DNA from: a virus
Reading direction: 5' to 3' (one strand)
IMG/VR virus record: IMGVR_UViG_3300033993_001401
Location: 1 to 37,413 of that record
DNA: 37,413 nucleotides
Shown here: one piece after another, positions 1 to 37,413 of the stretch
Numbering within the stretch: the stretch's first letter is position 1
Layout: each line of letters starts with the position of its first letter
Translations under genes and position numbers: made by a program
Notes under the pieces: model-generated
Databases searched by the model: none
What the model saw: the letters and a program-made list of their open reading frames with translations, nothing else
Told to the model about the DNA's origin: nothing

Positions 1-5
1 AAAAT

Positions 6-29
6 AAATAATTTTATAAATTTTTTATA
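6..29 (-). promoter_or_regulatory. AT-rich promoter-like module leading out of the window
   Basis: On the minus strand this stretch reads as two TATAAAA-type blocks followed by ATTATTT. It resembles the AT-rich blocks that directly precede the TTTG boxes at 15140 and 29354. It lies just after the terminator of the scaffold-like gene and points out of the left edge, so it could be the upstream part of a promoter for the next late gene, possibly the major capsid gene. The -7 box would be outside the window, so this is a weak call. Confidence 0.25.
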
Positions 30-43
30 GAATATTTTGCACT

Positions 44-71
44 AAAAAAGGCAGCCCTTTCGAACTGCCCT
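44..71 (-). terminator. Rho-independent terminator after the scaffold-like gene
   Basis: On the minus strand GGCAG (69-65) and CTGCC (54-50) form a 5-bp stem that can be extended by wobble pairs, followed at once by a run of six T (49-44). It lies 27 bases after the stop of the gene at 98-928 and would end the left-hand minus-strand transcript. Confidence 0.8.
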
Positions 72-97
72 GACAAACTTTAAACCAAACTTACAAA

Positions 98-928
98 CTA
101 AATTAAACCATTATCTTGCATGTATTTCAATCGCGCTGGATGAATACCGCTTTTTGTTTTTTCATCTATTTCAAAACTTTTTGTTTGACCGCCGTTACTT
201 TGTTTTTCGAAATTATATTCAGCTGCAATAATTTCAAATAACGTTTCGTACTTTAGGTTTTCCGTTGGCTTAGATGGATGCTTTACGCGGTTACCATCTT
301 TGTTAACCCATATGTTAGAATCGCCATCAATTTCAAAATCAAAACCGCGTTCACGAATTTCAGCTTCTAAAATGGCCCTCATTTCTTTAGGCGCTAAACG
401 TGCATTTTTTACAGATTCAACTAATGATCCGCGGACCTTATCTATTTGCTGATTTTTAATGTAGCTTTGAAATTTACCTTGTTCTTCTTTAATAGCTTGT
501 TGCATTAGCATTTCTTTTTCATTTAGCTTTGCATTTGCTAATTCAAGTTGTTGCGTTAGCTGTTGAAGTTTTTGAGCATCAGCAGATGTGTATTCTTGCT
601 TTAGCTTTTCCAACGTTTCTAATTGGCTATTCTTTAAATCAGAAACAATAGTTTTAAACCTATCTTTTTTGTCTATTCCTTCATATTTTTTTAGGTCAAT
701 AGCAAAAGCATCAGCAATTTGCTTTTCTGTTTTTGCGTATGCAGCGCCAAATAATTCAGCGCTTTTAGCTTCTTCAATCTGTTTGCCTAAACGTTCCTGT
801 ACAGTACGTTCAAGTTTAGATACATAACCTGTTACGGCATCGTCAATGTTAATTTCGTTGTTTTCAATTTTGCTTAGTGTTTCATTATCGAAACCAAGCT
901 TTTCTACTACTGATTTTAAGAATTCCAT
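98..928 (-). CDS. putative scaffolding-like phage head protein (276 aa)
   Basis: The protein is highly charged and helical, with a long coiled-coil stretch rich in K, E, Q and L from about residue 90 to 170. Its C-terminal part holds the short motif KSGIHPARLKYMQ. This size and composition are typical of phage scaffolding proteins, which guide capsid assembly and then leave the procapsid. It follows the Mu F-like and endolysin genes and ends just before a terminator, where a capsid gene often follows; that gene would lie outside the window. It starts at ATG with only 13 bases between it and the upstream gene. The role is inferred from composition and place; another coiled-coil structural protein is possible. 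Confidence 0.55.
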   Translation of the reverse strand: MEFLKSVVEKLGFDNETLSKIENNEINIDDAVTGYVSKLERTVQERLGKQIEEAKSAELFGAAYAKTEKQIADAFAIDLKKYEGIDKKDRFKTIVSDLKNSQLETLEKLKQEYTSADAQKLQQLTQQLELANAKLNEKEMLMQQAIKEEQGKFQSYIKNQQIDKVRGSLVESVKNARLAPKEMRAILEAEIRERGFDFEIDGDSNIWVNKDGNRVKHPSKPTENLKYETLFEIIAAEYNFEKQSNGGQTKSFEIDEKTKSGIHPARLKYMQDNGLI

Positions 929-941
929 GTGTTAAAATTTA

Positions 942-1286
942 TTAAGAAAATAATACTTTTTTAAAGTCTTCAAGTTTAATCTGTAATGGTATTTCATAAC
1001 CACCTTTTAAAATAACCTTAGTAAATGGTTCATTAGTATCAATATAAAATGATTGATAAAAAGCTGCAACTTCATCAAGGTCAATAATGCACGTTTCTTC
1101 ATATTCATTTATCATATCTGTTTCGTCAACACCTTCAATAATTCGCTTTGTTATTTCTTCTTTTAGCTTTGAAGCCTGAATGTAATCTTCATTTTTTACA
1201 GCATCATCAAAATCATTTTGTAGTTCTTTAATGCTTTTTTCTTCATCTCCTTCGAGCATAATAATGAATTGGGCAAATCTTGGCAT
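942..1286 (-). CDS. hypothetical protein with a UVR-like helical motif (114 aa)
   Basis: I do not recognise a family for the whole protein. Residues 22-45 (LQNDFDDAVKNEDYIQASKL and following) fit the UVR motif of UvrB, UvrC and McsA, a short helical hairpin used for protein contacts. The C-terminal half is predicted to be beta-rich and resembles no enzyme I know. It lies between a 64-aa protein (one base apart) and the scaffold-like gene, so it is part of the late transcript. A repair role is not implied, because the motif is short and could have arisen independently. Confidence 0.6.
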   Translation of the reverse strand: MPRFAQFIIMLEGDEEKSIKELQNDFDDAVKNEDYIQASKLKEEITKRIIEGVDETDMINEYEETCIIDLDEVAAFYQSFYIDTNEPFTKVILKGGYEIPLQIKLEDFKKVLFS

Positions 1287-1287
1287 A

Positions 1288-1482
1288 TTATCTACGTTTA
1301 TTTGCGCAGCCGCAGCCGCGTTTAGGTGGTGTAATAGTTCTTTGAATAGGTTGCGCTGGTTCTGATACGTGAATAGTACCGAGATAGTTATAATTACCTG
1401 TTTGCTGTTCGGTGTACCATTGCGCGGGCGTGAATTGGTATTCAGTACCGTTTGTTTTATGCTTTGCTTTTATTACTAACAT
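1288..1482 (-). CDS. hypothetical small protein with C-terminal CGCANKRR (64 aa)
   Basis: This is a short basic protein of unknown function. It has a compact core with aromatic residues (QWYTEQQTGNYNYLG) and ends in PPKRGCGCANKRR, where the two cysteines could bind metal or form a disulfide. It is packed one base from each neighbour (endolysin upstream, 114-aa protein downstream), which supports it as a real gene of the late operon. Confidence 0.6.
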   Translation of the reverse strand: MLVIKAKHKTNGTEYQFTPAQWYTEQQTGNYNYLGTIHVSEPAQPIQRTITPPKRGCGCANKRR

Positions 1483-1483
1483 G

Positions 1484-2110
1484 CTATAATTCTATTAGTG
1501 TAAAGTTAATAAGTTGATTAAGCTTAAATATTTTGATAGCTTCGAACCATCGTGCATCAGGAACAACTAAACAACCAGCTGACCAACTATCAACAGCATG
1601 ACCGATGCCGCCACGATGAAAGTTGATGCCGTACCAACCTTTAGTTTTAACTGTTTTATCTAACTTGCGGTCACGTGTATTATCGCGGAAAATTTCTATT
1701 GCACCCGCTTGAAAAAAGTAAGGCGCATTTAACCAAAGGTGTTTCCAATCACGTGCAGTAACAAATTTATGAGATGCTATCACTTGCTGCTCACATGCAA
1801 CCGCGCTACCTGTAATGCCGCCAACAGTAAGCGGATTAAATACAATGAAATCGCCGGGTGTTGTGCTACATGGTAAAATCATATCGGCGATGCGGTTATT
1901 AAACCTGATGCAGTAATCAGAAAACTTATTATCGAATGTTTGGTCTGTTCGTACCCAAACTAAATCATTTACAGGCTTAACCCAACCACGAATGTTCATT
2001 TCGGCATCAATCCATTGCTTAGCACCTGTAAGTGTTAAGGGCCCAACTATGCCATCAATGGCACCGCTATAATAACCGCGTTCTTTAAGAAGTTTTTGAA
2101 AGTTTTTCAT
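1484..2110 (-). CDS. endolysin-like protein: peptidoglycan-binding domain plus YkuD-type L,D-transpeptidase fold
   Basis: Residues 1-35 (FQKLLKERGYYSGAIDGIVG) form a PG_binding_1-type repeat that contacts peptidoglycan. The C-terminal part carries NFHRGG at about 163-168 and DSWSAGC at about 174-180, which matches the H...[S]xGC active site of the YkuD family; H165 or H171 and C180 would be catalytic. In phages such proteins are thought to act on the cell wall at lysis or as structural lysins. No signal peptide is visible, so export would need a holin. It lies 3 bases after the Mu F-like gene. Whether it cleaves or transfers peptide bonds cannot be told from sequence. Confidence 0.75.
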   Translation of the reverse strand: MKNFQKLLKERGYYSGAIDGIVGPLTLTGAKQWIDAEMNIRGWVKPVNDLVWVRTDQTFDNKFSDYCIRFNNRIADMILPCSTTPGDFIVFNPLTVGGITGSAVACEQQVIASHKFVTARDWKHLWLNAPYFFQAGAIEIFRDNTRDRKLDKTVKTKGWYGINFHRGGIGHAVDSWSAGCLVVPDARWFEAIKIFKLNQLINFTLIEL

Positions 2111-2113
2111 GTG

Positions 2114-2965
2114 TTATTTTTTAATATAGTTTTGTGATCGTACCGGGTAAGCAATGTGCCTACAATTAAAACCGCCGCGATTCTGACAAAAGTTTTCAGG
2201 CGTTGTATCGGGTATCATACCTGTACCGTTATTATCAGCCCAATCTATTTCATCTTGCAAATCTTCAAATAATATCAAACCTAATTTGCCGTTTTTATCT
2301 TCATTAACCCACCGTTCACATTGTGCGCGGCTATCTTTAACAATAGAACCAACGTAAAGCAAAGCATCCATCTTATAAGACTTTCGTACCGCTTCATTAA
2401 CCACACCATCATATTGTAATAACGCGTCACGTGAGGCCTGTAAACTAATTCTTTTTAATACGCCTTGCCGCGCTTCAGTTGTTGTTAATTGGCCTGCAAT
2501 AGAAGTTACAACATCTGTTAAACTGCTGCCCTGATTTACTGCAATTAGCAATTCATTTTTAAGCGGGTTTATTAGATTTACGTTTAAGCCTTGGCCCTGC
2601 ATTGCCGCAATAACATTATTAACAGCATATCTTCTAAATGGATTCAAAAAACTTTTTGTTATATCAATGCCGTTTAATTCTTGTTGCGCAAGCTGTGTAT
2701 TAGCGCCAATTTCGTCAAAGTTTTCTAAAAAAGCCGAAACCATTACATTATAACCAGCCTTTTCTAAAAACCTATTTATTGCTGTTTTAAACGAACTTAA
2801 ACGCGCTATGTTTTCTTTAGACCTTACTAAATTGCCCGATGTAGTTCTAAACTTATTTATCCAATCAACAACTTGTTTTACAAATTTCGGTTCTACTTTA
2901 TTAAACCGCTTTTGTAAAATTTCTAATGCTTTGTCGTTAATTCGTTCGGGTTTATTGAAATCCAT
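2114..2965 (-). CDS. Mu F-like / SPP1 gp7-like minor head protein
   Basis: The C-terminal third has the pattern of phage Mu F and SPP1 gp7 head proteins: KDSRAQCERWV, then ENFCQNRGGFNCRHIAYPV, with Cys and His residues that end the domain. The N-terminal two thirds are helical. These proteins sit at the portal inside the capsid and act in assembly or DNA ejection. The gene starts in a TAATG overlap with the portal gene stop, the usual portal to gp7 order, which strongly supports the call. Length (283 aa) is normal for a head protein without a toxin fusion. Confidence 0.85.
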   Translation of the reverse strand: MDFNKPERINDKALEILQKRFNKVEPKFVKQVVDWINKFRTTSGNLVRSKENIARLSSFKTAINRFLEKAGYNVMVSAFLENFDEIGANTQLAQQELNGIDITKSFLNPFRRYAVNNVIAAMQGQGLNVNLINPLKNELLIAVNQGSSLTDVVTSIAGQLTTTEARQGVLKRISLQASRDALLQYDGVVNEAVRKSYKMDALLYVGSIVKDSRAQCERWVNEDKNGKLGLILFEDLQDEIDWADNNGTGMIPDTTPENFCQNRGGFNCRHIAYPVRSQNYIKK

Positions 2966-4746
2966 TAGTTATTATCTTCGTCGTTATCGTCGTTATTATC
3001 TTCGTCATTATCTGAGTTATCTGAATTATTAAATTCATCCATATTAACTTCGGGAATTACATTACTTGCAACAGCATCAAAACGTGGTGCTAACTTTGCA
3101 TCAATAGCATTTTTAATAGCTGTGTAATCATTATTCATAATATCAAAGCCTTCATCGTAATACAATTCTGTAACAGCATCAAAAACAAACTGCGCGCTTA
3201 TTGCATCCTTTTCTGTTATTTGGCCCGATGCTAACAAATTTACGCGTTCATCTACCGTATAAAGATAAGCACTATTATACATTGCGCAAATGGTAGCTAT
3301 TTGGCGCGCTATTGCATCAGAATTGTAACGGCGATCAACATAGCTAATATAACTTTCGTAACGTATAGCAGTCGGCAAACCTTTTTGCGATAGTGCAAAT
3401 TCTGCCATCAATTCTGTTTCGGTTTTAAGGTCAAAACTGATAGGCGGGTTTACCATTATTGCACTTTCGGTATCCATAAACACAATGGCCTGAATAATAC
3501 GTAAAACATCCTTATAACGCGCATAAACATCATCGCTAATTTTACCTACTTCAATATATTCTGGTTCGCGGTCTAATTCTTTAGCCACGCCCGATTGTGC
3601 AGCTTTTAAACTACGGTTAATGTTTAGCACTTGTTCGGCTTTTCCTAACGCCTCAGAAGCTACTTTGTTAGTTTCTTGAATAGTTGAAACATCAGGGCTA
3701 TAATATCTTATCGGTTCAACTTGCTGTTTATCATTATCTCCAAACTTAGATGTAGTAGGATTTAAGTTATACGCTGCCAATGGCGTAATGCTTAGCACTT
3801 TGCCGTGCCCGTGACAAGTTTTACAAGTTATGCTATTATCGTAGTTATTTGGGTCTGGTACGCGGCCCACACCATTACAGCTATTACAATCAACCCCTTC
3901 AACAAATTTAATAGGGAAGCATGTCGCAAGCATAACCGATTTATGCTGATTGTCAAATATAGCAGCATCATTAAGATACGGTATTGCAGGGCTAAAATCA
4001 GACTTATAAATTTTAAACGTATTGCCATAAGAATCATATTTAGGTACAACGCGACCGCCTAAAGTTACCCACGGCATTACACCGCTGTTGTGTTCATAGA
4101 TAACCTCAAACATTGTTTTGTCACCATAGCTACGGGCCTGCGCATAAAACATATCTGTAACAATATGATAATAAAGCGGATTTTCAATGCCTAAAGTTGA
4201 ATATTTATTTTTGCTTATGCCTTTATAAATTAGTAGTCTGTATTCAGGGTCATTAAAAATAATCCTATCAGACTGAATTACTTTCATATCTACATTAACG
4301 CGCACGTTATCGGTTTCAATACCTTCTCCTTTAGGTTCGATAAGTAAAACGGCGTTCGGATCAAGTACGCGATTGGGAATAAAAACAGAAAATACAAAAG
4401 ACTGCAAAGTATTTTCGCCAAACTTTTCATTTTCTGCAAATTGTTGCATGTCCATATTTTCAAACCTAACAGAATGCTTAGCTGAACTTAGAAGCCTATG
4501 CAGTTCGGTTATTGCCTTAACCAATGGCGATTCTGTTTTAGGCTGATATGTATTTTTACGATAGTTTAATATCTGTTCATCTTCATTTGGAAATGCTTTA
4601 TCTAACGCAGGCGGCACTTCACCGTAGAAGTGAGGCTTAATGCTTTCATAAATACGCTTCCAATCCGCTTTGAATGGGTGTACAGGCGGATTTAGTATTG
4701 TAGCATTTACAGTATTTAAAAATTCGTAAAACTGTTCTATGTTCAT
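2965..4746 (-). CDS. portal protein with an inserted CxxCxGxG zinc ribbon
   Basis: The portal forms the ring through which DNA is packaged and ejected. The call rests on length (593 aa), the mixed alpha/beta N-terminal core, the long helical stretch after residue 360 (KVASEALGKAEQVLNINRSL) and its place next to a Mu F-like gene. Odd feature: residues 287-315 hold CNSCNGVG and CKTCHGHG, with C287, C290, C308 and C311 arranged as one DnaJ-type zinc site. The C-terminus is a repetitive acidic tail of D, N and E. TerL is on the same strand but 13 kb upstream, not adjacent as in many phages. Family is inferred; the zinc site is seen directly. Confidence 0.8.
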   Translation of the reverse strand: MNIEQFYEFLNTVNATILNPPVHPFKADWKRIYESIKPHFYGEVPPALDKAFPNEDEQILNYRKNTYQPKTESPLVKAITELHRLLSSAKHSVRFENMDMQQFAENEKFGENTLQSFVFSVFIPNRVLDPNAVLLIEPKGEGIETDNVRVNVDMKVIQSDRIIFNDPEYRLLIYKGISKNKYSTLGIENPLYYHIVTDMFYAQARSYGDKTMFEVIYEHNSGVMPWVTLGGRVVPKYDSYGNTFKIYKSDFSPAIPYLNDAAIFDNQHKSVMLATCFPIKFVEGVDCNSCNGVGRVPDPNNYDNSITCKTCHGHGKVLSITPLAAYNLNPTTSKFGDNDKQQVEPIRYYSPDVSTIQETNKVASEALGKAEQVLNINRSLKAAQSGVAKELDREPEYIEVGKISDDVYARYKDVLRIIQAIVFMDTESAIMVNPPISFDLKTETELMAEFALSQKGLPTAIRYESYISYVDRRYNSDAIARQIATICAMYNSAYLYTVDERVNLLASGQITEKDAISAQFVFDAVTELYYDEGFDIMNNDYTAIKNAIDAKLAPRFDAVASNVIPEVNMDEFNNSDNSDNDEDNNDDNDEDNN

Positions 4747-4764
4747 TCTATTTGATTTTAAATA

Positions 4765-4789
4765 GGGCGGCTACATTATATAACCGCCC
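4765..4789 (-). terminator. GC-rich hairpin between structural genes (weak terminator)
   Basis: GGGCGG (4765-4770) and CCGCCC (4784-4789) form a 6-bp stem with a 13-base loop. On the minus strand it is followed by TATTTAAAA, a poor T-tract. It lies between the Big_2 gene and the portal gene and could partly end or slow transcription, or protect the 3' end of the upstream message. Confidence 0.45.
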
Positions 4790-4798
4790 TTATAAATA

Positions 4799-5674
4799 CT
4801 ATGGTGTAATTGTAATTACAAGTGAACCAGTTACGCCCGAAGCATCATTAGCTGTAGCAATTACAGTAACAGTACCCGGTGCAGTAGCAGTAAGCAAACC
4901 ACCACTGCTAATAGTTGCCGTACCTGTGCCGTTAACAACCGACCAAGTAACAGTAGCATCAGTAGCGTTTACAGGTAATACAGCTGCAAGCATTTGCAAT
5001 GTAGAACCATCAGCAACAGTTGTTACGTTACCTGTGCCTGTTACAACAATTGAAGTTACCCAACAAACGTTATAAGGTAGTGTTAGCAAGAAGTCTAAAG
5101 ACAATTGGCTAAATGTACCAAGCTGTTCATTGTATCTAAATTCAACGGTCCAGTAAGCATCATCTTCATCAGTTTCAGCAATCTGATAAAAAGGTCTAAC
5201 AGTTACGTTTGAATACCAACCTAAGAATCTACCATCGCAAGTTACAAAACCAAATTCATAACCAGCAGCTTTAGCAGGATTTGATAGGAAATTGTAAAGC
5301 GCATCAATAGTAAATGTAAGATCATTTTCAGCATCAGTTAGTGAAACAACACGCGACTGCTTTACTACCTCCTCCTGACCGCAGCTACCACGCTTTTTAG
5401 TAGTAAATTCAGGTGCAGGCAAACCACCGCTAATACGTGAACCGTTAACGCGGCCAAAAACGTTTTTATCAGCTATTGCAGTTTCCCATTCAGTAGAATC
5501 TGTAATATCGGAAAATTCGTAGTTACATTTTTTTGCAAACCAACCAGCAATACCACCGCTGTATACAGTAGAATCGCACGGGTCACAAAGGTAGTTAGGG
5601 GCGTTATCCTCGTCTATGCAAGGCGGGCAAACACCGAACGCGCCCAAAAACCCATTTATAAAAGAAATATTCAT
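4799..5674 (-). CDS. structural protein with C-terminal Ig-like Big_2 domain (candidate tail tube protein)
   Basis: Residues about 205-291 form a Big_2-type Ig-like domain: V.TG...T.VADGSTLQ..A...P.NATDATVTWSV...TAT...GLLTA..PGTVTVIA. The first 200 residues are beta-rich with several cysteines (CPPC, CDPC) and are not recognised. A tail tube domain followed by an Ig-like domain is known from lambda gpV and related proteins, where the Ig domain decorates the tail surface and may touch cells or glycans. Here the gene lies between tail genes and the portal, so a major tail protein is the best guess, but another virion protein is possible. Confidence 0.6.
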   Translation of the reverse strand: MNISFINGFLGAFGVCPPCIDEDNAPNYLCDPCDSTVYSGGIAGWFAKKCNYEFSDITDSTEWETAIADKNVFGRVNGSRISGGLPAPEFTTKKRGSCGQEEVVKQSRVVSLTDAENDLTFTIDALYNFLSNPAKAAGYEFGFVTCDGRFLGWYSNVTVRPFYQIAETDEDDAYWTVEFRYNEQLGTFSQLSLDFLLTLPYNVCWVTSIVVTGTGNVTTVADGSTLQMLAAVLPVNATDATVTWSVVNGTGTATISSGGLLTATAPGTVTVIATANDASGVTGSLVITITP

Positions 5675-5712
5675 ATTTTTTGTTTTTAAATATTTGTAAA
5701 TGAATTACGACC

Positions 5713-6666
5713 TCATCTACATTGTTTGTTATCTAATCGACATCTTTTGTCAAATGTCAGGTCTAACAAAAACATACGGTTATCTTCAGGTTTAGAATCA
5801 TATCTAAAGTTTTGATACTGCACACCATCAACAGTTACGTAATTGCCTCTCACAGCTTGTTGTAACATTTTAATGTAAAACGGTGGCACCGCGCCCGAAA
5901 TAATGCCGTAATTTTCTGTTATATCTTTACTAATAACTACATTTCTGTCATTTTCTGTTATCGCTTCAGTATCGCCAAAAAACTCAACAGTTCCAAATAT
6001 ACGAAGCGAATTGTAAAACGGTGTATTGTTAGAACCTAAATAGTTAGTTAAAGTTCCGTAAAAATTACCGTTACAATCATAATTTGCATAAGTACTATAA
6101 ATTAGTGAAGTATCGTTTAAGTTGCCGCAGCCTTCGACCTTTTTATAGTATTCTGTATAAAGCCTTTTATCAATTTCAGGTTCTAAAGTTATCTGATTTA
6201 TTTTGTAGTAATCAATGTACAATCTAAAGCAATCCAAATCAGCTGGGAACAAACCTGTATTAACAAACCACGTTTGAATGCTGCCCGTTGAAAGGCTTTG
6301 ACCTACATGGTAACTATCTGAAAAATCATCAATAAATTCTGATACTAAGTTACCGCAACAATCATATAAACTAACTACAACATAATGTGATGTACTTGTA
6401 CTTGTTTGAAAGCCTGCTACCAAAACGCTGTTAGGCTGATTATAATTATCAGTAACCTGTGTTTGAAATGGTATAATATCGCCTTCAACATACGGAATAT
6501 AAAACGGCAAATCAGAACCGCATAAATTACAGTTCCATGCATCAGTTTCGTTTTGCATAAAATTAGGCGGCAAAACAGGGCAGGCATACCGAATCGGTAC
6601 GGGCTGCCTAAATGAATATGTCCTACTAATTTCGGGCGTATATGAAACAGAATAATTTACTAACAT
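5713..6666 (-). CDS. hypothetical structural protein (317 aa)
   Basis: I do not recognise a family. The protein is beta-rich, with many aromatic residues and scattered cysteines (CNLCGS, CCGN, CGN, CNGN), like its neighbours in this tail region. It is likely part of the virion. A longer reading frame to 6684 would need a TTG start that overlaps the promoter-like box TATCTTTG at 6674-6681, so I chose the ATG at 6666. That ATG lies about 7 bases after the box, which would make the message almost leaderless. Confidence 0.65.
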   Translation of the reverse strand: MLVNYSVSYTPEISRTYSFRQPVPIRYACPVLPPNFMQNETDAWNCNLCGSDLPFYIPYVEGDIIPFQTQVTDNYNQPNSVLVAGFQTSTSTSHYVVVSLYDCCGNLVSEFIDDFSDSYHVGQSLSTGSIQTWFVNTGLFPADLDCFRLYIDYYKINQITLEPEIDKRLYTEYYKKVEGCGNLNDTSLIYSTYANYDCNGNFYGTLTNYLGSNNTPFYNSLRIFGTVEFFGDTEAITENDRNVVISKDITENYGIISGAVPPFYIKMLQQAVRGNYVTVDGVQYQNFRYDSKPEDNRMFLLDLTFDKRCRLDNKQCR

Positions 6667-6673
6667 ATATTCG

Positions 6674-6681
6674 CAAAGATA
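6674..6681 (-). promoter_or_regulatory. TAnnTTTG promoter box just before the 317-aa gene
   Basis: The minus strand reads TATCTTTG, a full match to the Bacteroidota -7 box TAnnTTTG, preceded by a T/A-rich stretch but without a clear TTTG box at -33. It is 7 bases from the ATG at 6666. If used, transcription would start at or next to the start codon. Confidence 0.4.
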
Positions 6682-6706
6682 CAAATAAAAATTAAATTAA
6701 AAAATT

Positions 6707-9157
6707 TTATCCTAAATCGCTACATTTATAGTTATTGTCAAAAGTTACAATAGGTATTAAACTTGGCGCAGGTATTGGAACTGATATTAAAATTTCGTGT
6801 CTTATTGTGTGTGGCCCTGTGCCCGGGTCGAAGTCAGCATCAACAATAAACCTATAATAAGCTATTGGAATTGTATCGCTAATCTTTATTGCTGTTACAA
6901 TATTGCCCGCGTAACTTAAAACGCCTACAGGGCTATTAGCATTATCAACAAAGTTATTTTGAACTATATTTATACCACCTACATAATCGGGATGTGCTAA
7001 TATTTCAGCTATAACCGCGGTTGGATCACCTGTAATTGTCCACAAAGGTAACACACCAACAGTTCTATAAGTTGAAGTTGAAGTAAGCGCAACCAAACCA
7101 ATAGGGCAATAATCTGGCACTTGCTGATATGCAATACCTGTTACCCAATAGCGCTGCCCTTGTGTTAGTTGTTGAACGTTTATTTTAAAAATAGCTTCAT
7201 TCGATGGCGCAAAAAAAGCATCAACATCGGCAAGTTTAGCACTTGTTAACTGTTGCATTTGTACTACAATTGGCGCCCAGCTTGATTCTTCTTCAATGGC
7301 ATTATTATTAGTATCGCCTGTTTCGCTTGCAGGGTAAATAGTAGCAATAAAATTTATAGAACCTGAAAAGGATGGGTCTTTTTCTACTTGCGCTATTATT
7401 TGGTCAGCATCGCAAATGTCAATTATTTCGGTTTTGATACCTAAAATATAATCGGCTAAATCGTAAAACTTAATGCTTAATAAGTTAGGTGTTATTGCAT
7501 CATTTTCGAAAACATCAACATCCAATTTTTGTACAAAATCTATTTGCGTTAATTGAGTTATGCCTGAAATTGTAGTCACCTGATTTAAACTAACAGTCCA
7601 TGTAATTTCAGTAGATGTGCCTGCATATTCTTCAGCTATTCTAAAAATGCAATCTAAAACTAAATCGGTTGCATCATTTGTTACAATAGTCATATCAGCC
7701 GTTGTAATTGGCGGCGATGCTGGTATAAAGCCCTGCACTTGATTAACTACACCCGGTACGTTTGTAAGTTTACAAATAATGCCCGCTACACTCGCATCAA
7801 AAGTACCTACTAAACCAATAGCATTTAATGCGGTTACATAGCTTGCTTTATCAATTTCTAATCTTGCTTTAATACGTTGGTGTGGCGCTATTGTTAATTC
7901 GTTGCCGCTATATTCTGTATTGTAAGTACTAAGATAACCTGTAATAGTTGGTATTGCAGGCGGCGTGTAAGTAGCTGTTAAAAGCGGGCTTAGATGTGAT
8001 GTTACATATTCAGGATTAACGTTGTCATGAATGTTTACTACTATATAATATTGTCCGTTTAGTTGAAGCTGTGTTCCATCAATAACAAATTGTACTTCTA
8101 TATCATCGGCAACAGGTACGTTTTCAAACCAATCCGATGGCGAATAAATAGCGCCGTTTAGTTGACCGCTGCCCGGTGTTGCCTGTGGTATTAAAGCATC
8201 TGATAATGATAAGTCAGTTACAAAATTAACATTATTTGCAGCTGTATCAACTCTAAAAAGCAATATCCGAACATCAGTAATAGCAGGATTTGCAACAGAT
8301 CCGTTATAAGCTTCACCCCTTAATAATATCCTTACAGAATTGTCTTCACCTACTGCTAACTGATTGCTTGCTATTGTAAAAATTGCGTTTGGTGGCGTTG
8401 ATGTATTTGGTTGTGCAGCTGTTGCCGTTACATTAGTTAATAGTGGCAAACTTGCGGCTGTTTGTGATGCGGAACTAATTTCAAGTTCTTTAATATATCG
8501 CATCAATAAACTATACCCACCATAATCAGAATTGTACCAACGTGCTTCAACAAGAATGTTTACAAAATTACCACCTACAGGAGTAGTTGCATTAGCTGAA
8601 AAACCTGTAGAATCAAATATTCTGCAAGCTAAACTTAAATTTTTTGTTTGATTGTAAACAACTTGACCTGTATTATTAGGTACACCTAAAGCACTTGAAG
8701 CTAAAAATCTATTGACATTTGAATTAGATGAATTGCCAAATATAAAATTAGTAGTGTCATTTGTTACGTAAAATTCAAATACTACTGTTGCTTCATCATG
8801 CGGTGGAGCATTCTTTGACATTTCACAATAGATATTTTGTAATGTCGGAATAGCAACGTTTAAAACAGCTTGTTGTGGTGTTGTGCTTAATGGATTTAAT
8901 GTTTGATAGCCAAAATCAAAAGCGTTTGTTTGATTTGATAAAACATAAAGCCCCGGGTTAAATCTTAGCTGTTTATTTAAAAAGCTATTTGCGCCCGAAC
9001 TATTTATTGTAAAAGTTAGACGAACTTTAATGCCTATTGCTAAACCTTCAACAGGAACAGCTGGTATTGTTGCAGCCGTAAACGTTGCAATGTTATATAA
9101 AACATTTCCGCTGCTGTCGATGCAATCTAATTGTATATTATCGTAAGTATAAGACAT
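6707..9157 (-). CDS. large beta-rich tail or baseplate structural protein (816 aa)
   Basis: The whole protein is rich in T, N, V and I with few charged residues and no long helices, as in multi-domain beta-sandwich virion proteins. Segments such as QRYWVTGIAYQQVPDYCPIG suggest fibronectin-like or similar modules, but no family is certain. It starts in a TAATG overlap with the stop of the 560-aa gene and is followed by the 317-aa gene after 40 bases, so it is translated as part of the tail module. A role in the tail tip or in host contact is inferred from position and composition only. Confidence 0.6.
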   Translation of the reverse strand: MSYTYDNIQLDCIDSSGNVLYNIATFTAATIPAVPVEGLAIGIKVRLTFTINSSGANSFLNKQLRFNPGLYVLSNQTNAFDFGYQTLNPLSTTPQQAVLNVAIPTLQNIYCEMSKNAPPHDEATVVFEFYVTNDTTNFIFGNSSNSNVNRFLASSALGVPNNTGQVVYNQTKNLSLACRIFDSTGFSANATTPVGGNFVNILVEARWYNSDYGGYSLLMRYIKELEISSASQTAASLPLLTNVTATAAQPNTSTPPNAIFTIASNQLAVGEDNSVRILLRGEAYNGSVANPAITDVRILLFRVDTAANNVNFVTDLSLSDALIPQATPGSGQLNGAIYSPSDWFENVPVADDIEVQFVIDGTQLQLNGQYYIVVNIHDNVNPEYVTSHLSPLLTATYTPPAIPTITGYLSTYNTEYSGNELTIAPHQRIKARLEIDKASYVTALNAIGLVGTFDASVAGIICKLTNVPGVVNQVQGFIPASPPITTADMTIVTNDATDLVLDCIFRIAEEYAGTSTEITWTVSLNQVTTISGITQLTQIDFVQKLDVDVFENDAITPNLLSIKFYDLADYILGIKTEIIDICDADQIIAQVEKDPSFSGSINFIATIYPASETGDTNNNAIEEESSWAPIVVQMQQLTSAKLADVDAFFAPSNEAIFKINVQQLTQGQRYWVTGIAYQQVPDYCPIGLVALTSTSTYRTVGVLPLWTITGDPTAVIAEILAHPDYVGGINIVQNNFVDNANSPVGVLSYAGNIVTAIKISDTIPIAYYRFIVDADFDPGTGPHTIRHEILISVPIPAPSLIPIVTFDNNYKCSDLG

Positions 9158-10839
9158 TAAATTAAGCCTTGAATAGTTAATGAATTATTATTTGTATCGT
9201 AGGTTATTTCAGTTATTTGTACCTGACCTTGTGAAGTTGTAACGTATTTATCAATATCTAAAGTTGTAAGTAAATCACAATCAGCTGTAATTGATATTGT
9301 AACTTTGCGCGTTTTGACAGATGTTAAACGCGGGTCATCAATAAAAAATAGTTTTTGATAGGCGGTGTCGTATGATTGGCCGTTGCCAGCTACAAACGGC
9401 AATTCTTTAACGTACCATTTATAATTATATGCGCGTTTTCCATTAGGCATTAAAACAACGTCTGGAATACCAAAACCACGCTGAAAATTACCTGCGCTTA
9501 TGTTTTGATTTACAACTTCACGCAAATTTATAAGTTTAGGAAATGCAGATACGCCCTTTTCTAAAAACATTGCTACTTCATTTTCGGGCGATTGTACAAA
9601 CGGATAAAAGCTTACATAAAAAGGTTTATCAACTGGATTAACATCAGGCGCATTTGCATCAAATCTAAATTGTGTTGCTGAAAATGTAAATGTTTTACTA
9701 AACAATCCTACTTGCTGTGGATTATTGCCTGCATTCCAATCTATAACGCGGTCAGTCCAACGGCGAGCAACTTCATCACCGCTATTATCTACACCATCTT
9801 TAGGGTATTCATATTCAGCATAAGCCGCAGGGCGTTCACCTAATGATTCATAGCAAATAGATAATAACTGATTAGGTTGTAAGTTATCAGTATTAAACCA
9901 TTCAACACCAACAAAATAATCTTTGCGTTCAATTTGTAAAACGCCGTTCACTACACGCCAATCTATATTAAATTGTTTTAGTTCATCTAAAAATTGAATG
10001 CCGTTTAAGTTTGGTTTATTATCAAAATATGCACGATTATCATTTAAATCACTATTACCATCGTTTCTTGGACCGGGCACAAAACCAATATCCATTCTAA
10101 CGGTATTATGATAATAACCGCCCACATCAAATAAGCTACTTTGATAAGCTAACCCACAGCGCTTACATAAGTTTCTAAATTGGCTATCTAAAAATGGCGC
10201 TATATGTCGGCGGCCACAACCAACTATAAAATTAGATAGGTTTTCAAATATGTTAGGATTTACAATTGAAAGAAATAATAAAATAGGCGCTGATACTAAA
10301 AAAATAAAAATGCCTATTATCATTATTGCTTCTTGTGTTGCACTTGGTTTTAGGTCATTGCAATAATACATGTTAGGCGCAAATCTAAACTCATCAATAC
10401 CTAATGTAAATTGGTTATTTACCGTGTTTGGCCTTAAAGTATCCCATGGAAAATTATTTTTTAAACACCGAATAGCTAAAGCATCTACACTATTATCTAC
10501 TACGGTAACTTGCGCTTCACATGTCGGAAAGGTACACCAACGCACAGAACCGCCTTCAATTTTGCCAGTAAATAATAACCTATCTGAACCATCAGGATTT
10601 AAACAGCATGTATCATAAATCAGTACATCAATGGCTGCAATATTTGGATTAGGCGCGTTTATTATTTGTTGCCTAACATATTCGTATGTATCGCCAACAA
10701 CAGTTAATTCAGGGGCAAAACTAAACGCAGAATCGCCCGCTTCATCTTTACGGCGAAAAACAAAACTTGCAGATTCGGTACCGTTGAAGTTGTCAAGGTC
10801 TTGCGGTATGCCATCAAAAAATATTAGTAAGCCGTTCAT
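9157..10839 (-). CDS. tail-tip or baseplate protein with an internal hydrophobic segment (560 aa)
   Basis: The gene is third in size of the tail module and lies after the tape measure and spanin-like genes, where distal tail and hub proteins are normally found. The N-terminal 130 residues look like a beta-rich domain (FTGKIEGGSVRW, VTVVDNSVDALAIRCL). Residues about 171-193 (IMIIGIFIFLVSAPILLFLS) form a long hydrophobic stretch, unusual for a tail protein. It is followed by a cysteine cluster (C208 and the CKRC motif near residue 225). The C-terminal half is again beta-rich. It begins in an ATGA overlap with the lipoprotein gene. The tail-tip role is inferred. Confidence 0.6.
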   Translation of the reverse strand: MNGLLIFFDGIPQDLDNFNGTESASFVFRRKDEAGDSAFSFAPELTVVGDTYEYVRQQIINAPNPNIAAIDVLIYDTCCLNPDGSDRLLFTGKIEGGSVRWCTFPTCEAQVTVVDNSVDALAIRCLKNNFPWDTLRPNTVNNQFTLGIDEFRFAPNMYYCNDLKPSATQEAIMIIGIFIFLVSAPILLFLSIVNPNIFENLSNFIVGCGRRHIAPFLDSQFRNLCKRCGLAYQSSLFDVGGYYHNTVRMDIGFVPGPRNDGNSDLNDNRAYFDNKPNLNGIQFLDELKQFNIDWRVVNGVLQIERKDYFVGVEWFNTDNLQPNQLLSICYESLGERPAAYAEYEYPKDGVDNSGDEVARRWTDRVIDWNAGNNPQQVGLFSKTFTFSATQFRFDANAPDVNPVDKPFYVSFYPFVQSPENEVAMFLEKGVSAFPKLINLREVVNQNISAGNFQRGFGIPDVVLMPNGKRAYNYKWYVKELPFVAGNGQSYDTAYQKLFFIDDPRLTSVKTRKVTISITADCDLLTTLDIDKYVTTSQGQVQITEITYDTNNNSLTIQGLI

Positions 10840-11294
10840 TTAAATATTAAATATGTTAACGCGCCCAAAGATACACTAATAAACGCGTAAGTTGTTATTT
10901 TCCACACTTTTTTAAGACGTGTTTGTTTCTTCAATTGTTTTGTGTAATCATTGCAGATAATTGCGTCACGTTCATAGCTTTTGATCACAGCATCTTTTAA
11001 TAATAGCATGTCGCTTTGTGTTTGATGCTGTACTTTCATTGCCTTAATAACAGATTCAGCACTATATAATATACTATCACAATCAACGGCCCTATTAACG
11101 CATTCGCCGTATGCAATTTTATAGGCATCCAAACTATCAAAACGCGCAGCTATATATTCAGCATAGTCGCGGCTAATTAAAAAACCGTTATCGACCTTTG
11201 TAATCTGACATGAGGCGGCTAATGAGCAAAGTGTCAGAAGCATTATCGTAATTAACAATCGGTACTTTAATAATCTTAATTCTGGATAGGTCAT
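10836..11294 (-). CDS. spanin-like lipoprotein with C-terminal membrane helix (u-spanin-like)
   Basis: The N-terminus is a lipoprotein signal: basic residues (R7, K10, R12), a hydrophobic core LLITIMLLTLCSL and a lipobox-like LAASC with C29. The middle is helical with heptad-like spacing, and residues about 131-150 (WKITTYAFISVSLGALTYLI) form a membrane helix. A lipid-anchored N-terminus plus a C-terminal membrane helix is the topology of unimolecular spanins such as T1 gp11, which join inner and outer membrane and fuse them at lysis. The first 107 bases overlap the gene upstream, as Rz and Rz1 genes do. Function is inferred from topology; a virion lipoprotein is an alternative. Confidence 0.55.
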   Translation of the reverse strand: MTYPELRLLKYRLLITIMLLTLCSLAASCQITKVDNGFLISRDYAEYIAARFDSLDAYKIAYGECVNRAVDCDSILYSAESVIKAMKVQHQTQSDMLLLKDAVIKSYERDAIICNDYTKQLKKQTRLKKVWKITTYAFISVSLGALTYLIFK

Positions 11295-11517
11295 ATCTAA
11301 ACTGTTTTATTTGTTTGTCTAATGTAGTCTGCATCGTATCTATATGCGCTTGTAAGCTATCTGATTTTGTCACAAATTTAGCATATATTTGGGACAAACT
11401 GTCACGGGTTCGCTGTTCGTTTTTCTGTATCTGTTTCTGTAGCTTGTTGCTATTGTCAATTGTAACATAAAGCAAAACAGAAACTAAAACAATAACAGTT
11501 ATAATTAAATATTTCAT
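11188..11517 (-). CDS. inner-membrane spanin-like protein (N-terminal helix plus coiled coil, 109 aa)
   Basis: Residues about 3-20 (YLIITVIVLVSVLLYVTI) form one N-terminal membrane helix, followed by a periplasmic coiled coil rich in Q, K and S (residues about 22-75). This is the plan of an i-spanin (Rz-type). Its 3' part overlaps the lipoprotein gene by 107 bases in another frame, and its ATG overlaps the stop of the 41-aa gene (ATGA). It sits inside the tail module rather than beside a holin or endolysin, so the lysis role is inferred from topology and overlap only. Confidence 0.55.
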   Translation of the reverse strand: MKYLIITVIVLVSVLLYVTIDNSNKLQKQIQKNEQRTRDSLSQIYAKFVTKSDSLQAHIDTMQTTLDKQIKQFRYDLSRIKIIKVPIVNYDNASDTLLISRLMSDYKGR

Positions 11518-11639
11518 TTCTTTACTAAATTTAAAGCAATTGCAACCGCTTGTTCTTGCGGTTTGCCTTCAGCTATCAAAGTTCTAATGTTTTTTGAAAT
11601 ACATTTGTTATCACTGGGTAAGCATTTAATTAGTGGCAT
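11514..11639 (-). CDS. small conserved-type phage protein (41 aa)
   Basis: The frame codes for a 41-aa protein that begins MPLIKCLPSDNKCISKNIR and contains EGKPQEQAVAIALNL. I recall similar very short phage proteins with a GKPQ.QAVAIA core, of unknown function. The stop overlaps the ATG of the next gene as ATGA, which supports real translation. It fills most of the gap after the tape measure gene. Confidence 0.65.
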   Translation of the reverse strand: MPLIKCLPSDNKCISKNIRTLIAEGKPQEQAVAIALNLVKK

Positions 11640-11675
11640 AGCATTATAATGTTTAAATGTTTATACAAAATTATG

Positions 11676-14261
11676 TTATTTTGACCAATTACGCGAGAAG
11701 TTTTTACGCGCCTGTCTTTGTTCAACAATTTTAAATATACCGTTTGCATTCGCGCTAACTGTTGTACGCGGCATGTATTTAGGCAGTTCGGTTAAAACAT
11801 TTTCAATACGTTCTAATCTGTTTTCTAATCCGCCGTATGTTTGGGCCACGTTCACAAATATAGATTTTTGCCCTAATTCAGAACTAAGGCTAACATTATC
11901 GCCAAATGCACCTAAAGCGTTTTTAATGCCGCCTTGCTGATATGCTTTAGAAAATGTATTTAGCACATCCGCTGGTATTCTGTTATTATGTACGGCGCTA
12001 AGTACATCCCAATACTTATTATTTGTGTCGGTTGTAATTACGCGTTCACCTTCGTTTAGCATCGCAGGTATTGTATCGCGGCCTGCTTTATTGTTGCCGC
12101 GTTCTAAGTATTCAACACCCTTATAAAACGCGTTACCAGCAGCTGCACGTGCTTGTGCTAAACCTGCAATAAGTGACGCAATAGTTAAACCAACTGTTAT
12201 AGCTGATGCAAAACCTCCACCTTCAATCAATGCTTTTGATATTGCAATTGATGCGTTAATAGCTATCTGAACCTGTGCTAATGTTTTTTCACGTTCAACA
12301 GCTCGTGCCCTTTCAGCTTCCAACTTTTCTAAACGTTCTTTTTCAATTTCCAATTGGCGCGCGTTAAAATCTTCACTATTAGAACGAATCTCATCTAATG
12401 CTGATTTGCTTTTATCTATTGCTTTATCAAGACCACTAATGTAGGCTTGAACCTGAGCGTTAAGAACTGAAAAAACAGAATCAGAAACACCTGTAATTAC
12501 TTGACCTATTTGTTCAATAAGTTTTTTAGGGTCAGGCGGTTCAATGCCATCGCCAATGCTTTTACCAGCTTCTTCTAATTGTAATTTTAAATCAGCTATT
12601 TGTTTATTTAATGATGCGAGTGTACCCGGGTCAATAAAATCTTTAGATGCTTCTTTTATCTTTTCTAAAAATTCTATACGCAAATTTAGAATATCAATAT
12701 TAGCTTTGCTTTCAATATCTTTTCTTTTCTTATTATAGCTTTCATCTATTTTAGCTTGCAGTTCAGCGTTACCTGTTGCAGCTGCTAATTCTTGATTACG
12801 CTGTTCTTCTAAAAATAATAAATCTTGTGCTAATTGTGTATTTCTATTATCTTCCCTATATTTTAAACCAGCTTGTAAATTTGTTTCGAGGTCTTCAATT
12901 TCTTTTTGAAAACGTTCTAAGCTAATTTCATTTAAATATTTTTCTTCGGCTGCCCTACGTTCTTCTAATGCTTTTTCATCAGCTAATCTTTTTTCTTCTA
13001 AAAATGCTTCGTATTCTTTATTTAGGTCATCTAAAAATACTTTTTCTTCAATTAAATATTGTTGCCTTTGCTCTTCTTTTTGTTCAAGTTCTTCTCTTAA
13101 AAACCTTTTATTTAAATCCTCAAGTTCTTTTTTAGTTTTAGCGTTAATTTCTGTTAATGGTTTTTGCGGTCTTGGTGGTCTTGGTGGTCTTGGCGTTACT
13201 TCAGTTAAACCTAATGATATTTCAAGGTCTTTTGCCGATTCATTTATTTTTTTAACTTCTTCTTTAAATTCTTTATCTATATTTTGTAAATTCTTTTTTG
13301 CTGCTTTAAAATTATTTATTGCGCGTACTTGGTCATCTGAAGTTGGTGTTGAAAATACTAATTCACCATCTTTATCTCTACTAAGTATACCAACTCCTGA
13401 AGCATCTAAATCTTCTTGTGCCTTTTTTTGTCTTGCTAAAGCTGCAATTCTATCTTGTAATAATTTACCTGTAGCCGCTTCTAATGCATTCGTTTTAGCT
13501 TGGGTTACAGCTTTTCTTATCAATGCGTTATTAACTAAATCATATGCCGCTGCAATTTCTTCAGCTGTTGATGCTTCAGTTAATAAGTTAGGTAAATAAT
13601 CGCCGTATTGCTCATTTATTTGATTAATAATTGCGCTACGTTCACTACCTTTAACATTAGCATCATTTAGTGATGTAAATAAATCATCTAATGCTACTTT
13701 TTCTTTAGCATAAGACTCAACAGCTGATTTAGATGCTTCGTTAAATGCAGTTTGTGCTTTTGTTGCACCAAAAATATAATCAATTACAGTAGGTAGTACA
13801 GTAAGCAATAATCCAAACGGATTTAAACCGCCTAACATTCTAAATACATTACCCAACATCATACCAGCGCGACGCAAACCATTTATATTACGCGCACCTT
13901 GAAGTAACGAACCTGCAAAACTTTTCTGCTGTGTTGCCGCCTGCCCTGTGCTAACTGCTATCTGTTTATTTGTTGCATCTAATTGTTTGCCAACAGCTAC
14001 ACCAGCTTTTGATTCTGCATTAACTTGCTTTTGTGTTTTAACTAAAGTATCGCGTTTTTGATTTAGCTGTTCTACGCCTTTGGCCTCAGTATTTAACACG
14101 CCAACTAAGTTCGCCTGCGCAGATTCTAATTCATCTGCAACATCAACGCCTTCGGCCATTGCGTTATTTAGTTGGTCAATACTTTCAATAGCTGAATTTA
14201 TTTCAGTCTGGAACTGCGAACCGTTAAATTCTAAACTATAAACGTCTTTAATTTCTGCCAT
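11676..14261 (-). CDS. tail tape measure protein (861 aa)
   Basis: The protein sets tail length and helps DNA entry. It has long coiled coils (residues about 20-110 and 380-560, rich in E, K, L and A), a hydrophobic stretch near residues 130-165 (GMMLGNVFRMLGGLNPFGLL and following), a second one near 690-715 and the common ending GRDTIPAMLNEGERVI. A proline-rich linker (PRPPRPPRP) lies near residue 360. The ATG overlaps the stop of the frameshifted chaperone frame (TAATG). At about 1.5 angstroms per residue, as known for other phages, the tail would be near 130 nm, which fits a siphovirus. Confidence 0.9.
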   Translation of the reverse strand: MAEIKDVYSLEFNGSQFQTEINSAIESIDQLNNAMAEGVDVADELESAQANLVGVLNTEAKGVEQLNQKRDTLVKTQKQVNAESKAGVAVGKQLDATNKQIAVSTGQAATQQKSFAGSLLQGARNINGLRRAGMMLGNVFRMLGGLNPFGLLLTVLPTVIDYIFGATKAQTAFNEASKSAVESYAKEKVALDDLFTSLNDANVKGSERSAIINQINEQYGDYLPNLLTEASTAEEIAAAYDLVNNALIRKAVTQAKTNALEAATGKLLQDRIAALARQKKAQEDLDASGVGILSRDKDGELVFSTPTSDDQVRAINNFKAAKKNLQNIDKEFKEEVKKINESAKDLEISLGLTEVTPRPPRPPRPQKPLTEINAKTKKELEDLNKRFLREELEQKEEQRQQYLIEEKVFLDDLNKEYEAFLEEKRLADEKALEERRAAEEKYLNEISLERFQKEIEDLETNLQAGLKYREDNRNTQLAQDLLFLEEQRNQELAAATGNAELQAKIDESYNKKRKDIESKANIDILNLRIEFLEKIKEASKDFIDPGTLASLNKQIADLKLQLEEAGKSIGDGIEPPDPKKLIEQIGQVITGVSDSVFSVLNAQVQAYISGLDKAIDKSKSALDEIRSNSEDFNARQLEIEKERLEKLEAERARAVEREKTLAQVQIAINASIAISKALIEGGGFASAITVGLTIASLIAGLAQARAAAGNAFYKGVEYLERGNNKAGRDTIPAMLNEGERVITTDTNNKYWDVLSAVHNNRIPADVLNTFSKAYQQGGIKNALGAFGDNVSLSSELGQKSIFVNVAQTYGGLENRLERIENVLTELPKYMPRTTVSANANGIFKIVEQRQARKNFSRNWSK

Positions 14262-15069
14262 TACTTTTTATTTATTTTTTTATTAGCCTGTTCGGCCCTA
14301 TCATTGTCTTTTAATATCTGTTCTAATGCCGCGTAATAATCACGTATAACCCAAAATCTAACATTTGCCATCTGTACCGGGTCACCCTTAGTTATAATAT
14401 AATCGTTTTCGCGGTTTTGTTCTTTAAGTTTTTGTAATGCGTGTTGATATGTTGCAGGTTTCTTTTTTGGTTTTGCGTTTGGTTCAATTTTGTTTAGCCT
14501 TGGAAAGTTTAATCTTTTAAAGCGCTCGAACCTTTCAATATTTGTTCTATACTGTTCAAAAAAAAAGCGCGCAGTTCATCATCTTTTTTAATTGCATCCA
14601 TTTTGCGCTGCTGTGTTTCTGAATTTATAATGTAGGGGTTTTCGCCATCAATATAAAAGAAATACAAACCAGCTTCTAATAATAGATCATCTAACTTAAC
14701 GCTTTTAAGCCTGTATAGAATGTCGTTTAGTTGGTCCTTAGACTTAGTATGAAATTCTTTTAGCTTATCGCGTGTCATGTTTTGCCATGGCATATCCTCA
14801 ACAGTTTTTAAAATGCCGTTTAGCTTTTCAACTACTTCTGTTTTGTGAATGCCAAAATCAATTGCGGTCATTGCTTCTTCAATCCTTTGCGCACGTTCAC
14901 GCGTTAAGTTTGCAGGATTTTTTAAAATATAAAAGTTATTACCAGCGCGGTCAGTAAATACTCTAGTCAATTCTATACGCTGCTTTGTAGTTTCGGGAAT
15001 GTAGGTTTTAATCCACTTCTGGTAATTACTTTCGTTTTGTTCAGCCCTGTTTCGTTTTCTAAAAATCAT
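14261..15069 (-). CDS. tail assembly chaperone fusion (GT-like) made by -1 frameshift
   Basis: After the T9 run at 14566-14558 the -1 frame stays open for 98 codons to the TAA at 14263-14261, which overlaps the tape measure ATG. This frame has no ATG or other good start near the run: a TGA closes it only three codons upstream of the run. A -1 slip at T TTT TTG would join about 171 residues of the 186-aa protein to 98 more (about 269 aa). The added part begins EQYRTNIERFERFKRLNF and is basic, with PKKKP. Fusions of this kind (lambda gpG-gpGT) bind the tape measure and recruit tail tube protein. The product is inferred; the open frame and slip site are seen. Confidence 0.8.
14509..15069 (-). 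CDS. tail assembly chaperone (G-like), zero-frame product (186 aa)
   Basis: This helical, charged protein lies directly upstream of the tape measure gene, the invariant place of tail chaperones in long-tailed phages. I do not recognise the sequence itself. Residues 60-140 look alpha-helical (ERAQRIEEAMTAIDFGIHK and following). The last 16 residues are read only without frameshift. It is the first gene of the leftward tail module after the plus-strand island and starts at ATG, 93 bases from the divergent promoter's TAATTTTG box. Confidence 0.7.
   Translation of the reverse strand: MIFRKRNRAEQNESNYQKWIKTYIPETTKQRIELTRVFTDRAGNNFYILKNPANLTRERAQRIEEAMTAIDFGIHKTEVVEKLNGILKTVEDMPWQNMTRDKLKEFHTKSKDQLNDILYRLKSVKLDDLLLEAGLYFFYIDGENPYIINSETQQRKMDAIKKDDELRAFFLNSIEQILKGSSALKD
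14558..14566 (-). other. -1 programmed frameshift site (nine T)
   Basis: The minus strand reads GCT TTT TTT TTG AAC in the chaperone frame. It contains T TTT TTG, a heptamer of the X XXY YYZ class known to allow -1 slipping. It lies 17 codons, stop included, before the zero-frame stop and just after the -1 frame becomes open. Confidence 0.75.
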
Positions 15070-15116
15070 GTGTATTTAATTTGGTTGTAAAGTTAGGGCA
15101 AAAAAAGATAAAATAT

Positions 15117-15170
15117 TTTATAAAATTTTTATAAAATTATTTGCAGTTCTAAAAATTAGGTGTAATTTTG
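15117..15170 (+). promoter_or_regulatory. strong Bacteroidota-type promoter of the plus-strand island
   Basis: TTTG at 15140-15143 and TAATTTTG at 15163-15170 are 19 bases apart, a full match to TTTG-N19-TAnnTTTG. Directly upstream (15117-15139) lie two TATAAAA-type blocks separated by T-rich sequence, like an UP element; nearly the same arrangement precedes the box at 29354. Transcription would start near 15177 and run into the 86-aa gene. Confidence 0.75.
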
Positions 15171-15220
15171 TATCAACAAATAAGGGAACGGAATTATTTA
15201 AACTTCAAAAAATTAAGATT

Positions 15221-15481
15221 ATGACAACTTTAGAATTCAAAACAATCCTTAATGCTTTAAACATAGAAATTATCAAAGAAAATAATTTGATTGGTTTCAA
15301 ATACGATGGCAAAAATACTTATAATTGGTTTAAAGACTTAGATGGCGATATAAAGTTTGACCATTGTTATAGTTTTAATACTGGCAAAACTATTAAAACT
15401 TGGGATTATGGATTTTCTATACTTTATTATTTATCCAAAAGATATTACAAAAAAACAGGTTTTTATACTTCAATCAACTAA
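15221..15481 (+). CDS. hypothetical small AT-rich gene (86 aa)
   Basis: I do not recognise the protein. It is rich in N, K, Y and F, with no membrane helix or metal site. It is the first gene behind the promoter at 15117-15170 and is followed by its own terminator at 15495-15523, so it may be strongly expressed as a single-gene unit. The leader ends in AAGATTATG, like that of the gene at 29424, which has a similar promoter. A role in early takeover of the host is possible but only a guess. Confidence 0.6.
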   Translation: MTTLEFKTILNALNIEIIKENNLIGFKYDGKNTYNWFKDLDGDIKFDHCYSFNTGKTIKTWDYGFSILYYLSKRYYKKTGFYTSIN

Positions 15482-15494
15482 CCTTATCAAGGTT

Positions 15495-15523
15495 TTCGGT
15501 CAACCTACAAAACCGAATTTTTT
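15495..15523 (+). terminator. Rho-independent terminator after the 86-aa gene
   Basis: TTCGGT (15495-15500) and ACCGAA (15512-15517) form a 6-bp stem followed by six T and, after AA, a further T run. A smaller hairpin (AACCTT/AAGGTT) lies just before it. It separates the 86-aa gene from the SPOR-sigma genes, which would be expressed by read-through or another promoter. Confidence 0.7.
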
Positions 15524-15544
15524 AATTTTTTAAAACATCACAAC

Positions 15545-15856
15545 ATGAAAACACTACTTTTTATTTTACTATTTAGCGCCGCAGCATACGCGCAAACAGA
15601 CACTATGTACTGCATTCAGATACTTAGCACACGACACCCTGAATTTATACGCGCTGAACACTTAGCGATGTGTACAATAGAACAAGCGCAAGTTGAACAA
15701 ACAGATAGCCTATACAGGATTATGTTTGTTTACAACACACTTGAAGAAGCTGAAATTATGCTAACCACGTGGAAGCGCGCACACAAAGACGCGTTTATTT
15801 GCCGCCGTACATCACAACAAGTTTTAAACTTTTATCAATTTTACACTTATGATTAA
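15545..15856 (+). CDS. exported SPOR-like protein (103 aa)
   Basis: Residues 1-16 form a signal peptide (MKTLLFILLFSAAAYA, cut before Q17). The mature part resembles a SPOR domain: YCIQILST near the start, then a helix (AEHLAMCTIEQA), YRIMFVYNTLEEAEIMLTTW and KDAFICRR near the end. SPOR domains bind denuded glycan strands in the periplasm. The stop overlaps the sigma-factor ATG by 8 bases, so the two are translated together, an unusual pairing. A role in cell-wall sensing, superinfection control or lysis is conceivable; none can be shown. The SPOR call is by pattern only and has weaker support than the signal peptide. Confidence 0.6.
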   Translation: MKTLLFILLFSAAAYAQTDTMYCIQILSTRHPEFIRAEHLAMCTIEQAQVEQTDSLYRIMFVYNTLEEAEIMLTTWKRAHKDAFICRRTSQQVLNFYQFYTYD

Positions 15857-16616
15857 GCATATAGATATCAAAGGCAATAACCACCGAAACAAAAAAGGTA
15901 TACTACAGCAGTTCTTAACCGAAGCGCAAAAGTATAAGCCGCTAACATTCGAACAGGAACGAACAGCAACACGTGACCAGCTAATCAATCACAATATGTT
16001 ATTTGCCGCATCAGTTGCGTTCCGTTACGATACTGCACAAGTTGATATAATGGACCTAATAAGTGAGGCTATGTTCGGCCTAATCAAAGCAGCCGATACG
16101 TTTAACCCGGCGTTTGAAAATAAATTTATCAGTTACGCATTATTTCAGATTCAGCGCTACATCAAAGACTTTATTGATACTAAGAAAAACTGCGTAAGGC
16201 TGCCACATCGAATATCTCAGGTTCGATACCAAATCGGTAAGTATGAAGAAACAGATAGTTACCTGTTATCAGAAAAACTAAACATACCTGAAAATATTAT
16301 CAAATCAGCGCAAAGTATTACAAGCTTCGTTAGCTTAGACGATACTAATGAAGATGGCGATAAAATATATCAGGTTGCATCAGATGATCAAACAGATAAA
16401 CACGTTTTACAGTTAGAACTAAAGGAACTTTACAACGAAGTTACCGAATGTTTAACATGCCGTGAATTAGAAGTTTTAAGGTATAGATACTTTGATAACT
16501 TCCCGCAAGATTTAAGCCAAGTAGCTGAAAAACTAAAACTCTGTCGTGAACGTGTCAGGCAAATAGAAAAACAAGCGTATAAAAAAATAAGAAATAAATA
16601 TGCAAACGGAATCTAA
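15849..16616 (+). CDS. phage-encoded RNA polymerase sigma-70 family factor
   Basis: Region 2 is clear at residues about 46-118 (DIMDLISEAMFGLIKAADTF, ISYALFQIQRYIKDFI), where the -10 box is opened and core polymerase is bound. Region 4 lies at about 196-249 (LTCRELEVLRYRYF, then the helix-turn-helix LSQVAEKLKLCRERVRQIEK). The segment between is a short region 3. Region 1.1 is absent. At 255 aa it is shorter than host RpoD but complete for promoter recognition. It would direct host polymerase to phage promoters. It overlaps the SPOR-like gene by 8 bases and the next gene by 17. Its targets cannot be told; late genes or the AT-rich promoters are candidates. Confidence 0.9.
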   Translation: MIKHIDIKGNNHRNKKGILQQFLTEAQKYKPLTFEQERTATRDQLINHNMLFAASVAFRYDTAQVDIMDLISEAMFGLIKAADTFNPAFENKFISYALFQIQRYIKDFIDTKKNCVRLPHRISQVRYQIGKYEETDSYLLSEKLNIPENIIKSAQSITSFVSLDDTNEDGDKIYQVASDDQTDKHVLQLELKELYNEVTECLTCRELEVLRYRYFDNFPQDLSQVAEKLKLCRERVRQIEKQAYKKIRNKYANGI

Positions 16617-16998
16617 ATGGATACGCGAACTAATTTTAAGCGGTCATAGTGATAATATTGAACTTGGTTTAATCCTGAATGATTCGTTCAAATGTTTTCC
16701 GTTAACCCGTAAGTTTTACAGAAAACATAAACGCTTTAAATTCTGGCATCCACCGCGGCACTATTCTGTTTTAGAATCAGAATCACGTTATTATTCATGG
16801 GTTGCACTATTGAATAACGAACTTAAAACGCATAAGGCTTATTTTTGGTTAGACTTTAAAGAACCTAAGTATAAAACGCCGTGGGAGCATTGGCAGCTGC
16901 ATATTACCAATCATTTCAATTGGCCTTATAAAGGTATAATGTTTACAGGCGGCGGCCATCCTTATACTGCTATGTTTATACGAGGTCACAATTTGTGA
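16600..16998 (+). CDS. hypothetical W/H-rich protein after the sigma factor (132 aa)
   Basis: I do not recognise the family. The protein is rich in W, H, Y and K (FKFWHPPRHYSVLESESRYY, PWEHWQLHITNHFNWPYKG) and ends GGGHPYTAMFIRGHNL, with no membrane helix. It overlaps the sigma gene by 17 bases, so it is probably co-translated and may act with it, for example as a partner or anti-sigma protein; that is a guess. The gene ends 38 bases before the convergent metallophosphoesterase gene. Confidence 0.6.
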   Translation: MQTESKWIRELILSGHSDNIELGLILNDSFKCFPLTRKFYRKHKRFKFWHPPRHYSVLESESRYYSWVALLNNELKTHKAYFWLDFKEPKYKTPWEHWQLHITNHFNWPYKGIMFTGGGHPYTAMFIRGHNL

Positions 16999-17009
16999 TT
17001 TCAAGTTAG

Positions 17010-17037
17010 ACCACCTCGTTGGCTTCAACGATATGGT
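17010..17037. terminator. long hairpin between convergent genes
   Basis: ACCA..TCGTTG on one arm and CAACGA..TGGT on the other pair over 10 bp with a 2-nt internal loop and a 4-base loop (17022-17025). There is no T-tract on either strand. It separates the end of the island from the end of the metallophosphoesterase gene and could block read-through both ways or protect 3' ends. Confidence 0.55.
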
Positions 17038-17873
17038 TAATACATCTTACCGTTAGCTAAAAACTTATCAGCCCAAACGTTAACTTGTTCTACATAAAAA
17101 TCGCCATTGTCAGTTACGTTGACGATGGCGAAACCATTAGCCCACAATTGGCGCTGAAATCGCGGCATATAGCTAAACCCTTTTGATTTGATATCATATA
17201 ACCCACCAATGTTAAACGCGGCCCTATTACCAGAATGATAGCATTGAACCCGGTGCGTATGGCCAAACATAACTGAGTGCTGCGTTTTGTCTAAATGCGC
17301 TTTTGCCGCGTGAATAGATGTGTAAACACCGTGAACTATATCTAAGTGTTTGCCAAGCGTGAAATAATCAGACTGCCAATCTGTTTTAACTTCCCATCCA
17401 CGTTCGTACAGGTATAAGGCATCAGTAGGATTTATTAAAGCGCCGCCATACTTTGCATTATCTTTTTCTTTGATGTGCCTAAAGTATCTATCTTCATGGT
17501 TGCCAAATAGAAAATACTTCTTGGCACCTTTAAACGCGCTGTTAATATCGTCAATGCCCTGCAAACCATCTATATATTCATCTTGTAATGTTAGTCCTGA
17601 TAAGTTGGCTAATGATTCAGCGTTATAGCTGCCAAGTGTATAAAGGTCTAAATAATCACCAGCTAAAACAATGCCGTGTAAATTCGTGCCAAGTTCAGAT
17701 ATTAAGCGCAATAGCTTTTGCCAAAGTATCTGATTGTGAAACGGCCTGTGTACATCCGAAACAACTAACCAGCGCTGCAAACTTTTGTTTTGTCGGCGCT
17801 TTTCATTTATTATGTTTTTCCAATATTCTACTTCTTCATTAGAATGTACTTTAATTTTGGGGCGGTAAATCAT
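17037..17873 (-). CDS. calcineurin-like metallophosphoesterase
   Basis: All motifs of the fold are present: D40-x-H42 (SDVH), GD at 72-73, GNHED at 124-128, H191 (VHG) and GHTH at 204-207. These bind two metal ions and cut phosphomono- or diesters. The substrate is unknown; phage members are thought to act on nucleic acids or nucleotides. The gene follows TerL after 4 bases, so it belongs to the packaging transcript, an arrangement I recall from other phages. Length (278 aa) is normal. Confidence 0.85.
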   Translation of the reverse strand: MIYRPKIKVHSNEEVEYWKNIINEKRRQNKSLQRWLVVSDVHRPFHNQILWQKLLRLISELGTNLHGIVLAGDYLDLYTLGSYNAESLANLSGLTLQDEYIDGLQGIDDINSAFKGAKKYFLFGNHEDRYFRHIKEKDNAKYGGALINPTDALYLYERGWEVKTDWQSDYFTLGKHLDIVHGVYTSIHAAKAHLDKTQHSVMFGHTHRVQCYHSGNRAAFNIGGLYDIKSKGFSYMPRFQRQLWANGFAIVNVTDNGDFYVEQVNVWADKFLANGKMY

Positions 17874-17877
17874 AGGA

Positions 17878-19329
17878 TTATAGTTTTATATCTTGACAAA
17901 ACGTGTTAAGTAAGTATCTAAGATTATCAAGTAAGTCGGCCTGCCTTTCTTCTCCTTTGCCCTTAATGATTCGCCTGCTGTTATCAGATTTGATACGTAA
18001 ACAGTCCATACGCAAACCCGGGCATTTATCTTCATAGATCTCGAAATCTGGGCACATGCTAATAATAGTATTTGTTTGAACGTAGCTTTCAGCATGCAGC
18101 GGGTTAGCTTTAGGCACTACAAAGAACCGCGCGGGTAACTGCAGTTCTTCTTGTATAATTTCATAGTATGTTTTTGAAACGCGCTGTCTACCATCGGAAC
18201 GATCACCTGATGCATCACCTGTAATCAGTAGCGGTATAGTACAGGGGTAAATAGCAGTATCGGACCAACGCCCGATTTTCTTATTTGTTTCGGCAAATAC
18301 CCATTCACGAAACGCTTGACACGTGTCATAGATTGAAGCTTCACCGCGTTCTTCTGAACCTATCTTAAATTCTTTAACGATGTGTACACCGTAACGATAA
18401 CGTGAACGTGCAGATACATCAGGCGCCAATGTAGTTTTGCGCATAACGGCGGCGGTCATTGGTATTTTATTAAAGTCAAACGAAACGTAAATCTGCTCAG
18501 TTTCCCAATTGATTTTCTTTGAAGGCTGAAATACTTTTTGCTGAATGCTTTTATCCTTTAGTACGTAAACCCATGCTTCACCACTATAATCAACAAATAC
18601 AGATTTGTATTCCTGTTCAAATGTTAGCCTATCTAAGTCACGGCTTGCATCAGCAACTTCATCAGGATCAATAGCTGGGTTATCTGTTGTTTCCATGCGA
18701 AACGTTATCCAACTTTCGCTGCCGTTTTCGCTTTGCGGCAAGTCTATATCATTGTAGCAATTCTTTTCGACATTGCCAGCCTTAGCGCCGTTGCGGCATA
18801 GTTCATACCAATAGTTATCTTTACCCGCTGCTGTGCCAATAAAAAACGCCTCACCTTTGTAGTCAGTTAAGGTAGGGCGTGCAACTGTTTTCCAATGATA
18901 TTCTAATATGTGGCTTGGTATCTTTTGTGTTTCTTCATAAATTACCCGGTGATACTTACGCCCGCGCCCTTTATCCTTTCGCCCTTCATCGCCAATGGAC
19001 CAAACTTCTAAAACGCCGCCGTTTAGAAACTGCATTATCTTTGAAGTTTCATCTTTATGTTTAATGATGCCGCCCTCAGATATAGTTTTGTAAGTATCGA
19101 CAATCTTATTCCAGCTTTGTGCAAAATCTTTGAAGTCATCAACAAAGATACCTACGAACTTACCTTCAAATACTGCTGGGCTTATAAGCGGCAATGCAAC
19201 CGATGTTATCAATTCAGTCTTGCCAAACCTACGCGCACAAACAATACAGTTAAACCTTCGCTTATTATCTAAGATTCGTTTTTGCCCGGTGTGCGGCTTA
19301 TATAGCTGTATGTTTATGTTACGCGGCAC
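17878..19329 (-). CDS. terL: terminase large subunit
   Basis: The packaging motor cuts concatemers and pumps DNA through the portal. The ATPase domain has Walker A CARRFGKT (31-38), Walker B VIYEE (E132, E133) and coupling motif FIGTAAG (163-169). The nuclease domain has SFDFN (D285), TGDAS (D372) and ADLLDNLRY (D465, D468), acidic residues of the RNase H-like fold. The start is GTG, overlapping the TerS stop as TAGTG, which suggests coupled translation. At 483 aa it is complete. Confidence 0.93.
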   Translation of the reverse strand: MPRNINIQLYKPHTGQKRILDNKRRFNCIVCARRFGKTELITSVALPLISPAVFEGKFVGIFVDDFKDFAQSWNKIVDTYKTISEGGIIKHKDETSKIMQFLNGGVLEVWSIGDEGRKDKGRGRKYHRVIYEETQKIPSHILEYHWKTVARPTLTDYKGEAFFIGTAAGKDNYWYELCRNGAKAGNVEKNCYNDIDLPQSENGSESWITFRMETTDNPAIDPDEVADASRDLDRLTFEQEYKSVFVDYSGEAWVYVLKDKSIQQKVFQPSKKINWETEQIYVSFDFNKIPMTAAVMRKTTLAPDVSARSRYRYGVHIVKEFKIGSEERGEASIYDTCQAFREWVFAETNKKIGRWSDTAIYPCTIPLLITGDASGDRSDGRQRVSKTYYEIIQEELQLPARFFVVPKANPLHAESYVQTNTIISMCPDFEIYEDKCPGLRMDCLRIKSDNSRRIIKGKGEERQADLLDNLRYLLNTFCQDIKL

Positions 19330-19757
19330 TACTTAGCTTCAGGTGGGTATTGAATGTTGATGTTTATGTTTTTGTCATCTTGCGTTTCGCCCTTCGGTTC
19401 TATTATGCCATAGTTAAACCCTAACAATAGTTTAGTAATTGCAGGATTTGATTTGCCATCTAAACCCCTTACTACTTTGTTTGTTAGTATTTTATGTTTC
19501 GCGCGCGCTATAAATACCGAAAATTCAGGCCTTTCGGCGTAATTTAAAAGCGTATCAGCATCACAATCTAAAAAATCAGCTAAACCATAGATAGTATATG
19601 GTATTGGGTCTGGCAAATCAATTACTTCATAATAGTCACGTGTTTTTACGACTTCTTTTTTTGTACGTGAATCGCAATAATCAAAATACGCTTCAATTTT
19701 ACTTTGCAGTTCTTCGGGCGTTTTAAATAACAATTTTCTACCTGCAATTCCTTTCAT
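19329..19757 (-). CDS. terS: terminase small subunit
   Basis: This 142-aa protein lies just upstream of TerL and overlaps it. The middle part (IYGLADFLDCDADTLLNYAE) is a helix-turn-helix of the kind small terminases use to bind the packaging site; the following part is helical and would form the oligomer ring. The C-terminus is polar and rich in N, I and P and may contact TerL. The 454-bp non-coding region just upstream could hold the packaging site. Identification is from position, size and the HTH. Confidence 0.8.
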   Translation of the reverse strand: MKGIAGRKLLFKTPEELQSKIEAYFDYCDSRTKKEVVKTRDYYEVIDLPDPIPYTIYGLADFLDCDADTLLNYAERPEFSVFIARAKHKILTNKVVRGLDGKSNPAITKLLLGFNYGIIEPKGETQDDKNININIQYPPEAK

Positions 19758-19920
19758 ATTTTCATTTTAAGCAACTTTTAATAAGTTTTGATATCTATAC
19801 ACCAATTTAATATAAAAATGCCTTAAAACACCTTTTAAATAAGTTTTAAGACTATATCTATATTATTATTAGTATTATTATTTATATTATTATTATTATT
19901 TATTATTATTGTTAACACTT

Positions 19921-19937
19921 GTTACATTAAGTGTAAC
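19921..19937. repeat. inverted repeat GTTACA-N5-TGTAAC, copy 1
   Basis: The arms GTTACA and TGTAAC are perfect, with spacer TTAAG. The same arms with the same spacing occur at 20111. This is typical of a site for a dimeric DNA-binding protein. Confidence 0.75.
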
Positions 19938-20110
19938 ACATAAGTAATTGATATATAGTACATGTTACGTGTTTACACCTGTTACGCTATATTCTACACA
20001 CATATGTATTTTTTAGTTTAAATACGCATGTGTGTGTATGCGTCGTATGTGAGAAAAACCCCGTAACGGGTGTTAACAGCGTAACAAAACTAATAATCAA
20101 ACAGTTAGGT

Positions 20111-20127
20111 GTTACATGCTGTGTAAC
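20111..20127. repeat. inverted repeat GTTACA-N5-TGTAAC, copy 2
   Basis: The arms are identical to those at 19921 while the spacer (TGCTG) differs, so the arms rather than the centre appear to be selected. A GTTAAC motif follows 4 bases later. Confidence 0.75.
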
Positions 20128-20145
20128 CTGTGTTAACATTTCAAA

Positions 20146-20178
20146 TAAAAAAACCGCTGCAATTGTTGAACAGCGGTT
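20146..20178 (-). terminator. Rho-independent terminator after the HNH-like gene
   Basis: AACCGCTG (20152-20159) and CAGCGGTT (20171-20178) form an 8-bp stem; on the minus strand it is followed by seven T. It lies 34 bases beyond the stop of the gene ending at 20212 and closes the CoiA-HNH transcript. The core arms CCGCTG/CAGCGG recur in the terminator at 35870. Confidence 0.8.
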
Positions 20179-20211
20179 AGCGGCAAACCGCAGTTAAGGC
20201 AAAAGTAAGTA

Positions 20212-20481
20212 TTAGTTTTCAGATTTTAAAACTTTTCGATGTGAAAATTCAATATTTGATTTTTGATAGTTCAACGGATTGCCATCTAAAAACGTCATAG
20301 TGTACTTTAAATCATGGTTTTTAAGCGGAAAAAGCAAATGATGTAATAACATGCCAGTATTGTTTATAATCCTATTTTTTTTAACATGCCATTTAAAGTT
20401 TTTGCATTTTTCGTAATCAGAATCATCAATCATAATGTAGTCAATACAAAGATTGCGTTTGAAGATTTGAAGTAGTTTCAT
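20212..20481 (-). CDS. HNH-like homing endonuclease relative with altered active-site motif (89 aa)
   Basis: The pattern IMIDDSDYEKCKNFKWHV, then LLHHLLF, then FLDGNPLNYQKSNIEF follows the small AP2/HNH endonuclease family, whose members read roughly VDDEDYELLxxxKW, xHRLI and DHINGNPLDNRRSNL. In this copy the DH of the last motif is TF (YTMTFLDGN), so the usual catalytic histidine appears lost. It may be a worn-out nuclease or a DNA-binding remnant. I chose the ATG at 20481, where the homology begins; an ATG at 20529 is also possible. It overlaps the CoiA-like gene by 41 bases. Confidence 0.5.
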   Translation of the reverse strand: MKLLQIFKRNLCIDYIMIDDSDYEKCKNFKWHVKKNRIINNTGMLLHHLLFPLKNHDLKYTMTFLDGNPLNYQKSNIEFSHRKVLKSEN

Positions 20482-21364
20482 TTGCGTATTTTTTAATAAA
20501 ATCTGATTTTTTAATAATTTCACCTGCATTGTATAAACAATTAAAACCTTTATCAGGCTTTATTTCCATTTCAAAAAAAACTTCATTTTCTGTAAAATCA
20601 CCTGAAAGCCCTGTTGATTCATTAGCACTTGCAGTTATCCATACAGAATTCCTATAATCAGGTGTATCAACTATTTTTTTATGAAATATAATTTTAAAAT
20701 CATTAGTAAAATTTATAAATTCATTTTGTTTAAATCTAAAATAAATTAAATTACCATCATTAGTATCAATAAAAACAGGATTTTTACAAATATCAAAAAA
20801 ATAAGATTTAGTTTTAAATTTTTTAGATTGTTTATATTTTATGTATTTTTCTCTTTCGATTTTTAAATAACTTAAAGTTTTAAATGTTTCAGATAAAGAT
20901 TCTAAATCATAGTTAATAGATTCTTTGTAAGGTGTTTTATCAGGATATGCAACTAATTCAACTTTAAATTTGCTTGCATCTAAAACCCAAATCATTTTTT
21001 CACCATAAAATTCTTCTCTTGCTCTTATTTCTTGCGGGGTTATTGAACTATGCTGAAATTCTATAACAATACCATTATCTGTTTTAACATCAGCTATATG
21101 TTTTTCGCCTGTTTGTTCGCATTTATGTATAATTTCTCTATTTTTTTCTGGAAATTGTTTTTGCCAATTTAAATGCCATTCTGTCATAGGTTTAAACCAA
21201 TTAGAACATTCATTTTTAACTTTGTGTGAAAAATGCCAAACATTTATTTCTCCTTGTTTAGCTACAACTTGACTATTGCAACACGGGCATCTTAAATCTA
21301 AATTTTCAGATTTTTTATACTCTTCTGCACTTACTTTTTTGTTATCATATAACGCGTAATTCAT
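20441..21364 (-). CDS. CoiA-like nuclease family protein (307 aa)
   Basis: The N-terminus has a zinc-ribbon pattern: RCPCCNSQ (C26, C28, C29), then VWHFSH (H44, H47). The middle shows TEWHLNWQKQF and then HIADV (D92) and IEFQHSSIT (E102, Q104), matching the nuclease core of the CoiA family, whose founding member acts in competence and DNA uptake. The C-terminal 150 residues are rich in K, F and N and not recognised. In a phage such a protein might process DNA during recombination or act on host DNA. It follows a structured leader (21365-21481) that may control it. Confidence 0.7.
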   Translation of the reverse strand: MNYALYDNKKVSAEEYKKSENLDLRCPCCNSQVVAKQGEINVWHFSHKVKNECSNWFKPMTEWHLNWQKQFPEKNREIIHKCEQTGEKHIADVKTDNGIVIEFQHSSITPQEIRAREEFYGEKMIWVLDASKFKVELVAYPDKTPYKESINYDLESLSETFKTLSYLKIEREKYIKYKQSKKFKTKSYFFDICKNPVFIDTNDGNLIYFRFKQNEFINFTNDFKIIFHKKIVDTPDYRNSVWITASANESTGLSGDFTENEVFFEMEIKPDKGFNCLYNAGEIIKKSDFIKKYANETTSNLQTQSLY

Positions 21365-21481
21365 AACATATTTTTTAAAAAACTAAGCCCCGAAATCAAT
21401 AGGGGCACTACTACCTATATCATTCAGGGCTTTAAATATCTTTTATGATTCATTGTAGTGCCGAATCAGTACACAAATATA
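21365..21481 (-). promoter_or_regulatory. structured leader with promoter box, tiny ORF and terminator-like hairpin before the CoiA-like gene
   Basis: On the minus strand TATATTTG (21481-21474) matches the TAnnTTTG box. The RNA after it has GGCACTAC, which can pair with GTAGTGCC; a 9-residue ORF (MNHKRYLKP, 21453-21424); and the hairpin GCCCC-loop-GGGGC followed by TTAG and six T, a terminator just before the CoiA-like start. The GTAGTGCC arm shares two bases with the terminator stem, and AAGCCC can pair with GGGCTT of the same stem, so the folds compete. This is how attenuators look. Alternatively it is simply the terminator of the upstream gene. Confidence 0.5.
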
Positions 21482-21487
21482 ACACTT

Positions 21488-22021
21488 TTATTTTTCTAAT
21501 TCATCATTAAACGCTGATTTTTTCAGCAAATCAGTATAATTCATCGAACCTTTGCGGCTGACATCGCGGCCAAATATTTTACCAAACTTTTCGGCAGCAT
21601 CTTTAACGGCGTATGTTTCGGCAGCGGGTGCAGCTTTTTGCACACCATCGGTTTTAACTGCGTTCCAATCGGTTGCGCCTGCACCTTTGTCTGTTTGTAT
21701 TGGTGCAGCGCCTATGCCGTCTTGCCACATTGGTTGCCCTGAAATAGGGTTTATTACGTGCAGTCTTACAGTTACTACAACGCTATTAGCTACTATTTGT
21801 GTGTTGCGAATTTCTACGTTAAAATTGCCAAAAATACGTGTTAGTAAATATTCTATTTTTTCAATAGGAATATATCTGTAATCGCGAATCATTGGATGCT
21901 GAACTAACCACTTAGCTGGTGGATCTTGATTAAGCAATACCGTTAGCGCATTTTGCTTTAGGCTGTCTTCATTTTCTACTAATAGGTCCTGAAGTGTCGG
22001 AAGTTTTGTTAGTTGTGTCAT
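21488..22021 (-). CDS. Rad52-like single-strand annealing protein (177 aa)
   Basis: The central part YRYIPIEKIEYLLTRIFGNF, then VVVTVRLHVINPISGQPMWQDGIGAAP, then YAVKDAAEKFGKIFGRDV follows the layout of phage Rad52/22-type annealing proteins, including a conserved-looking (A)(V)KDAAEKFG near the end. These coat single strands and pair them with complements during recombination-dependent replication. The gene is next to a RecE-like exonuclease, the normal partner. The 88-bp gap between them holds phased 10-bp repeats. I cannot rule out another annealing family such as Erf. Confidence 0.6.
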   Translation of the reverse strand: MTQLTKLPTLQDLLVENEDSLKQNALTVLLNQDPPAKWLVQHPMIRDYRYIPIEKIEYLLTRIFGNFNVEIRNTQIVANSVVVTVRLHVINPISGQPMWQDGIGAAPIQTDKGAGATDWNAVKTDGVQKAAPAAETYAVKDAAEKFGKIFGRDVSRKGSMNYTDLLKKSAFNDELEK

Positions 22022-22038
22022 AATGGTTTAAATTTAAA

Positions 22039-22090
22039 AGTTTATCTAAGTTTATCTAAGTTTATCTAAAGTTTGACTAAAGTTTATCTA
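22039..22090 (-). repeat. five phased 10-bp repeats (AGTTTATCTA) upstream of the annealing protein gene
   Basis: Four exact copies of AGTTTATCTA start at 22039, 22049, 22059 and 22081, and one variant (AGTTTGACTA) at 22070. Starts are 10 or 11 bases apart, one DNA turn, so a bound protein would line up on one face. The array lies in the leader of the annealing gene, 18 bases from its start codon, and fits an operator or iteron array. Confidence 0.75.
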
Positions 22091-22109
22091 ATTATTAGCG
22101 TTTAGTTAA

Positions 22110-22865
22110 TCACTTAGCCCAGTTAGGCAATGAAAGAATATGAATTTTGTTATCAGTTGTATAGCCGTGGAAATTATTTGTTTCCTTGCATTTTTTAAGC
22201 GTTTCGATATCGGCTAAATATTCTTGGCGCCCGCGTTCAATAGCTTCTGGATCAAGTTCATAAAGTTCGACATTAAATGGCGCTTCTTTTTCAACGGCTA
22301 TAAATATAAAGCGTTCGGCCTTTGTTAGGTCCATATAAAACGCAGCTTGCACGTGATAGCGATAATTCCAAACAGATTTAGCAAATTCACCGGGTGCTGA
22401 ATTAGTTGTTGTTTTAAGGTCTATGCAAACGTTATACTTTGTGTTAAGAAAATCTACTTTGCACTTAGCGTCAAGTTCTGCAATTTTACCGAATATAGGC
22501 AATTCCGCTTGACCTTGTTCTAAAAGTATTGCCGCCTTCGGATGTGCTAAAACAGCGTTTCTAATGTTTAGGGCTAATTCGTAATCTTTATGCGATACAA
22601 ATAATTCTTTGCCTTCTGATTCAGCAATAAAAGATTCATAAATCAATTTACCTTCTTTAGTGCGGCGGTCGCATTCTGGCATAACGGCGTAATTATCCTG
22701 ATTAAATACAACGCTATGAACTAAACTACCTAAGTTCATTGCAGATGTTGGCACTTGTTTTTCGCCTTCTATATAGGCTAAATAGTGCGCGGGTGACTTA
22801 TGTACTAAGTCTAAAAGTGATTTACTGATGTACTCAGTTTTACGGTGATACTCTTGGTTTGTCAT
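22110..22865 (-). CDS. RecE-like exonuclease (PD-(D/E)XK, YqaJ-like)
   Basis: The protein shows the nuclease core seen in phage RecE and YqaJ types: GSLVH (46-50), then E121, D138 (KVDFL), D149-L-K151 (CIDLKTT) and YRYHVQAAFY (Q173). These residues bind metal and degrade one strand of duplex DNA to give tails for the annealing protein downstream. N-terminal EYISKSLLDLVHKSPAHYLAY is also typical. It is the first gene leftward from the divergent promoter region at 22898-22924. Length (251 aa) suits the phage form. Confidence 0.85.
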   Translation of the reverse strand: MTNQEYHRKTEYISKSLLDLVHKSPAHYLAYIEGEKQVPTSAMNLGSLVHSVVFNQDNYAVMPECDRRTKEGKLIYESFIAESEGKELFVSHKDYELALNIRNAVLAHPKAAILLEQGQAELPIFGKIAELDAKCKVDFLNTKYNVCIDLKTTTNSAPGEFAKSVWNYRYHVQAAFYMDLTKAERFIFIAVEKEAPFNVELYELDPEAIERGRQEYLADIETLKKCKETNNFHGYTTDNKIHILSLPNWAK

Positions 22866-22897
22866 AAATTTTTAAAATATTTTATTAAATAATAGCA

Positions 22898-22905
22898 CAA
22901 AATTA
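22898..22905 (-). promoter_or_regulatory. leftward TAnnTTTG promoter box for the exonuclease gene
   Basis: The minus strand reads TAATTTTG with GTTG 19 bases upstream (22928-22925), one base from the ideal TTTG. Transcription would start near 22891, giving a 25-base leader to the ATG at 22865. Its upstream half overlaps the rightward box at 22917-22924. Confidence 0.6.
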
Positions 22906-22916
22906 AAAAACCTTTT

Positions 22917-22924
22917 TAACTTTG
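22917..22924 (+). promoter_or_regulatory. rightward TAnnTTTG promoter box for the replication arm
   Basis: The plus strand reads TAACTTTG, a full -7 match, with no clear -33 TTTG. Transcription would start near 22931 and reach the HTH gene at 22958. It interlocks with the leftward promoter, so polymerase or a repressor at one would affect the other. Confidence 0.5.
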
Positions 22925-22957
22925 CAACACAATTGAACGAAAAATTAAAAAAATTTT

Positions 22958-23206
22958 ATGAAAACATTTGAACAGCTATCTATTCGATGCGACATTTTAG
23001 GCATCAGTATTTCGGAACTTTGCAGGCGCGCAGAAGTTGGGCGGCAAACTGTTGAATACTGGTCTAAGGTTGAACCGCAAACATTGATCATCTATTTTAA
23101 ACTTATGAATGCTTTAAACCAAATTGAAAATGAACACAATACAGCTACGGCCATATCAATCGAAAAGCGTAAGCGACATAAGAGAGAGTTACCGACAGGG
23201 GAATAA
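22958..23206 (+). CDS. small helix-turn-helix DNA-binding protein (82 aa)
   Basis: Residues about 12-40 (DILGISISELCRRAEVGRQT) form an XRE/lambda-repressor-type helix-turn-helix, ending VEYWSKVEP. The rest is polar. Being first in the rightward operon and beside two facing promoters, it is a candidate Cro- or repressor-like regulator. The 3' end overlaps the helicase gene by about 77 bases, so the final 25 residues are read from DNA that also codes for the helicase start. Confidence 0.7.
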   Translation: MKTFEQLSIRCDILGISISELCRRAEVGRQTVEYWSKVEPQTLIIYFKLMNALNQIENEHNTATAISIEKRKRHKRELPTGE

Positions 23207-24641
23207 AAAAGTTCTATTTGTGTTACCAACGGGCGGCGGCAAAACTGAAACGTTTATTTATATGGCAATGGAAGCAGTTAGCAAAGGTAAACGCGTTTAT
23301 TTTTTAGTGCATAAAAAAAACCTTGTTAATCAGATTTCGGAACGTTGCAAAAGATACGGTCTAAGGCATGGTTTTATAGCGGGTAACAGACCAAAACAGT
23401 ATTATTTACCAGCACAGGTATGCAGCGTTCAAAGTTTAAAGAATAGGCTTAATGAAGTACCGCAACCTGACCTACTAATAATTGATGAAGCGCATCATTC
23501 AAACGCTGGTACATGGAAGGACATTTTAGATTTTTACAAAGATTCTGTTTATGTTTTAGGTGTTACTGCTACACCTTGGCGCGGCGATGGTCAAGGCTTA
23601 GGCGATGTGTTTTCTGATTTAGTTTTAGGGCCATTACCCGCTGAATTAGTGCAAATGGGTAACTTAGTGATGCCTGAATATTACAACTTCAAACCTTTGG
23701 CGGATTTTACAAAGATTAAAAAGGATAAAAACGGCGAATACAAAGCTGATGACCTATTTAAAGAAATGGATAAACCAGCTATAACAGGTAATGCAGTTGA
23801 AGAGTATAAGCGTTTGGCACCGGGTGAACCTGCTATTTATAGCTGCGTAAATATTAAGCATGCTGATAACGTTGCAGCGGCATTCAATGAAGCTGGTTTT
23901 AAAGCAGTTTCTATAAATGGAAACTTTAATGAAAACGAAGTTAAAGAAATCATATCGCAATTCGCGAATCGCGATATTCAGATATTAACGTTTTGCGACC
24001 TTATAAGTGAAGGCACAGATATACCAGCGGTATCAGTTGTTGGAATGTTACGCCGCACAATGTCGCTTAGTTTATATTTACAGATTGTTGGTCGCGGATT
24101 AAGACCGATGGAAGGCAAAGAACGCTGTTTGATTTTAGATCATGTCGGAAACCAAAAATTACACGGGCATCCACTAATGACACGTGAATGGACATTAGAA
24201 GGAATGCAAAAGCGAAAACGCGATACAGATACATTACAAACTGAATACACCGATTGTACAGAATGCTTTAGAACTTATGAAAAAACACACTTAAAATGTC
24301 CTTATTGTGGTTTTGTTGAACCTGTAAAGGTTAGCGAAATAGAACAGGTTGCAGGCGTTGCCGTAAAAGATGAAACTACCTTGGATGAATTATTGAAAGC
24401 GAAAAAAAGCGAACAAGGCAAAAGTAGAACATTATCTGATTTATGGGAATTGAAAAACAAACGCGGCCACAAAGATAATTGGGTTTATTATATTTTCGAA
24501 AGCCGTATTTTAAAAGAAAATGGCAGTATAGACTGGATAAATAAAAAGTATGGCTTAGATGCTACGAATCAAAATGATTTAAAAGCAGCAGCCAAAAGGG
24601 CATGGAATAATTTTTTAAGAAGTAAAAAGAACTATTTATGA
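23130..24641 (+). CDS. SF2 DEAH-box helicase with C-terminal zinc ribbon (503 aa)
   Basis: Motif I is LPTGGGKT, with GGGKT at 35-39; motif II is DEAH (119-122); motif III is TATP (146-149); motif VI is QIVGRGLRP. Between and after lie both RecA-like domains. A C-terminal four-cysteine ribbon is visible: CTECFRTYEKTHLKCPYC. It would unwind DNA or translocate on it during replication or repair; phage homologues of this form are common. I chose the ATG at 23130 over a TTG six bases upstream. It overlaps the HTH gene, and its stop overlaps the next ATG (ATGA). Confidence 0.9.
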   Translation: MNTIQLRPYQSKSVSDIRESYRQGNKKVLFVLPTGGGKTETFIYMAMEAVSKGKRVYFLVHKKNLVNQISERCKRYGLRHGFIAGNRPKQYYLPAQVCSVQSLKNRLNEVPQPDLLIIDEAHHSNAGTWKDILDFYKDSVYVLGVTATPWRGDGQGLGDVFSDLVLGPLPAELVQMGNLVMPEYYNFKPLADFTKIKKDKNGEYKADDLFKEMDKPAITGNAVEEYKRLAPGEPAIYSCVNIKHADNVAAAFNEAGFKAVSINGNFNENEVKEIISQFANRDIQILTFCDLISEGTDIPAVSVVGMLRRTMSLSLYLQIVGRGLRPMEGKERCLILDHVGNQKLHGHPLMTREWTLEGMQKRKRDTDTLQTEYTDCTECFRTYEKTHLKCPYCGFVEPVKVSEIEQVAGVAVKDETTLDELLKAKKSEQGKSRTLSDLWELKNKRGHKDNWVYYIFESRILKENGSIDWINKKYGLDATNQNDLKAAAKRAWNNFLRSKKNYL

Positions 24642-25249
24642 AATGGAAACCACACGAAATCGAACTATTAAAACAGCACTATTCAGATTCAAATATTCAC
24701 GAACTTATGCAGATGCTTAATAAAACATCAGGTGCAATTTACAACCAAGCATATTTAAATAAGTTAAAAAAATCACCTGAATATGAAGAAAAGCGCAGAT
24801 TACAGGATATTAAAAACATAAGTAAAAACACTTCATCACGTTTTCAAAAAGGTAATAAGCCATGGAATAAAGGAGTAAAAGGTTTTATGGGTGCAAATGC
24901 TACAAGTTTCAAAAAAGGCAATAAACCGCACAATACAAGAAAAGTTGGCGATACAAGAATTGATGGCAAAGATATGTTTTTACTTATTAAGGTAGCCGAC
25001 AAAAAATGGATTCGAAAAGAAATATTGATATGGGAATCAGTACATGGTAAAATACCTAAAGGTCATGTAGTAAGGGTTAAAAATCCATTTTTAGATAAAT
25101 ATGATATAAATAATTTGATGCTTATTACACATGCTGAAAACATGTTATTGAACACAATACACAGGCATCCAAAAGAATTACAACAAGCAATTAGAACATT
25201 AAAAAAACTTAAAAAAGCAATCAAAAAGTATGGCACGAAACAAAATTGA
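24638..25249 (+). CDS. HNH homing endonuclease with N-terminal SANT/HTH and NUMOD3-like motif
   Basis: Residues 1-50 form a Myb/SANT-like DNA-binding unit (WKPHEIELLKQHYSD, TSGAIYNQAYLNKLKKSPEY). Residues 65-98 hold NKPWNKG and KKGNKPHN, like NUMOD3 repeats. The HNH part follows: W132-E-x-x-H136-GKIPKGH143, then INNLMLITHAENM. Free-standing HNH enzymes cut DNA and spread between phages. It overlaps the helicase stop (ATGA) and sits in the replication operon, a common place for such mobile genes. The HNH residues look intact. Confidence 0.8.
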   Translation: MKWKPHEIELLKQHYSDSNIHELMQMLNKTSGAIYNQAYLNKLKKSPEYEEKRRLQDIKNISKNTSSRFQKGNKPWNKGVKGFMGANATSFKKGNKPHNTRKVGDTRIDGKDMFLLIKVADKKWIRKEILIWESVHGKIPKGHVVRVKNPFLDKYDINNLMLITHAENMLLNTIHRHPKELQQAIRTLKKLKKAIKKYGTKQN

Positions 25250-25460
25250 AGACCTTAGAAACTTGCTATTCGAACAAATCGAAAAGCTAATGGATGATGA
25301 ATCTGATGTTGAAAAAGAAACTGCAAAAGCTAAGGCAATATCAAAACTTGCAGATACAATTATACATTCAGCAAAAGTTGAAATTGATTTCTTAAAAATG
25401 ATGGGCAATGAAGGTACCGGTACAGGCTTCATACCAGTTGATAAAAAACAATTAACATGA
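25230..25460 (+). CDS. hypothetical small helical phage protein (76 aa)
   Basis: The pattern IEDLRNLLFEQIEKL, then KAKAISKLADTIIHSAKVEIDFLK is one I have met in short phage proteins with no assigned job. It is almost fully helical. It overlaps both neighbours (20 bases with the HNH gene, 4 with the 61-aa gene), so it is clearly part of the operon. Confidence 0.65.
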   Translation: MARNKIEDLRNLLFEQIEKLMDDESDVEKETAKAKAISKLADTIIHSAKVEIDFLKMMGNEGTGTGFIPVDKKQLT

Positions 25461-25642
25461 TAGGTAAAACGGTTTTATACAAAGACTATGATGGTCAGAT
25501 CATAGAAGGAATTATAAGGTACATAGGTTTTCAAAACAAAACAAAAACTATAACTTGGTATAGTGTTGATTTTGGATATAAACAGTTTTTAGTTCCTGAA
25601 AAAGAAATTACATTTATAAACAATCAACTAACACTATTCTAA
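25457..25642 (+). CDS. hypothetical beta-rich protein (61 aa)
   Basis: A short protein of unknown function with an SH3- or KOW-like feel (GKTVLYKDYDGQIIEGIIRY, then WYSVDFGYKQFLV). Its ATG overlaps the upstream stop (ATGA) and its stop shares one base with the next start. No other clue is available. Confidence 0.55.
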   Translation: MIGKTVLYKDYDGQIIEGIIRYIGFQNKTKTITWYSVDFGYKQFLVPEKEITFINNQLTLF

Positions 25643-26115
25643 TGCTTAAAGACACAATTATAATATTGGCGTTGTTATTTGCCATTATTTACGCTGGCAG
25701 TAAACCCGAACCCGAAGTTATCGTAAAAACTATTTACATAACCCGCGACACATGTGATACTGATTCAGATTTTATAAATGCCATTGGCGAAATTGAAACG
25801 TTAAATACGGATTCACTTATAGGTGACAGCGGTCGCGCTTTTGGTAGGTATCAGATGCATGATGTTTGTGTTACCGGGTCGGGCTTAAAAAACCTATTAA
25901 ATTACCAGCATAAAGACATGTTTGATTCAGTAAAAGCTGAGCGCGTGTTTTGGGCGGTTATGGGTATCAATTGTTATACTTACGCGCAAAAGTACGGCAA
26001 ATATCCTGATTATGGCGAATTAGCACGTATGTGGAACGGCGGCCCGAATGGCTATCAAAACGAATCAACATTAAATTACCTTAAAAAATTTGAACAATGC
26101 CTCGAAAAAAATTAA
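25642..26115 (+). CDS. membrane-anchored lysozyme-like (transglycosylase-type) protein
   Basis: Residues about 5-18 form an N-terminal membrane anchor or signal (IIILALLFAIIYAG). The rest has the lysozyme fold signature FINAIGEIET (E50 or E52 as catalytic acid), GRAFGRYQMHDVCV and ELARMWNGGPNGY...YLKKF, as in lytic transglycosylases. It would cut peptidoglycan glycan strands in the periplasm. It lies in the early/replication arm, not beside the holin gene. The 3' end overlaps the next gene by 19 bases. Confidence 0.7.
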   Translation: MLKDTIIILALLFAIIYAGSKPEPEVIVKTIYITRDTCDTDSDFINAIGEIETLNTDSLIGDSGRAFGRYQMHDVCVTGSGLKNLLNYQHKDMFDSVKAERVFWAVMGINCYTYAQKYGKYPDYGELARMWNGGPNGYQNESTLNYLKKFEQCLEKN

Positions 26116-26381
26116 CTGATTACGAAATACTTTTAGAAATTTTTAGGCGCGTTTATGCAGTTAGCGAACCGCCTGCAGATTTCGATGAACTTGTAGCTAA
26201 TGCCGAACTTAACGAACACGGCCAAAAAGATATCAAGTTCATGAATTACGAATGTGAAGATAAAGTAATGCAAGATATTTTTAACGAAACAATGGCAAAG
26301 TATAAAATTAAAGGATATAGACTTAAACAGTTTTCATTTAGTTTTTGGCTTGGCTGTTCACCTAAATCAAAAAAATCATGA
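26097..26381 (+). CDS. hypothetical protein (94 aa)
   Basis: Not recognised. Helical N-terminus (LTDYEILLEIFRRVYAVSE) and an aromatic C-terminus (FSFSFWLGCSP). It overlaps the lysozyme-like gene and the next gene, which supports translation. Confidence 0.55.
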   Translation: MPRKKLTDYEILLEIFRRVYAVSEPPADFDELVANAELNEHGQKDIKFMNYECEDKVMQDIFNETMAKYKIKGYRLKQFSFSFWLGCSPKSKKS

Positions 26382-26647
26382 GCGGAGGTACATTTTCCTA
26401 CATGCAGCATAATATTCGTGATATTTACGAAACAATAGAACTGCATATAGAAGAACAAGGCAAAAAAACAGAATGGGGCGGCGAAAACCCTATATTTGAA
26501 CAGCAAGTTTTAAAACATTTGCAAGATGCTATTGAATGCCTAAAAAAGGCTTATGTTTATGCTCATCGTGTTGATTGGTTTTTAGCTGGCGATGATGGCA
26601 ATGAAAATTTTATCAGACGATTAAATGATGAACTAAACAAATTATGA
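26378..26647 (+). CDS. conserved-type phage protein with MSGGTF start (89 aa)
   Basis: Proteins beginning MSGG.F.Y.QY.I.DI and ending with DWFLAGDDGNENFIRRL are familiar from many phages and bacteria, but no function is known to me. It is helical and acidic. It overlaps both neighbours by four bases (ATGA), part of the nuclease/primase run of genes. Confidence 0.65.
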   Translation: MSGGTFSYMQHNIRDIYETIELHIEEQGKKTEWGGENPIFEQQVLKHLQDAIECLKKAYVYAHRVDWFLAGDDGNENFIRRLNDELNKL

Positions 26648-27018
26648 AAGAACAAGACCTATACAAGGCCCTTCAAGCTAAACACAGCAAACACGGCATT
26701 TTATTTCGTAATAATACTGGAACAGCATTTCAGGGCAAACGGGCGGTTATAAACAGCCGCCCTATAATAACCGAACCGCGGCAAATAACTTTTGGGCTTT
26801 GCGTTGGTAGTTCTGATTTAATCGGATGGACTGAAAAAATTATAACTAAAGATATGGTAGGTAAAAAAATTGCTATATTTACAGCCCTCGAAGTTAAAAA
26901 CCTTAGCGGTAAAGCTACAAAAGAACAAATCAATTTTATTAAACAAGTCAGAAAATCGGGCGGCATTGGTGATATTTTGCGCTGGGTAGATGAAGACTTT
27001 AAAGCAGATGAGATATGA
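26644..27018 (+). CDS. VRR-NUC domain nuclease (124 aa)
   Basis: Nearly the whole protein is one VRR-NUC domain: N-terminal E3, GSSDLIGW (D58), ALEVKN (E83, K85), then GKATKEQINFIKQVRKSGG (Q95). This small PD-(D/E)XK family includes phage nucleases and the FAN1 core, and acts on branched or flapped DNA. It lies just before the DnaB-type gene, pointing to a role in replication or recombination. All key residues are present. Confidence 0.85.
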   Translation: MKEQDLYKALQAKHSKHGILFRNNTGTAFQGKRAVINSRPIITEPRQITFGLCVGSSDLIGWTEKIITKDMVGKKIAIFTALEVKNLSGKATKEQINFIKQVRKSGGIGDILRWVDEDFKADEI

Positions 27019-27626
27019 AAACAGAAGCGGAAAACCTACTATCTGAACTTAAAGACGAAGCATTAAAGATGGATGCTTATATTAAAGACGATACTAAGCG
27101 CCAAAATTACAGGCAACTTAAAGAACGCCAACTTTTAACGTTGCAAAATATCATTATTGCACTTGAAGAAAAAGAGCAAAGTTTTTTTGAAAAACAAATT
27201 ACGTTCCCGCATTCTAAAGACTTAGAACAGGTTATTTTAGGTGCTATCTTAGTAGATAATAATGCCCGTGACAAAGTTAATTTTTTAAGCCCTGAGCATT
27301 TTTATTTTGATAATCACAAACTTATTTTTGAACTTTGCCAATCGGTTGAAGTGGTAGATATAATTACCGTGGCTGAAAAATTAAAATATCGTTGCGGTGG
27401 CCCTGCATATTTAGCTGAATTAACAAACCGGGTAGCAAGTTCTGCTAATTTAGAATACCATGCACGAATACTAATTCAAAAGCATGTACAGCGCGAACTT
27501 ATAGTATCGTCAATACAAATGATAAATACAATTATCGCTGATACTGAGGATGTTTTTGATACTGTGCGAGGGCTAATGCAAAATATCAAAAAGTTTAACG
27601 TTGGCAAACAAATAGTAAGACAATGA
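27015..27626 (+). CDS. stand-alone DnaB N-terminal-like domain protein (203 aa)
   Basis: Residues about 62-165 match the helicase DnaB N-terminal domain: FPHSKDLEQVILGAILVDNN, PEHFYFDNHKLIFELC, VAEKLKYRCGGPAYLAELTN. In full DnaB this part contacts primase and is followed by a RecA-like ATPase; here the gene ends soon after, with no Walker motifs. The next gene codes for a P-loop NTPase of a different type. The N-terminal 50 residues are a coiled coil. It may load or guide that NTPase. The call of this domain is firm; its job is inferred. Confidence 0.8.
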   Translation: MKTEAENLLSELKDEALKMDAYIKDDTKRQNYRQLKERQLLTLQNIIIALEEKEQSFFEKQITFPHSKDLEQVILGAILVDNNARDKVNFLSPEHFYFDNHKLIFELCQSVEVVDIITVAEKLKYRCGGPAYLAELTNRVASSANLEYHARILIQKHVQRELIVSSIQMINTIIADTEDVFDTVRGLMQNIKKFNVGKQIVRQ

Positions 27627-29335
27627 AACAACAAAAACCAATAGACTGGGAACAAAAACCGAAACAAACAAAGAAACCTAAAGCAGAACGGCCAGCAGCA
27701 TCAGCACCTGAAACAGATAAAAAAGGTTTTATAGGTGGATATTTTAGGCCGTTAGGCTGGGGAACTGAAGATGGGCAAATGCTTTATTATTTTTACATTC
27801 GTTCAACAATGTCAATAGTAAAGTACAAAGCTGTAACAATAAACAAGGCTAATTTATTGAGCATAGCGCCTCTTGAATTTTGGGTGACAAGTTTTCCGAA
27901 CCGCGACAATAGTAATTACGAAGTAACTACGGCGGCCGATTATCTTATAAATTTCTGTAATGCCATAGGTTTTTACAATACTGAAAACATACGCGGTCGT
28001 GGTGCATGGCAAGAAAAAAACGGCGTTGTATTTCATGCTGGGCAACAACTTATACAGGATAAAAAGCGCTACAATTTAGGCGGCTTAGATACTAAATACA
28101 GCTATGTTTATAATAAGGCAATTGATATGCCAATTGAAGCCGCGCTGCTGCCTACTGAAGCGGGTATGATACCTAAGATGTTAAACAAGCTGAATTGGCA
28201 AACAAAGGCCGATGCAATACTATTATCGGGTTGGTTAGCATTGGCGCCAATTTCAGGTATATTAAAATGGAGGCCTCACGTTTGGATAACAGGACCGCGC
28301 GGTAATGGCAAATCATGGGTTTTAGAAAATATTATAAATGAAGTTATTGGTAATATCGCCGTAAGTGTACAGGGCACAGCGGCAACCGAACCAGCAGTAA
28401 GGCAAAAATTAAATTCAGATGCACTACCTGTAACAATAGATGAAGGCGAAGGTAATGATGAACGCGCAGCTCAACGCATGCAGGAAATAATAGGATTAGC
28501 AAGGGCAGCAAGTAGTGAGAAATCACCTGCAATAGCTAAAGGCGGCAAAGATGGTAAAGCAATTGATTATTTTGTTAGAAGCTGTTTTTTATTTGTAAGT
28601 ATAAATCCGCAGTTAGTAAATGATTCAGATAAGCGGCGTTTTTGTGTTTTAGAACTAAAAAAGTTACCAGACCCGAAACAATTTAACGAACTTGAAAAGC
28701 TAAAAAGCAAAGTTATTACTGATGATTTTGGGCCACGTTTTCAAGCGCGAATGTTAAACTTAGCAGATAACATTCAAAAAAGCATTAAGCTATTCACAAA
28801 CGCAGTATCGTTATTAACTGAGGACAGGGCAGTAGGTGATCAGTTTGGTGCGCTTATGGGCGGTTGGTGGCATACGCTGCACGATGACCCGGTAACGGCC
28901 GAAATAGCATTAGAAGAAGCAAACGCAATTTTAGAAATGCGCAAATATGAAGAAGACAAAGAAGATTTGACAGATGAACAAAGATGTTTACAGCAAATTT
29001 TAAGTCAGGAAATACGAATAGAAGCGGAAAATTACGTAGGTACTAAAACCGTTGGCGAACTTGTAGAATGCGCACACAACTATCAGCCATCAGTTAAGCC
29101 ATCACAAGCTGAAGCGAACGAAAGGTTAATGCGTTTAGGTATCCGGGTAATTGGTGATGACTTACTAATACTGAATACATCTGTTTATGTAAAAAAAGTT
29201 TTAAGCGGCACGCCTTGGCAAATATCATGGAATACTATCTTATTAAGGCTTAAAGGCGCATCACGGCGAAGTAATACGCGTTTTGCAGCTGGTATGTCTG
29301 GGCGGTGCGTTTCAATAAATTTAAAAAATTTATAA
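27623..29335 (+). CDS. replicative P-loop NTPase / primase-helicase-like protein (570 aa)
   Basis: Walker A is GPRGNGKS (224-231); Walker B is VTIDEGE (D273, E274); sensor-like FVSINPQ follows near residue 325. The long N-terminal part (1-200) is not recognised but begins with a basic, disordered stretch. The layout resembles phage and plasmid helicases of the SF3/AAA+ group and DUF927-type proteins used instead of DnaB. It is the largest gene of the right arm and overlaps the DnaB N-terminal gene (ATGA). It is followed by a promoter-like module at 29329-29383. Confidence 0.75.
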   Translation: MKQQKPIDWEQKPKQTKKPKAERPAASAPETDKKGFIGGYFRPLGWGTEDGQMLYYFYIRSTMSIVKYKAVTINKANLLSIAPLEFWVTSFPNRDNSNYEVTTAADYLINFCNAIGFYNTENIRGRGAWQEKNGVVFHAGQQLIQDKKRYNLGGLDTKYSYVYNKAIDMPIEAALLPTEAGMIPKMLNKLNWQTKADAILLSGWLALAPISGILKWRPHVWITGPRGNGKSWVLENIINEVIGNIAVSVQGTAATEPAVRQKLNSDALPVTIDEGEGNDERAAQRMQEIIGLARAASSEKSPAIAKGGKDGKAIDYFVRSCFLFVSINPQLVNDSDKRRFCVLELKKLPDPKQFNELEKLKSKVITDDFGPRFQARMLNLADNIQKSIKLFTNAVSLLTEDRAVGDQFGALMGGWWHTLHDDPVTAEIALEEANAILEMRKYEEDKEDLTDEQRCLQQILSQEIRIEAENYVGTKTVGELVECAHNYQPSVKPSQAEANERLMRLGIRVIGDDLLILNTSVYVKKVLSGTPWQISWNTILLRLKGASRRSNTRFAAGMSGRCVSINLKNL

Positions 29336-29383
29336 AAATTTTTATAAAAATAGTTTGAAATATAAAAAACGGTTGTATCTTCG
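29329..29383 (+). promoter_or_regulatory. internal promoter with shared AT-rich module
   Basis: TTTG at 29354-29357 and TATCTTCG at 29376-29383 are 18 bases apart; the second box has one mismatch to TAnnTTTG. Upstream lie two TATAAAAA-type blocks almost as at 15117-15139. It overlaps the last codons of the NTPase gene and would drive the small genes from 29424. Confidence 0.6.
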
Positions 29384-29423
29384 TGTCAGGATTTGATTAA
29401 ATGACAACAAAAAACTTTAGATT

Positions 29424-29756
29424 ATGAAAACTTATTTAAGATTTACAGAAAGCATCGAACAAGATATGAAAAAAGGTTTTTCTTATTTGAAAACACCTAC
29501 AATGAAAAAAGCGCAAAAATTAAAAGGTTTGTGTGCATTTAGTTTTGATACAACTATTTTTGATATTGAATTAGGTTGCGATAGAGAAAAAACAAAAGAA
29601 GAAATTCTTAAAGATATTTATCAAATTTTAGACAATTCTTGGTATATCAAATCTGATACAGCTGTCATTATTGAAGGCGAATATTTAGGTTCAAATCCAA
29701 ATGGCGAAGGTGTTATTATTAAAGCAAATAGCATTTATAAAAAATTTTACATTTAA
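29424..29756 (+). CDS. hypothetical protein (110 aa), first gene behind the 29329 promoter
   Basis: Not recognised. It is AT-rich, lysine-rich and mixed alpha/beta (FSFDTTIFDIELGCDREKTK). The leader ends AGATTATG, like that of the 86-aa gene at 15221, whose promoter is alike. It heads a run of small genes whose leaders share the sequence AAAACTTCACACA. Confidence 0.6.
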   Translation: MKTYLRFTESIEQDMKKGFSYLKTPTMKKAQKLKGLCAFSFDTTIFDIELGCDREKTKEEILKDIYQILDNSWYIKSDTAVIIEGEYLGSNPNGEGVIIKANSIYKKFYI

Positions 29757-29773
29757 CAACAAAAACTTCACAC

Positions 29774-30013
29774 ATGAAAACTATCAATGATTTAAAATTA
29801 GCTTTATTAGCTCAGTATTGGGATACAGAAGAATCTAAAAACTTACAAGAAACTCACATCGAAGTGAGTGCAGATTCTGGAATGATTTACGGCAGTATGA
29901 TTTGCTGTAACGGATTAGGAAGCACCTTTGAATGCGGCGTTTATACAGACATGGATAAAAAAGGTTTTGAACATTTGTTTGAACCCGGTAAAACATTTTT
30001 AATTGAACTTTAA
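29774..30013 (+). CDS. hypothetical acidic protein (79 aa)
   Basis: Not recognised. Its start is preceded by AAAACTTCACAC, nearly the same as before the gene at 30027, which suggests a shared translation signal. The protein has a beta-rich middle (GMIYGSMICCNGLGSTFECG). No function can be given. Confidence 0.6.
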   Translation: MKTINDLKLALLAQYWDTEESKNLQETHIEVSADSGMIYGSMICCNGLGSTFECGVYTDMDKKGFEHLFEPGKTFLIEL

Positions 30014-30026
30014 AAAACTTCACACA

Positions 30027-30224
30027 ATGAAAAGAATTATCACATTTACTAGCAAGTTTAACATAGGCGATATAGTTACCTATGATGACAGAATGACAAA
30101 GCCTTACACATCTAAAATTATTGATATTAAGTTTACTGATTCTTATCAGTACATGTACAGACTTGAAGATAAAATAGGCATTTGGTTAACCGACAGATAT
30201 TTAACAAATGACACCAAAGGATAA
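30027..30224 (+). CDS. hypothetical small protein (65 aa)
   Basis: Not recognised; short, basic and beta-rich (FNIGDIVTYDDRMTKPYTSK). I chose ATG at 30027 because AACTTCACACA stands directly before it, rather than the TTG at 30003. It overlaps the next gene by 17 bases. Confidence 0.6.
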   Translation: MKRIITFTSKFNIGDIVTYDDRMTKPYTSKIIDIKFTDSYQYMYRLEDKIGIWLTDRYLTNDTKG

Positions 30225-30447
30225 AGCAACCGAACTTATAGAACGTTATAGCTTTGGTCGCTGGCAACAAATGAACGATGTAGAAAAGCTACACACTATA
30301 AACATTTGTTTAATGGTTGCTGACGAATTAGGCGATTGCGTTGTATCAGATTTGTTAGTACACGATTTGACAGATGAAAAAACTACTAAGGTAGTACAGT
30401 ATTATTTTGACGTATTAAATGAAATTATTAACTTTAAAAACTTCTAA
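30208..30447 (+). CDS. hypothetical helical protein (79 aa)
   Basis: Not recognised; helical and acidic (ATELIERYSFGRWQQMNDVE, VVSDLLVHDLTDEKTTK). It overlaps the gene before and ends two bases before the next ATG, so it is in the same operon. Confidence 0.55.
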   Translation: MTPKDKATELIERYSFGRWQQMNDVEKLHTINICLMVADELGDCVVSDLLVHDLTDEKTTKVVQYYFDVLNEIINFKNF

Positions 30448-30449
30448 AA

Positions 30450-30782
30450 ATGAAAACGACAACAGATTATTTAATGCCAAACGACAAAACATTAGTTATT
30501 ACAGGAGAATACAATGAATATTGCCGCGGATCTCGCGACAGATACGGCGTACCTTTAGAACCCGATGAAGATGCTTTTTTTGAGATTCTTAGCACTACAA
30601 TAGATGGTACTGAATACACATCAGATGAACTTGCAATAATGCTCAATATGACTTATGACGAAGTTGAAGAACTTTTGCAAGAATGTTTAAGCAGTCAAAA
30701 CGAATCAGATTACGATGCTTATATTGACAACCAAATTCATAACCAACTTGATGACCTTCTATATGAAAGATATAATTATTAG
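30450..30782 (+). CDS. hypothetical acidic protein (110 aa)
   Basis: Not recognised. The middle (YTSDELAIMLNMTYDEVEEL) might be a small helix-turn-helix, and the whole protein is very acidic, as in DNA mimics or antirepressors; both ideas are guesses. The 3' end overlaps the membrane-protein gene by 20 bases. Confidence 0.55.
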   Translation: MKTTTDYLMPNDKTLVITGEYNEYCRGSRDRYGVPLEPDEDAFFEILSTTIDGTEYTSDELAIMLNMTYDEVEELLQECLSSQNESDYDAYIDNQIHNQLDDLLYERYNY

Positions 30783-30918
30783 CGCTTGCGCTGGCTTATT
30801 AGTTGGTTTAACAATGGCCTTAACACTTGAAAAACTTTATCTTATGTTAGTATTTGCATTTATTGGCGGATTATGTCTTGGTATTGGTTTAATTTTGTTA
30901 ATTGATAAAAAGAAATGA
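30763..30918 (+). CDS. small two-helix membrane protein (51 aa)
   Basis: The start is placed at ATGAAAGATATA, the most likely site, with an earlier ATG at 30715 possible. The protein has two hydrophobic helices (IIISACAGLLVGLTMAL, LMLVFAFIGGLCLGIGLILL) split by a short EKLY turn and ends in IDKKK. It resembles small holins or superinfection-exclusion proteins in size, but nothing else supports either role, and it lies far from the holin gene at 35928. Confidence 0.55.
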   Translation: MKDIIISACAGLLVGLTMALTLEKLYLMLVFAFIGGLCLGIGLILLIDKKK

Positions 30919-30919
30919 T

Positions 30920-31141
30920 ATGAAACAGACAGCAGTAGAATGGTTAAAACAGAATCTTCCATCACTTTTTTTAGAAGATTCTAAACATTATGCGGAATTA
31001 TTTGAACAAGCTAAAGAAATGGAAAAGCAGCAGATAATTGATGCTTATTTACAAAAAAGAAGGCTATCTAATATATCTAAATCTATGAAATTATGTGTAG
31101 ATGCAGAAACTTACTACAATGAAACCTACAAAAAACCTTAA
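30920..31141 (+). CDS. conserved-type phage protein, MKQTAVEWL family (73 aa)
   Basis: Proteins that start with KQTAVEWL and contain E.FEQAKEMEKQQIIDAY are very common in phages and bacteria of the Bacteroidota, function unknown. It is helical and acidic. I chose ATG at 30920 over a TTG 18 bases upstream. Its end overlaps the next gene. Confidence 0.65.
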   Translation: MKQTAVEWLKQNLPSLFLEDSKHYAELFEQAKEMEKQQIIDAYLQKRRLSNISKSMKLCVDAETYYNETYKKP

Positions 31142-31313
31142 CATCACATTAGAAGATTATGACAGCACCTGCGGGGATGGGTGCTGTCATGATTTTGGCA
31201 CAATAACAACGGTAAACGGCGTTGAACTTGAATGTCATAATACAGATACTGAAACAATTGTAAGGCAGATTTTGGAGCATTTAGGGTATAATGTAACTAT
31301 TGAATATAAATGA
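31119..31313 (+). CDS. hypothetical protein with CGDGCC motif (64 aa)
   Basis: It has the motif STCGDGCCHDFGTITTVNGV and ends QILEHLGYNVTIEYK, a pattern I know from short phage proteins without function. The three cysteines may bind metal. Its stop codon (TGA) lies within the first bases of repeat copy 1 (31310). I chose the ATG at 31119; 31101 is an alternative. Confidence 0.6.
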   Translation: MKPTKNLNITLEDYDSTCGDGCCHDFGTITTVNGVELECHNTDTETIVRQILEHLGYNVTIEYK

Positions 31314-31394
31314 TACTTGGTTTTGGTAGTTCCAGAATAGGCAGGCCGCTAAACAAAAACTTATCTGACAGCTGGAAAGACAGCATTTTTTAAC
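31310..31394 (+). repeat. 85-bp direct repeat, copy 1
   Basis: This copy is almost the same as 31731-31815; I count three or four differences, including a one-base indel near AGAATAGG/AGAAGGG. It contains TTCCAG and CTGGAA that can pair, GCTG...CAGC near the end and a T6 tract. In copy 1 the ATG opens a 27-codon frame (MILGFGSSRIG...DSIF); in copy 2 the indel brings in a stop after 13 codons. Confidence 0.85.
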
Positions 31395-31463
31395 GGACGA
31401 TTATTTGCGTTCGGTGGGGCGTTACACCACCAAAGTTAATTTGAAACAATAAATTTTAAAAAT

Positions 31464-31715
31464 ATGCAGAAAGATAATTTGAAAAACGAAACCCCCACTG
31501 ACGCAAATAATGTGTTAGTGGCTGGCGTTCCTTTGGTTGATGGCGAATACTACCGTATCAATGAAACAAAGAAGATTTTATATTGGGATGGCTCAAAATG
31601 GATGAAGCCTGTTAAAGACCACCAAAAAAGATATGGCACTTGGAATGGTCATTTAAATAAACAACCAACCAATATAAAATCGGTTGAGTTGGTTAATATT
31701 CACGCTTGCCACTAA
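31464..31715 (+). CDS. hypothetical protein between the two 85-bp repeats (83 aa)
   Basis: Not recognised. The protein has VLVAGVPLVDGEYYRINETK and ILYWDGSKWMKPV, which looks like a small beta domain with a WDGSKW motif, common in fibre- or surface-related proteins. It lies in the 336-bp segment bounded by the repeats. A GGTGG/CCACC hairpin lies upstream (31414-31431). The gene could be cargo carried with the repeats, but this is a guess. Confidence 0.55.
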   Translation: MQKDNLKNETPTDANNVLVAGVPLVDGEYYRINETKKILYWDGSKWMKPVKDHQKRYGTWNGHLNKQPTNIKSVELVNIHACH

Positions 31716-31730
31716 CATAAATGTTTGCGA

Positions 31731-31815
31731 ATGATACTTGGTTTTGGTAGTTCCAGAAGGGCAGGCCGCTGAACAAAAACTTATCTGACAGCTGGAAAGA
31801 CAGCATTTTTTTAAC
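31731..31815 (+). repeat. 85-bp direct repeat, copy 2
   Basis: The second copy ends 10 bases before the start of the PD-(D/E)XK nuclease gene and has T7 at its end instead of T6. Both copies lie directly after a gene, on the same strand and in the same orientation. As an RNA each could form a terminator-like end. Confidence 0.85.
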
Positions 31816-31825
31816 TTAAATATTT

Positions 31826-32311
31826 ATGATTGTAATTGATATAAATCAAAATCAAATAGATAGAGCAAAAGAATTATATACTTTTGTAAATTTAAATGGT
31901 TCAATAATGAATGGCCAAAGTAATATATATGGTGCTTTAGGTGAAATTATAATTTATGATTTTTATAAATTAAAAGGTTTTGATATTGATAACAATAGCA
32001 CTTTTGATTATGATTTAATTATTGATAATTATAAAATTGATGTTAAAACAAAAAAAACTAAAGTTATCCCTATGGAACATTTTTTATGTAGTATTTCAGA
32101 TTTTAATATAAAACAAAAATGTGATTTTTATTTTTTTGTTAGAGTTCTTGAAAATTATGAAAAATGTTTTTTATTAGGTTATAAAAAAAAGAAAGAATTT
32201 TTCAAATATGCAAAATATAATAAAAAAGGAACAAAAGATGTTAACGGATTTATATTTAAAGATAATTGTTGGAATTTAGAAATTAAAAAATTAGATAAAT
32301 TTAAAATATAA
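31826..32311 (+). CDS. PD-(D/E)XK-type nuclease (161 aa), very AT-rich
   Basis: The sequence GALGE (E40), then FDYDLIIDNYKIDVKTKK (D63, D72, K74) fits the D-x-D/E-x-K core of restriction-type nucleases. The gene is richer in A and T than its neighbours and is rich in K, N, F and I, which may point to a different source. It stands just after the second 85-bp repeat. It could be a homing-type or defence nuclease; no DNA-recognition domain is visible. Confidence 0.65.
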   Translation: MIVIDINQNQIDRAKELYTFVNLNGSIMNGQSNIYGALGEIIIYDFYKLKGFDIDNNSTFDYDLIIDNYKIDVKTKKTKVIPMEHFLCSISDFNIKQKCDFYFFVRVLENYEKCFLLGYKKKKEFFKYAKYNKKGTKDVNGFIFKDNCWNLEIKKLDKFKI

Positions 32312-32317
32312 CACACC

Positions 32318-32512
32318 ATGACAGAACTAACTATCGACATGGCAAAAGATATGCCTTTTATAGATTGTGTAAAACATTTTAAACCTGAATGGTCTGACGA
32401 TCAGTGTGATTTTTATTTATGGGAACATACCTATTTCCCTTTTTCAACTAAAGAAATTATAATAAAACAACTCAATGAGCAACTTAGGGTTTTAAATACA
32501 ATTAAAATATGA
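32318..32512 (+). CDS. hypothetical small protein (64 aa)
   Basis: Not recognised; acidic at the N-terminus and rich in aromatic residues (FKPEWSDDQCDFYLWEHTYF). It overlaps the ATG of the next gene (ATGA), indicating a shared message. Confidence 0.55.
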   Translation: MTELTIDMAKDMPFIDCVKHFKPEWSDDQCDFYLWEHTYFPFSTKEIIIKQLNEQLRVLNTIKI

Positions 32513-32937
32513 TAGAAGTACATCGCAAAACCTACACATTGCTACTTAGCTTTAATCCTTGTGAAATCTTTGATTATTATGGTGAAAGAGAGATGCATGG
32601 TTTGAAATATGACGAATGTGTAATGCACAAAAACAATAAACAGCAGGCATACATTGCAGGCTTTTCTAACTATGTCCCTGTACATTTAACAGAAGCAGAA
32701 AAAGATGATTTTGAGTACGAGCATGGTGATTATTTCTTTGTCTTTATTAATCTTAGTAGATGTAATAGTACAGTAGAAACAGTAAGACTTATCTTTCATG
32801 AACTAATGCACAGATCATTTGAACTACATAACTGGGATATTAACAAGGAAGAAGAGATTATTACTTGGGCTGACGAAGAAACAGAAGAAGTATTCAAGAT
32901 TGTAAAAGGCGCAGCATTAGTAAACATTTTAACTTAA
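32509..32937 (+). CDS. small HExxH metalloprotease-like protein (142 aa)
   Basis: The motif LIFHELMHRSFEL has H97-E98-x-x-H101, the zinc site of many metalloproteases, and EEEIITWADEE 14-17 residues later could give the third ligand (E115 or E116). The N-terminal 80 residues are not recognised. No signal peptide is seen, so it would act inside the cell. IrrE/ImmA-type proteases, which cut repressors, use a similar zinc helix, but the rest does not match clearly. A protease or an inactive relative are both possible. Confidence 0.55.
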   Translation: MIEVHRKTYTLLLSFNPCEIFDYYGEREMHGLKYDECVMHKNNKQQAYIAGFSNYVPVHLTEAEKDDFEYEHGDYFFVFINLSRCNSTVETVRLIFHELMHRSFELHNWDINKEEEIITWADEETEEVFKIVKGAALVNILT

Positions 32938-32943
32938 ATACAC

Positions 32944-33468
32944 ATGAAAACAGCAATTTTAATTTTGGCAGTAGTGCTATTTACTTCTGCAACGTTCCCG
33001 GCACTAAAAAAGCAGCCAAAACAAAACCACATTGAACGTTATATAAACCGCTTTTTAAAGACTGCAAAGCAAGAAGCGAAACTTTATAACATACCTGTAA
33101 GCATAACATTAGCACAGGGCATCATAGAATCTAATGCAGGCCGTTCAAGTTTAGCAGTTAAACATAATAATCACTTTGGCGTAAAGTATCGCGGTAGGGG
33201 CAAATATGCTATTTACAAAGACGATACACCACGCGACAAGTTTCAAGTTTACAAATCTGCATGGTGGTCATATCGTGATCATTCGAAGCTGCTAACATCT
33301 AAGCATTACAGACATTTAACAAAACTTAGCAGATTAAATTATAAAGCATGGGCGCACGGTCTAAAAAAATGTGGATATGCAACCGAAAAAAAATATGCTG
33401 AAATACTTATTAGTGTCATTGAAAAATATGACCTTTGGGTTTATGATGTACCGATTTTTTCACGATAA
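32944..33468 (+). CDS. exported glucosaminidase (FlgJ-like) (174 aa)
   Basis: Residues 1-20 form a signal peptide or anchor. The mature part matches glucosaminidases: ITLAQGIIESNAGRSSLA (E62 as catalytic acid), KHNNHFGVK, WSYRDHSKLL and YKAWAHGLKKCGYAT....YA..LI..IEKY. The enzyme cuts the GlcNAc-MurNAc backbone of peptidoglycan. It is one of three wall-acting enzymes in the window and lies in the replication arm. Its end overlaps the next gene by about 23 bases. Confidence 0.8.
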   Translation: MKTAILILAVVLFTSATFPALKKQPKQNHIERYINRFLKTAKQEAKLYNIPVSITLAQGIIESNAGRSSLAVKHNNHFGVKYRGRGKYAIYKDDTPRDKFQVYKSAWWSYRDHSKLLTSKHYRHLTKLSRLNYKAWAHGLKKCGYATEKKYAEILISVIEKYDLWVYDVPIFSR

Positions 33469-33703
33469 GACAGAGGGCGATGAATGGCTAATAATACAGC
33501 ATTTACCGATGGGTAATTATAAAGCTATTTGCACACGTGAAAATCAATATTATAAATTAGGCGATGTAAAAACATTTTTCTTTGATGACTTTAATATTTG
33601 GTCAAAAGGAAAATTAAAACCTAATAATCATTCTTTAACAAATAAAAAAAAATACGATGGTAAACCGCGTTACACTAATCGGTCGGGTCGGAAAAGAACC
33701 TGA
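33446..33703 (+). CDS. hypothetical basic protein (85 aa)
   Basis: Not recognised. It may start at ATG 33446 (or 33443). The middle has EWLIIQHLPMGNYKAICTRE and the end is basic (KPRYTNRSGRKRT). It overlaps the glucosaminidase and SSB genes at its two ends, so its start and exact length are not certain. Confidence 0.5.
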   Translation: MYRFFHDKTEGDEWLIIQHLPMGNYKAICTRENQYYKLGDVKTFFFDDFNIWSKGKLKPNNHSLTNKKKYDGKPRYTNRSGRKRT

Positions 33704-34013
33704 GCAAAAAACATTTGGCGAAAAAACGTTAACAAAATTTAGTTTTGCAACATCTGAAAGTAGCAAAGACAAAAACGGCGAATGGCAAGAAAAAACACAA
33801 TGGCACAATGTCAGCTATTGGAATAATATTAAACTTGAAAAAGGCGATATGCTTTTTATTGAGGGTAAAATAGAATACCGGGAACATGAAGGCAAATACT
33901 ATACTGATATTATTGCTTCGTATTGCAGAAAAATAAACACAGGTCAAAAAGCGCAATCAGTAGAAGTTGAAGTTATAACACAAACAGAATTTGATACAGA
34001 TTTGCCATTTTAA
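33657..34013 (+). CDS. ssb: single-stranded DNA-binding protein
   Basis: The OB-fold is clear: VNRVTLIGRVGKEPEQK, FSFATSES, WHNVSYWNN, KGDMLFIEGKIEYREHEGKYYTDIIA. The C-terminus ends DTDLPF, the acidic tip that recruits partner proteins. It binds single strands in replication and recombination; the annealing protein and exonuclease in this phage are likely partners. At 118 aa it is short but complete. A strong terminator follows. Confidence 0.92.
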   Translation: MVNRVTLIGRVGKEPEQKTFGEKTLTKFSFATSESSKDKNGEWQEKTQWHNVSYWNNIKLEKGDMLFIEGKIEYREHEGKYYTDIIASYCRKINTGQKAQSVEVEVITQTEFDTDLPF

Positions 34014-34076
34014 GTTGCAAATATTAAAATAAAATCTTATTTTTTCTTTGTTGTACTCATTGGTCTTTAGTTTGGG

Positions 34077-34109
34077 CCGCCTGTTTTGAAGTTCAGGCGG
34101 TTTTTTTTT
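34077..34109 (+). terminator. Rho-independent terminator after SSB
   Basis: CCGCCTG (34077-34083) and CAGGCGG (34094-34100) form a 7-bp stem with a 10-base loop, followed by nine T. It separates SSB from the genes at 34121-35870, which would need read-through or an unseen promoter. Confidence 0.9.
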
Positions 34110-34120
34110 AAAAATAAGAT

Positions 34121-34555
34121 ATGTATTTAACGTTTGAGCAAGCGATGCAGCTAATAAAACCTAACGGCGCTAAGAATCCTAACTATGCTGGTACCAGAAT
34201 AAGACAGCTAATAAATTTTGGATATTTAACCGAAGCAAAACCCGATGAAATATTTGTAAAGCATTTCGAAGATTTTGTTTCTTTAGGCAATATAAAAACA
34301 GAATGCTTAGTAACTGCTGAATCAGTTTATAAATACATTCAGAATCGAAATGCAGCTAAAGAACAGCTTGGTAAAATTCCAAAACAAAACCGTCACGTTA
34401 AAGCTGTGCTATCTAATGATACAATTATTAACTTTATGTCGGTTGATGCAGCATGTTTATATTTTGCAATATCGCGTGTTAGAATTATGAATAGCATTGA
34501 AAAGAAAAAATATATTAGAGTTGCTAAAATTGACGAATTAGTAAAATTTATATAA
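34121..34555 (+). CDS. hypothetical DNA-binding-like protein (144 aa)
   Basis: Not recognised. The N-terminal part (YLTFEQAMQLIK, GTRIRQLINFGYLTEAKPDE) has the look of a MerR or excisionase-type winged helix, and the C-terminal part (FMSVDAACLYFAISRVRIMN) of a second helix-turn-helix. It follows the SSB terminator directly, 11 bases after the T run. A regulator is possible but not shown. Confidence 0.5.
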   Translation: MYLTFEQAMQLIKPNGAKNPNYAGTRIRQLINFGYLTEAKPDEIFVKHFEDFVSLGNIKTECLVTAESVYKYIQNRNAAKEQLGKIPKQNRHVKAVLSNDTIINFMSVDAACLYFAISRVRIMNSIEKKKYIRVAKIDELVKFI

Positions 34556-34557
34556 TT

Positions 34558-34914
34558 ATGTTTAACGAATTAGCAAAAGAAATACATGAAGGTAACGCAT
34601 CGCGCGGATTTTGGGAAGGTGAGCGCAAATTAACCGAAGTAGTAATGCTTACTGTTTGCGAATTAGCAGAAGCAATTGAAGCCGACCGCGCTCAAAAGTG
34701 GGCAACCGAACAAGATATTTTACAATACAAAAATATCAGTACGCCCGAACGTTTTAAAGAAAATATCAAAGACACGGTACAAGATGAAATAGCCGATGCA
34801 ATAATAAGACTATTGGATTTTAGCCATAAGTTTAATATTGATTTAGATTTTCACATCAAATCAAAATTACAATATAATGCTTCAAGGCCTTACAAACATG
34901 GTAAATTATATTAA
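34558..34914 (+). CDS. MazG-like nucleotide pyrophosphohydrolase (118 aa)
   Basis: The all-helical MazG pattern is present: ERKLTEVVMLTVCELAEAIE (ExxE metal site) and, later, DEIADAIIRLLDFSHKFNID, then FHIKSKLQYNASRPYKHGK. Such enzymes hydrolyse NTPs or dNTPs; phage versions are thought to shift host nucleotide or alarmone levels. It follows the gene before by two bases. Confidence 0.8.
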   Translation: MFNELAKEIHEGNASRGFWEGERKLTEVVMLTVCELAEAIEADRAQKWATEQDILQYKNISTPERFKENIKDTVQDEIADAIIRLLDFSHKFNIDLDFHIKSKLQYNASRPYKHGKLY

Positions 34915-34920
34915 AAAACT

Positions 34921-35100
34921 ATGACACGTACAGAACAGCTAAGATTAAAAAAGATACTTGAATACAAAAAAGGCTATTTAGATGCCATGTTGTGGATTCA
35001 AGATCAACAGCCTTACGATGACGAACTTGAACTAAGGATTGACATATATTTACATAAAATTGAAGAACTTCAAAACAAACTAAAAGGGCATGACGAATGA
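34921..35100 (+). CDS. hypothetical helical protein (59 aa)
   Basis: This short frame starts MTRTEQLRLKKILEYKKGYL and ends KIEELQNKLKGHDE. It is almost fully helical and coiled-coil-like. It starts 6 bases after the MazG-like stop and overlaps the next gene by 11 bases, so it is probably real. No function is known. Confidence 0.55.
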   Translation: MTRTEQLRLKKILEYKKGYLDAMLWIQDQQPYDDELELRIDIYLHKIEELQNKLKGHDE

Positions 35101-35500
35101 CGAAAAAAAAGCGGCACTAATTGATAAGATTGGTGAGCAAAAAGTAAACGAACTAACTCAAAACATTTGGCTTCTATTGGGCGCATTAAGTACTGCAAAA
35201 TATGCCATTGCACAGTTTGAACCTAAAAAGTTAAAATTCGAAATGAAAAAACGGTTTATGGATTTGCATACATCTATAAATCTATTTGTAAATAATTTCG
35301 AAAAGGCAGCCACGCCAACCGAACGCGAACTACTAAATGAAAGCACCTACGACAATGTAGCTGTTATAGCTGAAGTTATAGCGATGGCATCTACGTTACC
35401 AGAATCACAGTCAGAATGGTATTTAAACGAATGCAAAAAATTATTATTTTCAGCTTATAACAAATCACAAAATGAACTGCGTAGCGAAAGCGGTGAATAA
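35090..35500 (+). CDS. hypothetical helical protein (136 aa)
   Basis: Not recognised. Helical with a possible four-helix layout (LTQNIWLLLGALSTAKYAIA, VAVIAEVIAMASTL). It overlaps both the 59-aa gene and the last gene of the operon, the tight packing expected of this arm. Confidence 0.55.
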   Translation: MTNDEKKAALIDKIGEQKVNELTQNIWLLLGALSTAKYAIAQFEPKKLKFEMKKRFMDLHTSINLFVNNFEKAATPTERELLNESTYDNVAVIAEVIAMASTLPESQSEWYLNECKKLLFSAYNKSQNELRSESGE

Positions 35501-35870
35501 ATTGTTTCCTCATCAGGATTTATCAGAATTTTACGAACGTAAATTAGGGGTTGGTATGGGTGATATCCAGCGCATGATACCAACGGATTTATCTGTATGG
35601 CCTGTTTATTGCAATCATCATAAATGCTTAAATTTTGACCTAATAAGGCAGCTACCAAAAACCGAAAATTTTATACCGTTATTTCTGTTTAGTTCTGTTA
35701 TGTCAGACCGCTTTAAGCTACATTGTGAGTTTGCGCTATGGGACCGTAACACGGTTGTAGTTAATGATATTGAACACGATGCTGACGAATACTTTCAGCG
35801 TAACAAAATACTTCAGGTGGCAGCGCTAATTAAGTTTGAAACACACGAAATATTGATAGCAAAAAAATGA
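35472..35870 (+). CDS. hypothetical protein, last gene of the plus-strand arm (132 aa)
   Basis: Not recognised. Mixed alpha/beta, with HQDLSEFYERKLGVGMGDIQ near the start and FALWDRNTVVVNDIEHDADEY near the end. Its stop abuts the terminator of the convergent holin gene, so transcripts from both sides meet here. Confidence 0.55.
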   Translation: MNCVAKAVNKLFPHQDLSEFYERKLGVGMGDIQRMIPTDLSVWPVYCNHHKCLNFDLIRQLPKTENFIPLFLFSSVMSDRFKLHCEFALWDRNTVVVNDIEHDADEYFQRNKILQVAALIKFETHEILIAKK

Positions 35871-35897
35871 AAAACCGCTGCCTAAAAAAGACAGCGG
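35870..35897 (-). terminator. Rho-independent terminator after the holin-like gene
   Basis: On the minus strand CCGCTG (35897-35892) and CAGCGG (35880-35875) form a 6-bp stem followed by five T. It uses the same arms as the terminator at 20146-20178. Confidence 0.75.
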
Positions 35898-35927
35898 CAA
35901 CACATGAAAACAGCAAAAGAGCAAACA

Positions 35928-36386
35928 TTATTTAGGCTCGGTATCTTTACCGGGCTTTTTTAATATATTTTTAGGATTGGGTATAAAGCCTTTAAAATAA
36001 CCGATTATATCAACACCTGTTGTTTGTGATACGTTTTCAAAAATTGATTTTAGTTCAATGCCACAAACAAACAAAGCCACGTAATAACTAAGTGTAAAAT
36101 CCAAATCTAACATCCACGTGAAAACCTGACTTGAAATTATCGCTAAACAATAATCATTCATTTTGTTTATTGTTCTTCTAAAACCGCGCGATTGTATTTT
36201 TTCTTTTAATGCTTTAGCTTTACGAACGCCTGTTAAGAAATCAACTAATAGTAAAAAACTGAGGCAAATAATAAGCGGCTTTAAAATAAAAAGTTGCTGC
36301 TTAATTTCGGGCAAAATCTTAATAAAATAATTTAGCGAATCAGCTGCAATACGTAAAGAATCGGCGGTAATAGTCAGGGAATCCAT
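35928..36386 (-). CDS. phage holin family protein (152 aa)
   Basis: The segment PLIICLSFLLLVDFLTGVRK, then SRGFRRTINKM, is the mark of the phage holin 4 / toxin-secretion holin family, with two or three membrane helices (near residues 35-52 and 80-115). Holins collect in the inner membrane and open at the set time so that endolysin reaches the wall. It overlaps the membrane protein upstream (TAATG) and is the last gene of this minus-strand group. Confidence 0.8.
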   Translation of the reverse strand: MDSLTITADSLRIAADSLNYFIKILPEIKQQLFILKPLIICLSFLLLVDFLTGVRKAKALKEKIQSRGFRRTINKMNDYCLAIISSQVFTWMLDLDFTLSYYVALFVCGIELKSIFENVSQTTGVDIIGYFKGFIPNPKNILKKPGKDTEPK

Positions 36387-36874
36387 TATGAGATTTTAAT
36401 ATAACGTGAAACAATAACCGCGGCTGGCGTACCTATGAAGATAAACCACCACGGCAGGGGAACGAATATAACAAAGAATGTAAATGTAAATAATGAAACC
36501 CATGTACCAAAACAGATAGGGCAGGCGCCAAGCATAGACCACGGGTTATTTTTCATATTGTTTTCGACATCATTATAAAGTAATTCTACTTCTTGTAGGT
36601 ATTCTTTATAAATAGTATCAGCTTCATTAGCTGTTTTGTTTTGCAGTTCTTCGTTTAGTTCCTTATCGCGTTTTTGCTTCCACGCGTTATATTTTGCCCA
36701 TACGCGGTTTTTTTCTTTGGCTTCGAAGTCTAAATATAATTTAGAAATAAACTTGCCGTAAGCGGAAAATATACGCCCTGTATAAAATTCGCCTTGCACA
36801 GGTGATCCGATGCAATAATGCAAAAACTTAATTGCAAAGGCTGCAAAAATTGAAAGTGTTATAAGTGATAGCAT
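36386..36874 (-). CDS. membrane protein with CPICFGTW motif (162 aa)
   Basis: An N-terminal helix (SLITLSIFAAFAIKFLHYC), a long charged coiled-coil segment (about 50-110), then CPICFGTW and two more helices (VSLFTFTFFVIFVPLPWWFI and following). The CxxCxxxW turn resembles DUF1360-like phage membrane proteins. It may work with the holin. I chose ATG at 36874, in a TAATG overlap, rather than the TTG at 36898. Confidence 0.6.
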   Translation of the reverse strand: MLSLITLSIFAAFAIKFLHYCIGSPVQGEFYTGRIFSAYGKFISKLYLDFEAKEKNRVWAKYNAWKQKRDKELNEELQNKTANEADTIYKEYLQEVELLYNDVENNMKNNPWSMLGACPICFGTWVSLFTFTFFVIFVPLPWWFIFIGTPAAVIVSRYIKIS

Positions 36875-37107
36875 TAAACAGCAAATTGAGCTAACCAAAT
36901 ATTTACCATATCTGGAATATCGCTATCTTCCCAAGTATCGGTATAAGGCATATTTTCAGCACGGACACCGAACTGAGCGGATGCAGTTGTAAGCAGTATA
37001 TCAACGCCTAAAAGCTTATCAAGTGCCTTATCTGAAATAGTGTTAAGGTTTATGCTTACTGTAGGGTCTGTAATTTCAACTTGAAATTGTGGAAACTTGT
37101 ATGTCAT
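36874..37107 (-). CDS. hypothetical small protein (77 aa)
   Basis: Not recognised. Mostly beta at the start (FPQFQVEITDPTVSI) and acidic toward the end (YTDTWEDSDIPDMVNIWL). Being between a fibre-like gene and holin-region genes, it may be a virion part. It is translationally coupled with the next gene (TAATG). Confidence 0.55.
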   Translation of the reverse strand: MTYKFPQFQVEITDPTVSINLNTISDKALDKLLGVDILLTTASAQFGVRAENMPYTDTWEDSDIPDMVNIWLAQFAV

Positions 37108-37123
37108 TGTATTATTTTTTTAA

Positions 37124-37413
37124 TTAGGATAATGTTGTTCCAGTTACGGTGAAAGTGCGACAAACTAAATAAGCATTATTTGTTGATTTTGATGCGCTAT
37201 TCACAGGAGCACTACTACCTGTCCATACATAAATATTATTTGTTGTAGTTGTCATATCAGTATTAGATGTATGATATTGATTAGATGCTAAATTAAAAGG
37301 CGAATAATTTAACCTTGCTGTTAATTGCCAATTAAAAATAGATAAATATTCCATAACATTTGGAAGCCTCCACCCAGTTGTAAAAGGTGCAATGCTTACT
37401 AATAAAGCTGCGC
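37124..37413 (-). CDS. C-terminal part of a DUF1566/Lcl-like fibre protein, cut by the window edge
   Basis: The frame stays open to the right edge, with 19 further codons before the ATG at 37354. These read APFTTGWRLPNVMEYLSIFN, the TGWRLP.V.E signature of DUF1566 (Lcl, Fib_succ_major-like) domains, often at the tips of phage fibres and on secreted proteins that meet the host. The rest is T, N and S rich. The true start lies outside the window, so the ATG at 37354 is not the start. Host-contact role is inferred. Confidence 0.7.
   Translation of the reverse strand, partial: AALLVSIAPFTTGWRLPNVMEYLSIFNWQLTARLNYSPFNLASNQYHTSNTDMTTTTNNIYVWTGSSAPVNSASKSTNNAYLVCRTFTVTGTTLS

Follow-up and report, generated by a model that had tools for sequence, protein, structure and literature searches.

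The array and its surroundings

The window, i.e. the whole stretch of DNA analysed here, comprises 37,413 bases of an IMG/VR virus record, and relatives reaching 46 kb suggest that it is a partial genome. Positions 19758-20211 hold no visible gene, in agreement with an earlier sequence-only reading that described this gap as non-coding. On its left lie the terminase genes TerS (P22 gp3-like family) and TerL on the minus strand, and on its right a CoiA-like gene and small genes. The features of the gap and of the helicase locus are as follows.

19858-19911: ATT-repeat tract, 94% A+T, present in most relatives; candidate unwinding region beside the left arm
19910-19938: outer-left site triplet, TGTTAACA at 19910-19917, TGTTACA at 19920-19926 and TGTAACA at 19932-19938
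19941-19953, minus strand: putative IHF site in the left 31-bp spacer, consensus (WATCARNNNNTTR: TATCAATTACTTA)
19963-19986: inner-left site triplet, TGTTACG at 19963-19969, TGTTTACA at 19970-19977 and TGTTACG at 19980-19986
19987-20061: device centre, with a near-palindrome of alternating purine/pyrimidine at 19995-20038
20062-20086: inner-right site triplet, CGTAACG at 20062-20068, TGTTAACA at 20071-20078 and CGTAACA at 20080-20086
20095-20107, plus strand: putative IHF site in the right spacer, mirror of the left one, consensus AATCAAACAGTTA
20110-20138: outer-right site triplet, TGTTACA at 20110-20116, TGTAAC at 20122-20127 and TGTTAACA at 20131-20138
20145-20178, minus strand: terminator-like hairpin with a U tract, AACCGCTG at 20152-20159 and CAGCGGTT at 20171-20178, A run at 20145-20153
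27015-27626, plus strand: free-standing DnaB N-terminal domain (DnaB-N) protein, overlapping the helicase start
27623-29335, plus strand: proposed initiator, an AAA+/SF3-like helicase of 570 aa with the SCCmec Cch / SaPI Rep / D5 fold in its predicted structure
28940-29335, plus strand: helicase C-terminal domain with a predicted winged-helix-like fold, the proposed site reader

Inverted arms of 64 nt are present at 19896-19959 and 20089-20152, and the true extent of the element is approximately 19858-20138. The adjoining hairpin appears to serve the leftward genes at 20212-21364, as a neighbour outside the putative origin proper. Two exact GTTACA-N5-TGTAAC palindromes noticed in the sequence-only reading are confirmed at 19921-19937 and 20111-20127, and the record holds no further exact copies. 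The field of related motifs is clearly non-random: 9 strict sites fall within 300 bp from 19910, whereas none of 100 shuffled versions of the window exceeded 4, and the strict sites form a single cluster within the window. The long near-palindrome is also found, as a hairpin-like sequence at 19995-20038. What had been called an AT microsatellite does exist as a repeat tract at 19858-19911, but its unit is the ATT trinucleotide and not the AT dinucleotide. This tract touches the left arm and provides an A+T-rich stretch beside the iterons, and the array centre, at 66% A+T vs 65% for the genome, is not enriched. An Rfam scan of the window gave no match, and a tRNA search of the window found none.

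The cargo slot between Rad52 and the array (20212-21364) varies. It holds a CoiA-like nuclease and a small gene without family match in the window, and methylase or R-M-like genes, among others, in relatives. In one relative, L009, an N6/N4 methylase gene with a fused ParB-N domain (3455-4633) is inserted between the array and TerS.

Conservation of the layout and exchange of the terminase

A TerL search of viral contigs yielded 127 relatives, 80 of which were retained, and the array gap is readable in 57. With near-duplicates removed and the window counted in, the conservation set consists of 44 non-redundant arrays. Exactly 12 GTTAC/GTAAC/GTTAAC/GTTTAC cores are present in 41 of these, and 11 cores in 3/44. 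The spacing is a mirror image across the 44 relatives, with 10-12-31-8-9 in the left arm, 62-85 bp separating the inner sites across the device centre, and 9-8-31-12-10 in the right arm. The 31-bp spacers carry an IHF consensus, on the minus strand of the left spacer in 44/44 relatives (1.2% in shuffles) and on the plus strand of the right spacer in 40/44 (0.2% in shuffles). Comparison of the gap among relatives had been proposed in the sequence-only reading, and over the 44 arrays the fixed two-arm layout of 12 sites is kept. The array thereby provides the multiple copies of a short repeat within a non-coding stretch that an iteron origin requires. Single sites are inverted between relatives (TGTTACA/TGTAACA) at constant positions, and therefore the position of the site, not the palindrome, is the conserved unit; the palindromes are real but are not what the relatives retain.

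In L005/L006 and L007/L008 the left arm is nearly identical, whereas the right arm and the centre are of two types (window position 20006), as if the arms of the putative origin recombined at the centre. When GenBank phages were searched with the array sequence, the sole match was 43 bases in Tenacibaculum phage pT24.

The array lies directly upstream of TerS-TerL, and arrays precede a terminase in several other array phages, which would suit a cos- or pac-like packaging initiation site where TerS and IHF bind the repeats and TerL cuts the centre. Lambda cosB, close to the small terminase gene, has repeated recognition sites with an IHF site between them, and the array recalls this arrangement in its IHF sites between recognition clusters and in the nearby small terminase gene. 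It differs from cosB in having two symmetric arms and in being independent of the terminase type. Within the group of the window, TerL identity is 91-100% and TerS is of several kinds. The TerS of L009 has only the 16-residue tail DDKNININIQYPPEAK in common with that of the window, and L009 nevertheless keeps an array of the same type. In the sister group L220-L226, which compares with the window at 75-79% for Rad52, 67-69% for Exo and 50-55% for the DEAD type helicase, both TerL and TerS are unrelated to those of the window, and an 11-core array of the same kind lies between Rad52 and their own TerS. Contig ends of relatives near the array are scattered over 19424-19980 without pile-up.

A packaging site would be expected to change with the TerS type, and the array stays constant across TerS swaps and terminase replacement. 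Since it survives both the swap of the TerS N-terminal part and the exchange of the whole terminase, it belongs with the Exo-Rad52-helicase side, and the array appears to go with the replication module. Isolate arrays, moreover, adjoin the helicase rather than the terminase, as in phage phi1422, where the array lies at 14.0 kb and the terminase at 21.5 kb. The phi1422 genome was assembled as a circle and is taken to be circularly permuted (PMC3391216). A packaging site next to the terminase, as put forward in the sequence-only reading, is thus disfavoured, and we consider it improbable. Searches among isolates returned no TerL or portal relative with an identity high enough to be useful.

In TerS (19329-19757 in the window; also L009, L011 and L060), the N-terminal DNA-binding part has been repeatedly swapped, and the tail DDKNININIQYPPEAK and TerL are near constant. 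The small terminase appears to be modular, given this exchanged N-terminal part beside a constant tail.

The sequence-only reading had also proposed an operator cluster. A late-operon operator or enhancer, through which a phage regulator or phage sigma factor activates terS and the structural genes, would be compatible with the location of the array, which has a terminator upstream and the first late gene on its other side. The phage does encode a sigma-70-like factor that may drive late transcription; its gene (15849-16616) is on the plus strand, within the late region of the minus strand. An operator would keep a fixed distance to the promoters that it controls; the window, however, has only one cluster, and the distance between array and TerS ranges from 175 to 1671 bp among relatives, with inserted genes accounting for the variation. 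In other phages, arrays of this type are found downstream of the helicase, and a two-armed symmetry of 12 sites is atypical of operators. Taken together, TerS swaps, terminase replacement, variable distance and scattered contig ends argue against both a TerS-read cos/pac site and a late-operon operator, the latter being in our view very improbable.

Linkage of arrays to the helicase gene

Eight GenBank isolates were chosen solely for a homologue of the window helicase (27623-29335). In 8/8, an intergenic array of GTTAC-like hexamers is the first- or second-ranked hexamer cluster (CGTAAC, AACGGT, CGTTAC, GTTACA, TGCTAA, ATTACC, GGTAAC and CGTTAG), and in several it touches the helicase gene. 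A scan restricted to strict TGTAACA missed most of these arrays because the hexamer varies between phages, and a motif-free hexamer scan recovered them. We did not see an origin annotation in the records of these eight isolates, and the array is not mentioned in the available text of the phi1422 paper.

To obtain an unbiased set, we took helicase homology as the only criterion for selecting 121 loci in GTDB genomes and viral contigs, and counted an array as significant when its hexamer cluster exceeded the maximum of 363 shuffles. Significant arrays are present in 54/121 loci, and 38 of these 54 start at most 400 bp from the helicase stop codon vs ~5% expected (binomial p ~3e-37). The 38 helicase-adjacent arrays, a count inflated by near-identical cyanobacterial loci, carry 17 different hexamers. 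The exact-hexamer scan gave no significant array in 67/121 loci, for which truncated contigs, degenerate sites, displaced origins and true absence are possible causes. Displacement from the helicase by 1.4-7.5 kb is seen in several significant arrays, as in the window, where 7.5 kb separate the array from the helicase gene. Site orientation reverses across the centre in 23/30 helicase-locus arrays, and A+T in their centre is 53% vs 39%. The (ATT)n tract occurs in 2/34 other arrays and is not a general component.

A further, motif-selected and hence biased set was collected with a permissive triplet pattern and comprises >120 viral contigs with G+C contents of 29-73%. Many of them display the two-armed layout beside primases, AAA+ helicases or members of the helicase family of the window. 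TGTAACA-type two-armed arrays stand beside VapE, DUF927 with Cch HTH_56, DUF3987, DUF5906 and DUF3631 helicases (L346, L312, L240, L250, L255, L288, L293 and L341), hinting that the layout is common to more than one helicase family. One contig, 3300044675_004667 (46,416 bp), carries two distinct helicase copies at opposite ends, at 93% and 85% to that of the window (L372/L492 and L387/L507), and is possibly a chimeric assembly or two joined phages.

The proposed origin and its reader

The predicted structure of the helicase (pLDDT 87) has SCCmec Cch (5dgk) as its best match (Foldseek E 1.4e-10; Z 15.7, rmsd 6.0 over 355 residues), followed by NrS-1, poxvirus D5/E5, MCM helicases and SaPI5 PriRep (7ola, Z 13.7). 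A phmmer search of the helicase sequence against solved structures gave no meaningful match, and the relation is visible by fold comparison alone. By its modelled fold, the protein appears to be related to SCCmec Cch and SaPI Rep, and the window thus seems to encode the Cch / SaPI Rep / D5 type of helicase that a helicase-initiated iteron origin requires. For the C-terminal domain (pLDDT 91), the top match is SaPIbov1 Rep 452-552, with a weak score (Z 5.1, rmsd 3.4 over 85), and weaker matches to other DNA-binding domains, Cch and PriRep1 come next. Foldseek with this domain alone returned nothing below E 0.001.

To evaluate covariation, we compared array hexamers with the C-terminal domain (residues 430-570) of the helicases whose loci carry significant arrays. 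Similarity between hexamers is correlated with C-terminal domain identity (rho 0.25, 46 proteins; rho 0.29 after 95% thinning to 29 proteins, reached in 12/1000 permutations), and is uncorrelated with the ATPase core (rho -0.06) or the N-terminal part. Stricter thinning weakens the covariation, to 35/1000 and then 70/1000 permutations, the latter at 70% core identity. The hexamer thus appears to drift together with the C-terminal domain and not with the ATPase core. From the linkage and the motif covariation, we infer that the C-terminal domain reads the sites.

We conclude that the gap is very probably an iteron replication origin, composed of two IHF-bent arms of six sites, each taking up a single hexamer of an initiator helicase that is self-loading and encoded 7.5 kb away. 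Of the possibilities raised in the sequence-only reading, a replication origin with protein sites is the one strongly supported, by the conserved layout and by the helicase linkage. In the mechanism that we propose, the C-terminal domain of the helicase (27623-29335) would be the reader of the 12 sites, and IHF would bend each 3+3 arm so that the six domains of one hexamer meet six sites. Two hexamers would then oppose each other across the centre and melt either the centre or the adjoining ATT tract. Bidirectional replication would start, with host enzymes including DNA polymerase following and the neighbouring DnaB-N protein possibly serving as an adaptor for host primase.

It is also conceivable that the gap is an origin whose reader is a different conserved protein, of the phage or of the host. 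The TGTAACA motif is not private to the helicase family of the window and adjoins several unrelated AAA+ helicase families, and a sister phage encodes a protein similar to the small HTH protein at 22958-23206. Motif drift, however, tracks the helicase C-terminal domain, most of the significant arrays abut the helicase gene, and SaPI Rep and P4 alpha themselves read iterons (PMC7581432, PMC4234260). We therefore regard another reader as unlikely. TerS and the HTH protein, suggested earlier as binders, are probably not the proteins involved, and the helicase is the best candidate.

Another reading would make the array the centromere of a phage-plasmid, where a ParB-like protein binds for partition or plasmid maintenance; P1 parS, an IHF-bent multi-site complex, offers an analogy. 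Among the scanned genes of the window we recognised no ParA/ParB pair, the sole ParB-N domain beside an array is part of the L009 methylase, and the array is linked to the helicase; such a centromere seems to us extremely improbable. GC skew, suggested as a check, gives no usable support for the origin, as the cumulative minimum near 22 kb tracks the gene strand, and the isolates have no consistent skew switch at the array.

Returning to the iteron origin, known helicase-read systems resemble it in part. PMC7581432 describes a SaPI Rep whose C-terminal domain reads iterons directly downstream of its own gene, apparently as two hexamers, and a Cch2 that requires direct-repeat iterons downstream of its gene. 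The SaPIbov1/SaPI5 origins share with the array short iterons, the helicase fold and an origin beside the helicase gene (same paper), the last holding for most loci with a significant array; in the group of the window the array is displaced by 7.5 kb. Unlike these satellites, the window is from a tailed phage and has 12 sites of a GTTAC-type motif in a fixed mirror-image 3-IHF-3 arrangement. In SCCmec, Cch is the best structural match of the window helicase and the Cch2 iterons lie downstream of the gene, but the putative Cch2 origin has three AAGTG iterons, and neither a two-armed array nor IHF sites are mentioned in the available text (PMC7581432). P4 alpha is a primase-helicase whose winged helix binds origin repeats (PMC4234260), and the isolate homologues of the window helicase likewise carry Toprim or CHC2-type primase parts; the window helicase itself has no primase part and the site layout differs. 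The SF3 primase-helicase ORF904 of pRN1 has a C-terminal winged helix and an origin that lies downstream of its gene and works when moved, but this origin is a stem-loop without iterons (PMC4234260).

The same layout appears to recur, unannotated, in many unrelated phages. To our knowledge, the origins of most tailed phages are neither known nor annotated. We found no description of such arrays as tailed-phage origins in the open-licence papers, and an earlier description elsewhere is possible. Only tentatively, and as a real possibility rather than a probable one, we suggest that the twelve sites act as a stoichiometric loading platform on which a Cch/MCM-like helicase assembles as a double hexamer, and that they represent a general and so far unannotated class of tailed-phage origins in which site and C-terminal domain drift together. 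The signature of two inverted arms, GTTAC-type sites and, often, IHF spacers would locate the origin and the likely initiator in many phages of very different bacteria, and the fixed 12-site layout could offer a route to how self-loading hexameric helicases assemble pairwise on double-stranded DNA. If the co-drift of site and helicase domain is true, origin specificity would become predictable, which is relevant to satellites and to defence systems acting on phage replication.

The DnaB-N gene (27015-27626) occupies the place of the fused Toprim/CHC2 primase found in homologues elsewhere. By analogy with the known role of this domain, its product may recruit the host DnaG primase.

Follow-up and report, generated by a model that had tools for sequence, protein, structure and literature searches.

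The repeated sequence in the window, by which we mean the whole 37,413-nucleotide stretch of viral DNA analyzed here (IMG/VR record IMGVR_UViG_3300033993_001401), consists of two copies of one 74-nt intergenic, non-coding element, named E. Neighboring genes are exchanged at E between related phages, and its 3' end is a covarying hairpin that functions as RNA of this strand. This hairpin is a member of a widespread class that is, so far, apparently unnamed and undescribed. Our overall reading, to which we give about even weight, is that E is a non-coding junction element whose invariant 3' hairpin, of this widespread phage class, would serve as a cis-acting transcript-boundary signal, and that the window gained a gene cassette by recombination between E copies.

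Results

Two copies of one element

The two copies (31309-31393 and 31730-31813) are identical in 81 of 85 aligned columns, or about 95%; their pairwise alignment contains one 1-nt gap and three substitutions. They lie in direct orientation at a spacing of 420 nt, and a T-tract follows the hairpin in both. The earlier note, which had described two near-identical elements with a T-tract here, was correct in this respect, as it was in its observation that a one-base indel breaks a reading frame: copy 1 contains a 27-aa open reading frame (ORF), and the indel disrupts that frame in copy 2. The window holds no third copy; the 18-nt 3' core occurs exactly twice, and nothing further appeared with up to three mismatches allowed, the count in shuffled sequences also being 0. 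The features of the locus, all on the + strand, are as follows.

30920..31141, + strand: gene g2, which anchors the locus on the left in most relatives
31101..31313, + strand: gene g8, left neighbor; its stop codon and the first bases of E copy 1 overlap
31311..31384, + strand: element E copy 1, 74 nt, from ATACTTGG... to the hairpin end; the T-tract continues to 31391
31366..31384, + strand: 3' RNA hairpin of copy 1, UGACA GCUG GAAAGA CAGC
31391..31518, + strand: attC-like module TAAC...GTTAG with inverted arms ATTATTTGCGT / ACGCAAATAAT, 128 bp; abuts E copy 1
31464..31715, + strand: 83-aa ORF between the copies; about 22 N-terminal residues come from the module end, and residues 27-83 match stand-alone small proteins
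31732..31804, + strand: element E copy 2, 73 nt, 1 base shorter
31786..31804, + strand: 3' RNA hairpin of copy 2
31826..32311, + strand: 161-aa ORF that may encode a nuclease; begins 10 bases past copy 2 and is among several cargos seen beside E
32318..32512, + strand: gene g3, the corresponding anchor on the right in most relatives

What is conserved in E

A pattern scan of IMG/VR for the 5' part of E returned 36 stretches, 30 of which are family members. All but one of these (29/30) have the same 3' end. The family alignment comprises 23 rows, namely the two window copies and 21 loci, with exact duplicates and the exceptional locus L363 excluded; mean column identity across these rows is 84%. 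A peptide reading of copy 1 was rejected: several relatives lack the ATG and relatives carry 1- to 2-nt indels, so that no peptide is kept in E. With the open frame lost in relatives and the 3' hairpin covarying (see below), the proposal that RNA structure rather than peptide is maintained holds. The specific pairing suggested at the time, TTCCAG with CTGGAA, does not, as TTCCAG is altered in 3 of the 23 rows (L008, L066, and L075) while CTGGAA is invariant. CTGGAA is instead part of the 3' hairpin, which has a 4-bp stem and a GARAGA loop.

RNAalifold found no compensatory pairs within the 23 rows, 5' part included, and the folding energy of E was no better than that of shuffled sequences. Since the hairpin is invariant within the window family, the covariation evidence comes from other families. 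At the same locus, the hairpin of L039 and L059 lacks the 5' part and sits directly after the stop codon of a g2-like gene, and L010, L043, and L064 carry a different sequence upstream of it. Hence, the hairpin is constant, while the 5' module of E may be present or absent. On the reverse strand of L363 (~5471-5540), the 5' part of E leads into another hairpin, GACTG-AGAA-CAGTC, and then a short T-tract; judging by this locus, the 3' hairpin seems exchangeable.

Gene exchange at E

The usual order in relatives is g2 - hairpin - (cargo) - g3 - ... - g1, where g1 is a glucosaminidase. When 500 nt on each side of E were clustered, the left flanks fell into types U1-U6 and the right flanks into D1-D10. 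Across E, U1 is joined to D1, D2, D3, D4, D5, and D10, U2 to D1, D2, D3, D4, D6, and D9, and U3 to D1, D2, and D7. Such near-free combination of left and right flanks implies repeated crossovers at or beside E, making E a junction for homologous recombination. The link to gene mobility that had been suspected holds. The earlier note had also proposed looking for a relative that has a single copy and lacks the 83-aa gene. L067 is such a relative: it reads g8-[E]-nuclease-g3, and the window reads g8-[E]-83 aa-[E]-nuclease-g3.

The 95% identity, direct orientation, and 420-nt spacing of the window copies would also suit a recent tandem duplication of one E. However, the two copies differ from each other at 3 sites, whereas copy 1 differs from the allele of L087 at only 1 site and copy 2 likewise from those of L004 and L074; moreover, L036 shares the left flank of copy 2. 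With closer counterparts in other phages than in one another, the two copies speak against recent tandem duplication, which we consider quite improbable. Cassette exchange between phages fits better, and the gene between the repeats seems to have been swapped in.

The bracketed gene is itself composite. The first 22 residues of the 83-aa ORF are also found at the N-termini of unrelated proteins: the module provides unrelated downstream ORFs with a start codon and some 22 residues. There are 39 distinct module copies in viral contigs, that of the window included; the frame is open through the core into the next ORF in all of them, and the left arm is missing in 12. Integron attC sites have R-box, spacer, and L-box inverted repeats that close a loop of variable sequence and are common to unrelated cassettes; their consensus is RYYYAAC/GTTRRRY. 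The module fits this consensus only partly, with TAAC/GTTA and the arms ATTATTTGCGT/ACGCAAATAAT present, and by its architecture alone it may be called integron attC-like. Integrons and attC clusters (CALINs) are described in phage genomes (PMC9892861). Here, the ORF between the E copies begins in an inverted-repeat module, TAAC...GTTAG, that may be comparable, with various ORFs after it in 38 further copies. The likeness would concern the bracketed cassette, not E, and the window module differs in supplying a start codon and about 22 residues.

The 161-aa ORF on the other side of copy 2 starts at 31826, 10 bases past 31815, as had been claimed. Its description as a PD-(D/E)XK nuclease is unconfirmed. 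By eye it contains D..DVK, which may be a PD-(D/E)XK-type motif. Searches of Pfam, PHROGs, and PDB sequences gave no match and NCBIfam no meaningful one; PADLOC gave a single weak match to REase_II (E 0.0056), and the AlphaFold model is unusable (pLDDT 36). Having copy 2 only 10 bases before this ORF, and a small gene bracketed, could suggest that the E copies are the ends of a nuclease-driven mobile unit. Of the 23 non-redundant records, however, only three have the nuclease gene (g19) beside E (the window, L067, and L086), with other cargo or none in the remainder, and the idea of a nuclease-linked unit is scarcely credible.

A widespread covarying hairpin

The 3' end was also searched for without the 5' part of E. 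The version requiring a following TTTT yielded 87 stretches and the T-free version at least 120; copies outside the window, which the earlier note had suggested looking for, do exist. Clustering of the collected loci by upstream similarity, with matches near locus ends excluded, gave 144 context clusters, nearly all of them phage. A similar 23-base pattern (the T-free version left out) had 6 matches, 4 of them able to pair, among 257 Gb of contigs from bacteria and archaea.

The consensus is UGACA-GCN-G-GARAGA-C-N'GC (19 nt; 4-bp stem). The N-N' pair is standard in 74 of the 77 clusters from the T-free scan, against 40.8 expected from base frequencies (p 3e-17). It is CG in 41 clusters, TA in 15, GT in 8, AT in 7, TG in 2, and GC in 1, and the remaining three are unpaired. 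In the opposite-strand RNA, pairing would fall to 66/77, and given these G-U pairs the hairpin acts as RNA of this strand. With the stem fixed and the loop left free, GAAAGA (28) and GAGAGA (21) were the commonest loops and the next had 6 (at least 105 distinct matches); together the two make up 49 of the 105 distinct matches listed. Covariation and loop preference thus indicate that the RNA hairpin UGACA-GCN-G-GARAGA-C-N'GC is selected. Rfam 15 had no match above the gathering score in the window, its matches in 34 other loci all lie off the hairpin, and string searches of the literature for the hairpin gave no match.

Among named carriers are Flavobacterium phage FL-1, Pseudomonas phage Itty13 (with a GAGAGA loop), and Xanthomonas phage FoX1. 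Nineteen Streptococcus phage records match around the hairpin, that of SMP having one change, and near-matching hairpins are found in Stenotrophomonas phiSHP3, Morganella IME1369_02, and Acinetobacter SH-Ab 15599. Exactly one copy is present in 26 of 30 virus records, these being chosen records with at least one copy each that may be fragments.

The earlier note had thought of a terminator cassette, and in the window family the hairpin is indeed followed by an A and a T-tract. An intrinsic terminator is nevertheless very improbable. The stem has only 4 bp, most relatives lack a U-tract (TTTT within 9 nt in 1/77 and at least 4 T in 8/77 T-free-scan clusters), E folds no more stably than shuffles do, and termination would leave the conserved loop and the 5' UGACA unexplained.

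Context of the hairpin

The hairpin sits between transcript units (tRNA/tRNA or gene/gene). A tRNA lies within 500 nt on the same strand in 33/144 clusters and on the opposite strand in 0/144; the hairpin is 29-76 nt after the tRNA in 15 of 23 cases and 3-9 nt before it in 8 of 16. The tRNA T-arm motif GTTCGA occurs within 100 nt upstream in 24/144 clusters against 2.3 expected (~10x). There is also a modest excess of start codons 20-45 nt downstream (44/144 clusters, compared with 19.6% of random positions). The hairpin is not always upstream of a feature on its own strand, the next gene being convergent in FoX1 and Vibrio phage 1.123.O. The tRNA spacing would be best accounted for if RNA ends were protected or processed at the junction.

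Possibly, a small stable RNA of ~47-94 nt, distinct from the flanking transcripts and acting in trans, ends with the hairpin; its 5' domain would evolve fast, and phage tRNAs would be its neighbors. Such an RNA could be accommodated by the spacing in tRNA arrays and would end 3-9 nt before the next tRNA; most records have one copy, and E itself measures 74 nt. Yet in L046 and L059 the upstream gene uses the TGA of the hairpin as its stop codon, and in L039 the stop codon lies 2 nt before it, which leaves no room for a separate 5' domain. Furthermore, the 144 clusters share no upstream sequence other than tRNA T-arms and no common 5' domain or P1 stem, and additional structure just upstream is weak (mean z -0.49). 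A trans-acting RNA fits the tRNA arrays, not the hairpin-only mRNA cases, and we regard it as unlikely, if the most serious of the alternatives.

Antitermination of the nut/put type would keep RNA polymerase going through leaders and tRNA arrays. The lambda boxB is a short hairpin with a purine loop; the GARAGA hairpin occupies an early-operon leader position in L106 and precedes the holin in Morganella phage IME1369_02, and tRNA arrays are untranslated. Against this, boxA GCTCTTTA (at most one mismatch) is present in 6 of 144 upstream stretches, not enriched over the 3.5 expected, HK022 has no GARAGA hairpin, put regions included, and there is usually one copy per record. Such a role appears improbable. 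The leader of L106 had no match in E. coli genomes.

Sigma70 -10 and TAnnTTTG promoter strings were not enriched around the hairpins, though other promoter types of the host may differ, nor were hammerhead-type core strings enriched near them. Mimicry of 23S rRNA was considered and rejected. GGAAAGAC is part of the 23S stretch 2054-2068 as given in PMC12887398, but the GAGAGA loops break the identity and chance is the likely explanation.

Several loci deserve mention in their own right. The ssRNA phage Gerhypos.3_22 (L353) has a hairpin with one mismatch at 401-419, 8 nt from the 3' end of the record (E 8); a follow-up search found no other ssRNA phage with the hairpin, and this one may be chance. 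Rfam places a Type I hammerhead ribozyme at 8364-8319 (-) of L122, ~40 nt upstream of the GARAGA hairpin at 8278-8261 (-), and Proteo-phage-1 RNA at 356-435 (+) of L137, ~95 nt upstream of the hairpin at 530-547 (+). In L015, 4500-3500 (-) is a tRNA array with oddly long tRNA-like genes and four GARAGA hairpins between or after them. Long spans without annotated protein genes surround the hairpin in Acinetobacter phage SH-Ab 15599 (L360, 779-1931), with tRNAs, and in Vibrio phage 1.123.O (L356, 1298-1726), with inverted repeats; possibly, these are larger structured RNAs.

Discussion

The earlier interpretation of this repeat is thus partly supported. RNA structure, copies elsewhere, and the link to mobility stand, whereas the exact pairing, the terminator, and the nuclease unit do not. 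We favor a cis-acting signal at transcript boundaries, with the hairpin protecting, processing, or sustaining the transcript across the junction and a conserved bacterial factor presumably reading the GARAGA loop. The window may have acquired the attC-like module, the 83-aa ORF, and the second E together, as related phages recombined between their homologous E copies. The window pair would then be the scar of that event and could permit the cassette to be lost again.

The promoter-early stem-loop elements (PeSL) are mobile regulatory cassettes of T4-type phages. By analogy, both PeSL and E may be seen as short intergenic stem-loop elements at variable junctions that provide homology for the swapping of neighboring genes, and E, too, has varying left and right neighbor genes from one relative to another. 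Unlike PeSL, which contain an early promoter, the hairpins have no promoter motif nearby (neither -10 nor TAnnTTTG strings are enriched), and the hairpin has a conserved sequence of its own and crosses phage lineages of several host phyla. The small stable RNAs rnaC and rnaD of T4 are likewise small RNAs within a phage tRNA cluster; identity with these was rejected, as neither carries the GARAGA hairpin. Lambda boxB and HK022 put RNA are, similarly, short phage hairpins acting on their own transcript; in contrast to these, the GARAGA hairpin has no boxA and another loop, and it is lacking from HK022. The DUF2815 RNA of Rfam (RF03084) is also a hairpin shortly before the start codon of a phage gene, but its sequence and loop are unrelated.

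Rather more tentatively than for the junction itself, and with somewhat less than even confidence, we suggest that the GARAGA hairpin represents a phage RNA signal of a new class, typically with one copy per genome, common to phages of Bacteroidota, Bacillota, and Pseudomonadota and nearly absent from bacterial genomes. At the boundaries of tRNAs and of mRNAs, it might be read by a conserved part of the host, for instance RNA polymerase, the ribosome, or the RNA-processing machinery.

In summary, the repeat is more interesting than a terminator cassette, since it exposes both an apparently undescribed hairpin class and modular gene exchange. The window offers a clean example of genes exchanged at a non-coding homologous junction, including the apparent capture of an integron-like cassette. 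The occurrence of a 19-nt hairpin with a fixed loop in unrelated phages, both in tRNA arrays and between mRNAs, suggests a common handling of transcripts, possibly via one conserved host factor.
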